This document shows positions 1-64,000 of a stretch of 64,000 nucleotides of DNA, in pieces; the stretch's first letter is position 1, and the number at the start of each line of letters is the position of its first letter. The DNA comes from Candidatus Peregrinibacteria bacterium (GTDB lineage Bacteria > Patescibacteriota > Gracilibacteria > Peribacterales > Peribacteraceae), in the NCBI GenBank assembly GCA_018648865.1, contig JABGQH010000014.1, forward strand, positions 1-64,000, written 5' to 3'. The position numbers and the translations under genes are program-made. The notes under the pieces are model-generated. The model was given only the letters and a program-made list of their open reading frames with translations, had not been told where the DNA came from and searched no databases.

Positions 1-3000
1 CGTAGGCTTGCAGGTTGTTGGAGGCACTGGGGGCAGCAGTATGGATATTTTGAAACAACTCAAGATGCTCAGGCATTTGAAGATGAATTAAGTTTCATGT
101 TGGTTCATCAAATGGCAGCTCCAAATAGTCCTCAATGGTTTAATACAGGATTAAATTATTCATATGGGATTTCTGGGCCTGCACAAGGGCATTATTACTG
201 TGACCCAAAAACAGGTGATACTAAAAAAAGCCCAGACGCATATACACATCCACAACCACATGCATGTTTTATACAGTCAGTAAAAGACGACATGGTAAAC
301 GAAGGTGGGATAATGGATCTTTGGGTAAGGGAAGCAAGATTATTTAAATTTGGATCTGGAACAGGAACAAACTTTAGTGGAATAAGAGGAGAAGGCGAGC
401 CTCTATCTGGAGGTGGTAATAGTTCTGGTTTAATGAGTTTCCTAAAAATAGGTGACAGAGCAGCTGGGGCAATCAAATCAGGAGGAACAACTAGAAGAGC
501 TGCAAAAATGGTATGTTTAAATTTAGATCATCCAGATATTGAACAATTCATTAATTGGAAAGTAGAGGAAGAAAAGAAAGTAGCAGCACTAGCACAAGAA
601 GGATATGACACTGATTTTAATGGAGAGGCGTATGGAACAGTATCAGGACAGAATTCAAATAACTCTGTTCGCATTCCTCATTCATTCTTTAAAGCATTAG
701 AAAATGATAGTGATTGGAATTTGATATGGAGAACAGAACAGAAAAAAGCTGGCAAAGAAGGCAGAACACCAAGCCCATGTAAAACCATGAAGGCAAATAG
801 TCTATGGGATCAGATTGGTTATGCAGCATGGTCTTGTGCTGATCCTGGAGTGCAATACGATACTACAATAAATGATTGGCATACTTGCCCTTTAGATGGG
901 CCTATAAACGCTAGCAATCCTTGTAGCGAGTATATGTTCCTAGACAACACTGCGTGCAACCTAGCGTCTATAAATCTTCTTAAATTTATAAAAAATAATA
1001 AAGATACAAATGGAGAGATGGAATTTGATATTGAAAAATTCAAACATGCAGTACGCATCTGGACAATCGTACTAGAGATTTCTGTACTGATGGCTCAGTT
1101 CCCAAGTAAAGAAATAGCAAAACTAAGTTATCAATTTAGAACATTGGGTCTTGGTTATGCAAACCTTGGAGCAATGCTTATGCGCATGGGTATCGCTTAT
1201 GATAGCGAAAATGGACGTGCAATCTGTGGTGCCATTAGTTCAATTCTTACAGGTGAGTCATATGCGACATCTGCAGAGATGTCTAAGTATCTAGGTTCAT
1301 TTGAAGGGTACGAGAAGAATAAAGAGCATATGCTTCGTGTTATTCGTAATCATCGTAGAGCAGCATATAACGCTCCTGAGTCTGAGTATGAACAACTCAA
1401 TGTTGTACCAGTCGGTATAGATCAAACAACCTGCCCGCAGAAGATGCTTGTATCTGCTAAAGAGTCTTGGGACCGTGCCTTGGCACAAGGAGAAAAACAT
1501 GGATTTAGGAACGCTCAAACAACAGTTATTGCACCCACTGGAACAATTGGGTTACTTATGGATTGTGATACTACTGGTGTAGAGCCAGATTTTGCATTAG
1601 TTAAATTTAAAAAACTTGCAGGTGGTGGCTACATGAAAATTGCTAATAAGTCAGTTGAATCTGCATTACAAAATCTAGGCTATACAGATATTCAGGTTAC
1701 AGAGATTATGCAGTATGTAATGGGTTCATTAAATTTAGAAAAATCCCCTCACATAAATCGTACTGCATTAAAAGAAAAAGGATTTACAGATGAAGATATA
1801 TCTAAGATAGAAGCAAATATTCCACAAGTCTTCGAGATCCAATTTTCATTTAATAGATGGATTTTAGGCGATGAAACAATGAAGCGTCTTGGATTTACAG
1901 ATGATCAAATGAACAGAGATGATTTTGATGTACTAAAGGAACTCGGATTCACTACAGAGCAAATCGATGAAGCAAATACATATATTTGTGGGCATATGAC
2001 AATAGAGGGAGCCCCTCATATGAAGGATGGCCATCTATCTGTATTTGACTGTGCAAGTAAATGTGGAAAGCTAGGTACTCGTTATATTTCTTCAGAAGGG
2101 CACATAAGAATGATGGCTGCAGCTCAACCTTTTATATCTGGAGCTATTAGTAAAACTATTAATTTGCCAAACGAAGCAACCGAGCAAGATATTAAGGGCG
2201 CCTACTTTCTTAGCTGGAAACTTGGACTAAAGGCCAATGCTCTCTACAGAGATGGATGCAAGCTTAGCCAAGCTCTCAATACTAAATCAGACGATGATGA
2301 GGCCAAAGAGAAGGTAGCTGAGGTAGTAGAAAAGATAGTAATTAAAGAAGTACCAAGAAGAAGAAAGCTACCAGATGAAAGAATGTCTATAACTCATAAG
2401 TTTTCTATTGCTGGTCATGAGGGGTATTTGCATGTTGGACTTTATGAAAACGGTAAACCAGGAGAGATCTTTATTAAGATGAGTAAAGAAGGATCCACTC
2501 TATCTGGAGTAATGGATACATTGGCACTTAGTATTTCTATGAATCTTCAATACGGTGTACCTTTGGAGGTCTTGGTAGGCAAACTGGCCCACACAAGATT
2601 TGAACCAATGGGTATGACAACAAATAGAGAGATTCCAATGGTTAAGTCTATAATGGATTATCTAGGTAGGTGGCTCGCACTAAAGTTCTTATCAAAAGAA
2701 AAAGCTAAGCAGTTCCACAACAAAGATCTAGTAGACAAGGCATACAGAGAGGGGACAAAGAGTAAAGACGCATTTGCTATGAGATTACCTGTTGTTGATG
2801 AAGGATCAGTTTTAGAAGAGAGCACTATTAAATTAGAAGAAAAGAAAGAGGAGGCAGTGATAGAAATGAAAGAGCCTGTAGTAAAAGAAGGAGGAGAAAG
2901 AGACAAGGCAAAGCAGCAGGGGTTCACAGGTTCTATATGTGGAAGTTGTGGAAGTCTGCGAGTAAAGACAAATGGATCTTGTGAATTGTGCTTAGACTGT

Positions 3001-3024
3001 GGCGCTACATCAGGGTGTAGCTAA
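1..3024 (+). CDS. nrdJ: Adenosylcobalamin-dependent (class II) ribonucleotide reductase, 5'-truncated by window
   Basis: Reduces ribonucleotides to deoxyribonucleotides with a B12-derived radical, so it needs no oxygen and no separate radical-generating subunit. The frame is open from base 1, so the true start lies outside; about 1007 residues are visible. The family segments NSPQWFNTG and GPAQGHYY lie near the visible N-terminus. The finger-loop motif NPCSE supplies the catalytic Asn, Cys (codon 922-924) and Glu. PTGTIG lies near nt 1530. The C-terminus is a Cys-rich ribbon (CGSCG, CELCLDCG, GCS), the usual place for the redox-active cysteines that recharge the active site. I see no intein or frameshift. 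No other reductase class is present in the window. Confidence 0.93.
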   Translation, partial: RRLAGCWRHWGQQYGYFETTQDAQAFEDELSFMLVHQMAAPNSPQWFNTGLNYSYGISGPAQGHYYCDPKTGDTKKSPDAYTHPQPHACFIQSVKDDMVNEGGIMDLWVREARLFKFGSGTGTNFSGIRGEGEPLSGGGNSSGLMSFLKIGDRAAGAIKSGGTTRRAAKMVCLNLDHPDIEQFINWKVEEEKKVAALAQEGYDTDFNGEAYGTVSGQNSNNSVRIPHSFFKALENDSDWNLIWRTEQKKAGKEGRTPSPCKTMKANSLWDQIGYAAWSCADPGVQYDTTINDWHTCPLDGPINASNPCSEYMFLDNTACNLASINLLKFIKNNKDTNGEMEFDIEKFKHAVRIWTIVLEISVLMAQFPSKEIAKLSYQFRTLGLGYANLGAMLMRMGIAYDSENGRAICGAISSILTGESYATSAEMSKYLGSFEGYEKNKEHMLRVIRNHRRAAYNAPESEYEQLNVVPVGIDQTTCPQKMLVSAKESWDRALAQGEKHGFRNAQTTVIAPTGTIGLLMDCDTTGVEPDFALVKFKKLAGGGYMKIANKSVESALQNLGYTDIQVTEIMQYVMGSLNLEKSPHINRTALKEKGFTDEDISKIEANIPQVFEIQFSFNRWILGDETMKRLGFTDDQMNRDDFDVLKELGFTTEQIDEANTYICGHMTIEGAPHMKDGHLSVFDCASKCGKLGTRYISSEGHIRMMAAAQPFISGAISKTINLPNEATEQDIKGAYFLSWKLGLKANALYRDGCKLSQALNTKSDDDEAKEKVAEVVEKIVIKEVPRRRKLPDERMSITHKFSIAGHEGYLHVGLYENGKPGEIFIKMSKEGSTLSGVMDTLALSISMNLQYGVPLEVLVGKLAHTRFEPMGMTTNREIPMVKSIMDYLGRWLALKFLSKEKAKQFHNKDLVDKAYREGTKSKDAFAMRLPVVDEGSVLEESTIKLEEKKEEAVIEMKEPVVKEGGERDKAKQQGFTGSICGSCGSLRVKTNGSCELCLDCGATSGCS

Positions 3025-3029
3025 TCAGT

Positions 3030-3117
3030 AAAACAGTGAATCACTGCTTCACCAAACTTCACCCTTTCGGGTTTCGCTAGGCTCGCTGATACAGTGCTTA
3101 ACTGATACACTGATCAA
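3030..3117 (+). repeat. Hairpin-rich spacer between nrdJ and the next gene
   Basis: Three short perfect inverted repeats are packed into 90 bp: CAGTG/CACTG at 3034-3046, ACCC/GGGT around a TTTC loop at 3061-3072, and CAGTG/CACTG at 3092-3112. The element CTGATACA(C/G)TG occurs twice near the end. There is no T-tract, so this is not a typical terminator. A TACACT hexamer at 3106-3111 ends 6 bp before the GTG at 3118 and could be the -10 of the downstream gene. Confidence 0.4.
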
Positions 3118-3540
3118 GTGTCTTGGTTAGATAAACTTCCATCTACAGAGCAACAAAAAATACGCAAACGCATGCGAAGTCCAGAAGCATACGAAAGATT
3201 GCGAGAGCGAGTTAAAGGTCCAGAGGACTTAGAAAGAGAGATGGAAAAGAATTCTGAATTTGCAGAACTAAAGTTTGATTTAGAAACAGAGCCCAAGTTA
3301 AAAGACGAACTTAAAGAGTTAATAGAATCCGAAATCAAATCAAATGGTATAGAAGGATTATTACAGGTAGAAGAATTATCAGATGATGAACTTGATGCAA
3401 TAAGCAGAGGTGACTTTGATATTAAAATGGAATCGAATGACGAAAACGACTATGAACAAATTGTAATTGTTATAGCAGAAGACTCAATTAATCATATTCC
3501 TCTGGATATATCTTTCTTGTCTAAACTTAAAAAGAAATAA
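3118..3540 (+). CDS. Hypothetical charged protein, 140 aa
   Basis: Not recognised. A small, highly charged protein rich in Lys, Glu and Asp with no signal peptide or membrane segment. Residues 1-85 look strongly helical, with alternating Glu/Lys runs suggesting a coiled coil. Residues 100-135 are more strand-like, and the protein ends in a Lys tail. The GTG start at 3118 was chosen because a TACACT hexamer ends 6 bp upstream, matching the leaderless arrangement common in this window; no Shine-Dalgarno sequence is visible. It follows nrdJ by 93 bp on the same strand. The 134 bp after it, up to the convergent RNHCP gene, shows no feature. Confidence 0.6.
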   Translation: MSWLDKLPSTEQQKIRKRMRSPEAYERLRERVKGPEDLEREMEKNSEFAELKFDLETEPKLKDELKELIESEIKSNGIEGLLQVEELSDDELDAISRGDFDIKMESNDENDYEQIVIVIAEDSINHIPLDISFLSKLKKK

Positions 3541-3674
3541 AGAGAACGCCGAACGCACAGATCGCTAGGAAGAACTTCATAGTGGGCAAAGAGTAGTACT
3601 CCATGCACATATATATCAAGCATAATTTCTAAATAGCCCTTGCCAAAGAGAGAAAGTGTGAACAAATTAATATA

Positions 3675-3995
3675 TCAATCTTTGCTGATTCCTTTAGATG
3701 AGAGCTCTGCAATTATGTCTGAATCATCATCTGGTGCTGTTAAATTACAGTTTTCTTTACCACATATTTCACATGTTTGAAGGATCATCCATCCTTTCTT
3801 TTTTCGGTACTCCATTCCAACTGGTTTCATCATTCCTTTACATTCAGATTCACGATCACCAGGTCCATTTTTATCGACATGTTTAGACCAAAGACATTTA
3901 GGGCAATGATTTCTATATGATCCATTATCTAAAACTGGAACGTCAAATGAACAATGCTCACATGTGAATGGTTCTTGGCGGGCTAAAAAAACCAT
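3675..3995 (-). CDS. RNHCP domain zinc-ribbon protein
   Basis: A 106-residue protein that starts with the pattern behind the RNHCP domain: FTCEHC near residue 12, then YRNHCPKC near residue 30, giving two CxxC pairs for a zinc ribbon. A second CxxC-like pair, CEICGKENC, lies near residue 80, followed by an acidic tail. The biochemical role of the family is not established; the small zinc-ribbon form suggests nucleic-acid or ribosome binding (inference). Its ATG overlaps the ychF stop codon by one base (TAATG at 3993-3997), so the two are probably translationally coupled. YchF binds ribosomes, which makes a translation-linked role plausible. Confidence 0.8.
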   Translation of the reverse strand: MVFLARQEPFTCEHCSFDVPVLDNGSYRNHCPKCLWSKHVDKNGPGDRESECKGMMKPVGMEYRKKKGWMILQTCEICGKENCNLTAPDDDSDIIAELSSKGISKD

Positions 3996-5089
3996 TAAAC
4001 ATTAAATCGGAAATGCATAACATCACCATCTTGTACAACGTACTCCTTACCCTCTGCCCTCATTTTGCCTGCCTCTTTTGCTTTCTGCTCTCCATTCAGA
4101 TTTACGAAGTCATCAAAATGAATTGTTTCAGCTCTAATAAAACCTTTTTCAAAATCTGTATGTATTACTCCAGCTGCTTGTGGGGCTGTCATTCCAACTT
4201 TTATATTCCATGCTCTTACCTCCATTTCTCCTGCTGTAAAATAGGTTATGTATCCAAGTGCAGCATAAGCCGCATGAATAAGCTTATCTAAGCCAGATGA
4301 AGTAATTCCAAGTTCAGTTAGGAACTCTTCAGCTTCTTCTGGTTTTAGATTTTGAAGATCCTCTTCAATTTTTGCACTTATTGAAATTATTTGTTCTGAA
4401 TCAGAAATTTTAAGCTGGTCACGAATTGATTTCATATCAACAGACCCAATTGAATCTTCGGATACATTAAGTGCATAAATTAGTGGTTTATATGTAAGTA
4501 GATTCCATTGTTTTGCTATTAGGTCTTCTTCTTCATTAAATGAAATACTAGATGCTCGCCTTCCTTTTTGAATAACATCAAAGGTTTGTTTAAGTAGTGA
4601 AAGCTCTTTTATTTTTTCCTTATCACCAGATTTAGCGGCTCCTTCGGTTTTATCTATTCTATTTGTAATCGTATCGCAGTCTGCAAGTATTAATTCAGTT
4701 TCTATTGTTTCTAAATCTCTTTTTGGATCTATTTTTCCATCCACATGTGTTATTCCCCCATCCTCGAATGATCTAACAACGTGGCATATTGCATCAACCT
4801 CTCTAATGGCATGTAGAAACTGGTTTCCAAGCCCCTCTCCTTTGCTAGCTCCTTTTACAAGCCCAGCAATATCTACAAATTCTATAGCGGCAGGAATTAT
4901 CTTTTTTGGGTTACAAATTGCAGCTAGCTTAGAGAGTCTCTCGTCTGGCACCTCTACTATCCCCACATTTGGTTCTATTGTACAAAATGGGTAATTAGCA
5001 GCCTCTGCTCCTTTGCTACGCGTTAAAGCATTAAAAAGGGTAGATTTACCCACATTTGGCAGACCAACGATTCCAATTTGTAGAGCCAT
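3995..5089 (-). CDS. ychF: Ribosome-associated NTPase YchF/EngD (Obg family)
   Basis: Cytoplasmic P-loop NTPase of the Obg superfamily; YchF homologues prefer ATP and bind the ribosome. 364 residues, the usual length. The G1 P-loop GLPNVGKST begins at residue 7 and the G3 DIAGLVKGAS segment lies near residue 73. The C-terminal TGS domain is present (FTAGEMEVRAW, HTDFEKGFIRAE and a VQDGDVMHFRFNV terminus). The start is the ATG giving MALQIGIVGLP, exactly the family start. It shares a one-base stop/start overlap with the RNHCP gene downstream and is divergent from the SLH-sortase gene. Confidence 0.95.
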   Translation of the reverse strand: MALQIGIVGLPNVGKSTLFNALTRSKGAEAANYPFCTIEPNVGIVEVPDERLSKLAAICNPKKIIPAAIEFVDIAGLVKGASKGEGLGNQFLHAIREVDAICHVVRSFEDGGITHVDGKIDPKRDLETIETELILADCDTITNRIDKTEGAAKSGDKEKIKELSLLKQTFDVIQKGRRASSISFNEEEDLIAKQWNLLTYKPLIYALNVSEDSIGSVDMKSIRDQLKISDSEQIISISAKIEEDLQNLKPEEAEEFLTELGITSSGLDKLIHAAYAALGYITYFTAGEMEVRAWNIKVGMTAPQAAGVIHTDFEKGFIRAETIHFDDFVNLNGEQKAKEAGKMRAEGKEYVVQDGDVMHFRFNV

Positions 5090-5208
5090 TTTAGTTAAAT
5101 AAGTAATAAATAATCTCTTATAGTGAGCATAACCTGTTTTCTATTTAAGTGGAACGAGAATTACGTGTATTAGAGCTAATTGTATGAACAAACATTGCTT
5201 GGTCTAAC

Positions 5209-5236
5209 TTGACATAAACTGATAAAAATGTAAAAT
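5209..5236 (+). promoter_or_regulatory. Promoter of the SLH-sortase gene, near-leaderless
   Basis: TTGACA at 5209-5214, a 16-bp spacer, and TAAAAT at 5231-5236. The predicted transcript start is about 7 nt before the ATG at 5250, leaving no room for a Shine-Dalgarno sequence. Confidence 0.7.
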
Positions 5237-5249
5237 ATCTATCCATTTT

Positions 5250-6482
5250 ATGTGTAAACGCTTCTTTCTATTATTGGCATCTGCTCTGCTTATAGGTATC
5301 GGAACAAGAGCATTCGCTGCATCTACTACTTTGGTAGATATTAGTGGCACTTCTTACGAAACAGCATTCTCATTCCTGCAAAGCAGGGGAGTTGTTCAGG
5401 GGTATACAGATGGAACAGGTCGTCCTTATAACATGCTTAACAGAGCAGAGGCTTTAAAGGTAATAGCACTATCTGAAAAGAAGCTCTCGAAAAGAGTTGA
5501 ATGGTATCAAGACAACATGCCGCCATTGCCTTTATTTTCAGATGTTAATCAGAACGATTGGTACGCTCCATATGTAGAAGCATTATTTGAAGCAGGGATC
5601 CTTCAGGGATATCCAGATGGTACTTTTAGAGGGTCTAGGCCTTTGTCTGTAGAAGAGGCAGTAACATTACTAATGCGTACGACAGAAGGGTTGGATGAAG
5701 GTAATTCAGCAAAACTTTCTCCATACATATCTAATCAGTCTAATGTTTGGTTTACTCCATTTATAAATACAGCAATACAAAGGAATCTAATAATGAAGCA
5801 GCAGATGTTGCGAATGGGTAATGCTATAACTCGTGGTCAGTTCTTTGATATTGTTTACAGACAAATGTTTATCAATGAGTCTGGTGATAAAATATTTGAA
5901 GAGACAGAACCTCCTGTAATCGTTTATCAGAACAATAGTTCTTCAAGTAGTAGTACTTCTACTAGCTCAAATGGAACTCCAATATATGTTCCTCAGCCTT
6001 CATCTACCCCTAGTACAAGTAACCCAAATGCTTCAGAGAAATATTTTGCAATTTCTATGCCAACTTTAGGAATACATGATTTAGCTGTTAATCATCCAGA
6101 GGATCCATTTTCTCAGCAGGGAGTGTTATCTCCTTTGCAACATGGTATTGGTCATTTATTCAGCTATCCAGGTGGCGGAGGAAAGATAATGATGTATGGC
6201 CACAGTAGTGGGTACCCTTGGGATGTTTCTGAATATACAAAGATATTTAGAAAGGTAAGTGAATTAAACAGAGGTGACAAAATATATATTACTTATAGCG
6301 GGGAGCTATATACTTACGAAGTTACTTTTGAGCAAACAATTGATGCCAAAGACACAAGCCCATTCAATGACAATGGTTCAGGTGAGGAATTGATTCTATA
6401 TACCTGCTGGCCACCAGATTCAATTGCACAAAGATATTTAGTGCATGCACGAAAAATAGAAACGGTTGCACTGTCAGAATAA
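5250..6482 (+). CDS. Secreted SLH-domain protein with C-terminal sortase domain
   Basis: 410 residues combining surface anchoring with transpeptidation. A signal peptide covers residues 1-23 (cleavage after AFA). Three SLH-like repeats follow at about 30-80, 95-145 and 155-210; the second has the classic FSDV..WY..Y...L...GI..GYPDG pattern. A Ser/Thr/Pro-rich linker spans 228-260. A sortase domain fills 265-405, with His318 (MMYGH), Cys386 (ILYTCWPP) and Arg395 as the expected catalytic triad. Sortases attach proteins to the envelope or crosslink pilins at a sorting motif. SLH repeats bind cell-wall polymers, so this enzyme is probably held in the S-layer zone. The substrate is unknown; no LPxTG-like substrate is evident nearby. 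Confidence 0.88.
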   Translation: MCKRFFLLLASALLIGIGTRAFAASTTLVDISGTSYETAFSFLQSRGVVQGYTDGTGRPYNMLNRAEALKVIALSEKKLSKRVEWYQDNMPPLPLFSDVNQNDWYAPYVEALFEAGILQGYPDGTFRGSRPLSVEEAVTLLMRTTEGLDEGNSAKLSPYISNQSNVWFTPFINTAIQRNLIMKQQMLRMGNAITRGQFFDIVYRQMFINESGDKIFEETEPPVIVYQNNSSSSSSTSTSSNGTPIYVPQPSSTPSTSNPNASEKYFAISMPTLGIHDLAVNHPEDPFSQQGVLSPLQHGIGHLFSYPGGGGKIMMYGHSSGYPWDVSEYTKIFRKVSELNRGDKIYITYSGELYTYEVTFEQTIDAKDTSPFNDNGSGEELILYTCWPPDSIAQRYLVHARKIETVALSE

Positions 6483-6485
6483 ATA

Positions 6486-6842
6486 ATGCTATCCAATCCT
6501 TCTAAGTATCTCTCTATCGACTCATTCGACCCATTCGAAAAGCTCAGGGTCTATATTAAATTGTAGTAAATATATCCTTTATCCTATTTTTCTAAGTATC
6601 TTACGCTCGGCAAGCTCAGAGTCTATATGTTATTTTCGATATATCTTCTTTTTCCTATCCTTCTAAGGATCTCTCGGTCGACTCATTCGACCCATTCGAA
6701 AAGCTCAGGGTCTATATTAAATTGTAGTAAATATATCCTTTATCCTATTTTTCTAAGTATCTTACGCTCGGCAAGCTCAGAGTCTATATGTTATTTTCGA
6801 TATATCTTCTTTATCCTATCCTTCTAAGGATCTCTCGGTCGA
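6486..6842. repeat. 161-bp tandem repeat array carrying copies of the adjacent gene's 3' end
   Basis: Two full 161-bp units and a partial third. The block beginning CTCATTCGAC recurs at 6521 and 6682, and TTCTAAGGATCT at 6661 and 6822. Each unit consists of two diverged half-units of about 80 bp. On the minus strand each half-unit contains a version of the codons for DREILRRIG, the last residues of the ATPase gene ending at 6811. Copies lie near 6500, 6590, 6665, 6750 and, in the real gene, 6815-6842. The array fills the whole convergent gap between the sortase and ATPase genes. Confidence 0.85.
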
Positions 6843-9294
6843 CAAATTCCTTTTGCCTTCCGTATGTTAGTCTAGACAGTTGCTTGAATGCTTCTGCTGC
6901 CTGTTCATCTTTTTGGTATGTTGTATCTAGCCAAGGACGTGGAACTTCTATTGTAAATGGTCTAGATGGTTGTCCATCTACACTTAGTTTCATAGATCCT
7001 TTGAAAGCATCTAAGTTAACTAGATCCTGTTCACTAAACACTGGTGCCATTTCTTTTGCACATGTTTCTGCATCCTGTGGGCCGATTTTGTAAAACATCA
7101 TTGTTCCGACGTTTCCAAATACAGCTCCTTTCAAACTCACATTTCCGCTTAGCTTGCTATCCTTTTCTAACTGATCAATATATTGGTGAGCCAGAATTAA
7201 ACCTAGGCGATATTTTCTAGCTTCAGACAAAATTGATTCTATAGATGGAGTAACAAAGTTTTGGAATTCATCAATATATAAGAAGAAGTCCTCTCGTTTT
7301 TCATTGCCTTGCCTTTGCCTGCGCATTGCGGCAACTTGGATTTTGCTTACTGCAATCATTCCAAGCAGCTGAGCGTTAATGTCTCCTATTAAACCTTTAC
7401 TCAAATTCATAAGTAGAATCTTTCCATTATCCATACAGTCAGAAACATCAAAGGCACTCTTGGTTTGCCCAACAATATTTCGAATTAGAGAATTGGTATA
7501 GAACTGACCGAACTTAGCTGCAAAATATGGAATCATCTCTTGTTTCTCTCTTTGTCCTGTTTGTGCCATCTGCTTTTCCCAGAAGGATTTAACAATAGGA
7601 TTATTAACTTTAGAAACTTTATACTTCTGCCATTCATCATCTGTAAATAGTTTAACAAGATCTGTAATTGATCCTCCTTCATCTTCGTCTGACATAAGTG
7701 TAAGACAGCCATTACGGAAGTAATCCTGAATTCGTGGTCCAAATATTTCTTCTCCAAACATTTTTACCATCATGTTCATGGCGTCTAGGGCTACTAGGTC
7801 TTTTTCTTCCTCTGTATCTGCTTCTAATATATTTAGCCCCATAGGTCGTTCTGTATCTACAGGATTAAAGTAAATAACGTCATCTGCACGTTCTCTAGGG
7901 ATATAAGGCAATAGGTCTTCTATCAAAGATCCATGTGGGTCCACAACACAGAGGCCTTTTCCATTTTGGAAATCTTGCCTAGCCATAAGCTGAATTATGG
8001 ATGACTTACCAGTACCGGTTTGTCCAATGATGTAGAAATGTCTAAATCTATCTTCGTTATTCATAAAGATTTTCCTTTTCTCTCCCCTATATGTATTTGT
8101 CCCTAAGTAAAGTCCATCATCTGGAATGTTCTTTGGTGATGGTGCCATTTTGTAGTTTAACCATTTAATTGTGTCTACTTTGTTATATTTGATATTTGGT
8201 AAATGAAACAAGCTAGTTAGCTCGCCACATCCAAGTAAAAGCTTTCTAGATGTTGCGCTTATCAGTAAGCCAATTCTAGGGCTTCTTCGTATAAACCCAC
8301 GAATAATTGAATTCTTATTAAAGATTCTAGATTTCATAAAACTATTCCCTCTGCTTTCTCCAAATTGACCAAAGGAAGCGATTATCTCATCTAATATTGT
8401 ATATGCTCTACTGCTTGAATTTGCAGAAGCTAAAAGACGAATACATCCTGTAAATCCAGGTGAACTTGCCTTCTCGTCTATTGCCTTGCTGTATTCCTCT
8501 GCCATCTGAGACACACGATCTCCTGTAGATGAGTTTTCTTTTTGTAAGTCTATAGCATCTTCTCCTCCTGTAAGAACACTTAATAATGTTCCAGGTAGAA
8601 CAAGTGGGTTTAACCAATTTGTTTTCTTCTTCTTAGGATTAATTACAGTAGATGCCTCTTGTCTTAGTTTATTTTGCCATTTGTTATCCGAAGGACGAAT
8701 AATAATTTGAATAGCAGCCCCCTCGGTAGATTTTAATTTAGAGAATGAATTTGTAATAGTGCTAAGTGGATCACTCTTAAGGGTTTGATAGGTTCTAAAT
8801 ACAGAAGTGAATTTCTTTGTTGGTACAAGAGCTCTAGCTACTACAGATGAAGTATCTGTGAATATATTATAATCTTCTACCTGATCTAGAACTGCATCTG
8901 GATAAAAGGAAGTAATTTGTTTTTCAACTAGATGAACAATAGATCTAGGGCATACAAGGAAAAATAAAATCTCATTGTCTAATGCGGCGTATTCAAAAGA
9001 AATAAATGGCTGACCTTTAAACCATCTATTAATACCTGTGACTCTTATGCCATGAAGAGATTGGTAGAAATGATCCATCATTCCTAGTACTTCTTTAAAA
9101 TCTTGCCCAGATGAGTATCTCTCAGATTCTGTTTCTTTATCTTCTTTGCTTTCTTTCTTAGGCATCAATATTTGAAGAAAAACGAGATCGAGTTCTCGTC
9201 TTTTATCTGCGATTAATCGCAGCATCCAAAGTATTGCATGCATTACAGCAAATGCAGTTAAGGCAACGCCGACAATGGAGAATATTAATTGCAC
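6811..9294 (-). CDS. VirB4/TraD-like membrane-associated ATPase (HerA/FtsK superfamily), copy 1
   Basis: 827-residue ATPase of the kind annotated in CPR genomes as a type IV secretion DNA-binding domain protein. A membrane segment lies at residues 3-28. A conserved N-terminal region ends in a P-loop, IIGQTGTGKSS, near residue 422; DPHGSLIEDLL follows, and the Walker B motif LYIDEFQNF lies near residue 672. The second copy at 33891-36566 aligns over most of its length. It probably powers DNA or protein transfer across the envelope, or pilus assembly (inference). The stop codon sits inside the third copy of the 161-bp repeat. It is the last gene of a long minus-strand run. Confidence 0.85.
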   Translation of the reverse strand: MQLIFSIVGVALTAFAVMHAILWMLRLIADKRRELDLVFLQILMPKKESKEDKETESERYSSGQDFKEVLGMMDHFYQSLHGIRVTGINRWFKGQPFISFEYAALDNEILFFLVCPRSIVHLVEKQITSFYPDAVLDQVEDYNIFTDTSSVVARALVPTKKFTSVFRTYQTLKSDPLSTITNSFSKLKSTEGAAIQIIIRPSDNKWQNKLRQEASTVINPKKKKTNWLNPLVLPGTLLSVLTGGEDAIDLQKENSSTGDRVSQMAEEYSKAIDEKASSPGFTGCIRLLASANSSSRAYTILDEIIASFGQFGESRGNSFMKSRIFNKNSIIRGFIRRSPRIGLLISATSRKLLLGCGELTSLFHLPNIKYNKVDTIKWLNYKMAPSPKNIPDDGLYLGTNTYRGEKRKIFMNNEDRFRHFYIIGQTGTGKSSIIQLMARQDFQNGKGLCVVDPHGSLIEDLLPYIPRERADDVIYFNPVDTERPMGLNILEADTEEEKDLVALDAMNMMVKMFGEEIFGPRIQDYFRNGCLTLMSDEDEGGSITDLVKLFTDDEWQKYKVSKVNNPIVKSFWEKQMAQTGQREKQEMIPYFAAKFGQFYTNSLIRNIVGQTKSAFDVSDCMDNGKILLMNLSKGLIGDINAQLLGMIAVSKIQVAAMRRQRQGNEKREDFFLYIDEFQNFVTPSIESILSEARKYRLGLILAHQYIDQLEKDSKLSGNVSLKGAVFGNVGTMMFYKIGPQDAETCAKEMAPVFSEQDLVNLDAFKGSMKLSVDGQPSRPFTIEVPRPWLDTTYQKDEQAAEAFKQLSRLTYGRQKEFVDREILRRIG

Positions 9295-9373
9295 GTAGAG
9301 TATCGTACCATTGTACCACGAAATAAGCTCAGAGTGCAGTGTTTCTAGACTATGAAATGAGAAATTACTCTAC

Positions 9374-9772
9374 TCAATTTGGTTTTCCATTTGCCCAATA
9401 TTGCTTAGCTAGCATTAGCTTTTCTACCATTTCTAGCAGTTTTCGAATTGTCATTTCACTTTTTACAAAAAAATCATTAGCTCCTAGCTCTAATCCTTTT
9501 TCTTGATTCTTCTTGTCGCTAAAGTTGGTAAGCAAGATAACAGGAAACCTTCTTTGTTCCTTTGGATGCTTCTCCATTACAGCAAAACCATCAATTACAG
9601 GCATATTAATATCTAGTATAAGTAGATCTGGCTCATCATTTTCTATCATTTCAAGAGCCTCTTCACCATCTGCTGCGGTTCGAATTTGGTAGCCATTTAC
9701 AGAAAACTTTTTTTGATAAATCCCTCGTAATACGGGGTCGTCTTCTGCGATTATGATTTTTCCTCTCTTCAT
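9374..9772 (-). CDS. Stand-alone response regulator receiver domain (CheY-like), copy 1
   Basis: 132 residues forming one receiver domain with no output domain. The acidic pair EDD lies at residues 10-12, the phospho-acceptor Asp is Asp54 (LLILDINMP), a Thr lies in LLTN, and the conserved Lys is in FFVKSE. Such proteins act by protein-protein contact when phosphorylated. A closely similar receiver lies 41 bp upstream on the same strand, so the pair looks like a local duplication and is probably co-transcribed. No histidine kinase is encoded in the window. The next gene downstream is the VirB4-like ATPase, so control of the secretion or pilus machine is possible but unproven. Confidence 0.9.
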   Translation of the reverse strand: MKRGKIIIAEDDPVLRGIYQKKFSVNGYQIRTAADGEEALEMIENDEPDLLILDINMPVIDGFAVMEKHPKEQRRFPVILLTNFSDKKNQEKGLELGANDFFVKSEMTIRKLLEMVEKLMLAKQYWANGKPN

Positions 9773-9813
9773 AACTATACACTATAGCATATTCTTATCT
9801 ATTTGTACATTTA

Positions 9814-10200
9814 TCAATTTTGCTCATCGATAGTAGATTTGATAGTAGCCAATAATTCTTTAATTGTAATATTTTGTTTTTCTATAAAACGATCGGCTCC
9901 TAATTCTTTTGCTCTTTCAACATTAGCGCCATCATTGAAGTTACTTAACATGAATACAGGGAATGACCGATCTTTTGCAGGTAGTTTCTCTAGAACTTGA
10001 AAACCATCAATACCAGGCATATTTATATCCAATATTACTAATGCAGGATCATTGTTAGATATTAATTGAAGAGCTTCGTCTCCCGAAGAAGCTGTAAGAA
10101 TGTCGTATCCTGCCAAGGAAAACTTTCTATCATATAAATGACGTAGCAAGTCGTCATCTTCTGCAACTATGACAAGTTTATTGGGCACGGGTAAAAGCAT
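9814..10200 (-). CDS. Stand-alone response regulator receiver domain (CheY-like), copy 2
   Basis: 128 residues, a single receiver domain like its neighbour. The acidic cluster is EDDD at about residues 14-17, the phospho-acceptor is Asp58 (LVILDINMPGIDGF), Ser replaces Thr in MLSN, and the Lys is in FIEKQN. It shares the DINMP.IDGF..(M/L)EK core with copy 1, supporting duplication. It lies 55 bp downstream of tsf on the same strand. The fusion of signalling genes to a translation gene run is probably only positional. Confidence 0.9.
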   Translation of the reverse strand: MLLPVPNKLVIVAEDDDLLRHLYDRKFSLAGYDILTASSGDEALQLISNNDPALVILDINMPGIDGFQVLEKLPAKDRSFPVFMLSNFNDGANVERAKELGADRFIEKQNITIKELLATIKSTIDEQN

Positions 10201-10255
10201 AGCACTAATACGTGCCTTTGAAAGATGATTTTAGGATTCTAGATAGGTAAGACCT

Positions 10256-11032
10256 TTATGATACTGCGATTCGAGCATATTCAGAAACAGTAGCGCCATC
10301 CAAATATTGTTGAACAGTTTTATCTGGTTCCTTAACAAAGGATTGGGTGATTAGCGCACTCTCTTCTCTAAATTTCTTTTCTTTGCCAATCATTATCTTG
10401 CCCATTATTTCTTCTGGCTTCCCTTCGTTACTAAGTTGCTCTGTCCAGATTGCTTTTTCGCTTTCAATAAGTTCTGCAGATACATCTTCTGGTGAAACAT
10501 ATTCTGGATTCATAGCTGCTGCATGCATAGCTACGTCTCTAGCCATTTCTTCTGTACCACCCTCTAGACCGATAATTACTCCAATCTTTGAGTTGCTGTG
10601 AAGGTATGTACCTAGCAATACACCAGATACAAGTCTCATATCTCCTACAGTTATATTCTCACCAAGTTTTTGCACTGCTGCAGGAACACCTGTTTCAGCA
10701 GAAGCTTTTGCTGCGTCTTCTCCTTCTTTGCAAAGAGTATTTACAAGATTTGTACCCAAAGAGATAAAGAAATCATCTCTTGCAACAAAATCAGTCTCAC
10801 ATCGCAAAAATACAATTGCGGCTTTCCCATCTTCTTGATGCATAAAGATACTTCCTTCTGATTGTGTACGTTCAGCTTTTTTCGCAGCTTGTGCAGATCC
10901 TTTCTTGCGAAGAATTTCTATAGCTTTTTCCTCGTCTCCATTTGTTTCTTCTAAAGCTTTTTTGCACTCTAGGATAGAAACTCCTGTTCGTGATCTAAGT
11001 GATGCAACTGCGGATGCGTTAATTTCTGACAT
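10256..11032 (-). CDS. tsf: Translation elongation factor Ts
   Basis: Nucleotide-exchange factor that regenerates EF-Tu-GTP. 258 residues, slightly short for the family. The N-terminal UBA-like domain (residues 4-45) has the SLRSRTGVSILECKKAL pattern, and the EF-Tu-contacting motif ETDFVARDDFF lies near residue 80. The dimerisation region with HAAAMNPEYVS follows. It lies 32 bp downstream of rpsB on the same strand, the classic rpsB-tsf order. No Shine-Dalgarno sequence is visible before the ATG. Confidence 0.96.
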   Translation of the reverse strand: MSEINASAVASLRSRTGVSILECKKALEETNGDEEKAIEILRKKGSAQAAKKAERTQSEGSIFMHQEDGKAAIVFLRCETDFVARDDFFISLGTNLVNTLCKEGEDAAKASAETGVPAAVQKLGENITVGDMRLVSGVLLGTYLHSNSKIGVIIGLEGGTEEMARDVAMHAAAMNPEYVSPEDVSAELIESEKAIWTEQLSNEGKPEEIMGKIMIGKEKKFREESALITQSFVKEPDKTVQQYLDGATVSEYARIAVS

Positions 11033-11064
11033 TGGTAGGGTAGGGGAATTGTAATTTAAAAGAT

Positions 11065-11748
11065 TTATTCTTTGCCGCCACTATTCATCTCATCCTTTAT
11101 AGTAGAGATGATCATCATAAGAGATTTAACAGCGTCATCGTTTGCAGGAACAAATTCAGTAAAGTCGTTTGGATTAGAATTACTATCACATATTCCATAT
11201 ACAGGGATCTTTAATTTTCTTGCCTCTGCAATCGCAACATGGTCACGTATCGCATCTATTACAAATAATGCGTCTGGAACACGTTTCATATCAGAAACAC
11301 CACCAAGAGCAGCATCTAATTTAGTTAGTTTCTTTCTTAATTCGGTTTGCTCTTTCTTAGTGTACTTCTCTATTTCTCCTGTTTTAAATGAATCTTGAAG
11401 ATCTAGATAGTATTTAAGTCTTTCTTTAATTGTCTCCCAGTTGGTTAGTAACCCTGGCATCCATTTCTTTGTAACGATTGGTTGGTGTAAATCTCGTCCA
11501 ATTTCTTCAATCAAAGGAATACTTTGTTGCTTTGTAGAAACAAAGATAATTGTTTTTCCTTCTTTTTGAAGTTTTCTAAGGGCTTCACACATCTTTTCTA
11601 GATGTACTTTTGTTTGAGCTAAGTCAAAGATATGTATTCCTTTTCGAGTTCCATATAGGTATGGAGCCATTTTTGGATTCCATTTGCTTTTTGGATGACC
11701 CAAGTGGCAAGCGGCATCTAGTAAATCTTTTTCGGTAGGCATAGACAT
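11065..11748 (-). CDS. rpsB: 30S ribosomal protein S2
   Basis: 227 residues. Typical S2 blocks are present: DAACHLGHPKSKWNPKMAPY near residue 11, GIHIFDLAQT near 37, FVSTKQQ near 69, the WMPGLLTNW segment near 97 and PDALFVID near 159. S2 is a late-assembling 30S protein at the platform and is needed for S1 or mRNA docking in many bacteria. The usual C-terminal extension is absent, as in other compact genomes. It is first in an rpsB-tsf unit preceded by an approximately 170-nt structured leader, which is where autoregulation would be expected. Confidence 0.96.
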   Translation of the reverse strand: MSMPTEKDLLDAACHLGHPKSKWNPKMAPYLYGTRKGIHIFDLAQTKVHLEKMCEALRKLQKEGKTIIFVSTKQQSIPLIEEIGRDLHQPIVTKKWMPGLLTNWETIKERLKYYLDLQDSFKTGEIEKYTKKEQTELRKKLTKLDAALGGVSDMKRVPDALFVIDAIRDHVAIAEARKLKIPVYGICDSNSNPNDFTEFVPANDDAVKSLMMIISTIKDEMNSGGKE

Positions 11749-11921
11749 AAAAACTGGTGGAAATAATTAGAATCAGTCTTTACAAGATGTGCTATCGCGC
11801 AAACGGTGAAGATGATCCTTGGGGCACCCTTTTAACGTCTTCTCACTTAGTTGCGGAGGATTCGTTTAGTAGTAATTAAATTACTAAATCGTCAGGACCG
11901 CAGTGATCAGTTAAAAGTGAC
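11749..11921 (-). ncRNA. Structured 5' leader of rpsB, candidate ribosomal-protein leader
   Basis: The predicted transcript runs from about 11921 to the rpsB start. On the minus strand it can form an outer stem TCACTT/AAGTGA, an inner stem TGCGG/CCGCA and an apical stem TTTAGTA/TACTAAA, separated by purine- and pyrimidine-rich internal loops. A second hairpin GGTG/CACC encloses an AAGGATCATCTT segment closer to the gene. It stands out because most genes here have almost no leader. Feedback control by S2 is the natural guess by analogy with rpsB leaders elsewhere; the family was not matched. Confidence 0.55.
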
Positions 11922-11927
11922 GCAGGT

Positions 11928-11956
11928 TTTATAGAGGAATTATGCAATTAAGACAA
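11928..11956 (-). promoter_or_regulatory. Promoter of the rpsB-tsf operon
   Basis: On the minus strand, TTGTCT (11951-11956), a 17-bp spacer, and TATAAA (11928-11933). The predicted start near 11921 gives the long rpsB leader. No gene or other signal is evident between this site and the pseudopilin stop at 12019. Confidence 0.6.
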
Positions 11957-12018
11957 TTAAGTACTTAAGATTTATAACAAAGCTTGAACAAAAAATGTGT
12001 TCAATAAATCACTAATTA

Positions 12019-12933
12019 CTATTCCCAGAGAAGATGAAAGGAATCACTTTCATTTGTTACCCTTGCCTGAAACAAGACATCTGTATTACTTTCTAGTGTT
12101 ATTTCATCACCAATACTCCAATCAAATACATGTCCATCAAATGGAAACTCTGTTCTATCTGGATGTGATCCATTCGTGGTATCTGTAATAACAGCATTTT
12201 TTATAGATATTCGGACATCTACAATTTCTATCCCTTGAAAAAGAGGTAATCCTCCATAAGTAAAGAAGTACACAGACCCTTCTGATCGTTTTACAGCTAC
12301 CCCAGCTGCTCCAAGCATAAAGCCATCATCTACGATTGGTATTCCTTTCTCTGTTAGAGGTATCCATATATTCTCCTGATAAAGTTCTCCAGATGACCCA
12401 ACATGCACAGTGGGTTCTGCACTTCCGTCACCAGTATTCTTTATCCTTAAGAAAGATAACTTTATTGCAACTTCATCGTATTCGTTTTCTACTACAGAAA
12501 TATCAAAAAATGAATCATGCACATCTATTGTTAGTTTGTCTCCATTTATAGCAGTTAATGAAATACTTCCTGTTTCACTAGGTTTTCCATACATAGCAGA
12601 GAAATTAACATCTTCTATCCCAGATACATGAATGTTTGGTGAGATTGGTGAGATTTCATCTAAGTTTAAATCTCTTTCTAAAAAAGAAGTTCCCTGATAC
12701 AAAGTTCCAGTTCTAGGATAAACTCCCCAGTTCCCACGATTGCCACTCTGGGAAAGTATCTGAGCCTGTCTAAGTTTTTGCTTGGTTTGCTCTGCTGTTG
12801 TGTATAGATCTGATCTAATTAAAAAATTACGCAAAAGAGGAACTGTTACTCCTGCAATAGCAGTAACAAGGGCAATGAAAACAGCAACTTCAATTAAGGT
12901 AAATCCACGACGCATATTTACATTGTACTGCAA
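12019..12933 (-). CDS. Type II/IV pseudopilin-like protein with prepilin cleavage motif
   Basis: 304 residues. The N-terminus, MQYNVNMRRGFTLIEVAVF, is a classic class III signal: cleavage after Gly, methylation of the following Phe and Glu at +5. A hydrophobic helix covers about residues 11-32, followed by a GspH-like helix with SQSG. The remaining approximately 240 residues form a beta-rich globular domain with no recognised catalytic motif. It would be processed by a prepilin peptidase, which is not encoded here, and join a pilus-like fibre or act as a minor pilin. The first ATG (12933) abuts the pepA stop; the internal ATG at MRRGF is an equally plausible start. Confidence 0.82.
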   Translation of the reverse strand: MQYNVNMRRGFTLIEVAVFIALVTAIAGVTVPLLRNFLIRSDLYTTAEQTKQKLRQAQILSQSGNRGNWGVYPRTGTLYQGTSFLERDLNLDEISPISPNIHVSGIEDVNFSAMYGKPSETGSISLTAINGDKLTIDVHDSFFDISVVENEYDEVAIKLSFLRIKNTGDGSAEPTVHVGSSGELYQENIWIPLTEKGIPIVDDGFMLGAAGVAVKRSEGSVYFFTYGGLPLFQGIEIVDVRISIKNAVITDTTNGSHPDRTEFPFDGHVFDWSIGDEITLESNTDVLFQARVTNESDSFHLLWE

Positions 12934-14376
12934 TCAATACTTCTTTACGAAATTAAGTAGCATACGAACATTCCTGCCCGTTGCTTGCTTTTTACTTTCG
13001 TCAAAAGCTACGGATGCAATATCTAGATGGCACCAATTAATTTCTTTTGGAACAAAGTGTTGTAGGAAAAGCCCACCTTCTACTGTTCCAGCTTTTAATT
13101 TGCTGCAATTAACTATATCGGCGATTGGTGAATCTAGTTCTTTTTTATACCTTTCATGAAGTGGTAGTTCCCAAACGGGTTCGTCTACTTCTTTACCTGA
13201 TTCAATAATCTTAGATATCAAATCATTATTGGTTCCAAGTGCTGCGGTAAAATCATTTCCTACTGCGTAGGCGCATGCTCCAGTAAGTGTAGCCATATCT
13301 ATCATGGCTCGTGGATTATATTTTTTAGCTGTATAAGCCAGAGCATCTCCTAAAATAATACGACCCTCTGCGTCTGTATTTGTAACTTCTACAGTAACTC
13401 CGTTGTACATCTTTATTACATCATCTGGTCTATAAGCATGTGAATTAATGCTGTTTTCCACAGTAGGTATTACAGCAATCACGTTCTTTTTAACTCCAAG
13501 GGATGCAATAGCATAAAACCCACCAAGTGCTGTTGCCGCTCCGCCTAGATCCTGTTTCATTGATTCTAAATATTGTGATGGTTTTAAACTATATCCACCA
13601 GTATCAAATGTAACACCCTTACCAACCAGAGCGATTGGTGCTTTCTTGCCACCTCCTTTATATTCTAAAATTATTAATCGGGATTCTTCATGTGAACCTC
13701 TTCCAACTGCCAAAATTCCATTACATCCCATTTTTTTAAGTTCTTTTTCTTTAAAAACAGTTACTTTTACATCTTTCAATTGTCTAGCGATCTCTCTCGA
13801 CTTCTTTTCTAGATAAGAAGGAGTTGCAGTTTTTGGAGGGCAGTTAATTAAATCTTTAGTTAGAGCTATAGACTTTTGTAATTGAAGGAGTCTTTTGGAT
13901 TCTCCTGCAGTTTTGTTTCCAGTGAATGAAACACTTTTTAACGTAGTTTGTTTCTTTGCTTTCTCTTTATGTATTACGCCCTTCCAATCATTGTATTCAT
14001 AACTTCCAATTACTATTCCTTCCCTCATTGCTCGTACCAATTCGTCATTCAAAGTTCCTGTTAGGATTGTTAATCCATCTATTTTATATTTTCTAGCTGC
14101 AGAGAATATCTGGGAACTGGTTTCTCTCACAGATCTTGTTTTTAATGATTTCTCTTTAGCAAGTAGCATTAAAAGTACAGTTGCATCACCACTGTAGACT
14201 GGTAGGAGTCCATCATCTGGTACTCCTTTTCTAAGTGCTGCACGGACTGCTTCTGTTTGTTTTTTGCTTAAACCGTTAAGTAATTTCTTTGGCACAGTTT
14301 TAATTTGATCTGAACAAACTGGCAAAAGCAAAGGAACTTTTTTATCTAATTTATTTGGAAATGAGAATTTAAACAT
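12934..14376 (-). CDS. pepA: Leucyl aminopeptidase, M17 family
   Basis: Di-metal cytosolic aminopeptidase. 480 residues, normal for the family. The catalytic C-terminal domain carries the signature NTDAEGRI, plus VGKGVTFDTGGYSLKP with the metal-binding Lys and Asp, and MKQDLGGAA. The N-terminal domain is weakly conserved, as expected. It probably recycles peptides from protein turnover or imported peptides, relevant to a host-dependent lifestyle (inference). It is 52 bp downstream of glycyl-tRNA synthetase and directly abuts the pseudopilin gene, so the three are probably co-transcribed. Confidence 0.95.
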   Translation of the reverse strand: MFKFSFPNKLDKKVPLLLPVCSDQIKTVPKKLLNGLSKKQTEAVRAALRKGVPDDGLLPVYSGDATVLLMLLAKEKSLKTRSVRETSSQIFSAARKYKIDGLTILTGTLNDELVRAMREGIVIGSYEYNDWKGVIHKEKAKKQTTLKSVSFTGNKTAGESKRLLQLQKSIALTKDLINCPPKTATPSYLEKKSREIARQLKDVKVTVFKEKELKKMGCNGILAVGRGSHEESRLIILEYKGGGKKAPIALVGKGVTFDTGGYSLKPSQYLESMKQDLGGAATALGGFYAIASLGVKKNVIAVIPTVENSINSHAYRPDDVIKMYNGVTVEVTNTDAEGRIILGDALAYTAKKYNPRAMIDMATLTGACAYAVGNDFTAALGTNNDLISKIIESGKEVDEPVWELPLHERYKKELDSPIADIVNCSKLKAGTVEGGLFLQHFVPKEINWCHLDIASVAFDESKKQATGRNVRMLLNFVKKY

Positions 14377-14428
14377 TTTAATGGAGGGGTTAGGGGAGGG
14401 GATATTGTTAAGCTAATTCGTTGATGGA

Positions 14429-15826
14429 TTATTTTTTCCAATATTCTGCAATCTTTTCACGTAACTCAGAAATATGAATTCTTTCTTGTACTAGAGTATC
14501 TCTGTCTCTAATGGTAACTGTGTCTTCTTCCCCTTGTTCTTTGTCATCTCCTATTGTTCCAAAGTCTACAGTTATTGCTAGCGGAGTACCTATCTCGTCT
14601 TGTCTCCTATACCTTTTTCCGATTGATCCTGTAACGTCAAAATCGATCACAAGATTAGTTTCGTTCATAAGCAAATCACGTACCTCGTTAGCTTTTTCTA
14701 GCAATGGCTCCTTTTTACTTAAAGGTAGAACAGCAATATCTACAGGGCTTAAATGCTTATCAAATTTCATTACTATTCGTGTGTCTCCATTGTCTAGCTC
14801 CTCTTCTGTGTATGCCTCTATCAAGAATGTAAGCACACTACGATCACAACCAAAGCTTGGCTCAATTACATAAGGAGTGAACTTATCTTTTGGATCGTGT
14901 GGATCTGTATAAAGCAATTTCTCTCCACTAAATTTTTCATGCTGCTTCAAATCATAATCTGTTCTATTCGCTAGTCCGAATAATTCACCCCATCCCCATG
15001 GGAACTTATATTCAATATCTATTGTTCCTGCACTGTAATGAGAGAGTTCATCTGGATCGTGCTCTCTTACCCTTAGATTCTTTTTATCTATTCCAAGTAC
15101 AGTGAACCAATTCCAAACATCTTTTTGCCATGCATCAAATGCATCCTTGGCACCATCTGGTTTTACAAAATATTCAATTTCCATTTGCTCAAATTCTCTA
15201 GTCCTAAATGTAAAGTTACCTGGAGTTATTTCATTCCTAAAAGCTTTACCAATCTGTGCAACACCAAATGGCAATCGTGGCCTCATTGTTTGCAAGATAT
15301 TAGCAAAGTTAACAAATATTCCTTGAGCTGTTTCTGGTCTTAAGTAAACCATCGCAGAAGTCTCTTCTACTACTCCTTGATGTGTCTTAAACATCAGATT
15401 GAATTCTTTTGGAGGAGTTAGTTCATTATTGTCTGGACTCTTTATCTTATTTTCTTGAATTAACTTCCACATTGCATCTGCATCTAAATTAGATGCTTTT
15501 ATACCTTGCTCTTCTAGCAAGTGATCTGCTCGGTACCTCTTGTTAGTTTTAACATCTTCTACCAAGGGGTCACTAAATGTTTCTACATGTCCGCTTGCCT
15601 CCCATACTTTTGGATTCATTAAAATTGCAGAATCTAGCCCAACAATATCTGTCCTTCTGTGTACGAATGTATTCCACCAGTGTTGCTTAACACGATTCTT
15701 TAACTCCACACCCAATGGTCCGTAGTCCCATGTATTAGCTAGTCCTCCATAGATATCTGATCCAGGAAAGATAAATCCTCTACGTTTACAAAGGGATACG
15801 ATGCTATCTAGTGACGGAGCTGGCAC
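14429..15826 (-). CDS. glyS: Glycyl-tRNA synthetase, class II alpha2 type
   Basis: 465 residues, the single-chain eukaryote/archaeal-like bacterial form. It begins CKRRGFIFPGSDIYGG and continues WDYGPLGVELKNRVKQ, both hallmarks of this type. Motif 2 is FRNEITPGNFTFRTREFEQ, and the C-terminal anticodon-binding domain contains VTGSIGKRYRRQDEIGTP and TIRDRDT. It charges tRNA-Gly in the cytoplasm. It is the first gene of the minus-strand run ending with the pseudopilin. It lies 78 bp downstream of the Sel1 lipoprotein stop and has no recognisable Shine-Dalgarno sequence. Confidence 0.96.
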   Translation of the reverse strand: MPAPSLDSIVSLCKRRGFIFPGSDIYGGLANTWDYGPLGVELKNRVKQHWWNTFVHRRTDIVGLDSAILMNPKVWEASGHVETFSDPLVEDVKTNKRYRADHLLEEQGIKASNLDADAMWKLIQENKIKSPDNNELTPPKEFNLMFKTHQGVVEETSAMVYLRPETAQGIFVNFANILQTMRPRLPFGVAQIGKAFRNEITPGNFTFRTREFEQMEIEYFVKPDGAKDAFDAWQKDVWNWFTVLGIDKKNLRVREHDPDELSHYSAGTIDIEYKFPWGWGELFGLANRTDYDLKQHEKFSGEKLLYTDPHDPKDKFTPYVIEPSFGCDRSVLTFLIEAYTEEELDNGDTRIVMKFDKHLSPVDIAVLPLSKKEPLLEKANEVRDLLMNETNLVIDFDVTGSIGKRYRRQDEIGTPLAITVDFGTIGDDKEQGEEDTVTIRDRDTLVQERIHISELREKIAEYWKK

Positions 15827-15903
15827 GGTTGTATTGGGGAAAGTGCCAATGAATGCTACCAGCCAATTGGTTTACTGGAAAGAATGTTATTCCTAATTAA
15901 TAT

Positions 15904-16953
15904 TTAATATATTACTTTTGGTAGTGAATTATATTCTTTAATAATTTCCTCAATTTTATTTTCTAAAGTAGTCATAATTTCATTTCTGCCAGATGCCTGT
16001 CTATCGTTGTATATACGAACGTATTCATTATAACGTAGTATAAATTGCCCTTCTAATATCACGAGTGTGTTATATGTAGAATGTTGAACATTCTGATCAA
16101 CATAATCTCTAGCTAATTTGACCATTTCTTGATGTATGGAATCCCATCTATCGAATACAGATTGTGAAACTATTTTTTCTTCTGACTGCTTGTTTATTAA
16201 ATTATCAATGCATTCGGTCGGAGAGCGAGTACTTGAAGGTTTTACAGAAAGGGGTTTTGTACATTCATGATTAACCAAAATGCAATCTCTATTTTGTTGC
16301 AATGAATCGTCGCATTCACTCCATGGTGTACAGTCCCAATCATTTCTTGTACATGCATGGCTTATTGATTTAATTATGATAGATGATTCTAAGCTTGAAG
16401 ATGATGAAGATGAAACAACTTTAGGAACTTGGATCTTTGTAGTAGTTATTACTGGTTCACTATTTGGCATCTCCTCATTATTTTTTTGATACTTAATATT
16501 ATTTTGGATTTCATCATATTTATCCTTTGATAGTTTTTGGGCTTCGATTATTTCTTGCTCTGTCATTTGTTCCATTACTGTTTCTAAAAGAATATCTGCA
16601 TTCTCATGGCCACCTGCTTTAGATAGGCTAATCCAGATATATGCCTGAACTCGATTTATTGGTAACCCATCACCAGACAAGAACATCTGCCCAAGTGCTA
16701 ATTGAGATTTTGAATCACCCAAATAAGCTGATTTTGCAAACCACTCCTTTGCTTCAGGTATATTTTTATCAAGGCCAACTCCATGGAAATACATTGAACC
16801 TAGTTTGAATTGTGATTCAAGATTGCCATCATTGGCATTTAACAAAATAGAACCAGAATCCATTAAAGTAGGCACAGGAATAATCTGATGTCCCTCTTGT
16901 TTACAGCCAGAAGATAAAGCAACAATTGACAATATAAATAATAGTTTCTTCAT
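15904..16953 (-). CDS. Sel1-repeat lipoprotein with thrombospondin-1-like Cys module
   Basis: About 349 residues from the third possible start (MKKLLFIL), which gives a standard lipoprotein signal with lipobox LSSGC; two in-frame ATGs lie 9 and 18 nt upstream. Two Sel1 (SLR/TPR-like) repeats follow at about residues 40-115, with the QFKLGSMYFHGVG and ALGQMFLSGDG patterns. After a Ser-rich linker, a Cys-rich stretch has the WSECDDSLQQNRDC shape of a thrombospondin type-1 module, with six nearby cysteines. The rest is helical. Probably an outer-surface interaction protein (inference). Sel1 repeats mediate protein contacts and TSP1-like modules bind glycans or proteins in other systems. The 140 bp upstream shows only AT-rich promoter-like sequence. 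Confidence 0.75.
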   Translation of the reverse strand: MKKLLFILSIVALSSGCKQEGHQIIPVPTLMDSGSILLNANDGNLESQFKLGSMYFHGVGLDKNIPEAKEWFAKSAYLGDSKSQLALGQMFLSGDGLPINRVQAYIWISLSKAGGHENADILLETVMEQMTEQEIIEAQKLSKDKYDEIQNNIKYQKNNEEMPNSEPVITTTKIQVPKVVSSSSSSSLESSIIIKSISHACTRNDWDCTPWSECDDSLQQNRDCILVNHECTKPLSVKPSSTRSPTECIDNLINKQSEEKIVSQSVFDRWDSIHQEMVKLARDYVDQNVQHSTYNTLVILEGQFILRYNEYVRIYNDRQASGRNEIMTTLENKIEEIIKEYNSLPKVIY

Positions 16954-17097
16954 GTAAAACATTTTATACACTCCGTGGACTATCTGTCCATGATTTGTGG
17001 ATATCTATACTATAAATATTACTCAAATATCACATTAGATTGTAAAATCAAGACATCAGAGTACAGTAAAACTCTTATTTAAGTATTTAATAAATTT

Positions 17098-17418
17098 ATG
17101 AATAAAATTGTAATATTTATATTAATTGAATCGGTTACATTAATTTTATTATTTATAGTTAATTATATATTGATAAAATTTATAAAGACACATGAAAAAG
17201 GTGAGTTAATTGCAGAAAGAATGACTTTTTGGGGAACTTTTTTAGGATTTATTTCTATTGGTTCAGCGAGCGGGATTAATTTAAGTGGTAATGATGTATT
17301 GGTTGTTACCATTGCTAATGGTGGGTTATTTTCAATTGCAATGCTGTTTATTGGTCATCATATACGTGTAATAACACTCCAAGATAGGATATATCAGAAT
17401 AGGAATAATATAACCTAA
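17098..17418 (+). CDS. Small hypothetical membrane protein, 106 aa
   Basis: Not recognised. Three hydrophobic segments are visible at about residues 5-30, 46-64 and 70-92, with a short charged loop (KTHEKGELIAERM) between the first two and a basic C-terminal tail. The composition is very AT-rich. The ATG at 17098 follows a run of TTTAAT-like sequence and has no Shine-Dalgarno sequence. Its last bases overlap the end of a convergent short reading frame encoding an excalibur-like tail. It lies at the edge of the toxin-antitoxin/small-RNA patch, so an accessory role is possible. Confidence 0.6.
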   Translation: MNKIVIFILIESVTLILLFIVNYILIKFIKTHEKGELIAERMTFWGTFLGFISIGSASGINLSGNDVLVVTIANGGLFSIAMLFIGHHIRVITLQDRIYQNRNNIT

Positions 17419-17537
17419 AGACTCTCACAAGCTGAATTATCATCATCTCTGTCTAGATCATGAACGTTTCTTTTCGATTTATTTCTTATTTTGGGTGGTA
17501 GAGTCATATGATTGATATCATATTGACTGCTTGACAT
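17415..17537 (-). pseudogene. Short ORF with excalibur-like tail, probable remnant of the antitoxin 3' end
   Basis: A 40-residue frame ending HDLDRDDDNSACESL, almost identical to the last residues of the antitoxin at 18163-18459 (HDLDKDDDNSACESLK). The DNA matches over about 45 bp (17420-17465 against 18169-18215). The upstream part does not match. The DxDxDxxxACE pattern resembles the calcium-binding half of excalibur domains. It could be the leftover of a duplicated antitoxin gene or a real micro-protein; no strong start signal is visible. Confidence 0.5.
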
Positions 17538-17551
17538 ATGTATACTATTAT
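17523..17551 (+). promoter_or_regulatory. Promoter for predicted small RNA 3
   Basis: TTGACT at 17523-17528, a 17-bp spacer, and TATTAT at 17546-17551 on the plus strand. The predicted start near 17558 coincides with the first base of the three-way-junction RNA. Confidence 0.5.
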
Positions 17552-17557
17552 TATCAT

Positions 17558-17620
17558 GTGAACTTGTGGACGCTAGTCCCAGACCAGCCAGTTTCTTGAG
17601 CCGGTCGCAAGTTCATTTTT
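17558..17620 (+). ncRNA. Predicted small RNA 3, three-way-junction fold, convergent to the toxin gene
   Basis: An outer 8-bp stem TGAACTTG (17559-17566)/CAAGTTCA (17608-17615) encloses a GGAC-GCTA-GTCC hairpin (17568-17579) and a second hairpin GACC/GGTC with inner GC pairs. TTTTT follows the outer stem, as in an intrinsic terminator. A good promoter ends 7 bp upstream. The RNA runs toward the 3' end of the candidate toxin gene (stop at 17626). It contains no usable reading frame on the plus strand. Confidence 0.5.
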
Positions 17621-17625
17621 AAAAA

Positions 17626-18114
17626 TTAATCAATTTCTAAATCACCTGTTGATATATCAACAATTTTAATATCTTTGTAATATTTACTTTTCCAAATAGG
17701 AATAATTGACCAAAGATGTGGATTACCATTTCCAATTTTTCTAATTATAATTTTAATACGTATTTTGTCGTCTATTACAGCTATAAAGCCAAAATATGCT
17801 ACTAGTTTATTTACTGTTTCATTTTTGCCATGGTGAGTTATTTGGATGGGCTCATGCCATTCCGAATACTCTTGATAGAACGCCATGCCATTTAAAATGC
17901 GTTTAATATAACCTGTTAAGTGGAAACGCTTAATGCTGTTTTTCCAATCACGTTTTTGCTTGTGTCTTTTATCTTTGTAGATCAAATGATTAAAGCCATC
18001 ACTATTTAATCGTATTTCACCGATTGCAGGACAATTAATCTTTTTATTATTTTGGAAATAATTGTATGCAGCCTCTTTCGCCAGATTAAATTTCTCTTCA
18101 TCAAAACTGCTCAT
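17626..18114 (-). CDS. Candidate toxin of a RelB/DinJ-type toxin-antitoxin pair
   Basis: 162 residues, lying 48 bp downstream of an antitoxin-like gene on the same strand, the usual antitoxin-then-toxin order. It is not a recognisable RelE or YafQ. The visible pattern is G(E)IRLNSDGFNHLIYK, then a basic KDKRHKQKRDW patch, an RFHLTGYIKRIL helix and a terminal strand pair IRIKIIIRKIGNGNPHLWSIIP. The GFxHL...KR...IRxIGNG.xHxWS arrangement reminds me of the barnase/EndoU/colicin/RelE-like (BECR) nuclease fold, which would make it an RNase; this is an inference from shape, not a match. The coding sequence is AT-rich. Confidence 0.55.
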   Translation of the reverse strand: MSSFDEEKFNLAKEAAYNYFQNNKKINCPAIGEIRLNSDGFNHLIYKDKRHKQKRDWKNSIKRFHLTGYIKRILNGMAFYQEYSEWHEPIQITHHGKNETVNKLVAYFGFIAVIDDKIRIKIIIRKIGNGNPHLWSIIPIWKSKYYKDIKIVDISTGDLEID

Positions 18115-18162
18115 ACCAATATTATAACATTTTGTTAATTGATATGTATGAATTCTAATTCA

Positions 18163-18459
18163 CTATTTCAAGCTCTCACAAGCTGAATTATCATCATCCT
18201 TATCTAAATCATGCACATCTTTTGCAGATGAATATGTTTTTTTACTTTTTCTTGCATCAGCCTCAGCTAGAAGTATTTTCCGTTCAGCTAGCATTGTCAT
18301 TCCATTTTCTGTAAGAATATGGAAGGGGATTCCACCCTGTTTTGTAATTTGAACCAAATACATATTGATTGCTGTGCTCATATCTAAACCAAGTTCAGAT
18401 AGCACTTTTTGAGCTTTCTTTTTGAGATTTTCTTGTGTGCGTATTTGGATAGTGGTCAT
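18163..18459 (-). CDS. RelB/DinJ-family antitoxin with excalibur-like C-terminal tail
   Basis: 98 residues. The N-terminus TTIQIRTQENLKKKAQKVL with ELGLDMSTAINMYL is the ribbon-helix-helix DNA-binding domain of RelB/DinJ antitoxins, and GGIPFHI matches the following conserved segment. The C-terminus is unusual: instead of a plain helix it ends in VHDLDKDDDNSACESLK, resembling the DxDxDGxACE half of an excalibur calcium-binding domain. It would neutralise the downstream protein and repress its own promoter. A perfect 7-4-7 inverted repeat overlaps its -35 box. The ATG starts 6 bp after the -10, predicting a leaderless message. Confidence 0.8.
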   Translation of the reverse strand: MTTIQIRTQENLKKKAQKVLSELGLDMSTAINMYLVQITKQGGIPFHILTENGMTMLAERKILLAEADARKSKKTYSSAKDVHDLDKDDDNSACESLK

Positions 18460-18465
18460 AGTTAA

Positions 18466-18502
18466 ATGATATATTACTGTAGTGACATTGTCAATACAAT
18501 GT
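18466..18502 (-). promoter_or_regulatory. Antitoxin promoter with operator-like inverted repeat
   Basis: Minus-strand TTGACA (18489-18494), a 17-bp spacer, and TATCAT (18466-18471), 6 bp before the ATG. A perfect inverted repeat ACATTGT-CAAT-ACAATGT (18485-18502) covers the -35, the expected place for ribbon-helix-helix antitoxin binding and autorepression. Confidence 0.7.
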
Positions 18503-18537
18503 AATTACAAAGCTAAGCTAATAATTTACTTACTTAT

Positions 18538-18690
18538 TTGACTAAAGCTTCAAATGATCTATAGTTCTAATAAGATCCCTACTGTGTGAATGCAATGGGA
18601 TCTGTCTCATCTTTGAGATTCATACTGATTGAAGAACAATCGATCAGGAGGATCTCCGGCGGGTCATGCCAGTGACCCGCCCCTTTTTTA
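18538..18690 (+). ncRNA. Predicted small RNA 1 with promoter and intrinsic terminator
   Basis: Promoter TTGACT (18538-18543), 16-bp spacer, TATAGT (18560-18565). The predicted RNA runs from about 18572 to 18690. It ends in a strong terminator: 9-bp stem GGCGGGTCA (18658-18666)/TGACCCGCC (18673-18681) and six Ts (18684-18689). The body folds into GATCCC/GGGATC, TCTCA/TGAGA and GATTG/CAATC hairpins. A Shine-Dalgarno-like AGGAGG at 18646-18651 lies within a small GGAG/CTCC fold. Only a 26-codon frame starting inside the terminator stem follows it, so a non-coding role is more likely. Confidence 0.6.
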
Positions 18691-18709
18691 ATCAATACAA
18701 AAAACCTTA

Positions 18710-18819
18710 TTGCCAACAAAATTTAATAAGAATAGTGTTTTCTTAGCGAATATGTCTCCTCAACGTGACGTCTAAGTATTCGCTTGTGGGGGTCAACTTG
18801 TTGGCCCTCACTTTTTTTT
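18710..18819 (+). ncRNA. Predicted small RNA 2 with intrinsic terminator
   Basis: Promoter-like TTGCCA (18710-18715), 17-bp spacer, TAGTGT (18733-18738). The RNA would start near 18745 and is two stacked hairpins: AGCGAATA (18745-18752)/TATTCGCT (18777-18784), then a 12-bp stem GTGGGGGTCAAC/GTTGGCCCTCAC (18786-18811) followed by eight Ts. The first loop carries an anti-Shine-Dalgarno-like TCTCCTC. The remaining bases to 18960 are AT-rich, with AAGCCAAAT repeated near 18894 and 18953. Confidence 0.6.
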
Positions 18820-18965
18820 AATTACGCACAAAAACCTTTTAACCTTTTAACTAAAACCCTTAAAGGTATAAATAATAACTATTAGTCTAAATTAAGCCAA
18901 ATACTAGAATCATCTGTCCTAGAATCAAATATTATCTGGGTCTAACAAAATAAGCCAAATTATGT

Positions 18966-18971
18966 TATAAT
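18966..18971 (+). promoter_or_regulatory. -10 element of the PrsW-type protease gene, leaderless
   Basis: A perfect TATAAT ends 9 bp before the ATG at 18981. The -35 is weak (TAACAA at 18943-18948, spacer 17). Transcription would start at or within a few bases of the start codon. Confidence 0.6.
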
Positions 18972-18980
18972 ATAAGTCAG

Positions 18981-20552
18981 ATGCAACAAATACCACTCAT
19001 AGCGTTCTCTTTACTCCTGTTTGTCGCAGCGAGTGTAATTCTTGGTAGATTATGGGTAGGTATTGTTAATGCTACTTTTTCTCATACACAATCAATAAAA
19101 TCCATAGAGAAAGGAAAGCCATACATACCGTCTGTAAAAGTAATTCTTGGAACAATATTCGGAACATTTATACTATTTTTCTTATCTGTAAGGAACGGAT
19201 TGCATGCAGTATTTAGTACAGAAGCACAGATTGGGATCCCGATCCTAGCAATTATATGTATTGTGGCCGCAGCTATATTTCTAACATTTGAACAAAGATT
19301 CCACAGAGCTAGAGAGTATGTGTTCTCTATAATTATAGGTTCTGGATGCGCACTTATATTAATAGGTTTGTATAGAATGCTATTTTTGTATGATTATGTA
19401 GATCCATTTTTTGTTGCGCTTGCAGTGCTTTGCTCAGTTGTTGTGTGGAGGTTACTGTTCGGCCCTTGGGCTTTGCATGTAAAAACAACAGTGCTTGGAA
19501 TGTTTACATTATGGGTAGTTGTATTTTTGCTTTGGAATGATACGTCTGACATTCGGTTTGCAAGACTACTGGCTGGTGTAGTTGCCAGTGTCCCTGCATT
19601 GCTTTGGTGTTTATTCTTTTTAAAGTACCACGTGCAGAGGATTAGTATGGTTTTGCTAATGTTCTTTGCGGGGATGCTTTCCACTGCTCCGATTCTTTTT
19701 TACGATAAGTTAGTTAGGAGTGGATCTGAAATGCAGTTCTTTTTCTTTCGCGTCGTTCCAGAGAATTTTAATGCAACATCTGGAGCATTCATTGGAGGGA
19801 ATGTGGCAGGACTTGGTGGGGTTCAAACAACTCTAATTGCAACTTTTGTATCATTTATGTTGGTTGGTGTAGTAGAGGAGGCAAGCAAATTTTGGGTAAT
19901 GAGAAAAAGCGGAAGGAGATTTTTCTCTAGCGTTGACGATGCAATGCAGCTTTCCATTATTGTTGCTATTGGGTTTGCGTTTGCAGAAAACATTATTAAC
20001 CCTAGTTATTTCACAGGGTTTGTAAAAGCATATTTGGTTACAGGTGATCCACTTTGGGGAATGTTTATAGGTAATGTAATTGGCAGAGCAGTACTCACAA
20101 ATATGGTTCATATTGTTTCTACAGGAGTTATGGGATACTTCTTTGGACTTGCTTTGTTTGCTGGCCCAGTACTAAGAGAAGCTCACGCAAAAGGAAAATT
20201 CTTTTTGGTAGCAGATGGTCTACATTCAATTCTGGGGTTACCAAGAAAAGCAGTATTCCGTAGACAGATGTTTCTAACGGGATTGTTCTTTGCAATTGTG
20301 TTGCATGGGTTATTCAATTTCCTTGTTACCTTCCCAGATCTATTACCAGGTAATCCAAAAACGATTGGTGCACTATTAGGGAAAGCAGATAGTTTTTATG
20401 GTGGGATTCCATTACTTTTACTCCCTTCATTATTTTATGTAGTAGGAGGATGTTGGTTGCTTACTGAGCTTTTCTATCATAAAGAGAACATGAAAGAGCG
20501 TGGGAGAATAGTTACAACAGATACATTTGTAAAAGAGAGTCTGGTTGCATAG
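18981..20552 (+). CDS. prsW: PrsW-family intramembrane metalloprotease
   Basis: 523-residue polytopic membrane protein with about 11-13 hydrophobic segments. The family motifs are present: VEEASKFWVMRKS (the EExxK site) near residue 295, FAFAENI near 335 (second acidic site), and His residues in NMVHIVSTG and HGLFNFLV near 370 and 435. PrsW proteases cut anti-sigma factors within the membrane in Bacillus; the family also contains uncharacterised members. The N-terminal seven-helix extension is longer than B. subtilis PrsW. Substrates here are unknown. It starts at an ATG 9 bp after a TATAAT box and is followed 18 bp later by the Ctp protease, so the two probably form an envelope-proteolysis operon. 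Confidence 0.85.
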   Translation: MQQIPLIAFSLLLFVAASVILGRLWVGIVNATFSHTQSIKSIEKGKPYIPSVKVILGTIFGTFILFFLSVRNGLHAVFSTEAQIGIPILAIICIVAAAIFLTFEQRFHRAREYVFSIIIGSGCALILIGLYRMLFLYDYVDPFFVALAVLCSVVVWRLLFGPWALHVKTTVLGMFTLWVVVFLLWNDTSDIRFARLLAGVVASVPALLWCLFFLKYHVQRISMVLLMFFAGMLSTAPILFYDKLVRSGSEMQFFFFRVVPENFNATSGAFIGGNVAGLGGVQTTLIATFVSFMLVGVVEEASKFWVMRKSGRRFFSSVDDAMQLSIIVAIGFAFAENIINPSYFTGFVKAYLVTGDPLWGMFIGNVIGRAVLTNMVHIVSTGVMGYFFGLALFAGPVLREAHAKGKFFLVADGLHSILGLPRKAVFRRQMFLTGLFFAIVLHGLFNFLVTFPDLLPGNPKTIGALLGKADSFYGGIPLLLLPSLFYVVGGCWLLTELFYHKENMKERGRIVTTDTFVKESLVA

Positions 20553-20570
20553 CGCGGGCTGAAGGGTAGA

Positions 20571-22271
20571 ATGCCAAAGCTCTTTTCCGTTTATTTTATG
20601 CGTTATTCAATATCTACATTTAATCGAAGTTTATTATCATTAACTGTTTTGGCAGTTTCAGTATTTACTTTTTTAAGTCCAGTCTCTGCTAAATCTACGA
20701 ATGACTTACTAAATGTTCAGGCAAACCAGCCTGTTACAAGAGGGGACTTTTTGCGAGCAGCTGTAAAGGCTTTGGACTTAGATGAAAGAAATGTAGATGA
20801 AAGCGTTATATCTGAATATTTACGTGTGCCAAGGGGGTATCAAAACTCTGTTTCGCAAGCACACGAGAGAGACGCTTTAGGTATTTTTGGAAATGATCTA
20901 ATGCTTGGACGTCCAATAAAAAGAGGAGAAGCAGTCAGATTAGTTTTAGAGCTAGGAGATTTTGATCCAGTTGTTCCAACTGTATCTTTACGAGATGTAC
21001 GAAGTGGTTCATCTGTAGAGGGAGCTGTTGGAGTATCTATTAAGCTTGGATGGCTTGACCCTATAAGAGATGGGATATTTGGAGTTAGTCGTGTTTTGCA
21101 GGGTAAGGACGCTATACAGATAATTTCTACAATATTAGGAGAAGAAGCACCAACAGTCCGTGAGCAAAGAAAAATTCAAGAGAAAAAAGACTCACAGACT
21201 ATTCGTCTAAATTTCCGTTCAGAATCCAATTCTTCTTTAGGTACATTTCCTAAAGGAGATATTTTGAATGCAGTTTGGCAATTAGTTAACAAGAACTATT
21301 TATATAAAGAAAAAGTAAATTCAAAAGAAGTAGGTTTCGCAGCTGCAGAGGCAATCATGAAATCTTTGGACGATCCATATTCTGTTTTTATGAGACCTGC
21401 ATCTTCCAGAAGTTTTCAATCACAAATTCAAGGAAAGGTTTCTGGAATTGGCGCACAGGTTGAATGGAAAGATGAAATTCTAACAATTGTTTCACCTTTA
21501 CCGGGGTCTCCTGCAGAGAAAGAAGGCCTAAAACCTGGTGATCAAATATTAGAGGCCTCTGGTATCAATTTGATTGGTATTGGTTTTATGGAAGCAGTAG
21601 AACATGTAAGGGGGAAAGAGGGGACAATAGTTGAATTAAAAATTAGAAGGAGCGGAGCAGAATTTATGAAGAGTGTTCAAAGGCAAACAGTAACTGTTCC
21701 AGAGATTGAAATTACATGGCAAGGAGAGATTGCAGTAGTAAAACTTCTGCAATTTGGGAATCTGACAGACAGAGAATTGCGTCCAGAAATGGAAAGGATA
21801 CAAGAGCAGAATCCAAAAGGAATAATCTTGGATCTAAGAAGTAATCCAGGTGGCCTATTGCATGCAGCAAACAATGTTGTAAGTAACTTTGTTCCAAAAG
21901 GATCACCAGTTGCAAAGGTAGTTGCTATAGATGATGAAAGAACAGAATATACAGATATGGAGCCAACTATAGATATGTCTATTCCTGTTTATGTTTTGAT
22001 GAACGGAGGATCTGCTAGTGCTTCTGAAATTGTTGCTGGTGCATTGCAAGATCACGAAAGAGCAACTGTAATAGGGGAAACATCCTTTGGGAAAGGAACA
22101 GTTCAACAAGTATTACAATTTAGTGATCAGTCGGGAGTTAAGATGACTGTTGCTGAATGGTTTACTCCAGATGGCAGAAAGATTGATGGCGTTGGCGTAC
22201 AGCCAGACATCATGATAGAAACAGATCAGAGGGATAGGCAAATGCTAAAGGCTCTGGAACTACTAAGGTAA
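20571..22271 (+). CDS. ctpA: Secreted C-terminal processing peptidase (S41) with N-terminal SLH-like repeats
   Basis: 566 residues. A signal peptide ends near SPVSA (about residue 40); a second start at the tenth codon (MRYSIS) would give a more typical length. Residues 45-205 form SLH-like repeats (VTRGDFLRAAVKALDL, IKRGEAVRLVLELGDF, GVSRVLQGKDAIQII). A PDZ domain follows at about 285-370 (GIGAQVEW, SPAEKEGLKPGDQI). The protease domain carries the Ser-Lys dyad: Ser483 in GGSASASEI and Lys508 in FGKGTV. It probably trims or clears envelope proteins outside the membrane. SLH repeats suggest tethering to the cell wall, as for the sortase at 5250. Confidence 0.9.
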   Translation: MPKLFSVYFMRYSISTFNRSLLSLTVLAVSVFTFLSPVSAKSTNDLLNVQANQPVTRGDFLRAAVKALDLDERNVDESVISEYLRVPRGYQNSVSQAHERDALGIFGNDLMLGRPIKRGEAVRLVLELGDFDPVVPTVSLRDVRSGSSVEGAVGVSIKLGWLDPIRDGIFGVSRVLQGKDAIQIISTILGEEAPTVREQRKIQEKKDSQTIRLNFRSESNSSLGTFPKGDILNAVWQLVNKNYLYKEKVNSKEVGFAAAEAIMKSLDDPYSVFMRPASSRSFQSQIQGKVSGIGAQVEWKDEILTIVSPLPGSPAEKEGLKPGDQILEASGINLIGIGFMEAVEHVRGKEGTIVELKIRRSGAEFMKSVQRQTVTVPEIEITWQGEIAVVKLLQFGNLTDRELRPEMERIQEQNPKGIILDLRSNPGGLLHAANNVVSNFVPKGSPVAKVVAIDDERTEYTDMEPTIDMSIPVYVLMNGGSASASEIVAGALQDHERATVIGETSFGKGTVQQVLQFSDQSGVKMTVAEWFTPDGRKIDGVGVQPDIMIETDQRDRQMLKALELLR

Positions 22272-22342
22272 CTATAAGCTATAAGCTATTTTATAATAAG
22301 CATAAAAATGAATACATTACAAAGAGTAATTAGTAGTTAAAT

Positions 22343-22409
22343 TAAGAAGCTTAAAGCTCAAAGCTTAAGTCTTAAAGCTATTCCAAAGCTTAAGTCTAAA
22401 AGCTTCTTA
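22343..22409. terminator. AAGCTT-rich inverted repeat between convergent ctpA and rpsU
   Basis: TAAGAAGCTT (22343-22352) pairs with AAGCTTCTTA (22400-22409). The interior is built from repeated AAAGCTTAAGTCT units, so several stems are possible. It overlaps the rpsU stop codon and may end transcription from both sides, although no clean T-tract is present. Confidence 0.4.
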
Positions 22410-22622
22410 CATATTGCTGTAAAACTGCTGCTTTCTGTTCTTGGACCTGTATTCCTCTCTTTTTAAAGCACTATTCCTAATAATACGTTTATTAGCATTC
22501 TTTGTGTGCTTTGAGCGTTTGCGTAACATCTTTAGTAGGCCAGTCCTCTGAACTTGGCGTTTAAAACGTTGTTGCAATCCATCATTACTTTCGTTGCCGT
22601 TTTTATGTGCGTGAATAACCAT
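22407..22622 (-). CDS. rpsU: 30S ribosomal protein S21
   Basis: 71 residues, very basic. The pattern NDGLQQRFKRQVQRTG, then LRKRSKHTKNANKRIIRNSALKREE, matches S21, which helps start-site selection by contacting the 16S 3' end region. The gene stands alone on the minus strand, not in the classic rpsU-dnaG-rpoD cluster (dnaG and rpoD are adjacent at 43.9-47.2 kb). If most mRNAs here are leaderless, the role of S21 in anti-Shine-Dalgarno positioning is of interest. The start is the first ATG; no Shine-Dalgarno sequence is evident. Confidence 0.88.
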   Translation of the reverse strand: MVIHAHKNGNESNDGLQQRFKRQVQRTGLLKMLRKRSKHTKNANKRIIRNSALKREEYRSKNRKQQFYSNM

Positions 22623-22692
22623 AAGTGCGCTGCAGTGTAGTGTTACTATGATGGGTTATGCAAGTAAATTAAGAAAGTAAATCAAATAAGTT

Positions 22693-22769
22693 GAAGGTCA
22701 AAGGTCAAAGGTCAAAGGACATAGGAAATTTAAAGAAGACATTTAACCTTTGACATTTAGACTTTGGAC
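22693..22769 (+). repeat. Tandem 7-bp GGTCAAA repeat with inverted copies upstream of gyrB
   Basis: AAGGTCAAAGGTCAAAGGTCAAAGGAC spans about 22694-22720 as four 7-bp units. Inverted versions AACCTTTGAC (22745-22754) and ACTTTGGAC (22761-22769) follow, so the region can fold into a hairpin. Related units (AAGTCTAAGGTCGAAGGTC) reappear just after gyrB at about 24899-24917. Confidence 0.6.
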
Positions 22770-22774
22770 ATTAA

Positions 22775-24880
<2,106 letters not shown>

Positions 24881-24927
24881 TGAATCAGATCGAATGTCTA
24901 AAGTCTAAGGTCGAAGGTCTTTTTTAT

Positions 24928-24970
24928 TATAAAAAAGCCCACCCTCCGCTTAAAGCAGAGAGTGAGCAAG
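24928..24970 (-). terminator. Intrinsic terminator of the 58-aa membrane protein gene
   Basis: On the minus strand a long GC-rich stem (GCTCACTCTCTGCTT with AAGCGGAGGGTGGGC, including G-U pairs) is followed by TTTTTT. It lies 13 bp after the small gene's stop codon. Confidence 0.75.
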
Positions 24971-24982
24971 CCGTGGGGTGAT

Positions 24983-25159
24983 TCATGATGCTTTTTTCCA
25001 GAAGCCTGGTTCGGCTATTGCGTGGAAGAGCCAACATGCTGCTGGGAATGCAGTGCATAACCCAAAACAGAGGCCGGCAGTTCCTCCAAAGTTTTCGCCG
25101 ACAAATGGGCAAAGAACAAGAAAGATTACAAGCAAAACCCCAGGTAGCAATTTGTCCAT
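24983..25159 (-). CDS. Small membrane protein, 58 aa, with strong ribosome-binding site
   Basis: Starts MDKLLPGVLLVIFLVLCPFV, giving one clear membrane helix. A second hydrophobic Gly/Cys/Phe-rich segment (GLCFGLCTAFPAACWLF) spans about residues 29-45, and the tail is FWKKAS. Not recognised. AAAGGAGAG lies 4 bp before the ATG, unlike most genes here. It has its own promoter (TTACAT at 25225-25230, 18-bp spacer, TACTAT at 25201-25206, minus strand) and its own terminator. It is more GC-rich than its neighbours. Confidence 0.65.
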   Translation of the reverse strand: MDKLLPGVLLVIFLVLCPFVGENFGGTAGLCFGLCTAFPAACWLFHAIAEPGFWKKAS

Positions 25160-25247
25160 GACACTCTCCTTTCGGTGATTGTGACAGAACGAATCTGGCT
25201 ATAGTAAATAACTCTGATTGATTAATGTAAAGGACTTTTGTCTTTGA

Positions 25248-25290
25248 TAATTAAAACCCCCCGCGTGCTGTACAAAAACAGTGGCGGGGG
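25248..25290 (-). terminator. Intrinsic terminator of the 73-aa membrane protein gene
   Basis: Minus strand: ACCCCCGC pairs with GCGGGGGG(T), followed by TTTTAAT. It lies just after the stop codon of the gene at 25296. Confidence 0.75.
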
Positions 25291-25295
25291 TTACT

Positions 25296-25517
25296 TCAGA
25301 CCGTCCAATCGACTCCGGGGTCTTCATCTGCTGGAGGAACGAAATCCTCCTGCGGGATGATTCTTTCCGCTGGAAGTTCTGCAGGCCATATCCTGTATAG
25401 GATAAGACCAACGATTAGAACAACTGTCAGGTACGCACCTAACAATGGTTGACCAATAACACATAGTGCAATGGCCAATACCCCTGTGATAATCGCCAAA
25501 GTAACTACTGTTTTCAT
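25296..25517 (-). CDS. Small membrane protein, 73 aa, with strong ribosome-binding site
   Basis: Two membrane helices at about residues 4-22 and 26-45 are followed by a Pro/Asp/Glu-rich tail (ERIIPQEDFVPPADEDP) ending DWTV. No family recognised. AAAGGAGAAAAAG precedes the ATG, an ideal Shine-Dalgarno sequence. A promoter TTGACA-17-TTTAAT lies about 45 bp upstream, so the message has a real leader. Together with the 58-aa gene downstream it forms two independent, terminator-bounded units of higher GC than the surroundings, suggesting foreign origin or a special expression class. Confidence 0.7.
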   Translation of the reverse strand: MKTVVTLAIITGVLAIALCVIGQPLLGAYLTVVLIVGLILYRIWPAELPAERIIPQEDFVPPADEDPGVDWTV

Positions 25518-25562
25518 CTTTTTCTCCTTTTAGATGAAAATTAAAAGAACTGAAGTGTGCAT

Positions 25563-25591
25563 ATTAAACAATAATATACTAAACATGTCAA
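25563..25591 (-). promoter_or_regulatory. Promoter of the 73-aa membrane protein gene
   Basis: Minus strand TTGACA (25586-25591), a 17-bp spacer, and TTTAAT (25563-25568). It gives a leader of roughly 40 nt containing the Shine-Dalgarno sequence. Confidence 0.65.
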
Positions 25592-25639
25592 TAACTTAGG
25601 AAAAATACACTAAACATCAAATACTCGTCATAATTGCCT

Positions 25640-26974
25640 CTATTCACCCATATGATCTCTAAGAGTGTAGGTATCCAATTTATCTGGTCCTAGCAGCTTA
25701 ATGATTTCTGGAACTGCTTTATCAAATGGGATCTTCTTCTGTTTACCGGCTTCCATATCCCTCAGGATAATTACGCCTTCTTTTACTTCCATTTGGCCAA
25801 GGATAAGTGAATATCTAGCTTTAAACTTGTCAGCTAATCTCATTTGGCTCTTTAAACTAGCCTCACCTAGAGCTCCAAGAGTATGTACTCCTTTGTCTCT
25901 TAGTTCAGATATTAGCGCTAAGCACATCTTTTTTGCATCTGGACCAAGTTGTGCAACAAACACATCAACATGATCTTTGTTTGGGGCTTGTACTCCTGCC
26001 TGTTTCATTTGCCATATGATTCGCTCCATTCCACCAGCAAAACCAAGACCCGGTGTTGGTTGGCCGCCTAGCATTTCCATTAGAGGATCGTATCTACCTC
26101 CTCCTCCTACAGCATTCTTGCCTTTTGTCTCTATATCCCAATACTCAAATACAGTTTGGTTATAGTAATCTAACCCACGAACCAGATTTGGATTCTGAAC
26201 ATATTCAGCACCAAGCTCGTCTAGGAATTCTAGTAATATATTGTGATATTCCTTACTTTCTTCTCCTATAAATTGATCTAATGTTGGGGCGCTCTTTAAC
26301 AAGATTTGAGTGTCTTCTTCTTTTGAATCTAATAATCTGAGGGGATTAGTTTTAAGTCTTTTTCTGTCTAGTTCAGGTAGATTGCGCTCTTTTCCAATAA
26401 AGAAGTCTTTAAGAGCACTTGTGTATTCTTCTCTATTCTCTGCAGTACCAACATTGTTAATCTGCATTGTTAAACGATCACGAATTCGCACATCCTCAAA
26501 GATCTTGTTTAGCATGTGAATAAGCTGAGCATCTAAACTAGGGTCAGATAGTCCAATTACTTCTAGACTGAATTGATTAAATTGCCTATATCTACCTTTT
26601 TGAGGTCTATCGTGTCTAAAACAAGGTCCAATAGCATAAAGCTCCACTGGTTGTGGCAATTGTTGCATTCCATGTTCTATGTAAGAACGGCAAATACTTG
26701 CTGTGAATTCTGGCCTAAGAGCAAAGTCATCATCATCATCATTTTTATTATGGTGAGATTTAACCAAGAAGAGCTCTTTCTCTACAATATCTGTGTGTTC
26801 ACCAATAGTTCTTTCAAAGATATCTTTCTTTTCAAAGATTGGTGTTTCAATTCTCTTAAAACCGGCTTGTCTGCACCTGTGACGCACTGCTTTCTTTAAA
26901 TACGTCATATAAGTGTGATCATCCGGTAAGATGTCGTGAGTTCCTTTTGGTGTACGAAATTGTGCTTCTGCCAT
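25640..26974 (-). CDS. hisS: Histidyl-tRNA synthetase
   Basis: Class II synthetase that charges tRNA-His. About 444 residues from the chosen ATG, which gives MAEAQFRTPKGTHDILPDD, the family start. Motif 2 is present (CFRHDRPQKGRYRQFNQF), as are the histidine-binding LVRGLDYYNQTVFEY segment and motif 3 (GGGGRYDPLMEMLGGQPTPGLGFAGGMERI). An in-frame GTG at 27046 would add 24 residues; a TGTAAT box lies just before it, so that longer, leaderless start cannot be excluded. The tRNA-His gene lies upstream on the same strand, an attractive arrangement for co-expression of enzyme and substrate. Confidence 0.95.
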   Translation of the reverse strand: MAEAQFRTPKGTHDILPDDHTYMTYLKKAVRHRCRQAGFKRIETPIFEKKDIFERTIGEHTDIVEKELFLVKSHHNKNDDDDDFALRPEFTASICRSYIEHGMQQLPQPVELYAIGPCFRHDRPQKGRYRQFNQFSLEVIGLSDPSLDAQLIHMLNKIFEDVRIRDRLTMQINNVGTAENREEYTSALKDFFIGKERNLPELDRKRLKTNPLRLLDSKEEDTQILLKSAPTLDQFIGEESKEYHNILLEFLDELGAEYVQNPNLVRGLDYYNQTVFEYWDIETKGKNAVGGGGRYDPLMEMLGGQPTPGLGFAGGMERIIWQMKQAGVQAPNKDHVDVFVAQLGPDAKKMCLALISELRDKGVHTLGALGEASLKSQMRLADKFKARYSLILGQMEVKEGVIILRDMEAGKQKKIPFDKAVPEIIKLLGPDKLDTYTLRDHMGE

Positions 26975-27094
26975 GATAAAACGGTGCTTAGTAAGTAATC
27001 CTTTCCACGCTAGCACATTTTTGCGTTTTCTAAAAGGCCAGAGCACCTTTAATTACAGCAAAACTGGTGATTTATGTTGATGTAAATTTTGCAG

Positions 27095-27135
27095 TGGGAC
27101 GAGAGATGGACCGTCTACGCTCTTCGAGCTACGCC
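27095..27135 (-). pseudogene. Degenerate tRNA-His remnant, 3' half
   Basis: Minus strand reads GGCG-TAGCTC-AGAGCG pieces in tRNA order and ends CCATCTCTCGTCCCA, nearly identical to the 3' end of the intact tRNA-His (CCCATCTCTCGCCCCA). The anticodon arm is missing. Probably a decayed tandem copy. Confidence 0.5.
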
Positions 27136-27184
27136 GAGTCTCATTACGGCGAAGTAGTCATCGTATATGACGTACGAAGACGAA

Positions 27185-27262
27185 TGGGGCGAGAGATGGG
27201 TTTCGAACCCACGACCTTCCGGACCACAACCGGACGCTCTAACCAACTGAGCTACTCTCGCC
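27185..27262 (-). tRNA. tRNA-His (GTG)
   Basis: Complete cloverleaf on the minus strand. The 7-bp acceptor GCGAGAG/CTCTCGC is preceded by an encoded extra G (G-1) that faces C73, the identity pair for histidine. T8, D-arm GCTC/GAGC and anticodon stem TCCGG/CCGGA with loop TTGTGGT give anticodon GTG. The T-arm is GTGGG/CCCAT with loop TTCGAAA. CCA is encoded. The gene lies about 140-210 bp upstream of hisS on the same strand. A plausible promoter TTGGTT-17-TATTAA lies just upstream. Confidence 0.97.
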
Positions 27263-27361
27263 ATGATTTAATAGAGAACAATGAGAGTGTAACCAATTTC
27301 AGTGGTGCGAAGTTGGAAACTGCCTGCCGACCGAAGTGCCGCGTGAGCGGTACGAAGGTTG

Positions 27362-27378
27362 GAGCTACTCTCGCCATG
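27362..27378 (-). repeat. Partial tRNA-His repeat, 5' end
   Basis: A 17-bp exact copy of the tRNA-His 5' end and its upstream CAT (27249-27265 is the intact copy). On the minus strand it is followed by unrelated, GC-richer sequence, so only the first 14 nt of the tRNA remain. Confidence 0.7.
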
Positions 27379-27439
27379 CGTAAAAGCCGAACAAGTGTAA
27401 CGTTCTCTGCATAATAAACTCAATACAAATTACCTTTTA

Positions 27440-29797
27440 TTAGATGTTTTTATCTTCCTCTTTAGGGGGATTGTCTCCTGTGTTGGTTGTACTAGGTTCA
27501 ATTGGCGTTTCATTATTTACAGATGCGGCTGGCTCTATGCTATCTGCACTCATTACAAATTGTACGTCACTATCATCTTCAGTTTCCTTCAACTTAGTCT
27601 CTGTAGCTATATCGCTTGGCTCTTCCTTTGCTATTGGTTCTGGTTTTACATCTTTAATTGGTTCAGATTTAGGTTCTGTAGCAACAACAGCTTCAGGTGT
27701 TTTAATTTCAGGTGGTTGTTCTGTTTCTGTAGTTTCCTTAGATGCTTCTAATTCTCTTCCCCTTTTATTAGTTTTGTATCTTTGACGCTTGCGTCTTTTT
27801 CTTTCGCGTTCCCAATCTTCTTTATTCATTGGTTGTTTTGGCTCTGTAGTTTTGATTTGATTTGGTTCCTCTATTTTAGGAGTAACAACTTCTTCTTTCT
27901 TTTCCTCTTTAACTTCAGATTTAGCTTCTTCTGTACCACTTAACCAGCTTGGGATTGCTGGGGTAGATGGTTCTGATGGTTTTTCTAATGGCTCAGGTGC
28001 AGGAGGAGCAACTGGTTCTTTTGGTACCACAGGAGGATTAATAGGCTCTTTGGAGACTGTAGGTGGCTCTATAATTGGAGTCGATTCTTTAGGAGTCTCT
28101 GGTGTACTTGGTTCAGTTTTAATAGTAGAAGAGACTGGAGTAACGACTTCTTTAGCTGGAAGCGTGTCGCCAGATTCTCCTGCTTTTAACCAATCTGGTA
28201 TAGGTGCATCTCTTGGTGTTTCTGGTTCTTTGTTTGGTTCATTTGTTTCGATAGGGGCAGGAGTAGATCCTTGATCCTGTTTTACAGGAGGTTCATTAAT
28301 TGGAGCTGCCTCCTTAACTGGTTCAGGCTTAGGTTCATTTACAGAATTTGATACTGGCTTAGGTGTATTAGAAGGAGCATGAGTAGGCGAACTATTTGGA
28401 CGATGGGATGACGAGGCAACTTCGGGAGGTGATTTAACTGGTTGAGTTGATGGGTCTAGCCAGCTTGGGACTTTTGTATCAGAAACATTATCAATAGACT
28501 CATCAATTCTTTCAGGTACTGCAACATCTTCCTTTGGTGGTTCGGTTACTGGTTTTGGTTCCTCCTGCTTAGTTTCAACTGGCATATCCATTGATAGCGG
28601 TTTTACTGCTTCTATTTCAGATTCAGGTTCATTACTTGTTTCCTCTTTCTCTGATTTCTTTTTTAGTTTAGACAAAAAGAATATTCCAAGTATTCCAATA
28701 GCAACTGATACTAGTAAAATCAGGAATGCTTTTATTAGCAGCCCAAGAATCGAACCACCTCCTCCATTATTATTTGGCTCTGCAGGTTCTTCATCTTCAG
28801 GATCATTGTCTGGATCTGTTGGTAATATTGGAGTCTCTGTAATTGAAATAACAACATCTGATTTTACACTTGTTAATACTTCACTTGTTCTAAGTGATCT
28901 AACCTCGGCAGATACTTCATACGTGCCGCTTTCTGCGAAAGTGTGCTTTGGTGAATCTTGAATGCTTTGAGAACCATCTCCAAATTCCCATAAAACAATG
29001 CTTGGATCTGATTGCATTAATGAATCATCTCCTACTAAAGCAAATTGGATTGTTTCTTCTGAAATAGAAGTTGATTCGATCGATACATCTCCTTCTTCCA
29101 CAATTACTTCTGTCACTCCTCCAAATGGAGTTACGATTATTTGCTGCGCAATTATGCTTTCATCATTTAATTTGGCTCCTATTAAAATAGTCTGTTCAGA
29201 CTCAAGATTGGGAATCCATAGATACAGAGTACCTTTTCCATTTTTGAAAAAAGTATCGCTTAGTACATTGTCATTCATAGTATTCCCGTCAAGATTTAGA
29301 TCTTGGTTTATATCTGCATCCATTAATAGTTGATCTATATCGTCTCTATTTATATCCAGCCTTATTAACTGCTGATTAGAGTTGAGCACAATATTGCTTT
29401 GGTCTTTGTTACCTCCTTCAACTAGTACAATAGGTTTATCTTTTAGGTCGGATTCAGTTTTAATTGGATCTGTTGCTGAGCTAGATACAGATAAATTAAT
29501 TGAATGTTGGATAGAAGATGAATCTGATTTTTGAATTTCTGCAAGAAGAATAAATTCCTCTTCTTGCACTGGCCTAATAGAAAAAATAGAACTACGTTCT
29601 GCTTGAACAAATGAGCCATCCTTGGATAGAACCCAACTAGCAGTTGCATTAGAATCTGGCAGAACTGCAAGTATCTCTACGACTGATCCAGGCTTAACTT
29701 TTAAGACTTCACTTGTGGCACTTAACGCAGATACGCTTGATACCGTTCCCATTATTATGGGGATGGAAAGCCAGCATAGTAACCTTCGATTAGACAT
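27440..29797 (-). CDS. Surface protein with PKD domain, one membrane helix and a long Pro/Glu-rich cytoplasmic tail
   Basis: 785 residues. A signal peptide (about 1-25) leads to a beta-rich extracellular part of about 320 residues. A PKD-like domain near residue 265 contains VLWEFGDGS and KHTFAESGTYEVS. After an acidic linker and GGGGS, a membrane helix spans about residues 348-372. The remaining approximately 400 residues are disordered, rich in Pro, Glu, Lys and Ser. They contain three copies of a short [IV]P[SD]WL motif (VPSWLDP, IPDWLKA, IPSWLSG) and a basic patch (RKRRKRQRYK). It lies 18 bp downstream of the pilin gene, so both probably belong to the same surface apparatus. No family name is assigned. 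Confidence 0.7.
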   Translation of the reverse strand: MSNRRLLCWLSIPIIMGTVSSVSALSATSEVLKVKPGSVVEILAVLPDSNATASWVLSKDGSFVQAERSSIFSIRPVQEEEFILLAEIQKSDSSSIQHSINLSVSSSATDPIKTESDLKDKPIVLVEGGNKDQSNIVLNSNQQLIRLDINRDDIDQLLMDADINQDLNLDGNTMNDNVLSDTFFKNGKGTLYLWIPNLESEQTILIGAKLNDESIIAQQIIVTPFGGVTEVIVEEGDVSIESTSISEETIQFALVGDDSLMQSDPSIVLWEFGDGSQSIQDSPKHTFAESGTYEVSAEVRSLRTSEVLTSVKSDVVISITETPILPTDPDNDPEDEEPAEPNNNGGGGSILGLLIKAFLILLVSVAIGILGIFFLSKLKKKSEKEETSNEPESEIEAVKPLSMDMPVETKQEEPKPVTEPPKEDVAVPERIDESIDNVSDTKVPSWLDPSTQPVKSPPEVASSSHRPNSSPTHAPSNTPKPVSNSVNEPKPEPVKEAAPINEPPVKQDQGSTPAPIETNEPNKEPETPRDAPIPDWLKAGESGDTLPAKEVVTPVSSTIKTEPSTPETPKESTPIIEPPTVSKEPINPPVVPKEPVAPPAPEPLEKPSEPSTPAIPSWLSGTEEAKSEVKEEKKEEVVTPKIEEPNQIKTTEPKQPMNKEDWERERKRRKRQRYKTNKRGRELEASKETTETEQPPEIKTPEAVVATEPKSEPIKDVKPEPIAKEEPSDIATETKLKETEDDSDVQFVMSADSIEPAASVNNETPIEPSTTNTGDNPPKEEDKNI

Positions 29798-29815
29798 GAT
29801 TGTTTTAGATTTTTA

Positions 29816-30199
29816 TTAGCTTGCGTTAGAAATATCAACAAATATTTGAACTAATACTCTGGCGAATAGAATAATTATAAGACCAATGACAGTGTACATA
29901 ATTGTCTTTTTTGCTTTTTCTTTTGGCTCGTCTTCACCTTGAGATACAACCAATCGAATACCAGCAATAACTATTACTACAACTGCAATCAGCGCCATAT
30001 AGGACAAGACTTCTTTAATAATATTAATTACTGTGGTTCGTAAATCATTTGATCCAACAATGTCTCCTGCAAGGGTGGCTCCTTCTTGTATACCACCACC
30101 TTGATATATTTGTCCGTATGCAACAGTAGTAGTTGCCCATGCAGTTAATGCAAGGCTACTTTTATAAACAATAGATAGTAATGAGGAATACTTGTTCAT
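29816..30199 (-). CDS. TrbC/VirB2-like pilin-type small membrane protein
   Basis: 127 residues. The signal-like N-terminus ends near VAYG, followed by a Gly-rich stretch and two long hydrophobic helices at about residues 60-85 and 100-122, separated by a charged loop (SQGEDEPKEKAKK). This is the layout of VirB2/TrbC pilins and of the small two-helix membrane proteins that accompany VirB4-like ATPases in CPR genomes. It probably forms the fibre or membrane pore of a type IV secretion-like or pilus machine (inference). It precedes the PKD protein on the same strand and is divergent from the peptidase at 30247. Confidence 0.75.
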   Translation of the reverse strand: MNKYSSLLSIVYKSSLALTAWATTTVAYGQIYQGGGIQEGATLAGDIVGSNDLRTTVINIIKEVLSYMALIAVVVIVIAGIRLVVSQGEDEPKEKAKKTIMYTVIGLIIILFARVLVQIFVDISNAS

Positions 30200-30246
30200 C
30201 TACGTCAATTATAGCATAAATAGAGCAGATAGGCTACTGTAGCCGC

Positions 30247-31242
30247 ATGCGACCAGAGTCTTCTAGTAAAATTCTTAATTCGGCCAAAGCTAATGCATTT
30301 CTTGTAACAAATCTTATAAATATAAGATATTTAACTGGCTTTCAGCTTAGTTCGGGGATTGTGTTGGTCACAAAAAGTTCGATTACACTTTATGTAGATA
30401 GTAGATATTTAGAGGCGGCAAAAAAATCTGTTTATAAAAATATTTCTGTAAAACCAATGGGAAACATAAAGACGGCATTAAATAGAATAAAAAATTGCGG
30501 AGTAGAAGCGGATACAATGACCATAAGTGAATACGGTAAATGGAAGCGTAAAAATAAGAACACAAAATTTGTTCAAACAGAAGGGGTTATACAAGAATTC
30601 CGCAAAACAAAAACTCCAGAAGAGTTAAGAAAATTCAAACGAGCTCAGAGCATAACTCGAAAAATAATAGAATCTATTCCATCAATGTTAAAGCAGGGGA
30701 CTACAGAGCTAGAGATCGCAGAAAGAATAAGGAGAATGGCTGTAGACCTTGGTGCAGAGGGCCTTTCTTTTGACCCGATTGTTGCTTTCGAAGCAAATAG
30801 CTCTCGTCCTCATCACCATCCCTCTAATAAGAAATGGAAAAAGGGAATGATGTTACAGATTGATATTGGAGCTAAATACAAAGGATACTGCGCAGATCAA
30901 AGTGCTGTGTTCTTTTCTAAAAAGAAGACAAAGAAACAAGAATCTACATATAAGGCAGTTTTAGAGGCAAAAAACAAAGCAACTAAGTTGGTTTGTTCTG
31001 GGGCCAGTACTCATAATCTATATCAAATAGCTTGTGAAGTATTAAATAAGTATGGGATGAAAGATAATTTCACACATGCTCTTGGCCATGGTGTTGGCTT
31101 AGAGATTCACGAAGGATCCAGTTTAACAGACAAGATCCCAGAAACTTCTCTTGAATCTGGTGAAATAGTGACCATAGAGCCAGGAGTGTATTTCCCAGGA
31201 GAATTTGGGATTAGATTAGAAGACGAAGTAATAGTTAAGTAA
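30247..31242 (+). CDS. Xaa-Pro aminopeptidase-like M24 metallopeptidase
   Basis: 331 residues with a creatinase-type N-terminal domain (1-110) and a pita-bread catalytic domain. The five metal ligands can be placed: Asp in QIDIGAKY, Asp in CADQSA, His in ALGHGVGLEIHEG, Glu in TIEPGVYF and Glu in RLEDEVIV. Family members remove N-terminal residues before proline; specificity for aminopeptidase P versus prolidase cannot be told from sequence alone. It starts ATG 17 bp after a short palindrome (GGCTACTGTAGCC at 30229-30241) that overlaps a possible -10 TACTGT. Confidence 0.9.
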   Translation: MRPESSSKILNSAKANAFLVTNLINIRYLTGFQLSSGIVLVTKSSITLYVDSRYLEAAKKSVYKNISVKPMGNIKTALNRIKNCGVEADTMTISEYGKWKRKNKNTKFVQTEGVIQEFRKTKTPEELRKFKRAQSITRKIIESIPSMLKQGTTELEIAERIRRMAVDLGAEGLSFDPIVAFEANSSRPHHHPSNKKWKKGMMLQIDIGAKYKGYCADQSAVFFSKKKTKKQESTYKAVLEAKNKATKLVCSGASTHNLYQIACEVLNKYGMKDNFTHALGHGVGLEIHEGSSLTDKIPETSLESGEIVTIEPGVYFPGEFGIRLEDEVIVK

Positions 31243-31297
31243 GAGATTTGACTCTGGGACTGGAAAAAATATCTATTTTTTGGTACACTGATCTGAT

Positions 31298-32704
31298 TTG
31301 AATAAACAAAAATTCATTCACAGGTCACTATATAGAAGTGCTCCAAAAGTTAGGATTCCAAAAAGAATACCTACAATTCTTTTAATTATTTTCTGTATCG
31401 CTCCTATCTGCAGTGAAGGTGCTGATGAATCCTATGAACAAGATTTTTTAATAACTGCATATTATTCACCTATCCCAGATCAGTGTTGCTATGTAAAGGG
31501 GGGATTAAAGGCAGATAAAATATTAAATGGAAATGGTACACATGCTGCAGATGGAACCCCTGTTTATCCTGGTATGGTTGCAGCACCAGCTGGTTATAAT
31601 TTTGGGACTTCTATTAATTTGCCAGGTATTGGAGTTTTTAAAGTACATGACAGAGGCGGAGCAATCATAGAGAGAGGAGATGGATTACACCGTTTAGATT
31701 TATGGGTAGGATACGGGGAAGAAGGCTTAGCTAGAGCACTTGCGCTTGGTATTGTTCGTGTTAAAGGAACAGTGTATCCAGAGGGTTCTGTGCAACCAGA
31801 AACTTCATTTGAACTAGAGTCATTAGATGCACCATTAAAAAGATTAGATGAGTTTAAATTATCTGGAACAAATTTGTTAGATACTGCTCCTGCTTTAAAT
31901 GAAAGAAGTTATTCTGCAATGATGATGCAAGAGCACTTAAAAAGTTTAGGATATTTTACTCATGCTTCTACAGGATTCTTTGGAGAAGTAACACAGGAAT
32001 CAATTAGAAGATTTCAACAAGATTTTAGGTTAAGTGGTAGAGACGACAAACTCACGGAGCAAACAGCTGCATATATTCTTTCTGCTGTTAGAAGGAAAGA
32101 TGCAAGCAATCCAATAGATGATAACGTTGATAGCAGCTCTGCTAGAAACACGATTCAGCAAGCTCAAAGATTACTTCGATTCCTAGGATTTTATGAAGGT
32201 AGAACAGATGGAGAGTATTCAGATGAATTGATGGCTTCCATCCTCAAATTTCAACAAGAGTATTGGTTAGTAGGAACTAAAAATGACCCTGGGGCAGGAA
32301 GGATTGGCCCAATAACAATGAGGCATATAAGAGCATTGTGGGATAGAACATTGGTATCTAGATATGCAGAAAAATTAATCTTCATACAGAAGGTAAAATC
32401 ATCTTTAACTGGTGAACAATTTGTAGATACTTTTTTACAAGAAGGTCAATACGGAACTCAGGTAAAAAATCTGCAATCTGAGCTTGCTTCACTTGGTTAC
32501 TTCCCTCACGAAAAAATAAATGGAAGCTTTGGTCCTTTAACAAAAGATTCAGTAGTTTCTTATCAGATAGATTATGGAATAATTTCATCTAAAAATCATA
32601 TTGGGGCAGGGGTCGTTGGCCCTGCTACATTATCATCTTTGCGCAGCAATAAGCTAAAAGATATATATGCAAGAGTACGCTCAGAGGGACTGAAAGTTTT
32701 ATAA
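31298..32704 (+). CDS. Secreted 3D-domain protein with three peptidoglycan-binding repeats
   Basis: 468 residues from a TTG start, chosen because TACACT (31284-31289) ends 8 bp upstream and no closer ATG preserves the signal peptide. A hydrophobic signal (IPTILLIIFCIAPIC) ends near residue 40. A 3D-type double-psi barrel spans about 50-165, with the conserved Asp residues in AADGTP, KVHDRGG and HRLDLWVG; this fold is typical of MltA/YuiC-like lytic transglycosylases. Three PG_binding_1 repeats follow at about 205-265, 285-350 and 385-455 (LGYFTHASTGFFGEVT, LGFYEGRTDGEYSDEL, LGYFPHEKINGSFGPLT). Probably a wall-remodelling enzyme at the cell surface. Confidence 0.85.
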   Translation: MNKQKFIHRSLYRSAPKVRIPKRIPTILLIIFCIAPICSEGADESYEQDFLITAYYSPIPDQCCYVKGGLKADKILNGNGTHAADGTPVYPGMVAAPAGYNFGTSINLPGIGVFKVHDRGGAIIERGDGLHRLDLWVGYGEEGLARALALGIVRVKGTVYPEGSVQPETSFELESLDAPLKRLDEFKLSGTNLLDTAPALNERSYSAMMMQEHLKSLGYFTHASTGFFGEVTQESIRRFQQDFRLSGRDDKLTEQTAAYILSAVRRKDASNPIDDNVDSSSARNTIQQAQRLLRFLGFYEGRTDGEYSDELMASILKFQQEYWLVGTKNDPGAGRIGPITMRHIRALWDRTLVSRYAEKLIFIQKVKSSLTGEQFVDTFLQEGQYGTQVKNLQSELASLGYFPHEKINGSFGPLTKDSVVSYQIDYGIISSKNHIGAGVVGPATLSSLRSNKLKDIYARVRSEGLKVL

Positions 32705-32725
32705 ATATTGTGGTATTATGCTTAG

Positions 32726-33769
32726 GTGTTTCGATTTTTTATTGGGATATTATTAGTGGCAATATTTCCTATTAATGCATTTGCAGAGGGTGGGGTAACT
32801 CGCAAAGAAGGTTACTTACTTCTTTGGCATTCTATTAATCGCCCTGCTTATGAAACTATTCAAATCGAGCCTTTTATAGATGTACCAAAAGGGGCAGACG
32901 GTGAACTAGAAATAACCTTTGGAAAAAGAAGAGGAATTCTAGAAAAAGATGATTACTTTTCCCCAGATAATCTATTAAGTAGAAATGATGCTTTGCTTTG
33001 GCTATATAGAACTAGAAATGTAGATGAGTTGCCAAATATGCAGTATGAACATCTGCAATCATTAAGTGATAGATTCCCTGTTATTGACCCAAATGAAAAT
33101 GAATTAATTAATTCAGCTGAGGAATTATTTGAAATGATGCAGAAACTAGATTTATTTTTAGTAGATGAGGTACACGAAGTTAGTTTTTATGCAGACGATT
33201 TCCATGGAAAAGGAACAGCATTTGGAGAAACTTTTGATATGAATGAAATAACTGCAGCACATCGAAGTTATCCTCAGGATACTTTGGTAAAAGTAACTAA
33301 TATAGATAACGGAAAAGAGGTTGTTGTTAGAATTAATGATAGGGGGCCTTATGTAGACGGAAGAGATATGGATTTAAGTAAAGCAGCATTTCAGGAAATC
33401 GCTCCCATTGGAACGGGAGTAATAAATGCAAAATTCCAACGATTAGGAGACAAAGATCAGATTGATCTGTGCAGTAATCAAAAGCGTAAATATCAACGTA
33501 GAATTACAAGAAATGTAAGATTTCACAGAGGTGTACCACACCAATTTAATGTTGGGGAAAAGCTTTGGCTTGGGTCTATTAAATGGTTTGTAGTAAGAGG
33601 GATTACATATCCAGATGGTACTTTTATGCGTTTTCAAGATTTTATCTCTCCAGAAGAAAGGTTTTACTTTTCACCAAGTATCGTTGGGGATTATAAGTTC
33701 ATTATAGGTACCAAAGAAGGCAGGCAAAGAGAGTTTAGAATGACTGTTAATTCATGTCCTAAAATATAG
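32726..33769 (+). CDS. RlpA-like double-psi beta-barrel envelope protein
   Basis: 347 residues from a GTG start that lies 6 bp after TATTAT (32714-32719), a leaderless arrangement. The signal peptide ends at about NAFAEG (residue 21). Residues 20-125 resemble a degenerate SLH-like region (VTRKEGYLLLWHS, LSRNDALLWLYRT). A RlpA domain follows at about 152-230: FYADDFHGKGTAFGE, then HRSYPQDTLVKVTN and VRINDRGPY..GRDMDLSKAA. It carries the conserved Asp and His of peptidoglycan lytic transglycosylases. The last 110 residues are beta-rich and unassigned. It follows the 3D-domain protein by 21 bp, forming a wall-hydrolase pair. Confidence 0.85.
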   Translation: MFRFFIGILLVAIFPINAFAEGGVTRKEGYLLLWHSINRPAYETIQIEPFIDVPKGADGELEITFGKRRGILEKDDYFSPDNLLSRNDALLWLYRTRNVDELPNMQYEHLQSLSDRFPVIDPNENELINSAEELFEMMQKLDLFLVDEVHEVSFYADDFHGKGTAFGETFDMNEITAAHRSYPQDTLVKVTNIDNGKEVVVRINDRGPYVDGRDMDLSKAAFQEIAPIGTGVINAKFQRLGDKDQIDLCSNQKRKYQRRITRNVRFHRGVPHQFNVGEKLWLGSIKWFVVRGITYPDGTFMRFQDFISPEERFYFSPSIVGDYKFIIGTKEGRQREFRMTVNSCPKI

Positions 33770-33856
33770 AGAAGTGCGATTTTTATAAAAACGCTGTTTC
33801 GTACCTATACAACGCTATTGAGTATTGGCACTTTGGTATTCTTATGGATGAATTTA

Positions 33857-33865
33857 TGATATAAT
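33857..33865 (+). promoter_or_regulatory. Extended -10 promoter of the second VirB4-like gene
   Basis: TGATATAAT (33857-33865), a perfect extended -10. No good -35 is needed or seen. The ATG is 25 bp downstream, so this gene may have a short leader. Confidence 0.55.
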
Positions 33866-33890
33866 CTCTTGATAGTATTTTATTTACGTA

Positions 33891-36566
33891 ATGCCAGAAA
33901 GTATAAGAAACATTATTGAGGCAGAAATTTGGACCAGTATTGGTACATGGTTCATAAATGATCCTGTGCGAAATATTATTTTTTTCTTACTTGCATTTGT
34001 TGGAATAATTGCATTTAAGAAATTAGCAAGACTGGCTTATGCAATTCATCATGCTAAGCATTTGGTATGTTTGAAAGTAATAATGCCTAGGAATGATAGC
34101 AAGTTGGATCAAGAGAAAAGAACAGACAAGGACTTTAAAGAGAAGCTTGCTGGGATGGAACAATTGTACAGGGCTCTATGGGAAGTAAAGAGTCTAACCA
34201 TATGGCAGGCATTACATTTCTTTATATGGAGATACATTCCAATAAGCATGGAAATGTTTTTAGAAAAGGGTGTATTGAATTTTTATGTAGTGACTGCTCC
34301 AAAATATGTAGCAATTGTTGAAAAGCAGATCACAGCTTTTTACCCTTCTGCAGAGGTATATCCTGAAAAAAGTCCAGACATATGGCCAAAAGGATCCAAG
34401 CTAGTTGGCTACAATATGGAGTTTAAAAAGCTATTTGTATATCCAATTAGATTTTATGAACAAATGCAGGATGATCCTCTAAATAGTCTTGCAAATGTAC
34501 TTAGTAAACTAGAGGATGGAGAGCTGGCTACTATTCAAATAGTAATGACACCTGCGTATTGGAATAAATGGGGTAAAAAAGCAAAGAGATACGCATCAAC
34601 TATGTTCAAGGGTAAAAAGGTAAAATGGTTTTCATTTATTAAAATTCCATTAATAGGTGAATTTGCATATTTACCTTTGGTTATAGGAACACTTTTAATG
34701 GCACTGTTCTTTGAACAACTCTTTACAGGTGGTGGAGTAATTCCTTTAATAGTTATAGGAGTACTAGGAATCCTAGTCGCTACTATTGGGCCAGGCAGTT
34801 CTGGTTCAAAATCTATGGCTCCAGGTGCCAGAGAAGGAGACGCTTTTATACGTATGATTCAACCAGAAGAGGAGCTATACAAACGTATGGGTGAAAAAGC
34901 AGGAATGAGCTTCTTTATTTGCTCTGTTCGAATATTGGCTTCTGGAAAAACTTGGCAAAGATCATTAGAAATCACTAATAATATTCAGGTTGCCTTTAAT
35001 GTGTTTAAAGATTTGTATGGGAATTATTTTATGAACAGAAGAATGTTTATTGGGTTTATGCCTTTAGTTTTTAATGCTCCAATTATATATAAACTTTGGA
35101 AACTTAGACTAATTGGATTCTTTAGTGATGTTTGCCCATTAACAGAAAAGGAACTTGCTAGCATGTATCATTTTCCAGATAGCAGATATAACAATATGCC
35201 TGTTATTGAGTGGTCAACCTACAAAGTATTACCGCCTCCACCAGAAACACCTAAAGAAGGAATTGTCTTAGGCGAGAATAAACACAGAGGGGGGAATACA
35301 CAGGTTAGATTTTTTGAAAAGGACCGTACAAGGCATCATTACATAATTGGAAAATCTGGTTCTGGTAAATCTGCATTTTTATCTTGGATGTCTAGGCAAG
35401 ATATAAATAATGGAGAAGGAGTTTGTATGGTAGATCCACATGGGGATTTGATAGAAGACGCCCTTGCACATATTCCAAAGAGCAGGGCAAAAGATGTAAT
35501 TGTATTTGATCCTTCTGATACAGAACGTCCAATGGGATTAAATCTATTAGAGGCTAAAACACAAGATGAAAAAGATAGAGCAGCTTTGGATGCTATGGAG
35601 ATATTTATCAAATTATTTGGAAATGAGATATTTGGACCACGTATTCAGCATTACTTCCGTAATGGTTGTCTAACACTTATGGATGACGAAGAAGAGGGTG
35701 CAACACTCATTGATGTCCCACGCTTATTTGTAGATGAAGAATTCCAGAGATATAAAGTAACCAAGATTAGGAATCCAGTTGTGCGTAGCTTCTGGGAACA
35801 TGAAATTGCTCAGACAGGAGAAAGAGAAAAGCAAGAGATGATTCCTTATTTTAGTTCTAAGTTTGGTCCATTTATTACAAACACAACAATGAGGAACATA
35901 ATTGGACAGCCAAAGAGTGCGTTCAATATTCGTGAGGTAATGGATAATAGAAAAGTATTACTTGTTAATCTTTCAAAAGGACGAATTGGTGATACCAACG
36001 CAGAGTTGCTTGGTCTTATTTTTGTTAACAAGATATCTATGTCCGCTCTTAGTAGGGCAGACATCCCACGTAGTGAAAGAAAGCGTTTCTACTTGTATGT
36101 AGATGAATTCCAAAACTTTGTAACAGACGCATTTGCAACAATTCTTTCAGAGGCTAGAAAATATGAATTAGGATTAATTATGGCTCACCAATATATTGGT
36201 CAGCTAGTAGGAAAAACATCTTCCTATGGTGAATCAAATACAAAGATGAGGGACGCAGTCTTTGGTAATGTGGGTACAATTAGCTCATTTAAAATTGGTG
36301 CAGAAGATGCTGAGTACATGGCAAAGGAATTTGCTCCAGTTCTAAGTGAACAAGATGTAATTGGAATTCCAAACTTTAATTGTTATATGAAACTAAGTAT
36401 AAACAATGTGCAGTCACGACCATTTAGTTTAAAAACCATTTATGATGAGTCAGGAAGAAATGAGGAGTTATCTAAATTGATTAGGGAATACAGCAGACTA
36501 AAACACGCTAGAAAGAAGGTTTTTGTTAATCAAGAGATAGAAGATCGAATTGGAATTGCTAGGTAA
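33891..36566 (+). CDS. VirB4/TraD-like membrane-associated ATPase (HerA/FtsK superfamily), copy 2
   Basis: 891 residues, paralogous to the protein at 6811-9294. Hydrophobic segments lie at about residues 25-48 and as a pair at 255-310. The P-loop IIGKSGSGKSAFLSWM lies near residue 485, DPHGDLIEDAL follows, and Walker B LYVDEFQNFV is near residue 740. The C-terminus RIGIAR corresponds to the RIG end of copy 1. This copy carries an extra pair of membrane helices, so the two may have different partners. It probably drives transfer of DNA or proteins across the envelope (inference). No relaxase or VirD4 is obvious in the window. Confidence 0.85.
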   Translation: MPESIRNIIEAEIWTSIGTWFINDPVRNIIFFLLAFVGIIAFKKLARLAYAIHHAKHLVCLKVIMPRNDSKLDQEKRTDKDFKEKLAGMEQLYRALWEVKSLTIWQALHFFIWRYIPISMEMFLEKGVLNFYVVTAPKYVAIVEKQITAFYPSAEVYPEKSPDIWPKGSKLVGYNMEFKKLFVYPIRFYEQMQDDPLNSLANVLSKLEDGELATIQIVMTPAYWNKWGKKAKRYASTMFKGKKVKWFSFIKIPLIGEFAYLPLVIGTLLMALFFEQLFTGGGVIPLIVIGVLGILVATIGPGSSGSKSMAPGAREGDAFIRMIQPEEELYKRMGEKAGMSFFICSVRILASGKTWQRSLEITNNIQVAFNVFKDLYGNYFMNRRMFIGFMPLVFNAPIIYKLWKLRLIGFFSDVCPLTEKELASMYHFPDSRYNNMPVIEWSTYKVLPPPPETPKEGIVLGENKHRGGNTQVRFFEKDRTRHHYIIGKSGSGKSAFLSWMSRQDINNGEGVCMVDPHGDLIEDALAHIPKSRAKDVIVFDPSDTERPMGLNLLEAKTQDEKDRAALDAMEIFIKLFGNEIFGPRIQHYFRNGCLTLMDDEEEGATLIDVPRLFVDEEFQRYKVTKIRNPVVRSFWEHEIAQTGEREKQEMIPYFSSKFGPFITNTTMRNIIGQPKSAFNIREVMDNRKVLLVNLSKGRIGDTNAELLGLIFVNKISMSALSRADIPRSERKRFYLYVDEFQNFVTDAFATILSEARKYELGLIMAHQYIGQLVGKTSSYGESNTKMRDAVFGNVGTISSFKIGAEDAEYMAKEFAPVLSEQDVIGIPNFNCYMKLSINNVQSRPFSLKTIYDESGRNEELSKLIREYSRLKHARKKVFVNQEIEDRIGIAR

Positions 36567-36579
36567 TAAGTCAAAAATA

Positions 36580-36608
36580 TTGCTTTATAGCCGTTCAGAT
36601 CTTATCCT
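36580..36608 (+). promoter_or_regulatory. ybaB-mltG promoter, leaderless
   Basis: TTGCTT (36580-36585), a 17-bp spacer, and TATCCT (36603-36608), 6 bp before the ybaB ATG. Confidence 0.6.
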
Positions 36609-36614
36609 TAGTTC

Positions 36615-36926
36615 ATGACATCTATATCTCAAGCAAAAGATCTTTTCCGAATGCAAAAGGAGGCTAAAAAGATTAAAAAACAACTTAAGAAAATACAGGT
36701 AGAAGCAGAGGCAGAAGGTGTAAAGGTAGTCGTCTCTGCAGAGCAGGAAGTTTTAGAAATCTTTATTCCATCAGATGCTGACCCTGCTAGGGTCCCAGAT
36801 CTTTTAAAGGATGCACTAAATCGTGCACTTAAAAAGGCGCAGATTGTAGCTGCCGAGCAAATGCAAAGCGTTATGGGATCTATGGGAATGCCAACAGATC
36901 AAGGTATGCGAGGTTTATCTCAATAA
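36615..36926 (+). CDS. ybaB: YbaB/EbfC family nucleoid-associated protein
   Basis: 103 residues, the standard size. The pattern is an N-terminal helix rich in Lys and Gln (FRMQKEAKKIKKQLKKIQ), a central beta part (VSAEQEVLEIFIP) and a C-terminal helix (LKDALNRALKKAQIVAAEQM). YbaB dimers bind DNA as tweezers and often sit beside recR or dnaX, neither of which is here. It has its own leaderless promoter and is followed 6 bp later by mltG, so the two are co-transcribed. Confidence 0.9.
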   Translation: MTSISQAKDLFRMQKEAKKIKKQLKKIQVEAEAEGVKVVVSAEQEVLEIFIPSDADPARVPDLLKDALNRALKKAQIVAAEQMQSVMGSMGMPTDQGMRGLSQ

Positions 36927-36932
36927 TATTCT

Positions 36933-37937
36933 ATGAAAAAGCTAGCCGCTGTAATCATTGTTTTATTATTTACTACTTTTGGGTGGTACAGGTTTTCTTT
37001 GTTACCTGTAGATTCAGGTAGCCAAGAAAGACATAATATAAAAATCCCACAGGGAACATCTGTAAAAGGAGTTGCACAGATTCTAAAAGATAAAGGCGTT
37101 ATTAAATCTCCTTTGTCTTTTGAATTATTTATTAGATTTAAGAGGAGTGCAGATAATGTTCAGGCAGGTACATTTATTATCCGTTCTTCTCAATCAGTAT
37201 CAGAGATTGCTGAAATTCTTAGGACAGGAAAAGCAGAAGAGGCCATTATTACAATCCCAGAGGGATACACAGTTACTCAAATAGATACACTCCTATCCGA
37301 GAAAGGTTTTAGCGAAGCAGGGGAGATATCCAAATGTGCTAGGACTTGTGATTTCTCTTCATTTGAATTCTTGCCAGAGGTAGAAGGACTAGCGCAACGA
37401 GGTGGAAAGTTAGAAGGATATTTGTATCCAGATACGTATTACGTAGCAAAGGAAGATTTTGTAGCTAAATTCTTTTTAGAGCGAATGTTAACAACGTTTA
37501 GGAAACGTGTACTCATGCAATATGAGGAGGCAATAGAAAAATCTGATAGAACTATTCATGAGCTTGTAACAATGGCGTCTCTTATAGAAAAAGAAACTAG
37601 ATCAGATGCGCAGCGCCCAGTAGTTTCTGGAATACTTTGGAAAAGGTACGACGATGAAAGGGGTCTAGGAGTAGATGCGACTGTTAGATATATATTAAAT
37701 AAGCCAACTGATGAAATAACTCGAGAAGATTTAAATAATGGTTCTATGTATAACACTCGTAAGTTTAGAGGACTGCCACCAGGACCAATTTCAACAATAA
37801 GTATAGAAAGTTTCAAAGCTTCCATAAAACCAGAGCAATCGCCTTATTGGTATTACTTACATGGTACAGATGGGCAGATTCATTACGCAGAGAGCAATGA
37901 AGAGCACAATATAAACAGATATAATTATATCAAGTAG
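36933..37937 (+). CDS. mltG: Endolytic murein transglycosylase MltG
   Basis: 334 residues. A single N-terminal membrane anchor (residues 4-20) is followed by a LysM-like region with IPQGTSVKGVAQILKDKGVI. The catalytic YceG domain contains ITIPEGYTVTQID, LEGYLYPDTYYV and the active-site Glu in MASLIEKETR. The DATVRY and FRGLPPGPI segments are also typical. MltG cuts nascent glycan strands at the membrane and sets their length. It ends with the family's HYAESNEEHNIN. Confidence 0.95.
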   Translation: MKKLAAVIIVLLFTTFGWYRFSLLPVDSGSQERHNIKIPQGTSVKGVAQILKDKGVIKSPLSFELFIRFKRSADNVQAGTFIIRSSQSVSEIAEILRTGKAEEAIITIPEGYTVTQIDTLLSEKGFSEAGEISKCARTCDFSSFEFLPEVEGLAQRGGKLEGYLYPDTYYVAKEDFVAKFFLERMLTTFRKRVLMQYEEAIEKSDRTIHELVTMASLIEKETRSDAQRPVVSGILWKRYDDERGLGVDATVRYILNKPTDEITREDLNNGSMYNTRKFRGLPPGPISTISIESFKASIKPEQSPYWYYLHGTDGQIHYAESNEEHNINRYNYIK

Positions 37938-37978
37938 ATTTATAGTGATTGTGAGTTCCAAAATTGTTGAATTTACGC

Positions 37979-37984
37979 TATAAT
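37979..37984 (+). promoter_or_regulatory. -10 element upstream of the LOG-family gene
   Basis: TATAAT at 37979-37984 in a very AT-rich stretch, with a weak -35. The ATG at 38021 is 36 bp away, so a short leader is likely. ATTAAT lies nearer the start and could be an alternative. Confidence 0.4.
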
Positions 37985-38020
37985 AATATAAATAATTTAT
38001 TTATTTAAATACGAATTAAT

Positions 38021-38719
38021 ATGTCAATTGTTAACAAGGAACATCGATTAAAAATTGGAGTAATGGGATCTGCATCTGGTCCGCAGATAGAAAACGAACA
38101 TGCAAGAAAGCTTGCAACTGAGCTGGGTAAAGAGATTGGAAAAAGAAACTATATATTTATAAATGGTGCCTGCCCTGGCCTACCAAATGATGCATTACTT
38201 GGTGCATTAGACGAGGGTGCATTTACCTTGGGCATCTCGCCTGCATTTTCTATGCATGCCCATATTCACGAATATAAGTCTCCTCATGCTCATGATTTGC
38301 TAATCTATACAGGTATGGGATTTATGGAGAGAGATATTATTAATATTCGTTCTTCAGATGCTGTAATTATTATTGGTGGAGGAATAGGAACATTAAATGA
38401 ATTAACAATCGCTTACGAAGAGGGTCGTCCAATTGGAGTGCTAACAAACACTGGTGGGATAAGTAATCATGTGGAGCATATAATAGAAAATTTATGCCAA
38501 AGAAAGGTAGCTCCAAATATGGTTTTTGACGATGATCCAGTTGTTCTAATGGATAAATTAGAAGTTGTTGTAGAAAAATATCCTTTACCTATTCATGAGG
38601 ATGGCAGAGTAGTTGATGCAGATATTCCAGAGCCTCGCAGAGAACCACGTTCAATTCTAGAAAATGAAACTAGTAAATTAGAAGGCGTTAGATCAAATGA
38701 ACCTGGAACTGCTGGATAA
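38021..38719 (+). CDS. LOG-family protein (Rossmann-fold nucleotide hydrolase-like)
   Basis: 232 residues. The N-terminus GVMGSASGP is the nucleotide-binding loop, and the signature GGGIGTLNELTIAYE lies near residue 125, a variant of the family's PGGxGTxxE motif with the first Pro replaced by Gly. Family members cleave nucleoside 5'-monophosphates to base and ribose 5-phosphate; many bacterial copies are of uncertain physiological role. The C-terminal 40 residues are charged and probably disordered. It is convergent with der, with 3 bp between stop codons. Confidence 0.85.
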   Translation: MSIVNKEHRLKIGVMGSASGPQIENEHARKLATELGKEIGKRNYIFINGACPGLPNDALLGALDEGAFTLGISPAFSMHAHIHEYKSPHAHDLLIYTGMGFMERDIINIRSSDAVIIIGGGIGTLNELTIAYEEGRPIGVLTNTGGISNHVEHIIENLCQRKVAPNMVFDDDPVVLMDKLEVVVEKYPLPIHEDGRVVDADIPEPRREPRSILENETSKLEGVRSNEPGTAG

Positions 38720-38722
38720 TAT

Positions 38723-40063
38723 TTAATTTTGTTTAGTTACCCACCTGATAGGTGAACCATCAAACGCAAAAGTCCTGCGAATATTGTTTTCTAAATTTCT
38801 AAGCTGACATACCTGAACCTTCTTTGGATTTTTCACAAATAACGCAAATGTAGGTGGCAAGTCATCAGTTTGAGTAATGTGTTTGCATTTAGCCAGTGAT
38901 CCCATTGGTTGGCCAAGTACTGCGTCTCTAAACCATCTATGTAGTTCTGCAGTAGGAATGTGCCTTTCTCTATTTCGTTTAACAGATTCTATTTGTTCAA
39001 ATAGTTTTAGTAGACCTTCTTTACTATTTGCAGAGCAAAATAGGACAGGTGCAAATCGGCAGAATTGGAATGTGTAATGCAATACCTGCAAGACATGCTT
39101 CTTTTCTTCTGATGAAAGTAGGTCAGCTTTATTTACTAATATTATTAATCCTTTGCCTGCTTCTACCGCCATGCCTGCGATTCTTTTCTCTTGTCTTCCT
39201 AACTCTACAGAACCGTCTAGAACCAATACACAAATGTCACAGTCTTCTACAGAACGAACACTGCGGAAGTAAGCGAACTTTTCTACATCCTCTTTCGTTT
39301 GTTTCCTCCTTTTTATACCAGCAGTATCCATAAACAAATATTCCTCATCATGAAAACGTATAACCGTATCTGTAGAATCTCTGGTAGTACCAGGAACATC
39401 AGATACTAGCAAAGGAGATTTCTTTCTTTGAGTATCAGACATAAATGAATTAATTATCGAGCTTTTGCCAACATTTGGCTTACCAACTAGTGCAACCTTT
39501 ATCATTGATTCATTTCCATCATCATCAGATCTAGTAAAATTAAGAGAAATAAGCATTTTCTCTAACTCTTCTTCTAAATTATCTATTCCGAGTCGGTGTG
39601 GTGCACTTATAGGAATAATAGTATCGCTAATACCTAGTTCGTAGTACTGAGGGATTATTTCCTCTGTTTCTTCTGGGTTATCACATTTTGTAATAGTTAA
39701 TATTATTGGCACATGGTTTTTCTTTCCAGCTCTAAGGGTTTGAATAATATCTAAATCACTACTGGTTAAATCTTCTCTGCTATTTAGAGTAAGAATTATT
39801 ACATCTGCATGCTCTAGGGCTAGCAACGATTGGCTGTGTACATCGTCTTCAAAATCCTTATCTTCTGTGCCACCTCCCATTCCACCTGTATCCACTAATA
39901 AATAATCAATCTCTTCACCCTTTATTAAGTGAGCAACATGATCGCGTGTAGTACCAGGGATATCACTTACAATTGCTTTGTTTCGACCTACCATCCTATT
40001 AAAAAGCGTAGATTTACCCGTGTTTGGTCTGCCGATAATTGCAACTGTAGGTAGTTTTGCCAT
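38723..40063 (-). CDS. der: Ribosome biogenesis GTPase Der (EngA)
   Basis: 446 residues with two tandem GTPase domains, unique to Der, and a C-terminal KH-like domain. Domain 1: GRPNTGKST (residue 9), DTGGMGGG (G3) and TKCD (G4). Domain 2: GKPNVGKSS near residue 198, DTAGIKRR, and NKAD. The KH-like part contains HRWFRDAVLGQPM. It helps assemble the 50S subunit. On the minus strand the ATG is preceded by TTGTTC-17-TATTTT with a 12-bp palindrome (ATATCATGATAT) in the spacer, giving a leaderless message with a possible operator. Confidence 0.96.
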   Translation of the reverse strand: MAKLPTVAIIGRPNTGKSTLFNRMVGRNKAIVSDIPGTTRDHVAHLIKGEEIDYLLVDTGGMGGGTEDKDFEDDVHSQSLLALEHADVIILTLNSREDLTSSDLDIIQTLRAGKKNHVPIILTITKCDNPEETEEIIPQYYELGISDTIIPISAPHRLGIDNLEEELEKMLISLNFTRSDDDGNESMIKVALVGKPNVGKSSIINSFMSDTQRKKSPLLVSDVPGTTRDSTDTVIRFHDEEYLFMDTAGIKRRKQTKEDVEKFAYFRSVRSVEDCDICVLVLDGSVELGRQEKRIAGMAVEAGKGLIILVNKADLLSSEEKKHVLQVLHYTFQFCRFAPVLFCSANSKEGLLKLFEQIESVKRNRERHIPTAELHRWFRDAVLGQPMGSLAKCKHITQTDDLPPTFALFVKNPKKVQVCQLRNLENNIRRTFAFDGSPIRWVTKQN

Positions 40064-40139
40064 AGTTAAGAAAATAGATCATATCATGATATTGAACAAA
40101 ATTTATTATTTCAGATTTATATTATAAATATAAATGGAA

Positions 40140-40673
40140 TTATACAATTCGCTCCACTCTTACAGCATTTTCATTAGAAAGACTTCCAAATTTGTCTGGT
40201 TCTTCTTCAGTTTCTTCAAAACCATTCTTTTCAAAGAAACCTCTAGCTTGTTCATTACCTACTCTAACAGATAGTGCGATAAGTGAATCTGGATATGATT
40301 TACATCTATCAACTAAAAATTCAACCATCTTTGATCCAACATGCTTTCCTCTATGACCTATATCTACGGCAATATTAAGTAATTCAATATAATCTGCAGC
40401 TTTCTCTATTTCCTTTCGAAAATCATAGATTAAATATCCAATTATCTCAGCGCTTTCAATAGCAACAGCACTTTGAACTGTTTCATCTAGCAGCATTCTA
40501 TCAAATTCATCTTTGGTCCAAGGAAAAAGAGGGAATGCCTCCTCTTCAATTTCTAATACTCTTTGAATATCTGTTCTATCCATCATACATATGCGCACAC
40601 GAAGATCATCAACACTAACACTAGTATTTTTTGGAGCTACCCATCCCGGCCTAAAGAAATCTGGAGAGTTCAT
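40140..40673 (-). CDS. GNAT acetyltransferase (RimI-like)
   Basis: 177 residues. N-terminal 30 residues are extra relative to RimI; the GNAT core begins CMMDRTDIQRVLEIEEEAFP. The acetyl-CoA site motif A is NIAVDIGHRGKHVGSKMV (R-x-x-x-x-G pattern), followed by ALSVRVGNEQARGFFEKNGFEE, the classic RimI-type motif B. It may acetylate ribosomal protein S18 or other N-termini (inference); no rimI-tsaB context is present. TATAAC ends 5 bp before the ATG. A second, weaker GNAT gene lies upstream on the same strand. Confidence 0.85.
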   Translation of the reverse strand: MNSPDFFRPGWVAPKNTSVSVDDLRVRICMMDRTDIQRVLEIEEEAFPLFPWTKDEFDRMLLDETVQSAVAIESAEIIGYLIYDFRKEIEKAADYIELLNIAVDIGHRGKHVGSKMVEFLVDRCKSYPDSLIALSVRVGNEQARGFFEKNGFEETEEEPDKFGSLSNENAVRVERIV

Positions 40674-40736
40674 TGTGTGTTATACACCCTTTCGAATGAG
40701 TACAAATAAAACTACATGATTCAGATAAACTGATTT

Positions 40737-41330
40737 TTATATTACATTAAATGATGTATTCCCCATTGATTCAAATAAATTTAGTGTAGTGGCATTTTGA
40801 TTATCCTCTTCTGGCAATTCTGTAATTAGTTCCATTAGAACTTCGTTATTTTCTTCATTTTCACTGTTACAAAGCATGGTTGCTTCAAATCTTTGCTTAA
40901 AAAAGAACAACTGCGCAGGCAAATCTACTTCTTTTACTTTGGCTTGAATCAGTCTATTGGTTTCAGGGTCAACGCTATCAATCAATGAATCAACTAGTTC
41001 TGAACCAACCAATTTTCCTCTGAGTTCTTTTTTAACAGCAATGTTTGTGATTTCAATTATATCTCCATGGATTTCCCATGTTAGACATCCAATAACTTTT
41101 CCAGATCTTTCATACACAATTCCAGCGCTATCTGGACTTAGAACTGTATCTTCAATATCGTTTTCACTCAATTGGACTTCATCTGGATCGTCAGAGAAGC
41201 CATTAATATCCGAAGTGTCACCTAATGAGAGTTGTCTTATAATATTTGTATTATTGGTTTCATTATTTGGAACTACACTAGGTGTGCTCGGGGGCTGCCA
41301 ATCGAAATTGTCTTCTGTAATTGGACTCAT
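40737..41330 (-). CDS. GNAT-like acetyltransferase, divergent
   Basis: 197 residues. The first 80 are acidic, Asn/Ser-rich and probably disordered. A GNAT-like core follows: GKVIGCLTWEIHGDIIEI, then motif A NIAVKKELRGKLVGSELVDSLID. The region expected to hold the family's Asn-x-x-A-x-x-F/Y reads LPAQLFFFKQRFEAT, close to the standard helix. Its best visible relative is the adjacent gene at 40140-40673, with which it shares the NIAV......RGK.VGS pattern. The substrate is unknown. Confidence 0.7.
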   Translation of the reverse strand: MSPITEDNFDWQPPSTPSVVPNNETNNTNIIRQLSLGDTSDINGFSDDPDEVQLSENDIEDTVLSPDSAGIVYERSGKVIGCLTWEIHGDIIEITNIAVKKELRGKLVGSELVDSLIDSVDPETNRLIQAKVKEVDLPAQLFFFKQRFEATMLCNSENEENNEVLMELITELPEEDNQNATTLNLFESMGNTSFNVI

Positions 41331-41363
41331 TCATTACACATGATATACCTATTTTTGTCTAGC

Positions 41364-41393
41364 TTGCAAGAAAAGCGCTTATCAATGTATCCT
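41364..41393 (+). promoter_or_regulatory. leuS promoter, leaderless
   Basis: TTGCAA (41364-41369), an 18-bp spacer, and TATCCT (41388-41393), 7 bp before the ATG at 41401. Confidence 0.6.
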
Positions 41394-41400
41394 TTCCGCG

Positions 41401-43869
41401 ATGTTGAATACGTATAGCCCAACCAAAGTAGAGAAAAAATGGCAAAAGAAATGGCAAAAAGAAGGTGCATACACCGTAGATTTAGAAAAAGCTACAGATC
41501 CATTTTTTAGCATGGTTATGTTTCCATATCCAAGTGGAGACAAATTACATGTAGGACATTGGTATAATTTTGCACCAGCAGATAGCTACGCAAGATTTAT
41601 GCGAATGCAGGGTAAACAGGTTTTTACACCTATGGGGTTTGATGCATTCGGTTTACCTGCAGAAAACTATGCAATTAAAACAGGAGTACATCCAGATGAC
41701 TCAATAACAAGCAATGTAGAGACAATGATCACTCAATTAAAAAGAATTGGATGTATGTATGACTGGGATAAAATGGTTAATACCAGCAAGTCTGAATATT
41801 ACAGATGGACTCAGTGGCTCTTTTTACAGATGTACAAAAATGATTTGGCTTATAAGAAAGATGCAAATGTGAACTGGTGTAATAGCTGCCAAACAGTACT
41901 AGCAAATGAACAGGCACAAGATGGTTCATGTGAAAGATGTGGAACAGAAGTAATACAAAAGCCAATGACACAGTGGTATTGGAAGATTAAGAATTATGCT
42001 CAGCAATTGCTAGATGGATTAGATGATCTAGATTGGCCAGAGAAAACCAAGCTAATGCAGCGCAACTGGATAGGCAGGAGTGAAGGAGTGAATATTAAAT
42101 CTAAAATTAAGGACTTTGATTATGAATTCGAAGTTTATGACTCTGTGCCACAGACTTTTAAAGCTCAGACTTTTTCTGTTATCGCACCAGAGCATCCAAT
42201 TATTCCAGAACTAGTTAAAGGAAAAAAGAATGAGAAAGAGGTTCTAGAATTTATAGAAAGAATTAAAAAACTTAAAGCTACAGAGAAGTATAATTTTGAT
42301 GAACACTTGGAAGGTATTTTTACAGGTGCATATGTTGACGATCCATACGGAACAGGGGATTTACCTCTTTGGATAGCATCTTTTGTTGTTATGGATTATG
42401 GAACAGGAATTGTTCATTGCAGTGCTCACGATGAGCGTGATTTTGCATTTGCAAAAAAATATGACATTCCACTAAACCCAGTAATGTTTCCAGCAGATAA
42501 AAAGGAAGCAGAAAAAATTAAGAACTTGGAATATTGTTATGCCAAAGACCCAGAAGGAATTCTGGAGCAGCCAGAAGAGTTTGCAGGAAGAAAATGGGGA
42601 GAGGTAAGAGGGGATATAATCGACTATTTGCAGAACAAAATGAAAATAGGAGAAGAAACAGTGCAATACCGTCTAAGAGATTGGTCTATATCTCGCCAGA
42701 GATACTGGGGAGCACCAATCCCAATAGTTTATGACCCAGAAGGTAAGCCACATCCAATCCCAGAAGAGCATTTGCCATGGGAATTGCCTCATGATGTTGA
42801 ATTTAAACCAACTGGGACTGCACCTCTTGCACAGTCTAAAGAGTTAATTAAGAGGACAGAGAAGATATTTGGAAAAGGATGGACTCCAGAGGTAGATACT
42901 ATGGATACTTTTGTTTGTTCTAGCTTTTATCAATTTAGATACTTAGCAGAGGGATCAACAAAGGAATTTGTACCAAAGGATATAGAGAAAAAATGGATGC
43001 CAGTTGATATGTATGTTGGTGGTCCAGAGCATGCATGTATGCATTTGATTTATGCACGGTTTGTAACCAAGGCACTTAGAGATTTTGGCTTTATAAAGGC
43101 AGATGAGCCGTTCAAAAAATTAGTTCATCAAGGGCTAATTACAAACCAAGGAGCCAAGATGAGTAAGAGTAAAGGAAATGTTGTAAGTCCAGATGAGTTT
43201 ATAGATCAGTATGGAAGCGATGTATTCCGCATGTATCTAATGTTTATGGGCCCATTTACAGCAGGAGGGGACTGGAATGACACGGGAATTAAAGGTGTTG
43301 ATCGCTTTGTGCAGAGAATATTCTCTTTATTTGAAACAAATATCGCCAAAAACGGCAAAGGAAAGGGTAAAAGCATGAACACTAAACTTGATCAAGACTC
43401 AAAAGAAGTCAACACAAAACTGCATGCAACTATAAAAAAAGTATCTGAGGATATTCCTAGAATGCAATTTAACACTGCGCTGAGTGCTCTTATGGAATTG
43501 CTTAATATAGTAGAGAAGCAGGATTCACTTTCCTTTGAGGCATTAAAAACAATTGCATTGCTAATCGCTCCTTTGGCACCCCACCTTGCAGAAGAGCTAT
43601 GGGGGCAACTAGGTGGAGAAGGATTTATAATTGATCAGAAATGGCCAGAGTATGACCCAAAGCAACTTGTAACAGATACAGTAACTGTAGTAGTACAGAT
43701 TAATGGAAAAGTAAGAGCAGAGATGGTTGTTCCTACAGAAATATCTGAAGAAGATGTGCTAAAAATGGCTAAAGATCACGAAAATGTGCAGAAATATCTT
43801 TCTGGAAAGGAGCTAAAGAAAGAGATATATATTAAATCTAAGCTTGTCAGTTTAGTTGTAGCGGGATAA
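41401..43869 (+). CDS. leuS: Leucyl-tRNA synthetase
   Basis: Class I synthetase, 822 residues, normal bacterial length. The HIGH-type motif reads PSGDKLHVGHWYNF near residue 45 and the KMSKS loop GAKMSKSKGNVVSP near 584. A CP1 editing domain occupies about residues 220-420. A CxxC zinc pair occurs in NWCNSCQTV and another in CERCGTE, consistent with the zinc module. The C-terminal LeuRS extension VVQINGKVRAEM is present. The promoter places the mRNA start at the ATG. Confidence 0.97.
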   Translation: MLNTYSPTKVEKKWQKKWQKEGAYTVDLEKATDPFFSMVMFPYPSGDKLHVGHWYNFAPADSYARFMRMQGKQVFTPMGFDAFGLPAENYAIKTGVHPDDSITSNVETMITQLKRIGCMYDWDKMVNTSKSEYYRWTQWLFLQMYKNDLAYKKDANVNWCNSCQTVLANEQAQDGSCERCGTEVIQKPMTQWYWKIKNYAQQLLDGLDDLDWPEKTKLMQRNWIGRSEGVNIKSKIKDFDYEFEVYDSVPQTFKAQTFSVIAPEHPIIPELVKGKKNEKEVLEFIERIKKLKATEKYNFDEHLEGIFTGAYVDDPYGTGDLPLWIASFVVMDYGTGIVHCSAHDERDFAFAKKYDIPLNPVMFPADKKEAEKIKNLEYCYAKDPEGILEQPEEFAGRKWGEVRGDIIDYLQNKMKIGEETVQYRLRDWSISRQRYWGAPIPIVYDPEGKPHPIPEEHLPWELPHDVEFKPTGTAPLAQSKELIKRTEKIFGKGWTPEVDTMDTFVCSSFYQFRYLAEGSTKEFVPKDIEKKWMPVDMYVGGPEHACMHLIYARFVTKALRDFGFIKADEPFKKLVHQGLITNQGAKMSKSKGNVVSPDEFIDQYGSDVFRMYLMFMGPFTAGGDWNDTGIKGVDRFVQRIFSLFETNIAKNGKGKGKSMNTKLDQDSKEVNTKLHATIKKVSEDIPRMQFNTALSALMELLNIVEKQDSLSFEALKTIALLIAPLAPHLAEELWGQLGGEGFIIDQKWPEYDPKQLVTDTVTVVVQINGKVRAEMVVPTEISEEDVLKMAKDHENVQKYLSGKELKKEIYIKSKLVSLVVAG

Positions 43870-43928
43870 TTACTTAAATTTGTATAAATTCTTAGTATCT
43901 AGTGCTTGTGTGCTACTCTTTTATATCC

Positions 43929-45686
43929 ATGGATCCAGTAGAAGAAATAAAATCTCGGCTACCAATAGAAGAACTAATTGGCCAATACTGCCAATTACAA
44001 AAGAAGGGGCGAAATTTTGTATGCCTGTGTCCATTTCATAATGATACACACCCTAGTTTTACAGTATCACCAGATAAAGGAATTGGTTATTGTTTCGCAT
44101 GTAATAGTGGAGGAGATATTTTCAGTTTCTATCAGCAGGTAGAAAATGTAGATTTTCGTCAGGCATTAAAAGATCTAGCAGAAAAAGCCGGAGTTGAGTT
44201 GCCAGAGGTTTCTAAGGAATCTGTTGTTAAGAAAGATGAAAAAGACAGATTGCGAGAATGCCTAGAGGCAACAAAAGATTTTTATGCAGATTCTCTTAAA
44301 AACAATGAGGTAGCAAAAAAATATCTAGAGGAGCGCGGTATCCCACAAGAACAGATTGAATTATTTGGTATAGGAGTTTCCCCGGATTCTTTTTCTGAAA
44401 CTTATAATCACCTACTAAAGAAAGGTTTTTCTAAATCAGAAATATTAAAAGCAGGAATAAGCGTACAAAAAGACTTATCCGAAGAGCGAATGTATGACAG
44501 GTTCAGGAATCGTCTAATGTTCCCAATATTCGATGCCCAAGGAAAGATTGTAGGATTTGGTGGCAGAACACTGGGTGACGATGATGCTAAATATATAAAT
44601 TCTTCAGAAGGTCCGCTGTATAGGAAATCAAATATTTTATATGGCCTTAACTTCGCGAAAGAAGCAATTAGATCAGCCAAGAGCATTGTAATGGTAGAAG
44701 GATATTTCGATGTGCTAGCTTGCCACCGAGTTGGAATAAAGAATGTCGTTGCAGTAAGTGGAACAGCTCTTACACAAGAGCACGTTCACATTCTAAAGAG
44801 GAATGCAGAAACCGTTGTGCTTTGCTTAGATCAAGACAGAGCTGGAAAAGAAGCTGCACAGAGAGCATTTATATTATGTAGCCCAGAGGAATTACATGTG
44901 CATACAGTTCAGGTACCAGATAAAGATCCAGATGAAACTGCTACAAGGGATCCAAAGCTACTTAATCAATTATTATCAAGCGGAGGTGTCCCATATTTGG
45001 ATAAGCTTGCTAATGATTTATTAGAGAAAGATTTAAACTCTATTCAAGGTAAGCGAGAAGCAATGGAACTTATTGTTCCATTATTAAATAGTATTGGGTC
45101 ATCTGTAGAACGTGAACATTATATAAATAAGTTTGCTAGTGTTTTAAGTACTACAAATGTTGTACTTAAAGAGGATCTATCTAGATTAGAAAAACAAAAA
45201 ATTAAAACCCCTATAAATAAATCAGAAGATAATGAGTTAGAAGACGCAAGAAAAAAGCAGTTTTCTAAACTAGAAGTAAGTTTGGGTCTTTTTTGTACAT
45301 ATCCAAAACATTTAGGATTACTAGATCAGTTAATTCCTCCAGATGATGGAATGCCTTCTAGACTTTACGCCGCACTAAAAGATTTTTCTGGTGGGTATGA
45401 AACTTTGTCTCCAAAAACATTAGATATAACAGATGAAGATCGGGAAAGACTCTCCATTTTATTACTTTATTGTGAGGAAAGTGATTTATCTGCTTGGTCA
45501 GAAATACTTTCTGCACAGGAAATTAAAAGAAATTGCCAAGCCTCAAATAGGGAATTCTTGCAAAAAAAACAGAAGGATATTGCCAAGAAACTGCTGATAG
45601 CACGCACGCAGGGCAATTCAGAGGAAGAAACAAGACTCTCCGCGGAATATCAACAGATTGTAAAATTGTCCAGATTGACACGTTAA
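43929..45686 (+). CDS. dnaG: DNA primase
   Basis: 585 residues from the ATG giving [20 protein letters not shown], the family start; an in-frame earlier ATG (43902) is rejected because the extended -10 TGCTACTCT (43911-43919) lies after it. The CHC2 zinc finger is CPFH...[10 protein letters not shown] (residues 31-60). The Toprim core carries [11 protein letters not shown] and [12 protein letters not shown] with the metal-binding acidic residues. The helicase-binding C-terminal domain is weakly conserved. It primes lagging-strand synthesis. It is followed 41 bp later by rpoD, the conserved dnaG-rpoD pairing. Confidence 0.96.
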
Positions 45687-45690
45687 AATC

Positions 45691-45718
45691 TTGGCAGACG
45701 CAAGTTTATATCTATACT
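45691..45718 (+). promoter_or_regulatory. rpoD promoter, leaderless
   Basis: TTGGCA (45691-45696), a 16-bp spacer, and TATACT (45713-45718). The ATG at 45728 is 9 bp later. It allows rpoD expression independent of dnaG. Confidence 0.65.
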
Positions 45719-45727
45719 GCATACTCA

Positions 45728-47170
45728 ATGGCCTCTCATCCACGAAAATTTATCGCGCAACCAACAGAAGATGACTTGAAAGGACTACCAGAAGAAGTCA
45801 CTCATTTGATCAAAAAAGGTCGGGAACAACGTTATGTTACTCACCAAGAAATAATGTCTGTTGTTCCTAATGCAGAACTTAATGTTGATCTTCTTGATGA
45901 TATTTATTCACTACTCGTTAATTTGGGTATTCAAGTGATAGATGTGAAGGACGCACTAATTTGGGAAAAGAAAGCAAAAGAGTTTGGAGAGCCAACAGAA
46001 GATCTAGCAGATATCGCTTCCTTTGATAATTCAGAAGCAGAGGAAGATGAATCAGAGGAAGATGAAGAAGATGCAGCAGAAACAGGAAAGTCAGTAGCAA
46101 AGAAAAAGAAAAAAGAGCCAGAAGAGAATATGAAAGATGTAGTAGCAACTGCAGGAATAGTAATGGATGAAAAAGAAGTATCAGAAGAAGAAAAAGGAAA
46201 GCGAAGAAGAGAAAGAGAGATTGATCTACTAGAAATTAGTAATGACTCAGTTCGAATGTATTTGTCCGAGATTGGAAGAGTTCCTCTAATTGATGGGAGA
46301 AAAGAAGTAGAACTAGCTAGAAGAATTAGAAAAGGAGATGCAGCCGCTAAACAGCAGCTAGCTGAGGCAAATTTGAGGTTAGTTGTTTCTATCGCAAAGA
46401 AATATATAGGTAGGGGGCTATCTTTCTTAGATCTTATCCAAGAAGGAAACATTGGTCTTTTCCGCGCAGTAGAAAAGTTCGATCCAGAAAGAGGATTTAA
46501 ATTCTCAACTTATGCAACATGGTGGATTAGGCAGGCTATCACTCGTGCAATTGCAGATCAGGCTAGAACAATTCGTATTCCTGTTCATATGGTAGAGACA
46601 ATTAATAAGTTAACTCATACACAACGAAGACTAGTTCAAGAGCTTGGACGTGATCCAACTGTAGAAGAACTAGCAGTAGAAATGGAAATGGATGTGAAGA
46701 AGGTACGTCACATAAGAAAAATTAGTCAGGACATCATCTCTTTGGAATCTCCTGTAGGAACAGAAGAAGACAGTAAACTAGGTGACTTTATAGAAGACGA
46801 AGAGGCAATTAATCCATCTGATGCTACTAACAGACAGCTAAAGAAAGAAAACGTTCACTCAATGCTAGAGTTCCTAACCCCAAGAGAGCGAAAGATTGTA
46901 GAGATGCGTTTTGGTTTAATGGACGGCATAGGACACACTCTAGAAGAAGTAGGAAAAGAGTTTGGTGTTACTCGTGAACGTATTCGTCAGATTGAGGCAA
47001 AGGTATTGCAGAAAATGAGAGATCATCCACGTTCACTAACAATTAGAGAACATGGAGGCTCACCAAAACGTGTTGGGTTTACACCTAGTACACCATTCTT
47101 CTCTGCAGAAGAAATCCTTGGTGATTTCTCTATAAAAAAGAGTGATCATGTTCCAGATACCAAAGCTTAA
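45728..47170 (+). CDS. rpoD: Primary RNA polymerase sigma factor (sigma-70)
   Basis: 480 residues. Region 1.1-like sequence occupies about 1-80. An acidic then Lys-rich low-complexity linker follows (about 95-140), then region 1.2 ([15 protein letters not shown]). Region 2 contains [22 protein letters not shown] and the -10-reading helix [13 protein letters not shown]. Region 3 has HMVETINKL, and region 4 ends with the -35-reading [22 protein letters not shown]. As the housekeeping sigma factor it explains the standard TTGACA/TATAAT-like promoters seen throughout. About 30 residues follow region 4. Confidence 0.97.
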
Positions 47171-47184
47171 TTTTTTAGATAATA

Positions 47185-47216
47185 AAAAAGAGCCACTATA
47201 GAAAGCGACTCTTTTT
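47185..47216. terminator. Bidirectional intrinsic terminator between rpoD and the DUF378 gene
   Basis: AAAAAGAG (47185-47192) pairs with CTCTTTTT (47209-47216), with inner GC pairs, giving an A-rich/T-rich hairpin usable in both directions between convergent genes. Confidence 0.7.
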
Positions 47217-47235
47217 AAGTTTTTAACTTATAAAC

Positions 47236-47445
47236 TTATTTTCGTTTGCCAGGGATTGCTAGGTACAGGGCACTTAGCCCAACTAGTACATATACAATCT
47301 CTGATACGAATGGAATTCCTCCTACAGTCATAGATACTACATTTAGATCTGTATTCATAAGCATGCCAAGACCAACAAGACCCCAGTTAAGTGCTCCAAC
47401 GAATACAAGAATTCTAGCAACTGTTCGGACTAAAGATTTTTCCAT
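47236..47445 (-). CDS. DUF378 family small membrane protein
   Basis: 69 residues from the ATG that gives MEKSLVRTVARILVFVGALNW, typical of DUF378 (YuzA-like). Two membrane helices are predicted at about 8-30 and 42-62, with the family's GALNWGLVG motif between. Function unknown. A longer in-frame start at 47487 would add 14 polar residues and does not fit the family. Confidence 0.8.
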   Translation of the reverse strand: MEKSLVRTVARILVFVGALNWGLVGLGMLMNTDLNVVSMTVGGIPFVSEIVYVLVGLSALYLAIPGKRK

Positions 47446-47549
47446 AGATTTAAAGGGAAAGGTAATAGAACTGACTGATTGTACCACTATAAGGCTGTGT
47501 AAAAAGATTGCTTAACAAATTATGAATATTTGTCTACACAGGAAAGAGT

Positions 47550-47578
47550 GTGACAATATTTTTTAAAACTAGTAGCAT
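47550..47578 (+). promoter_or_regulatory. Promoter of the UvrD-like helicase gene, leaderless
   Basis: GTGACA (47550-47555), a 17-bp spacer, and TAGCAT (47573-47578), 8 bp before the ATG at 47587. Confidence 0.55.
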
Positions 47579-47586
47579 TTAAGCAG

Positions 47587-50571
47587 ATGGTAAGTACAAA
47601 AAAGGAAAATCCTCCCAATTCCGTAGGCAGAACAACAACTGAGTTCGAGAAACGTCTTTCTACTTTAAACAAAGAACAGTTACAGGCAGTACAAGAAATA
47701 GATGGCCCTGTAATGGTTATAGCTGGCCCTGGAACAGGTAAAACAGAGGTGCTTGGTATGAGGACAGCCAACATCTTAAAAAAGACACAGATGCGCCCTA
47801 GTAACATTTTGTGTCTTACATTTTCTAACACTGGTGCCAAGGCAATGCGCGAAAGGTTAAGAAAGATAATTGGTCCAGATGCCTACGGTGTAACAGTAAG
47901 TACGGTTCATAGTTTTTGTAACGAACTAATTCAGCAGAACCCTCAACTCTTTATTGATTTTCGAGCACTAGAGCAAGTAAGCAATTTAGATCAATTAAAA
48001 ATAGTTAGAAGGGCAATTAAAAACCTAGGATCTGGGTCCCCTCTTTATAATCCAGTTTCTGATCACGACAGATCAGCAGATGTATTAAGCAGAATTACAG
48101 AAATGAAAAAAGAGGGTTTACTTCCAGATGATTTAAAAGAATTCGTCAGTGATTACGCAGAGGAAATAAAAACCACTCCAACAGGCAGAGAGCGAGACTT
48201 GGAGTCTAAGTCTTATAAAGGTGATTTAAAAAAGGTACAACAGTTTAAGGACTTCATCACAATTTATGAAAAATATATTCAGGAACTAGCAGCAAGTAAC
48301 AGATACGACTTCGACGATATGGTTTTGGTGGTGTTAGATGCATTAAAAGAAAACGAATGGTTACTGCTTTCACTCCAAGAGCGATACCAATACATATTGG
48401 TAGATGAGTTCCAAGATCTAAACGGAGCGCAAAACAGAGTGTTAGATATGCTTACTTCGTATGTACACACAGATCTAACACCAAATATCTTTGCAGTAGG
48501 AGACGACGATCAAGCAATCTTCCGTTTCCAAGGTGCGAATATTGGGAACATGCAATCTTTTGTAAGTAGGTTTGTAGACACAAAAGTAATTACACTCACA
48601 ACTAATTACAGATCAACACAACCAATACTAGATGCGGCGTCAAATGTAATAGATGCAAACGAGGAGCGTTTAGTAAAAGTGTTAGAAGGTTTGAATAAAG
48701 ACCTAGTTTCAGCCAAAGCTGAAGAAGGTGAAATGCCTGAATTTATACGTTTTCCAGATACCAGTACGCAGTACGCAGGGATCGTAGATATTTTGCGCAA
48801 GGCAGAGAAGGGGAGTACGCCATGGAAAGAAATGGCAATAATATGTAGAAAGAACGAAGAGGTTCTAGAAATCTCTGATGTATTAAGTGCAGCAGGAATT
48901 CCAAATATTGTTACTGCAAAGCAGGATCTAACTCAACATCCTCAAGTTTTGCAAACTGTCACTCTACTGCGTTCTATTTTGGAGCCTACAAATTCTGTAG
49001 AATTATCTGGAGCAATAGCATTACCTTGTTTTAATTGTCATCCAGCAGATTTAGGCAGGCTTTGGATCGCATTCCGCTCACATAATAGAGAGCAAAAGAA
49101 AATGAGTTTGCACGAATATATTTTGGAAACAGAGACTCTGCCCCAAAGCATAAAAGATGCTAATGAATTTATTATTAGTAAACACAACAGCATCCCAAGT
49201 ACAACAATAACAGCACTAGTTGCAGAAACCCTTACAGAATCAAATCTACTACCTCCAGAAGATGCAGAAGTTGCAGACCCACGGGCAATTGCTGGGATAC
49301 ACGCGTTTTATGAATACGTTAAAAGCAGATGTTACGAGGTTAAATCTTTAACACTCAGAATCCTGCTATCAGACATAGATGAATACCTAGCAGAGCCACG
49401 ACTTAAGCTTCAGTACGATCTACCTCATCTAGTTCAAGATGGAGTACAACTAATGACAGCCCACGGCGCAAAGGGATTAGAGTTTGATCTAGTTGTTATG
49501 ATGAATGTTTGGTTCCGTAACTGGGGAAACAGAAATAGGGGATCAACTTTGTCTTTACCGGATCACCTAATAATGGATCTAGATAAAGAAGTAGAAAAAA
49601 GAGCAGGGCAAGAGGACGAAAGACGCCTCTTCTTCGTCGCAATGACTCGTGCACGGTCCAAGCTGTTCCTAACTTTCCCAGAAACATACAGATCTAGTGA
49701 ACAGATGAAACAAGCACAAGTGAGTACATTCGTTGCAGAAGCAGCAGAGAAGGTGAATGAGATAGTGCTAACACAAGAGCAATTACCACAACCAATAGAA
49801 ACATTGCGAATGCCAGAACTAAAAATAGACGAAGCGTTTAAAGCATTCCTACTAGAACGCCTAAAGGATTATGAATTATCTGTAACTGCACTTAATGCTT
49901 TCTTAAGTGAAGATAACGGTCCACAAAAGTTTCTTTGGGAACAGCTCTTGCAGAAACCAAGTGATAAAAAGGCAGCCATGGCTTTTGGAACCGCGGTTCA
50001 TGGAGCTTTGGAGGATAGAAATTTCTCTTGGCAAGAGGGCAAGGAATATAAAACAGACAAATTAGTAGAAGGATTTTTGAAACACTTAGAAAAAGAAATC
50101 CTTACAGATGAGGAACGTGAACATTACAAAAGTAAGGGAGGTGAGATAGTGCGAAAATATGGAGATGAAACTTCCACAGGAATTCCTCTAGTACTCTCTA
50201 CCGAACGAACAATTCACGCAGTAGTAGATGATGTACCAATTAAAGGAAAAGTAGATCGTATAGATCTATTTGAACCCCGTGGACGCAAGTGCAGAGTGCT
50301 AGACTACAAAACTGGTAATACTTGTCGTACAGAGGATGCAGTACGTAAGAAAGAAGGCTTATTCCGTCAGTTAGTTTTCTACAAAATGCTTTGTGATTCA
50401 GATCCTAAGTTTATTCACGATGCCACACTATTCACCCTAGATTTTATTGGTAAAGAAGATCAAACCAGAAGAGAGATAGATGTAGAGATTACTCAGCAAG
50501 AAGTAGAAGACCTCAAGGTTTTAATCAAAGAGGTTTGGGGAAAGATTCAGAGGTTGGAGTTTGGGGGGTAA
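47587..50571 (+). CDS. UvrD/PcrA-type helicase fused to a PD-(D/E)XK nuclease
   Basis: 994 residues. Superfamily 1A helicase motifs: I GPGTGKTEVL (residue 46), II ILVDEFQDLN near 270, III GDDDQAIFRFQGA near 300, IV TTNYRSTQPI, V TAHGAKGLEFDLVVM near 622 and VI FFVAMTRARSKLFLTFP. The C-terminal 250 residues hold a RecB/Cas4-like nuclease: FGTAVHGALED, then KGKVDRIDLFE and VLDYKTG as the D...D-x-K core. This layout matches AddA/AdnB-like repair helicase-nucleases. It probably works in break or excision repair. It lies at the edge of the restriction island, convergent with it by 1 bp. Confidence 0.93.
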   Translation: MVSTKKENPPNSVGRTTTEFEKRLSTLNKEQLQAVQEIDGPVMVIAGPGTGKTEVLGMRTANILKKTQMRPSNILCLTFSNTGAKAMRERLRKIIGPDAYGVTVSTVHSFCNELIQQNPQLFIDFRALEQVSNLDQLKIVRRAIKNLGSGSPLYNPVSDHDRSADVLSRITEMKKEGLLPDDLKEFVSDYAEEIKTTPTGRERDLESKSYKGDLKKVQQFKDFITIYEKYIQELAASNRYDFDDMVLVVLDALKENEWLLLSLQERYQYILVDEFQDLNGAQNRVLDMLTSYVHTDLTPNIFAVGDDDQAIFRFQGANIGNMQSFVSRFVDTKVITLTTNYRSTQPILDAASNVIDANEERLVKVLEGLNKDLVSAKAEEGEMPEFIRFPDTSTQYAGIVDILRKAEKGSTPWKEMAIICRKNEEVLEISDVLSAAGIPNIVTAKQDLTQHPQVLQTVTLLRSILEPTNSVELSGAIALPCFNCHPADLGRLWIAFRSHNREQKKMSLHEYILETETLPQSIKDANEFIISKHNSIPSTTITALVAETLTESNLLPPEDAEVADPRAIAGIHAFYEYVKSRCYEVKSLTLRILLSDIDEYLAEPRLKLQYDLPHLVQDGVQLMTAHGAKGLEFDLVVMMNVWFRNWGNRNRGSTLSLPDHLIMDLDKEVEKRAGQEDERRLFFVAMTRARSKLFLTFPETYRSSEQMKQAQVSTFVAEAAEKVNEIVLTQEQLPQPIETLRMPELKIDEAFKAFLLERLKDYELSVTALNAFLSEDNGPQKFLWEQLLQKPSDKKAAMAFGTAVHGALEDRNFSWQEGKEYKTDKLVEGFLKHLEKEILTDEEREHYKSKGGEIVRKYGDETSTGIPLVLSTERTIHAVVDDVPIKGKVDRIDLFEPRGRKCRVLDYKTGNTCRTEDAVRKKEGLFRQLVFYKMLCDSDPKFIHDATLFTLDFIGKEDQTRREIDVEITQQEVEDLKVLIKEVWGKIQRLEFGG

Positions 50572-51051
50572 TTAAAGAATAATAATTAGATAACCAAGTG
50601 ATAAAATTCCGCCTGTGAATGATATTCTAGTCAATTTAGAATATAGCTTTCGTTTATTATTTGCTTTCTTTTGTTTTAAAATCGCTATTTTGTGTTTTTC
50701 TGAACCGCTGCCATCCCACATCATATCTGCTTTTGATGCAAACCTACGAGATAAGTTAACTAATTCGTAGCCTGCATGATAGTTTCTACGAATAGCTGTA
50801 ACTATAGTTGCAATAAAGAAAAAAGCAGTAAAATAAAAGAAAAAAGCTTTTTGTCCTTGCAGATCTAATCCATTGCCAATTACCTCTGTTTTTATAGAAA
50901 ATAAAAAGCCAAGTGCAACAGAGGATATAGTTATTAATTGGTTATATGAGGTTAATCCTAATCCAACCCCTTGCTCGAAGAATTTATTTGCTGCTGAATA
51001 TCTTCGATTCGTTTCGATTATTTTGCCCTCAAGGGAATAGTTGTTATTCAT
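50572..51051 (-). CDS. Hypothetical membrane protein (SLATT-like layout), last gene of the restriction operon
   Basis: 159 residues. Hydrophobic segments at about 40-55, 70-90 and 140-158, with an Arg/Lys-rich cytoplasmic segment between the last two (KHKIAILKQKKANNKRKLYSK). The pattern (amphipathic N-terminal helix, helical hairpin, charged region) resembles SLATT membrane proteins linked to effector systems, but no firm match is claimed. It is 59 bp downstream of the 51111 gene on the same strand, so it may belong to the restriction-modification operon. Alternatives: unrelated membrane protein. Confidence 0.55.
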   Translation of the reverse strand: MNNNYSLEGKIIETNRRYSAANKFFEQGVGLGLTSYNQLITISSVALGFLFSIKTEVIGNGLDLQGQKAFFFYFTAFFFIATIVTAIRRNYHAGYELVNLSRRFASKADMMWDGSGSEKHKIAILKQKKANNKRKLYSKLTRISFTGGILSLGYLIIIL

Positions 51052-51110
51052 ATTAATATGTTAGTTAAGTTTAATATACTATGTAAGATAAATATTTCTA
51101 AATTAAATTA

Positions 51111-51794
51111 TTAAGTTCTTGGAAAATACTTTTTTAGTTTTCCATTATTAAAATCAGCTTCACACAGAAACTCACTTACGAGTCTCGTATCTACAAAAGA
51201 CTCTTTCTTTTCCTCAGGCTCAATCTCACCTTTCCATTTTGAAGCCAATACGTCGTTTATTGGGCACATTCTACTCTGAAACTCTTGCAGAACCATTAAA
51301 TAGTCATCTATTCGTTCCTCGATATTTTCTTCAATATTTCCGTTTGCATGGGCATATGAACTTCTAATTTTTACTAATTCAATTGCCTTTAGGATTGTTT
51401 CTTCTCCAGCCCCAACTATTCTCATAAAACTAAATAAATTCTTCTCAGGTATAAAGCTTAAGTTTCTAACTGAAGACGCTCCTAAAACATTTCCGTGGAT
51501 ATCGGGAATAGGTGGGTTAAGCTGCAATACTTCTTTGTGGCCTTCATCATATAACCAGCAAGTGCTAAGAGTAGTTAAATACTGTTTTTTATCGTAGGCA
51601 CTTATTCTGTGTACTTTGTATTGCACCGCGAACATGAATAGCAAGTGGAAAGGGAGTATCGAAAATGCACTTATAGGCTCGTCTGTGCTCATAAGTATTT
51701 CAAATGCACCCCAAAGATGTTTGATGTAACTGGTCTCTGCACCAGCTTCAATGGGTAGATAATCAGTTAACTCATAGGATTGTTCATAAAACAT
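51111..51794 (-). CDS. Hypothetical protein embedded in the restriction-modification operon
   Basis: 227 residues, not recognised. Predominantly helical, no signal peptide or membrane helix. Features include an N-terminal MFYEQSYELTDYLP, a Trp/Tyr-rich middle (TLSTCWLYDEGHKEVLQL) and an Arg/His-containing IRSSYAHANGNIEENIEERIDDYL near residue 140, reminiscent of the HEPN-like R...H pattern, though this is a weak hint. It lies 10 bp after hsdMS, so it is almost certainly co-transcribed with the type I system and may be an accessory or immunity factor. Confidence 0.6.
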   Translation of the reverse strand: MFYEQSYELTDYLPIEAGAETSYIKHLWGAFEILMSTDEPISAFSILPFHLLFMFAVQYKVHRISAYDKKQYLTTLSTCWLYDEGHKEVLQLNPPIPDIHGNVLGASSVRNLSFIPEKNLFSFMRIVGAGEETILKAIELVKIRSSYAHANGNIEENIEERIDDYLMVLQEFQSRMCPINDVLASKWKGEIEPEEKKESFVDTRLVSEFLCEADFNNGKLKKYFPRT

Positions 51795-51804
51795 AATTTA
51801 AACG

Positions 51805-54309
51805 TTATTCTTCCCATAGCTTAGAAATTACCTTCCTAGTTTTCTCTTCATAAATCCCAATCAATTCTTTAGCTGATTCTACTAGAGCACGTTCAACTTC
51901 AATTCTGTCTACAATTAGCTTTTGAATTTTAAGAGGTGGAAGGGGTATTATAAAATTAATTAAACTTTTTGTATTTATACTAGTAACATTTGCTCGGTTG
52001 CAGACCAAGAGAATGGATTCCCTAAAACTATCCATTCTTAACAAGTAATTAAGAAACATTGAATTAACATCTGAGTTAGGTGTTAATCTTAAAATATTAT
52101 CACCGTATACAACATTGGTGTTTCCTGAGTTGTAAACAGAGGAAAATGCGGCACCCTGTTCTTTTAGCGAAACTCGAACAAATAAAAGATCACCGGTATT
52201 AAGATATTTTCCTTGATAGTTCTGTTTTTTTACAAAAGGTAAAGAGTTTACATCTATCTCATAGCCCTGATACAAATCGTAGATATTGACGAATTTAATT
52301 TTGCCTTCGGTAACTATATCTTTTTTAGTAATTGAAACCCCACTTTGAATTTTATTTTTTGAAATGTCTCCCAGCGCTACCTTCTTCCACTCAGGATCAA
52401 TATCAATCTTTGGCTTCCAGTTTTCTACTATCTTTCTGGCTCCATCGATGATGCCAGAATATCCATCCAGCTCTGCCACAATTTGCTCTTGGAATTCGAG
52501 GGGCGGAAGAGGGATTTTATATTTTTCTACGACACTTTTTCTAATTGAAGGCAATGCAGCATCGTTTGCCAAGTCACTTAAATCAATTCCCAACATTAAA
52601 TAATAAAGATACATGAGTAATATTTTCTTCTCAGGCAGAAGGCCCATAACATTGTTATCAAATGCAGATTCCCTTTTTAAAACTCTCTTCTTATTTGTTG
52701 CAATTGCAGCACCAATTTTTGGGAAAATTACTGTTCCTGACTGATAGCTCTTTGCTTTCAATTTTTTTAAAGTAGCTCTACTGACAGAATTATTATAATT
52801 AATCATATTAATCTCATTCCCTGGCAAATTCATATCACTAACCTTTAAAAAGGGGATTTCTTCATTTAACAATCCTTGTGATTCCCTAGGAAAGCCAAAA
52901 CCACTAACAACTTTACATACTAATCCTAATTCCATCATTGGCCATTTAGAATTGCTGTAATCAGTTGTCACTTGATAATGACCACTTGAAAGATTGTAAT
53001 CGCCACTTTTTTCAATTTCATCTTTCTCAACATAAGATGAAAATCTGTTATCGTCTTTTACTCCATTTCGCCATTTATTCAAAATTTCGAGCACATTTGG
53101 TAAATCATTCTTGGTAATTGGACGTCTATTAGCACTTACATCAAATCCATCATTTTTAATCTTCACGAACAAGATCTCGCTACCTTGTTTGGCTAACTCA
53201 TGATCAAAAAAAAGAATGCTTGTTTTTACTCCACTATATGGCTGGAAAACGCCACTTGGGAGACTAGCAACAGCGTAGAGTCCATCATTCACAAGATTCT
53301 TGCGTAGCTGCTTATGCGCGCTTCCTGACTGGAAAATAATTCCATCGGGAACAATGACAGCAGCACGACCTTTCGGGCGCAGGTGGTTCATTATGTAGTC
53401 CACAAACAACACTTCACTACGGCTCGATTGTACGCTAAATTTACTATGAGGCTTTACGCCTCCTTTTGGTGACATAAATGGTGGATTCGCAAGTATCACA
53501 TCGAATTTATCTTTCCATCTCTCTTCCATAGAGAGCGTGTCATATTGGTAGATTTTTGGATTCTTGAACTGATGCAAATACATATTTACCTGAGCAATTC
53601 TCTGCATCCCTGGATCAATATCGTATCCTTCAAAGTTCTGGATAAGTTTATTTCTGTCATCTGGGGTTAGTGGCTTTTCGTTGTTTGGCTTGCCTTCTTC
53701 ATCTCTACCATCATGTTGCTCTAAAATGTGCTTGTAGGAACTAACAAGGAAGCCACCAGTACCGCAGGCCGGATCGAGTACCTTGTCATCTTTGGTAGGG
53801 TTTATTACATCCACCATAAAATCTATGATATGCCGAGGAGTTCGAAACTGACCCGCATCTCCCTGAGAGGACATTATAGAAAGCAAGTATTCGTATGCAT
53901 TACCAAGTTCTTCTGGATGGGAATAATCAAAATGAGCTATTTCTTTAAGGAACAAGCCCAATACTTCTGGCGATCGATATGGCAAAAATGCAGATTTAAA
54001 TATTGATCGGAATAGCTCTGGCAATTGCTTTGCCTGAGAAAACTGAACCAATGCTTCTGAATACAAATTCATTCTCTCTTGATTACCAAGACGTGTATCC
54101 ATTAATCGGGTCCAGGCATATTTCTCAATATCACCAATGAAAAATGATGGCTCATCACCCTGTTTTATTGCTGCTTGATCCATATCATCCATAAATTTAT
54201 AGATGAGTGCATTGGTAATCTGATCAATTTGAGATGTTGGATTCGGCACTACACCGACTAGCACTTGTCTGGCTGCATCTATATGACGTTTCGTTTCAGA
54301 TGTTAACAT
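51805..54309 (-). CDS. hsdM: Type I restriction-modification: methyltransferase fused to specificity subunit (HsdM-HsdS)
   Basis: 834 residues in one frame. The HsdM part (about 1-455) has the AdoMet-binding motif I DPACGTGGF near residue 180 and the catalytic motif IV NPPF near 277, for N6-adenine methylation. From about residue 460, an HsdS part with two target-recognition domains follows. TRD1 begins WPMMELGLVCKV and TRD2 near 645 (WKKVALGDISKN), each ending in IPLPPLEFQEQIVAELD-like or IPLPPLKIQKLIV helices. Separate M and S genes are usual, so this is a single-chain version. HsdR lies 3 bp upstream; the complex would methylate or restrict a bipartite site. Confidence 0.93.
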   Translation of the reverse strand: MLTSETKRHIDAARQVLVGVVPNPTSQIDQITNALIYKFMDDMDQAAIKQGDEPSFFIGDIEKYAWTRLMDTRLGNQERMNLYSEALVQFSQAKQLPELFRSIFKSAFLPYRSPEVLGLFLKEIAHFDYSHPEELGNAYEYLLSIMSSQGDAGQFRTPRHIIDFMVDVINPTKDDKVLDPACGTGGFLVSSYKHILEQHDGRDEEGKPNNEKPLTPDDRNKLIQNFEGYDIDPGMQRIAQVNMYLHQFKNPKIYQYDTLSMEERWKDKFDVILANPPFMSPKGGVKPHSKFSVQSSRSEVLFVDYIMNHLRPKGRAAVIVPDGIIFQSGSAHKQLRKNLVNDGLYAVASLPSGVFQPYSGVKTSILFFDHELAKQGSEILFVKIKNDGFDVSANRRPITKNDLPNVLEILNKWRNGVKDDNRFSSYVEKDEIEKSGDYNLSSGHYQVTTDYSNSKWPMMELGLVCKVVSGFGFPRESQGLLNEEIPFLKVSDMNLPGNEINMINYNNSVSRATLKKLKAKSYQSGTVIFPKIGAAIATNKKRVLKRESAFDNNVMGLLPEKKILLMYLYYLMLGIDLSDLANDAALPSIRKSVVEKYKIPLPPLEFQEQIVAELDGYSGIIDGARKIVENWKPKIDIDPEWKKVALGDISKNKIQSGVSITKKDIVTEGKIKFVNIYDLYQGYEIDVNSLPFVKKQNYQGKYLNTGDLLFVRVSLKEQGAAFSSVYNSGNTNVVYGDNILRLTPNSDVNSMFLNYLLRMDSFRESILLVCNRANVTSINTKSLINFIIPLPPLKIQKLIVDRIEVERALVESAKELIGIYEEKTRKVISKLWEE

Positions 54310-54312
54310 AAT

Positions 54313-56904
54313 TTAATTCATGAAAGTATTAAGTGATATATAGTCTTTTATATATCTAGGAACAATTTCTTTATATCCATTTAGCTGTTGGTATTCGTCG
54401 AAATGAAAAGACGATTCAGTATTAAATCGTGCTGTCTGTCTAGTTTCCATAATATCTCTAACATCTTTATCAGTAACATAGGCTTTAAAGAACATTTTTA
54501 CAGGTGCAAAATGTTCTTGATCTACGTCATGGACTTCTTGGAATTTACTCCATTCAGACTCTAGCAAATCGTCTTTCATTTCAAAGGCATCTTTCTCACC
54601 AAAGGCAACTTGTAGTAATTCTATAACACTAATTCTACGGTCTACTTTGAATGCGCGTCGGACTTTATCAAGATTAAGGAAATTCTTTGGCTTATCAATA
54701 ATATATTTCTTAACAAAATCTACAGCCTCCAAAGTATCACCATTCACCCACATTGTTTTGAGTGTCTCATTACCCAAAATATCCTCTTCTACAGCTCTTA
54801 TAAAGCCTTCGCGATCAATACGCATGCATTCTGCACCAATAGGTGTTTCTACGACAGTTTCAATCTGATCAGATTCATCCAGATCAAATGGGCCTTTGAA
54901 AATCTTATTTACATTCTCATCTACAAATTCACCTTGTGCTATTTGATTATCTCCAACTTCATTTTGAGTTTTTATTTGTTTTATATGAGGCAACTTGATT
55001 TTTTCATCGTATTTGAATTCATTCTCAAAATATTCACAAGTTGCAAAGAAATCAAAAAACTTAAAATGTTTTTTTTCAGCGGTAATATCACCAAATACTT
55101 CATAGTCTTCATGCTCGAATAGATATTTACGTGTACCTCTACCCTTGATTTGTACAAAATCAGAAGGACTAAAGAGTGGTCTCATTAATGCAAGATTCAA
55201 TATATCTGGACAATCATAGCCAGTAGTCATCATTCCAACAGTTACCGTAACTCTAGTTTTACTACTGTCATATCCCTCCGGATTTTTAGTTTTACCATTT
55301 AATGTATTATTAGAAAAATTTATTGTCATTTGCTGTGCGTCCTGAACAGAAGAAGTTACTTGTACGGCGAAGTCAGACTCATTGTATTGATCTGGCCATT
55401 TTTGAAAGGCAAGTTTATTTAAAATATTTGTTACCTTTGCTGCATGTCTTTGAGAAACACAAAAAACTATTGATTTACCAAACAGATCTATATCAATTTG
55501 CTTAGCAACTTGATCATATAGTGCATTATCCATAAAGGCTTTGCACATTGCTATATTTGTCTCTTCATTAAAGAATTTTCTTTCAAAATGACGCTGGCTG
55601 TATACCATATTGACTTCTTCACCATCATCATTAGTTATATGAACCGAGTAACCTTCGTCTGATAGGAGCTGAGTTGTGATCTCTGTTCGTGCATCGACAA
55701 TAACAGGGTTAATCAAATATGGACCTCCACTTTTGGTGCTGGTTCCATCTAGTAAGCTATATCTAAATGTAGGCTCTCCTGATTCACAACCAAATGTTTT
55801 ATAGGTATCTAATAGCAGCCTTCTTTCAAATTCTCTTTGAGAATCAGCACTTTCTCCATTAAGACCTTTTAAATAGTCTTTTGGTGTGGCAGTTAAACCA
55901 AGTTTATATCCAATAAAATATTCAAATACTGCACGGCTATTTCCGCCAATTGAGCGATGTGCTTCATCAGAAATCACTAGTTCAAAATCTGTTGGCGAAA
56001 ACTCTTTTTTATAACGATCGCCAGCAAGAAACGTTTGAATAGTAGAAACAACTACCTGTGCATTTTGCCATGAATCTTTTGCCTCCTTATAAATAACTGT
56101 TGTGTAGTCTTTACCGAGATAGCTCCTAAATGCTTTTAATGCCTGATCTTCTAATTCTAATCTATCTACTAGAAATAGAATTCTACGTGCATTTCCAGAT
56201 TTTAGAAAAAGTTTTAGAACAGCCGCTGAAATAAGTGTTTTACCTGTCCCAGTAGCCATCTCGAACAAAAATCTATTTTGTGCATTTAAGGCTGACGATT
56301 GCAGGCTTTTGATTGCTTCTATTTGATAAGGTCGTAATTGTTTTAAGTTATTATTTTTTAGATATTCCATTTTAGTTCTGTCTTCCTGAAATAAAGGATC
56401 ATTCGCAAATCCAGGCATTTGTGTTTCAATTATATAGTTTTCATCAACTTTAGTATCTGCAAGTTCTTTTGCATTAGGTTCCCATTTTTCAAATTGTGAA
56501 ATGGACTCTTGCGTAGGGAATCTTGAGATTGTTTCTGGATTACCATGTTTGGTATCCCAGAAGTAATGAATATTTCCGTTTGATAGAATAATAAATCGAG
56601 CATTTATATTTCGTGCATAGTTCCGTGCCTGTTCTTTTGCTGATAGCGGATCTATGGATTCCTTCTTTGCCTCAACTACTACAAGTGCACGTCCATCTTT
56701 GTCTAGAAGTAAAAAATCTATAGCACCACGACGTTTATCGTGTGTTTCAGCATCTTCAAAATCATCACCTAAATTCTCGAATTTTACATCTGCCTCAAGT
56801 CGTATATTGGCTTTTTCTGAACCAGAGTCTTCAAAACGCCACTGCGACTCTTCAAGTAACTTGTTTATCTTTATACGTGCCTGTGCTTCGTTATTCTTGG
56901 CCAT
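54313..56904 (-). CDS. hsdR: Type I restriction endonuclease R subunit (HsdR, EcoEI-like)
   Basis: 863 residues. The N-terminal nuclease domain has the PD-(D/E)XK core IDFLLLD...VVVEAKKE near residues 62-80. An SF2 helicase follows: motif I MATGTGKTLISAAV near 215, motif II SDEAHRSIGG near 312, motif III GLTATP, and motif VI QIKGRGTRKYLF near 590. The EcoEI_R C-terminal domain (about 700-860) is present. It cuts unmethylated DNA after ATP-driven translocation, together with the HsdMS product. It is spaced 3 bp from both neighbours' boundaries, so the operon order is nuclease, hsdR, hsdMS. Confidence 0.95.
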   Translation of the reverse strand: MAKNNEAQARIKINKLLEESQWRFEDSGSEKANIRLEADVKFENLGDDFEDAETHDKRRGAIDFLLLDKDGRALVVVEAKKESIDPLSAKEQARNYARNINARFIILSNGNIHYFWDTKHGNPETISRFPTQESISQFEKWEPNAKELADTKVDENYIIETQMPGFANDPLFQEDRTKMEYLKNNNLKQLRPYQIEAIKSLQSSALNAQNRFLFEMATGTGKTLISAAVLKLFLKSGNARRILFLVDRLELEDQALKAFRSYLGKDYTTVIYKEAKDSWQNAQVVVSTIQTFLAGDRYKKEFSPTDFELVISDEAHRSIGGNSRAVFEYFIGYKLGLTATPKDYLKGLNGESADSQREFERRLLLDTYKTFGCESGEPTFRYSLLDGTSTKSGGPYLINPVIVDARTEITTQLLSDEGYSVHITNDDGEEVNMVYSQRHFERKFFNEETNIAMCKAFMDNALYDQVAKQIDIDLFGKSIVFCVSQRHAAKVTNILNKLAFQKWPDQYNESDFAVQVTSSVQDAQQMTINFSNNTLNGKTKNPEGYDSSKTRVTVTVGMMTTGYDCPDILNLALMRPLFSPSDFVQIKGRGTRKYLFEHEDYEVFGDITAEKKHFKFFDFFATCEYFENEFKYDEKIKLPHIKQIKTQNEVGDNQIAQGEFVDENVNKIFKGPFDLDESDQIETVVETPIGAECMRIDREGFIRAVEEDILGNETLKTMWVNGDTLEAVDFVKKYIIDKPKNFLNLDKVRRAFKVDRRISVIELLQVAFGEKDAFEMKDDLLESEWSKFQEVHDVDQEHFAPVKMFFKAYVTDKDVRDIMETRQTARFNTESSFHFDEYQQLNGYKEIVPRYIKDYISLNTFMN

Positions 56905-56906
56905 AA

Positions 56907-57845
56907 TTATGATTGTAGATCAAATGTAATCGAATAGGTTTTTAATGAAACTTTTTCTGAAACTTCTTTTACTGCATATTCAAGTTTTTGGTCCTTTTCT
57001 CCAACAATTATAAGCCCACGTACTTCTTGCTTATCTTTTGCTAGATTATTTCTTACCCATCCCATATATCTCAGGACTTGACCAACTACAGCATCAGACT
57101 TCTTTCCTTGTTTTAGTTCAATTACTACAAAATTATTTTCTGCGTCTTGTGCCAATATATCTATCGTACCTGCATCACTAGTTGCGTATTGATTTCCAAT
57201 TTGTCCACTTTCGTCTTCATATATTGATAAATCTTCGCCAAAATCAATTTTATCCCAATTATTCACTATAAAATTTTCAAGATATTTCTCAAATGCAAAC
57301 TCCATCTCATGCTCAGGAATATCTGTTCTATCCTCATTTATTGATCTTTTAGCAACTACCTTGCCAGCCAATAATGTTTCAACTTCTTCAAACAGATGCA
57401 CTCCGCCTCTGCAGAATGTTGTAAAGGATCCAAGTGTATTTCTTGATTGCTGAGAGAATTCATCTCTTTGTACTTCTTTAATCCATTCAACGCGTCGTAC
57501 ATGTACATACTTTTCATCAAAATCATCATCTCTTTCTAGGGTGTTGTCAGAGAACCTTCCAATTTTTACTATGGAATCTCCCGAAACTGGTAGCGCAACT
57601 AGCTCACCTTCTTTTGCAACTTCAGCGAACCGAAAAAGCTGCCCTGCATTCATACGGTTTGAATTTTCAGGCATGCCGATATCTCTTAGGGCGTCTTTAA
57701 TTGCATCTCTATCGTGCAGTTCTGGCAAATTTACTTCACTCCAGCCTATTGCGACTTTTCCACTATTTACTTTGTCATGTAGCTTATCGTTATTGCGTAG
57801 TTCACTCATGTGAATAATCCAAACTTGTTTATCTTGTTCTTGCAT
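56907..57845 (-). CDS. NucS/DUF91-like PD-(D/E)XK nuclease, first gene of the restriction operon
   Basis: 312 residues. The C-terminal half carries a NucS/DUF91-type nuclease core: AGTIDILAQD...FVVIELKQGK near residues 225-250, with the acidic and Lys catalytic residues, then VVGQVLRYMGWVRNNL. The N-terminal half (1-165) has VWIIHMSELRNN and GKVAIGWSEVNL, resembling modules that precede Mrr-like nucleases. It may be a second, modification-dependent or single-strand-dependent nuclease. It starts 6 bp after TATCCT and is 2 bp from hsdR, so it heads the operon. Not a standard component of type I systems. Confidence 0.8.
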   Translation of the reverse strand: MQEQDKQVWIIHMSELRNNDKLHDKVNSGKVAIGWSEVNLPELHDRDAIKDALRDIGMPENSNRMNAGQLFRFAEVAKEGELVALPVSGDSIVKIGRFSDNTLERDDDFDEKYVHVRRVEWIKEVQRDEFSQQSRNTLGSFTTFCRGGVHLFEEVETLLAGKVVAKRSINEDRTDIPEHEMEFAFEKYLENFIVNNWDKIDFGEDLSIYEDESGQIGNQYATSDAGTIDILAQDAENNFVVIELKQGKKSDAVVGQVLRYMGWVRNNLAKDKQEVRGLIIVGEKDQKLEYAVKEVSEKVSLKTYSITFDLQS

Positions 57846-57851
57846 GCAGAA

Positions 57852-57880
57852 AGGATAGATTCAATTGATCAATACATCAA
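57852..57880 (-). promoter_or_regulatory. Promoter of the restriction-modification operon with palindromic operator
   Basis: Minus strand TTGATG (57875-57880), a 17-bp spacer, and TATCCT (57852-57857), leaderless. A perfect 10-bp palindrome ATTGATCAAT (57864-57873) lies in the spacer, the expected place for a controller or repressor. Confidence 0.6.
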
Positions 57881-57894
57881 ATCAACCATTCCAC

Positions 57895-57913
57895 ACTACA
57901 ACCACAAAACATT
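57895..57913 (+). repeat. Third copy of the ACTACAACCACAAAACATT element
   Basis: A 19-bp exact match to the start of the duplicated upstream regions at 58564 and 60612. It lies between the restriction promoter and the stop of the membrane protein gene at 57930. Confidence 0.8.
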
Positions 57914-57929
57914 CATTAAAATTTAGATA

Positions 57930-58496
57930 TTACCGTAACAGCTTATTTATCTTGCTTGAATACCGAGGTATTACGTGATTCCAAGCAATAGCTACTATTG
58001 TTCCGATGATAGCACCAGCAACAACTATGAACAGAATACTGATCAATAATGCTAATGATATGTATATGTAGTATTCAGATGGCATGCTTTGTAGGCTTGG
58101 ATCTTTCATAATATTTACTATTGTCGCAAGTTTAACTTCTCCCCATTCCATGCATGGTGTAGATAGTGTGCACAGCTGGCCAAACATCTTTGCTCCAGGT
58201 AATCCTGGTATAGAGTCACCAAGAAAAAATAATACTATTTGTGATTTTGTAATTGAGAAAAGAATCATTGATATAAGCACTGCGAGCCAATAGGGAACAT
58301 AAAAAATAACTGCACAAATAGAACCAGTCTTCCATCCAGAAAACTTCCATCCACGCTTGTCATACAAAAATAGAAAAAGGAAGTACAAAGCAGTGATGAT
58401 TGCCAGATACATTGGTAATATCTTTCCAAAAAGAAGAGCAATAACCAGAATAGTGATCAGTGCTAGTGTTGAGTCCTTATTAAGTTTATTAAACAT
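57930..58496 (-). CDS. Hypothetical polytopic membrane protein
   Basis: 188 residues, not recognised. About five hydrophobic segments, including two near the N-terminus (LALITILVIALLFG, LAIITALYFLFLFLY), one or two centrally (SICAVIFYVPYWLAVLISMILF) and one near the C-terminus (LALLISILFIVVAGAIIG). A short Cys-containing loop (CTLSTPCMEW) lies between. It sits between the restriction operon and the duplicated module, divergent from the plus-strand gene at 58636, with the 19-bp shared element in both flanking gaps. Confidence 0.6.
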   Translation of the reverse strand: MFNKLNKDSTLALITILVIALLFGKILPMYLAIITALYFLFLFLYDKRGWKFSGWKTGSICAVIFYVPYWLAVLISMILFSITKSQIVLFFLGDSIPGLPGAKMFGQLCTLSTPCMEWGEVKLATIVNIMKDPSLQSMPSEYYIYISLALLISILFIVVAGAIIGTIVAIAWNHVIPRYSSKINKLLR

Positions 58497-58562
58497 GATT
58501 AAACCTTACTATTAATTGGAAGCTGCGACAATAATATTTAATCAATCAGAAGAATAGCAATA

Positions 58563-58659
58563 TACTACAACCACAAAACATTTTCTTGTATTTGTATATT
58601 AAAGGAGTAGCATTTTTTTAAATCTAATAATAACTATGCACAAACCAGAAGCAGAAGCA
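58563..58659 (+). repeat. Duplicated upstream region of the paralog module, copy 1 (with promoter)
   Basis: Identical to 60611-60707 at 96 of 97 positions, including the first codons of the gene. It contains ACTACAACCACAAAACATT (58564-58582), then TTGTAT (58586-58591), a 16-bp spacer and TAGCAT (58608-58613) as a promoter. An AAAGGAG just upstream of the -10 is not positioned as a ribosome-binding site. Confidence 0.9.
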
Positions 58660-59391
58660 TGCGATAGGCTTGTAGAAATTACAGAAGTCCAGATAGAAAG
58701 GCTTCGTTGGGGCACTCCTATTCACCTAGGAGGGGAGTATGACTTTGATTTAATCAGAGAAAGAATAAAGGGAATACTAGGAGTTAGGCCAGACCTAGAA
58801 GAAAAACTAGACGAATTATCTGTTAAATTAGAAGCAATAGATCCTAGTTTATCTGATAGAGAAGAATTCTATGAGAGAAAGAGGAATGAGCCGATAGAAA
58901 AGGCCTATATCAACTTTTATGAATTAAAAGGAATGGTAGATAGATTAGTAGGATATGAGTTATTTGATGGAGATAGAGCTGATGAATATTTTGATGCAAG
59001 GCATAAGATAAGCACTTACAAGGTTAAATTTAAAATATTAATACCAGAGTTAGAGGAACTAGAAACCAAGTTAGACGAACTAGAATTAGATGAAGAAGAA
59101 ATGAGGAAATTACTACATAGGAAGCTTGAAAGAGAATCTAAAGCTGCTGAAAGACAAAGAGAACTTGAAAGGTTGGAAAAAATAGAAGCAGCCGCAAGGC
59201 AATTGAGAGAAAATCCTTTATACCAAAAGCTACTAGCTCAAGAAGAAGAGGTATTAAGAATAAGAAGATTTAAAGATGAATGTAACGAACCTTTTCAGTC
59301 AAAGGGTCAGGAATCTTTTGATTTTTCAGCTGATCCAAAATGGCCCTACCCAGAAGGGGATAGTGGTGGTTGGGGCGGGGATGAAGAATAA
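58636..59391 (+). CDS. Unknown helical protein, duplicated-module paralog A
   Basis: 251 residues, not recognised. N-terminal half is strongly conserved with the paralog at 60684: HKP.AEA.DRLVEI..VQIERLRWGTPI, LE.KLD.IDP, and FYELKG.VD..LGY. The Arg-rich WGTP element and regularly spaced Leu/Glu suggest a helical bundle. The C-terminal 100 residues are extra here: a highly charged coiled coil (RKLERESKAAERQRELERLEKIE) and an acidic, Trp/Gly-rich end (GWGGDEE). The ending ESFDF resembles HQSLFEF in the paralog. No signal peptide or membrane helix. Its promoter and start are exact copies of the paralog's, implying recent duplication or co-regulation. Confidence 0.7.
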   Translation: MHKPEAEACDRLVEITEVQIERLRWGTPIHLGGEYDFDLIRERIKGILGVRPDLEEKLDELSVKLEAIDPSLSDREEFYERKRNEPIEKAYINFYELKGMVDRLVGYELFDGDRADEYFDARHKISTYKVKFKILIPELEELETKLDELELDEEEMRKLLHRKLERESKAAERQRELERLEKIEAAARQLRENPLYQKLLAQEEEVLRIRRFKDECNEPFQSKGQESFDFSADPKWPYPEGDSGGWGGDEE

Positions 59392-59411
59392 ACATTAAAA
59401 ACTGAATAGAA

Positions 59412-59480
59412 TCAAATATGTCAAAACTGCATAGAAAACATGTATTGGTTTAAGTAAACAGTCTAGAAAGGCAATCAAAA
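59412..59480 (+). repeat. Duplicated downstream region, copy 1
   Basis: About 70 bp after paralog A matches 61328-61396 after paralog B, including ATGTCAAAACTG.ATAGAAAACATG and AAACAGTCTAGAAAG. So the duplicated unit included the gene, its promoter and its downstream region. Confidence 0.75.
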
Positions 59481-59557
59481 ACTATTAAGGTATTCAGGCG
59501 AATACTTGAATAGTGTAGTAAGTAAATAAGGCGTTTAATTGGAATTGTAGTACTAAT
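59481..59557. other. AT-rich spacer before nested palindrome
   Basis: No gene or terminator recognised. Part of the 330-bp gene-free stretch 59392-59721, which otherwise holds the downstream repeat, the nested palindrome and a hairpin. Confidence 0.5.
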
Positions 59558-59636
59558 AAGTTTGTTGGCATCTATTAACCGAATGTATACAAACTCTAGA
59601 GTTTGTATACATCTTAATCGCAACGCCAACAAACTT
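59558..59636. repeat. Nested palindrome: 12-bp outer and 30-bp inner inverted repeats
   Basis: Outer arms AAGTTTGTTGGC (59558-59569) and GCCAACAAACTT (59625-59636) enclose a perfect 30-bp palindrome at 59583-59612 (ATGTATACAAACTC and its complement around TA). The inner element contains AAACTC/GAGTTT related to the outer AAGTTTG. The element is 79 bp, MITE-sized, and could extrude a cruciform. Confidence 0.85.
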
Positions 59637-59647
59637 AATGGAATCTA

Positions 59648-59672
59648 GAAAATTCGGAAATTCCGAATTTTC
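59648..59672. terminator. Hairpin GAAAATTCGG/CCGAATTTTC, possible terminator
   Basis: A perfect 10-bp stem around a 5-nt loop with an A-rich 5' and T-rich 3' arm. It lies 49 bp past the stop codon of the minus-strand small membrane gene at 59722, but the T-run is internal to the stem, so efficiency is uncertain. Confidence 0.5.
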
Positions 59673-59721
59673 TCATTTCTCCTTCAATGAAACCCCGTAT
59701 GAAGCGTAAGCTGTAGGAGCT

Positions 59722-59997
59722 TTATGTAAGCCGTGAGAGGGCGAATCCCGCAATACCACCAACAACAAATACAATCGCAAACCTCCATAAATACATCCAA
59801 CCAATTTGCAAACGAGTTCTAATACATTTTTGCTCTTCTTGTTTTGCTTCTGCAAGTGTCTTGCGTGCAATAGCTTCCATTTGCATTGCATGTGCTGCTC
59901 TTTGGGCATCATCCATATTCATAATATATGGTTGTGCTCCGGTTAATTCAGGCCAGCTACGCTGCTGATTGTTGTTCTGAGTTGGCTGTTGTGTCAT
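59722..59997 (-). CDS. Small tail-anchored membrane protein downstream of ImmA-like peptidase
   Basis: 91 residues. The first 30 are Gln/Asn/Pro-rich (TQQPTQNNNQQRSWPELTG). An amphipathic Ala/Glu-rich helix with many Gln, Lys and Glu follows (about 32-62), and one C-terminal membrane helix (WRFAIVFVVGGIAGFALSRL). Its start overlaps the ImmA-like gene by 41 bp, so the two are translationally linked. Unknown function; a membrane-anchored partner or target of the peptidase is plausible. Confidence 0.65.
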   Translation of the reverse strand: MTQQPTQNNNQQRSWPELTGAQPYIMNMDDAQRAAHAMQMEAIARKTLAEAKQEEQKCIRTRLQIGWMYLWRFAIVFVVGGIAGFALSRLT

Positions 59998-60541
59998 ATC
60001 CTAAGTTTCGTAATCGGGTATCCATGGCAAATGTAGATACGCCAAATTGACGCGCCATATCTTGGATAGTTTTTGTTGTGATTTGATCAGTTGCGATACT
60101 ATTTCGCACTTCTTGTTCTGGCATAATTAAATTTCCTGCAAATTCATTAGCTTCTAGTTCTTGTTCCATGTATTTCATAGTTTCATCTCTTGCTATAAAT
60201 TGCCCGTCGATAAATTCATTTCTTTCATCTTTATGAATGAAATAGTGGCCTAGTTCATGAGCGACAGTAAAAAGCTTACGCTGCTCTGAGTCTTGTTTAT
60301 TCACATAGATCTTCCATGAGCCTCCTTCTTTTCGGAGAGCTCCAGAAATATCGTATAGATCAGCTTCTAGTAACTCTATTCCATTTGCATCTGCAATAGA
60401 TGAGATGCGTTCAAATGGGTTTTTAACATGTCCGTGCTCCTTTAACGTAGTATTCGCTTCATTCTTTATCTCTGTAAGCCTTTCCGTAGAGAGTAATGTA
60501 TTCATATTTTTAAATAGGAGATTAATTTGATTTTGATTCAT
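59957..60541 (-). CDS. ImmA/IrrE family metallopeptidase
   Basis: 194 residues. The zinc-metallopeptidase motif is VAHELGHYFIHKDE near residue 90 (HExxH), with a likely third ligand Glu in MEQELEANEFAGNLIMP. ImmA/IrrE peptidases cleave repressors, such as ImmR of ICEBs1 or DdrO of Deinococcus, on stress or damage. No HTH repressor is fused or adjacent, so the target is not evident. It overlaps the small membrane gene and is divergent from the duplicated promoter region at 60611. It could control the paralog module (inference). Confidence 0.88.
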   Translation of the reverse strand: MNQNQINLLFKNMNTLLSTERLTEIKNEANTTLKEHGHVKNPFERISSIADANGIELLEADLYDISGALRKEGGSWKIYVNKQDSEQRKLFTVAHELGHYFIHKDERNEFIDGQFIARDETMKYMEQELEANEFAGNLIMPEQEVRNSIATDQITTKTIQDMARQFGVSTFAMDTRLRNLGYDTTANSEQQSAA

Positions 60542-60610
60542 GAATGTTATTAATGCAATGGCCTAGTCCCGAAAAAGTACTAAGAGAGGTACATTTTCTA
60601 TGGTTAAAAA

Positions 60611-60707
60611 TACTACAACCACAAAACATTTTCTTGTATTTGTATATTAAAGGAGTAGCATTTTTTTAAATCTAATAATAACTATGCACAAACCAGTAGC
60701 AGAAGCA
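60611..60707 (+). repeat. Duplicated upstream region of the paralog module, copy 2 (with promoter)
   Basis: Second copy of 58563-58659, offset exactly 2048 bp. It includes the 19-bp element (60612-60630), TTGTAT (60634-60639), a 16-bp spacer, TAGCAT (60656-60661) and the start codon at 60684. Confidence 0.9.
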
Positions 60708-61253
60708 TCCGACAGGCTAGTAGAAATATTGGGAGTCCAAATAGAAAGACTTCGTTGGGGTACGCCAATCGATAAAGGAGGGGAGAGTGATATAAGACTT
60801 GTAAGAGAAAAGATAGAAGCTTTATTAATCTATAGAGAAGATCTAGAGCCAGAATTAAAAGTATTACTAGAAAAGCTAGATACAATAGATCCAGGTGCAT
60901 CTAATATAGAAGAGTTTATTGAACGTAAAGGAAATAAACTAAGCGAAAGAGTTTATATATATTTTTATGAATTGAAAGGTAGGGTAGATAAAATCCTAGG
61001 TTATGGCACATTCGATGAAGATAGAAAATTAGAATTAATTAATGCTAGAGCAGATATAAAATTTTATATAAGTATATTTAAATGCATGAAACAAGAACTA
61101 GAGGAATTGGATGCTAAGTTAGATGCAATAGATCCCAATATTTCTATTGGGGCAGATGAAATTAAAAAAGCGTCACCGCCTAAGCATCAATCCCTTTTTG
61201 AATTTATGGATGAGTCATTACCAGATGGAGGTAGTGCTATTGGGGTGGGATAA
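60684..61253 (+). CDS. Unknown helical protein, duplicated-module paralog B
   Basis: 189 residues, paralogous to the 58636 gene (see shared motifs there) but without its C-terminal coiled coil. It retains an internal repeat of LE.LDAKLDAIDP (near residue 140) that mirrors the LEKLDTIDP earlier in the protein, so the fold may contain two similar helical units. The C-terminus HQSLFEFMDESLPDGG is a short acidic tail. No catalytic motif, signal or membrane segment. Same start and promoter as paralog A. Function unknown; the context (restriction operon, ImmA, NYN ribonuclease) suggests defence or regulation. Confidence 0.7.
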   Translation: MHKPVAEASDRLVEILGVQIERLRWGTPIDKGGESDIRLVREKIEALLIYREDLEPELKVLLEKLDTIDPGASNIEEFIERKGNKLSERVYIYFYELKGRVDKILGYGTFDEDRKLELINARADIKFYISIFKCMKQELEELDAKLDAIDPNISIGADEIKKASPPKHQSLFEFMDESLPDGGSAIGVG

Positions 61254-61560
61254 TTGGAAATAATACAAATATAATGAAGACTGAACAAAAAAGTTATACA
61301 ATTAATTACATAAAAAATAATCAGAATAGAATATGTCAAAACTGTATAGAAAACATGCTTTGTATTAAGAAAACAGTCTAGAAAGACATCTAAAAAGTAT
61401 TAAACCTTTCAATTGAAAGGTTGAAAGGTATCACGTATTAAGAATTAAGTATTATGCGATATTTACTCAGATTCACTTAGTATGTATTTGATCAATTTTA
61501 ATAACATTGTTACAATAGATTTACAATATGAAAAGAGTCCTCTCAGGATATTTATGCCTG
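61254..61560. other. Gene-free stretch with downstream module repeat and a 16-bp palindrome
   Basis: Contains the second copy of the module's downstream repeat (61328-61396) and a perfect 16-bp palindrome CCTTTCAATTGAAAGG (61405-61420). The rest is AT-rich with no gene seen. Confidence 0.6.
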
Positions 61561-61572
61561 TCAGGGGTCTTT
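61529..61572 (-). terminator. Imperfect hairpin overlapping the NYN gene stop codon
   Basis: Minus strand AAAAGACCCCTGACAGG pairs imperfectly with CCTGAGAGGACTCTTTT around an AT loop. It includes the stop codon and ends in a T-run, so it is probably the gene's terminator. Confidence 0.6.
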
Positions 61573-62055
61573 TCTAATATGAGGAACAAGACGAGTTGCT
61601 TCCAGATAAACAGTGGAGAGATTACGTTTACGAAGCAAATAAGAAGTGTATGCAATATTAGGTGCAATAAGGCGATGGAATGCATTTCTTTCACAAAGAA
61701 AATCGATCAAACATGCGAAATCACCATCGCCAGTAACAAGGATTGCTTTATTTAACTTCTGTTCGTAGTAGTCACTTACTACCTGCAAAACCATCTCTGC
61801 ATCACAGTTCCCTTTGGGCTTGCCTAAATGTGTAGTGACTTCTTTGAAGATTAAATCATATCCAATAGCAGTTAAATTATTATAGAGCGGTTGATGCTTG
61901 GGAATATGACCAAGAAAGATGTATGCGCGTTCCATTTTATATTTAGCCTTTAGCCAACGATAAAATTTTTCATAATCTAAATTCCATCCTAGATTTTGGA
62001 TACCTTTGTGTAAATTGGCTCCATCAATATATGCCAGATTATATTTTTCATCCAT
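61561..62055 (-). CDS. NYN-domain (LabA/DUF88) putative ribonuclease
   Basis: 164 residues. The PIN-like NYN core is recognisable: an N-terminal YIDGANLHKG with the first catalytic Asp, NCDAEMVLQVVSDYY near residue 88, and VTGDGDFACLIDFLCE near 108. The acidic residues would form a metal-binding RNase centre. NYN proteins process or degrade RNA. The ATG giving MDEKYNLAYIDGANL is used; an in-frame TTG 36 bp upstream lies in the promoter (TTGATA with TATACC or TACCCT). It is near the duplicated module but on the opposite strand. Confidence 0.88.
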   Translation of the reverse strand: MDEKYNLAYIDGANLHKGIQNLGWNLDYEKFYRWLKAKYKMERAYIFLGHIPKHQPLYNNLTAIGYDLIFKEVTTHLGKPKGNCDAEMVLQVVSDYYEQKLNKAILVTGDGDFACLIDFLCERNAFHRLIAPNIAYTSYLLRKRNLSTVYLEATRLVPHIRKDP

Positions 62056-62125
62056 GTATATGAGGGTATACCTCTGTACACCTACTATCAAGTGTCATTT
62101 AGAATGACGTATTTTGTGATATTTA

Positions 62126-62350
62126 TTAAGAATCTTCTAAGGTAGTTCGAAGTTCAAACCCATTTTCATTAGCAATTTCTATAACATGATCTTTTTTACT
62201 TTCACTTACTTTTGTAGCTATATTTCTGCCACAAAGCACACAGTTTAATTTAAGTATTGTTGCTAGTTCTACAAGCGCTAAAGCTGGATATTCAAATGCT
62301 TCTTCATGGTATGTAAATTCTAAACCGATAAATTCATTATTAGATTTCAT
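62126..62350 (-). CDS. Hypothetical protein, 74 aa
   Basis: Not recognised. A short acidic protein with a helix (ALALVELATILKL) and a CVLCGRN motif near residue 38 that could bind zinc with other residues, then a Lys/Glu-rich end. It starts ATG after AT-rich sequence (TATATATGAA...), typical of leaderless genes here. It lies between rdgB and the NYN gene on the same strand, with gaps of 50 and 70 bp, so it may be co-transcribed with them. Confidence 0.5.
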   Translation of the reverse strand: MKSNNEFIGLEFTYHEEAFEYPALALVELATILKLNCVLCGRNIATKVSESKKDHVIEIANENGFELRTTLEDS

Positions 62351-62400
62351 ATATATATTAAATTATGATTACTAATATCTGTCAAAAATAAGCATAAGTT

Positions 62401-62994
62401 TTAAACAATCAAATGCGAACGCAGTGCTGCTACTGCTTTTCCTCTGTGACTTATGGCATTCTTTTCCTCCACTGACATAGCGCTATAAACTTGGTTAAAT
62501 CCATCTGGACGGAAACATGCAGAGATTGGTAAACCGGGTAGATAGTCTGCTTCTAATTCTTCTGTAATAGATCCTTCGCACACTCCCTCAAAAGTATGTG
62601 GCAAACCCTCATCATCAATAAATGCCAAGTTGCATACGAATCTGGCTTTACGGTTTTTTTCTTTTTGCATTCTCTTTAAAAAATAGTCTATCCATTCTGC
62701 GTCACTTGCATCTGCTCCGGCGCCCCAGCGCCTAGTGTGAATACCAAGTTCACCTGCGATAGCATCTATTAGGATTCCAGAATCGTCTGCGACTGTTGGT
62801 ACTTTGCCAAGCTCGTAGTAATAGATAGCTTTTTGCATGGCGTTTGCTGCAAAGGTATCCCCTGTTTCATCTGGAGGAGGATCACTAAAACCAATAGAAG
62901 ATGGAGTAATAATTTCGTGAGGTATACCAATAAGAGACTCAGAGATCTCTGTAATCTTTCCTTTATTAGATGTTGCTATAAGTAGTGGTCTCAT
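62401..62994 (-). CDS. rdgB: RdgB/HAM1 family non-canonical purine NTP pyrophosphatase
   Basis: Hydrolyses dITP, XTP and related nucleotides to keep them out of DNA and RNA. 197 residues, standard length. Family motifs: ATSNKGKITEI near the start, SFDPPP-like FSDPPPDETGDTFAANAMQKA near 45, VADDSGILIDA near 68, HTRRWGA near 85, FEGVCEGSI near 140 and the basic SHRGKAVAAL near 184. Its ATG overlaps the ftsK stop codon (ATGA at 62991-62994), so it is translationally coupled to ftsK. Confidence 0.95.
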   Translation of the reverse strand: MRPLLIATSNKGKITEISESLIGIPHEIITPSSIGFSDPPPDETGDTFAANAMQKAIYYYELGKVPTVADDSGILIDAIAGELGIHTRRWGAGADASDAEWIDYFLKRMQKEKNRKARFVCNLAFIDDEGLPHTFEGVCEGSITEELEADYLPGLPISACFRPDGFNQVYSAMSVEEKNAISHRGKAVAALRSHLIV

Positions 62995-64000
62995 GATGCC
63001 ATTGTTTCTATATAAACTTTTCTAGCTTTTGCTCCATTAGATGGACCAATCAAATTTTTGTCTTCCATAATATCTAGTAACCTTGCAGCTCTGGCGTAGC
63101 CAACTTTTAATTGTCTTTGCAACAAACTAGCAGATGCTTTTCCACTTGCTTGTACTACTCGTACAGCCTCAAAGAATAATTCGTCTCCTCCATTATCATC
63201 TGCATCTAAATTGATTGCTGTAGAAGATGCATTTACGATTCCATTTTCATCGGACTCCTCATTATCAAGTGGGATTTCTTCTGTGATCTTTCCTCCACCT
63301 GCGATTTTAACTGCATTAATTACACGCTCTACTTCTTTAGTAGAAATATAAATTCCTTGGATTCGTTGCAATTGAGCTACCTCTGCAGTTAGGTAAAGCA
63401 TGTCTCCTCTACCAAGTAGATCCTCTGCGCCAATACTGTCTAGAACTGTTCGACTGTCTATGGAGCTAACAGTGCGGAATCCTATTCGTGTAGGGATGTT
63501 TGCCTTAATCAGGCCTGTAATAACATCTACACTTGGCCTTTGTGTTGCAATAATTAAGTGTATACCAACAGCACGAGCCATTTGTGCGATGCGTGCGACC
63601 ATCATTTCTGTGTCTCTGCGGAACTGACGCATCATTAGATCTGCAAGTTCATCTACAACAATTACTATGCGAGGAAGCACGTTTTCATCTTCTGTTTGCT
63701 TTTCGTTGTACTCATTCAGATTTCTCGCACCAGCCTCCGAAAGCCTATGCAACCTGCGTCCCATTTCTGCAACTGCCCAACGCAATGCCTGTAATGCTTT
63801 TTCTGAATCTGTAATTACAGGAGTAAGCAAGTGGGGGATTCCGTCATATGGCATAAGCTCAACTCGTTTTGGATCGATCAAAATAAGTTTTAGTTGGTCT
63901 GGTGCATTTTGGAAAAGTAGTGCAGTCAAGAAAGTGTTCATACATACAGATTTTCCAGATCCTGTTGCACCTGCGATAAGTAGATGAGGCATGTTTTCTA
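62991..64000 (-). CDS. ftsK: DNA translocase FtsK/SpoIIIE, C-terminal part (continues beyond window)
   Basis: About 336 residues of the motor and gamma domains; the frame continues past 64000, so the N-terminal membrane region is outside. The Walker A motif is AGATGSGKSV, then DPKRVELMPYDGIPHLLTPV, Walker B IVIVVDELADLMM, and ATQRPSVDVITGLIKANIP. The final winged helix (about the last 65 residues) carries ASASLLQRQLKVGYARAARL, the FtsK gamma domain that reads polar KOPS-like sequences. It pumps chromosome DNA at the division septum. The stop codon overlaps the rdgB start. Confidence 0.96.
   Translation of the reverse strand, partial: ENMPHLLIAGATGSGKSVCMNTFLTALLFQNAPDQLKLILIDPKRVELMPYDGIPHLLTPVITDSEKALQALRWAVAEMGRRLHRLSEAGARNLNEYNEKQTEDENVLPRIVIVVDELADLMMRQFRRDTEMMVARIAQMARAVGIHLIIATQRPSVDVITGLIKANIPTRIGFRTVSSIDSRTVLDSIGAEDLLGRGDMLYLTAEVAQLQRIQGIYISTKEVERVINAVKIAGGGKITEEIPLDNEESDENGIVNASSTAINLDADDNGGDELFFEAVRVVQASGKASASLLQRQLKVGYARAARLLDIMEDKNLIGPSNGAKARKVYIETMAS

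Follow-up and report, generated by a model that had tools for sequence, protein, structure and literature searches.

A putative accessory islet in a Candidatus Peregrinibacteria genome with an anciently duplicated orphan gene, near-identical control blocks and an ImmA/IrrE gene pair

The window analysed here is a 64,000-nucleotide stretch of contig JABGQH010000014.1 from a Candidatus Peregrinibacteria bacterium (GCA_018648865.1). The size of the genome and its gene content point to a member of the candidate phyla radiation. Towards the right end of the window, a UvrD-like helicase gene and rdgB/Ham1 enclose a type I restriction-modification system, with HsdM, HsdS and HsdR all present, followed by a candidate defence protein, a membrane protein, two orphan genes (A and B) on either side of an ImmA/IrrE metallopeptidase gene, and an NYN-domain gene (Table 1). 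The membrane protein next to gene A has no relative within the family genomes. The NYN gene, which is close to a PADLOC NYN profile, occurs in 30 of 74 family genomes in varied neighbourhoods, and this scatter ruled it out as a synteny anchor.

Table 1. Features of the UvrD-rdgB interval, in window coordinates
Feature	Position	Strand	Description or basis
UvrD-like helicase	47587-50571	+	Left flank of islet
Inserted accessory islet	50572-62400		11.8 kb; UvrD-rdgB comparison with relatives
HsdM-HsdS fusion	51805-54309	-	Pfam and PADLOC
HsdR	54313-56904	-	Pfam and PADLOC
PDC-S02-like PD-(D/E)XK protein	56907-57845	-	Pfam and PADLOC
Third exact copy of 19-nt core	57895-57913	+	ACTACAACCACAAAACATT
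Membrane protein	57930-58496	-	Four hydrophobic peaks
Control block, copy 1	58562-58648	+	87 nt; exact repeat of copy 2
Orphan gene A	58636-59391	+	251 aa, acidic
Downstream repeat, copy 1	59396-59510	+	Contains hairpin
Nested inverted repeat	59557-59637		81 nt; between convergent genes; single copy in genome
Membrane-anchored partner	59722-59997	-	C-terminal hydrophobic segment; overlaps ImmA gene, downstream of it
ImmA/IrrE metallopeptidase	59957-60541	-	HELGH motif; Peptidase_M78 profile
Control block, copy 2	60610-60696	+	87 nt; exact repeat of copy 1
Orphan gene B	60684-61253	+	189 aa, acidic, all-helical, internally repeated
Downstream repeat, copy 2	61311-61425	+	Hairpin at 61403-61422
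NYN-domain protein	61561-62091	-	Patchy in family
rdgB/Ham1	62401-62994	-	Right flank of islet

Comparison with relatives places the whole region in a wider setting. UvrD and rdgB are convergent neighbours in 23 of 29 related loci, with stop codons 7-1272 bp apart. Among these 23, the gap is 502 and 360 bp in the two genomes with the closest UvrD sequences (G051 and G058, 71-75% identity) and 71 bp in G027, the sole congener. Four other relatives carry unrelated small cargo at this site, none of it recognisable as defence. Gene order across these loci shows a composite islet inserted between the helicase gene and rdgB, so the paralogs, the ImmA pair and the restriction genes are adjacent as cargo that arrived, or built up, at a single place. 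The original prediction correctly placed the paralogs next to a restriction operon, having missed that the entire region lies inside the islet. Type I restriction operons are found in defence islands, and here too HsdR and the HsdM-S fusion share their islet with a candidate defence protein (PDC-S02-like), but the orphan pair matches no defence profile. In another relative (G036, L095:5627-7520), three tandem and very similar ORFs of 173-195 aa with an N-terminal membrane segment lie between housekeeping genes.

The peptidase between the paralogs belongs to the ImmA/IrrE type, as first proposed. It matches Peptidase_M78 (PF06114) at E=2.6e-20, its HELGH motif is invariant across five homologs, and its best PADLOC profile is CapP (E=1.6e-34). 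Likewise borne out are the overlapping gene for a tail-anchored membrane protein and the nested palindrome, where the interval 59540-59690 has a folding z-score of -8.4. A 27-nt hairpin adjoins this inverted repeat (59557-59673). The same peptidase with an overlapping membrane-anchored gene occurs in four relatives (G029, G048, G025 and G045; 51-58% peptidase identity), where it stands among unrelated genes and neither the paralogs nor a restriction operon lies within the 7.5-12.5 kb examined. Because the pair is kept in these relatives without the paralogs, the membrane-anchored protein is the stable partner of the peptidase, and the two genes are best taken as a separate unit, distinct from the orphan genes. 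Several genera of the family conserve this pairing of an ImmA/IrrE gene with a short, overlapping gene for a membrane-anchored protein (loci L017, L018, L019 and L020).

Mechanistically, the peptidase resembles those of CapP-CapH, PprI(IrrE)-DdrO and ImmA-ImmR in its M78 profile, its HELGH motif and its top score to CapP, yet displays a different partnership. Those peptidases pair with a repressor, whereas this one pairs with a short membrane-anchored protein, and the repressor expected of a CapP-CapH system was not found, since no neighbouring or islet protein searched against profiles matched an HTH repressor. Repressor cleavage by CapP and PprI is stimulated by single-stranded DNA (PMC10904395). 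By analogy with CapP and PprI, the pair is probably a tethered, stress-triggered protease that would cleave a regulator under stress.

Genes A and B are offset by 2048 bp, the spacing originally reported, and their proteins are 58% identical across the first 147 residues. Over codons 5-147, the coding sequences differ at pS 0.65 and pN 0.27 (dS 1.54, dN 0.34); these values identify both as genuine coding genes under purifying selection and show that the divergence is ancient. Synonymous divergence varies along the pair, with dS of 0.86 in codons 5-33 and 1.9-2.1 further 3', a pattern expected from the tail of a conversion tract. The duplication continues beyond the stop codons, as had been proposed, in 115-nt downstream repeats that are 77% identical. 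Their hairpin is altered on both sides of the stem at three pairs between the copies.

Upstream of the genes, the picture is very different from that of the proteins, in agreement with the original prediction that the promoter and start regions are nearly identical and have diverged far less than the coding sequence. Between 58559-58635 and its counterpart 2048 bp on, 76 of 77 bases are equal, and an exact 87-nt run extends 13 nt into both coding sequences. Under the divergence seen at third codon positions of conserved residues (0.62 identity), so close an upstream match would have a probability of 5e-15. In both genes, a Shine-Dalgarno-like AAAGGAG stands about 28 nt 5' of the annotated ATG (58600-58636 and 60648-60684) and directly precedes an in-frame ATT (58612 and 60660); translation may start at these ATT codons, giving eight extra residues.

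Each control block contains the 19-nt core, and a third copy on the same strand was overlooked at first. These three copies are the only matches with two or fewer mismatches in the 1.13 Mb genome. In the 35 nt 3' of the third core, 20 positions equal the control block, a similarity that only 0.05% of window positions reach; GATATT takes the place of the block's TATATT. On the minus strand, the start codons at 57845, 58496 and 60541 each have the core 50-71 bp upstream. As it precedes these starts as well as A and B, the core could act for genes in both orientations.

AlphaFold models suggest that A and B share one all-helical domain (about residues 3-147) followed by a disordered C-terminal tail, with long, coiled-coil-like helices at 153-221 in A beyond its helical domain of 1-147; the models were built from two sequences and have pLDDT of 74 and 75 and pTM of 0.69 and 0.45. 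Both proteins are acidic, with a pI of 4.8. The shared domain seems to contain an internal duplication: when its first half in A is compared with its second half in B, the score exceeds all 1000 shuffles, and B against itself exceeds 999 of 1000, although A against itself is non-significant (131 of 1000 shuffles). A C-terminal Q-x-x-F-[DE]-F common to both proteins, reminiscent of clamp-binding peptides, was set aside as non-significant (117 of 2000 shuffles). The products are probably, though this is tentative, protein-binding accessory factors that are expressed together.

Profile, fold and genome searches agree with the original prediction that the paralogs belong to an unrecognised family. 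Neither protein matches a curated family in four family libraries. The best PADLOC score is LmuB for gene B (E=0.02, chance level), PHROG profiles give E of 0.03 or worse (also chance level), and PDB sequences give nothing better than E=0.036. Foldseek searches of PDB and BFVD with these moderate-quality models give no E value below 1.4. Searches with the single proteins and a two-sequence profile found no homologues in 74 family, 353 class and 380 sampled phylum genomes, nor in GTDB contigs, IMG/VR, phages and plasmids. One weak match in the congener (G027, E=8.5e-4) fell inside a YebC-like reading frame and disappeared with the profile search. Degenerate motif scans of viral contigs returned one null and ten chance matches, and Rfam one sub-threshold match. 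With the family in one genome only, the linkage of the paralogs to ImmA-like and restriction genes was seen once, which would be compatible with a conserved association or with none.

Collectively, the reading that we consider reasonably probable is a composite accessory islet with an old orphan-gene duplication, a control block that was recently copied or is strongly constrained, and an ImmA pair forming a separate unit. Inside the islet, the orphan gene, its promoter and its 3' region were duplicated together long ago; both copies have remained protein-coding under purifying selection, one of them with an extra coiled-coil-like segment. Recent conversion or copying of the 87-nt blocks would explain their identity, perhaps aided by selection for equal control. 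Conversion or copying is the most likely origin, a judgement made from one genome assembled in 23 contigs. The original prediction named gene conversion and selection for identical control as alternatives; both stay live, since a single genome does not tell them apart. Another origin for the identity would be an assembly artefact, in the form of a chimeric join or collapsed repeat, given the fragmented genome and a length of 87 nt that is near common assembler word lengths. It is very unlikely, since the two copies have flanks and genes that differ all along, their downstream repeats pair up too, and the region runs on into housekeeping genes at either end.

The remaining alternatives give the 19-nt core a function. 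The original prediction joined the paralogs and the peptidase in one damage- or phage-responsive system; in its explicit form, ImmA would cleave a repressor bound to the shared block, so that DNA damage or phage attack induces the two paralogs and possibly the restriction operon. The CapP match, the repressor cleavage known for CapP and PprI and the position of the core upstream of both paralogs and the three minus-strand starts fit this scheme, but the islet proteins searched include no recognisable HTH repressor, four relatives carry the ImmA pair without the paralogs, and the linkage was found once, which together make it unlikely. The core might also be a recombination or attachment site beside which modules were added, its copies marking module borders. 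All three copies do show similarity that sets in abruptly at the core's left edge, and the UvrD-rdgB junction of G027 contains ACTATAACCATAAAATATTC (L096:693-712), the best match in that genome, equal to the core at 16 of 19 bases and to the third copy at 17 of 20, and the sole such site there. This motif sits at the 3' end of rdgB, overlapping its stop codon, with three C-to-T differences, and a 19-mer match of this kind in a 100-nt junction has a chance of about 7e-5. It is only a lead, because it was spotted after the fact and, taken relative to rdgB, points the other way from the islet copies. Within the islet no integrase was found, and the core has neither inverted copies nor copies at the islet edges; on balance this origin is quite improbable. 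A transposon with terminal inverted repeats was rejected because inverted core copies are absent. A broader proposal is likewise doubtful: the core would be an islet-specific operator or recombination site that links the orphans, as a new effector class, with the ImmA pair, the membrane gene and the restriction operon in one jointly controlled or modularly built unit.

The congener brings a caveat to the islet comparison. Its sigma factor is 96% identical to the one here, while its UvrD is only 40% and its rdgB 60% identical, a pattern suggesting that the UvrD-rdgB stretch may have been replaced in one lineage, either that of G027 or the one studied here.

Returning to the favoured composite islet, its orphan genes resemble those lineage-specific paralog pairs whose control regions have been homogenised, having diverged coding sequences below a nearly identical upstream block; in the collections searched, the A/B family is confined to this genome. 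The region offers a clean example of an inserted islet with an orphan family that was duplicated long ago and whose control block is homogenised. The conserved ImmA and membrane-anchored pair looks like an undescribed form of stress protease module and may be a more general finding than the orphan duplication.
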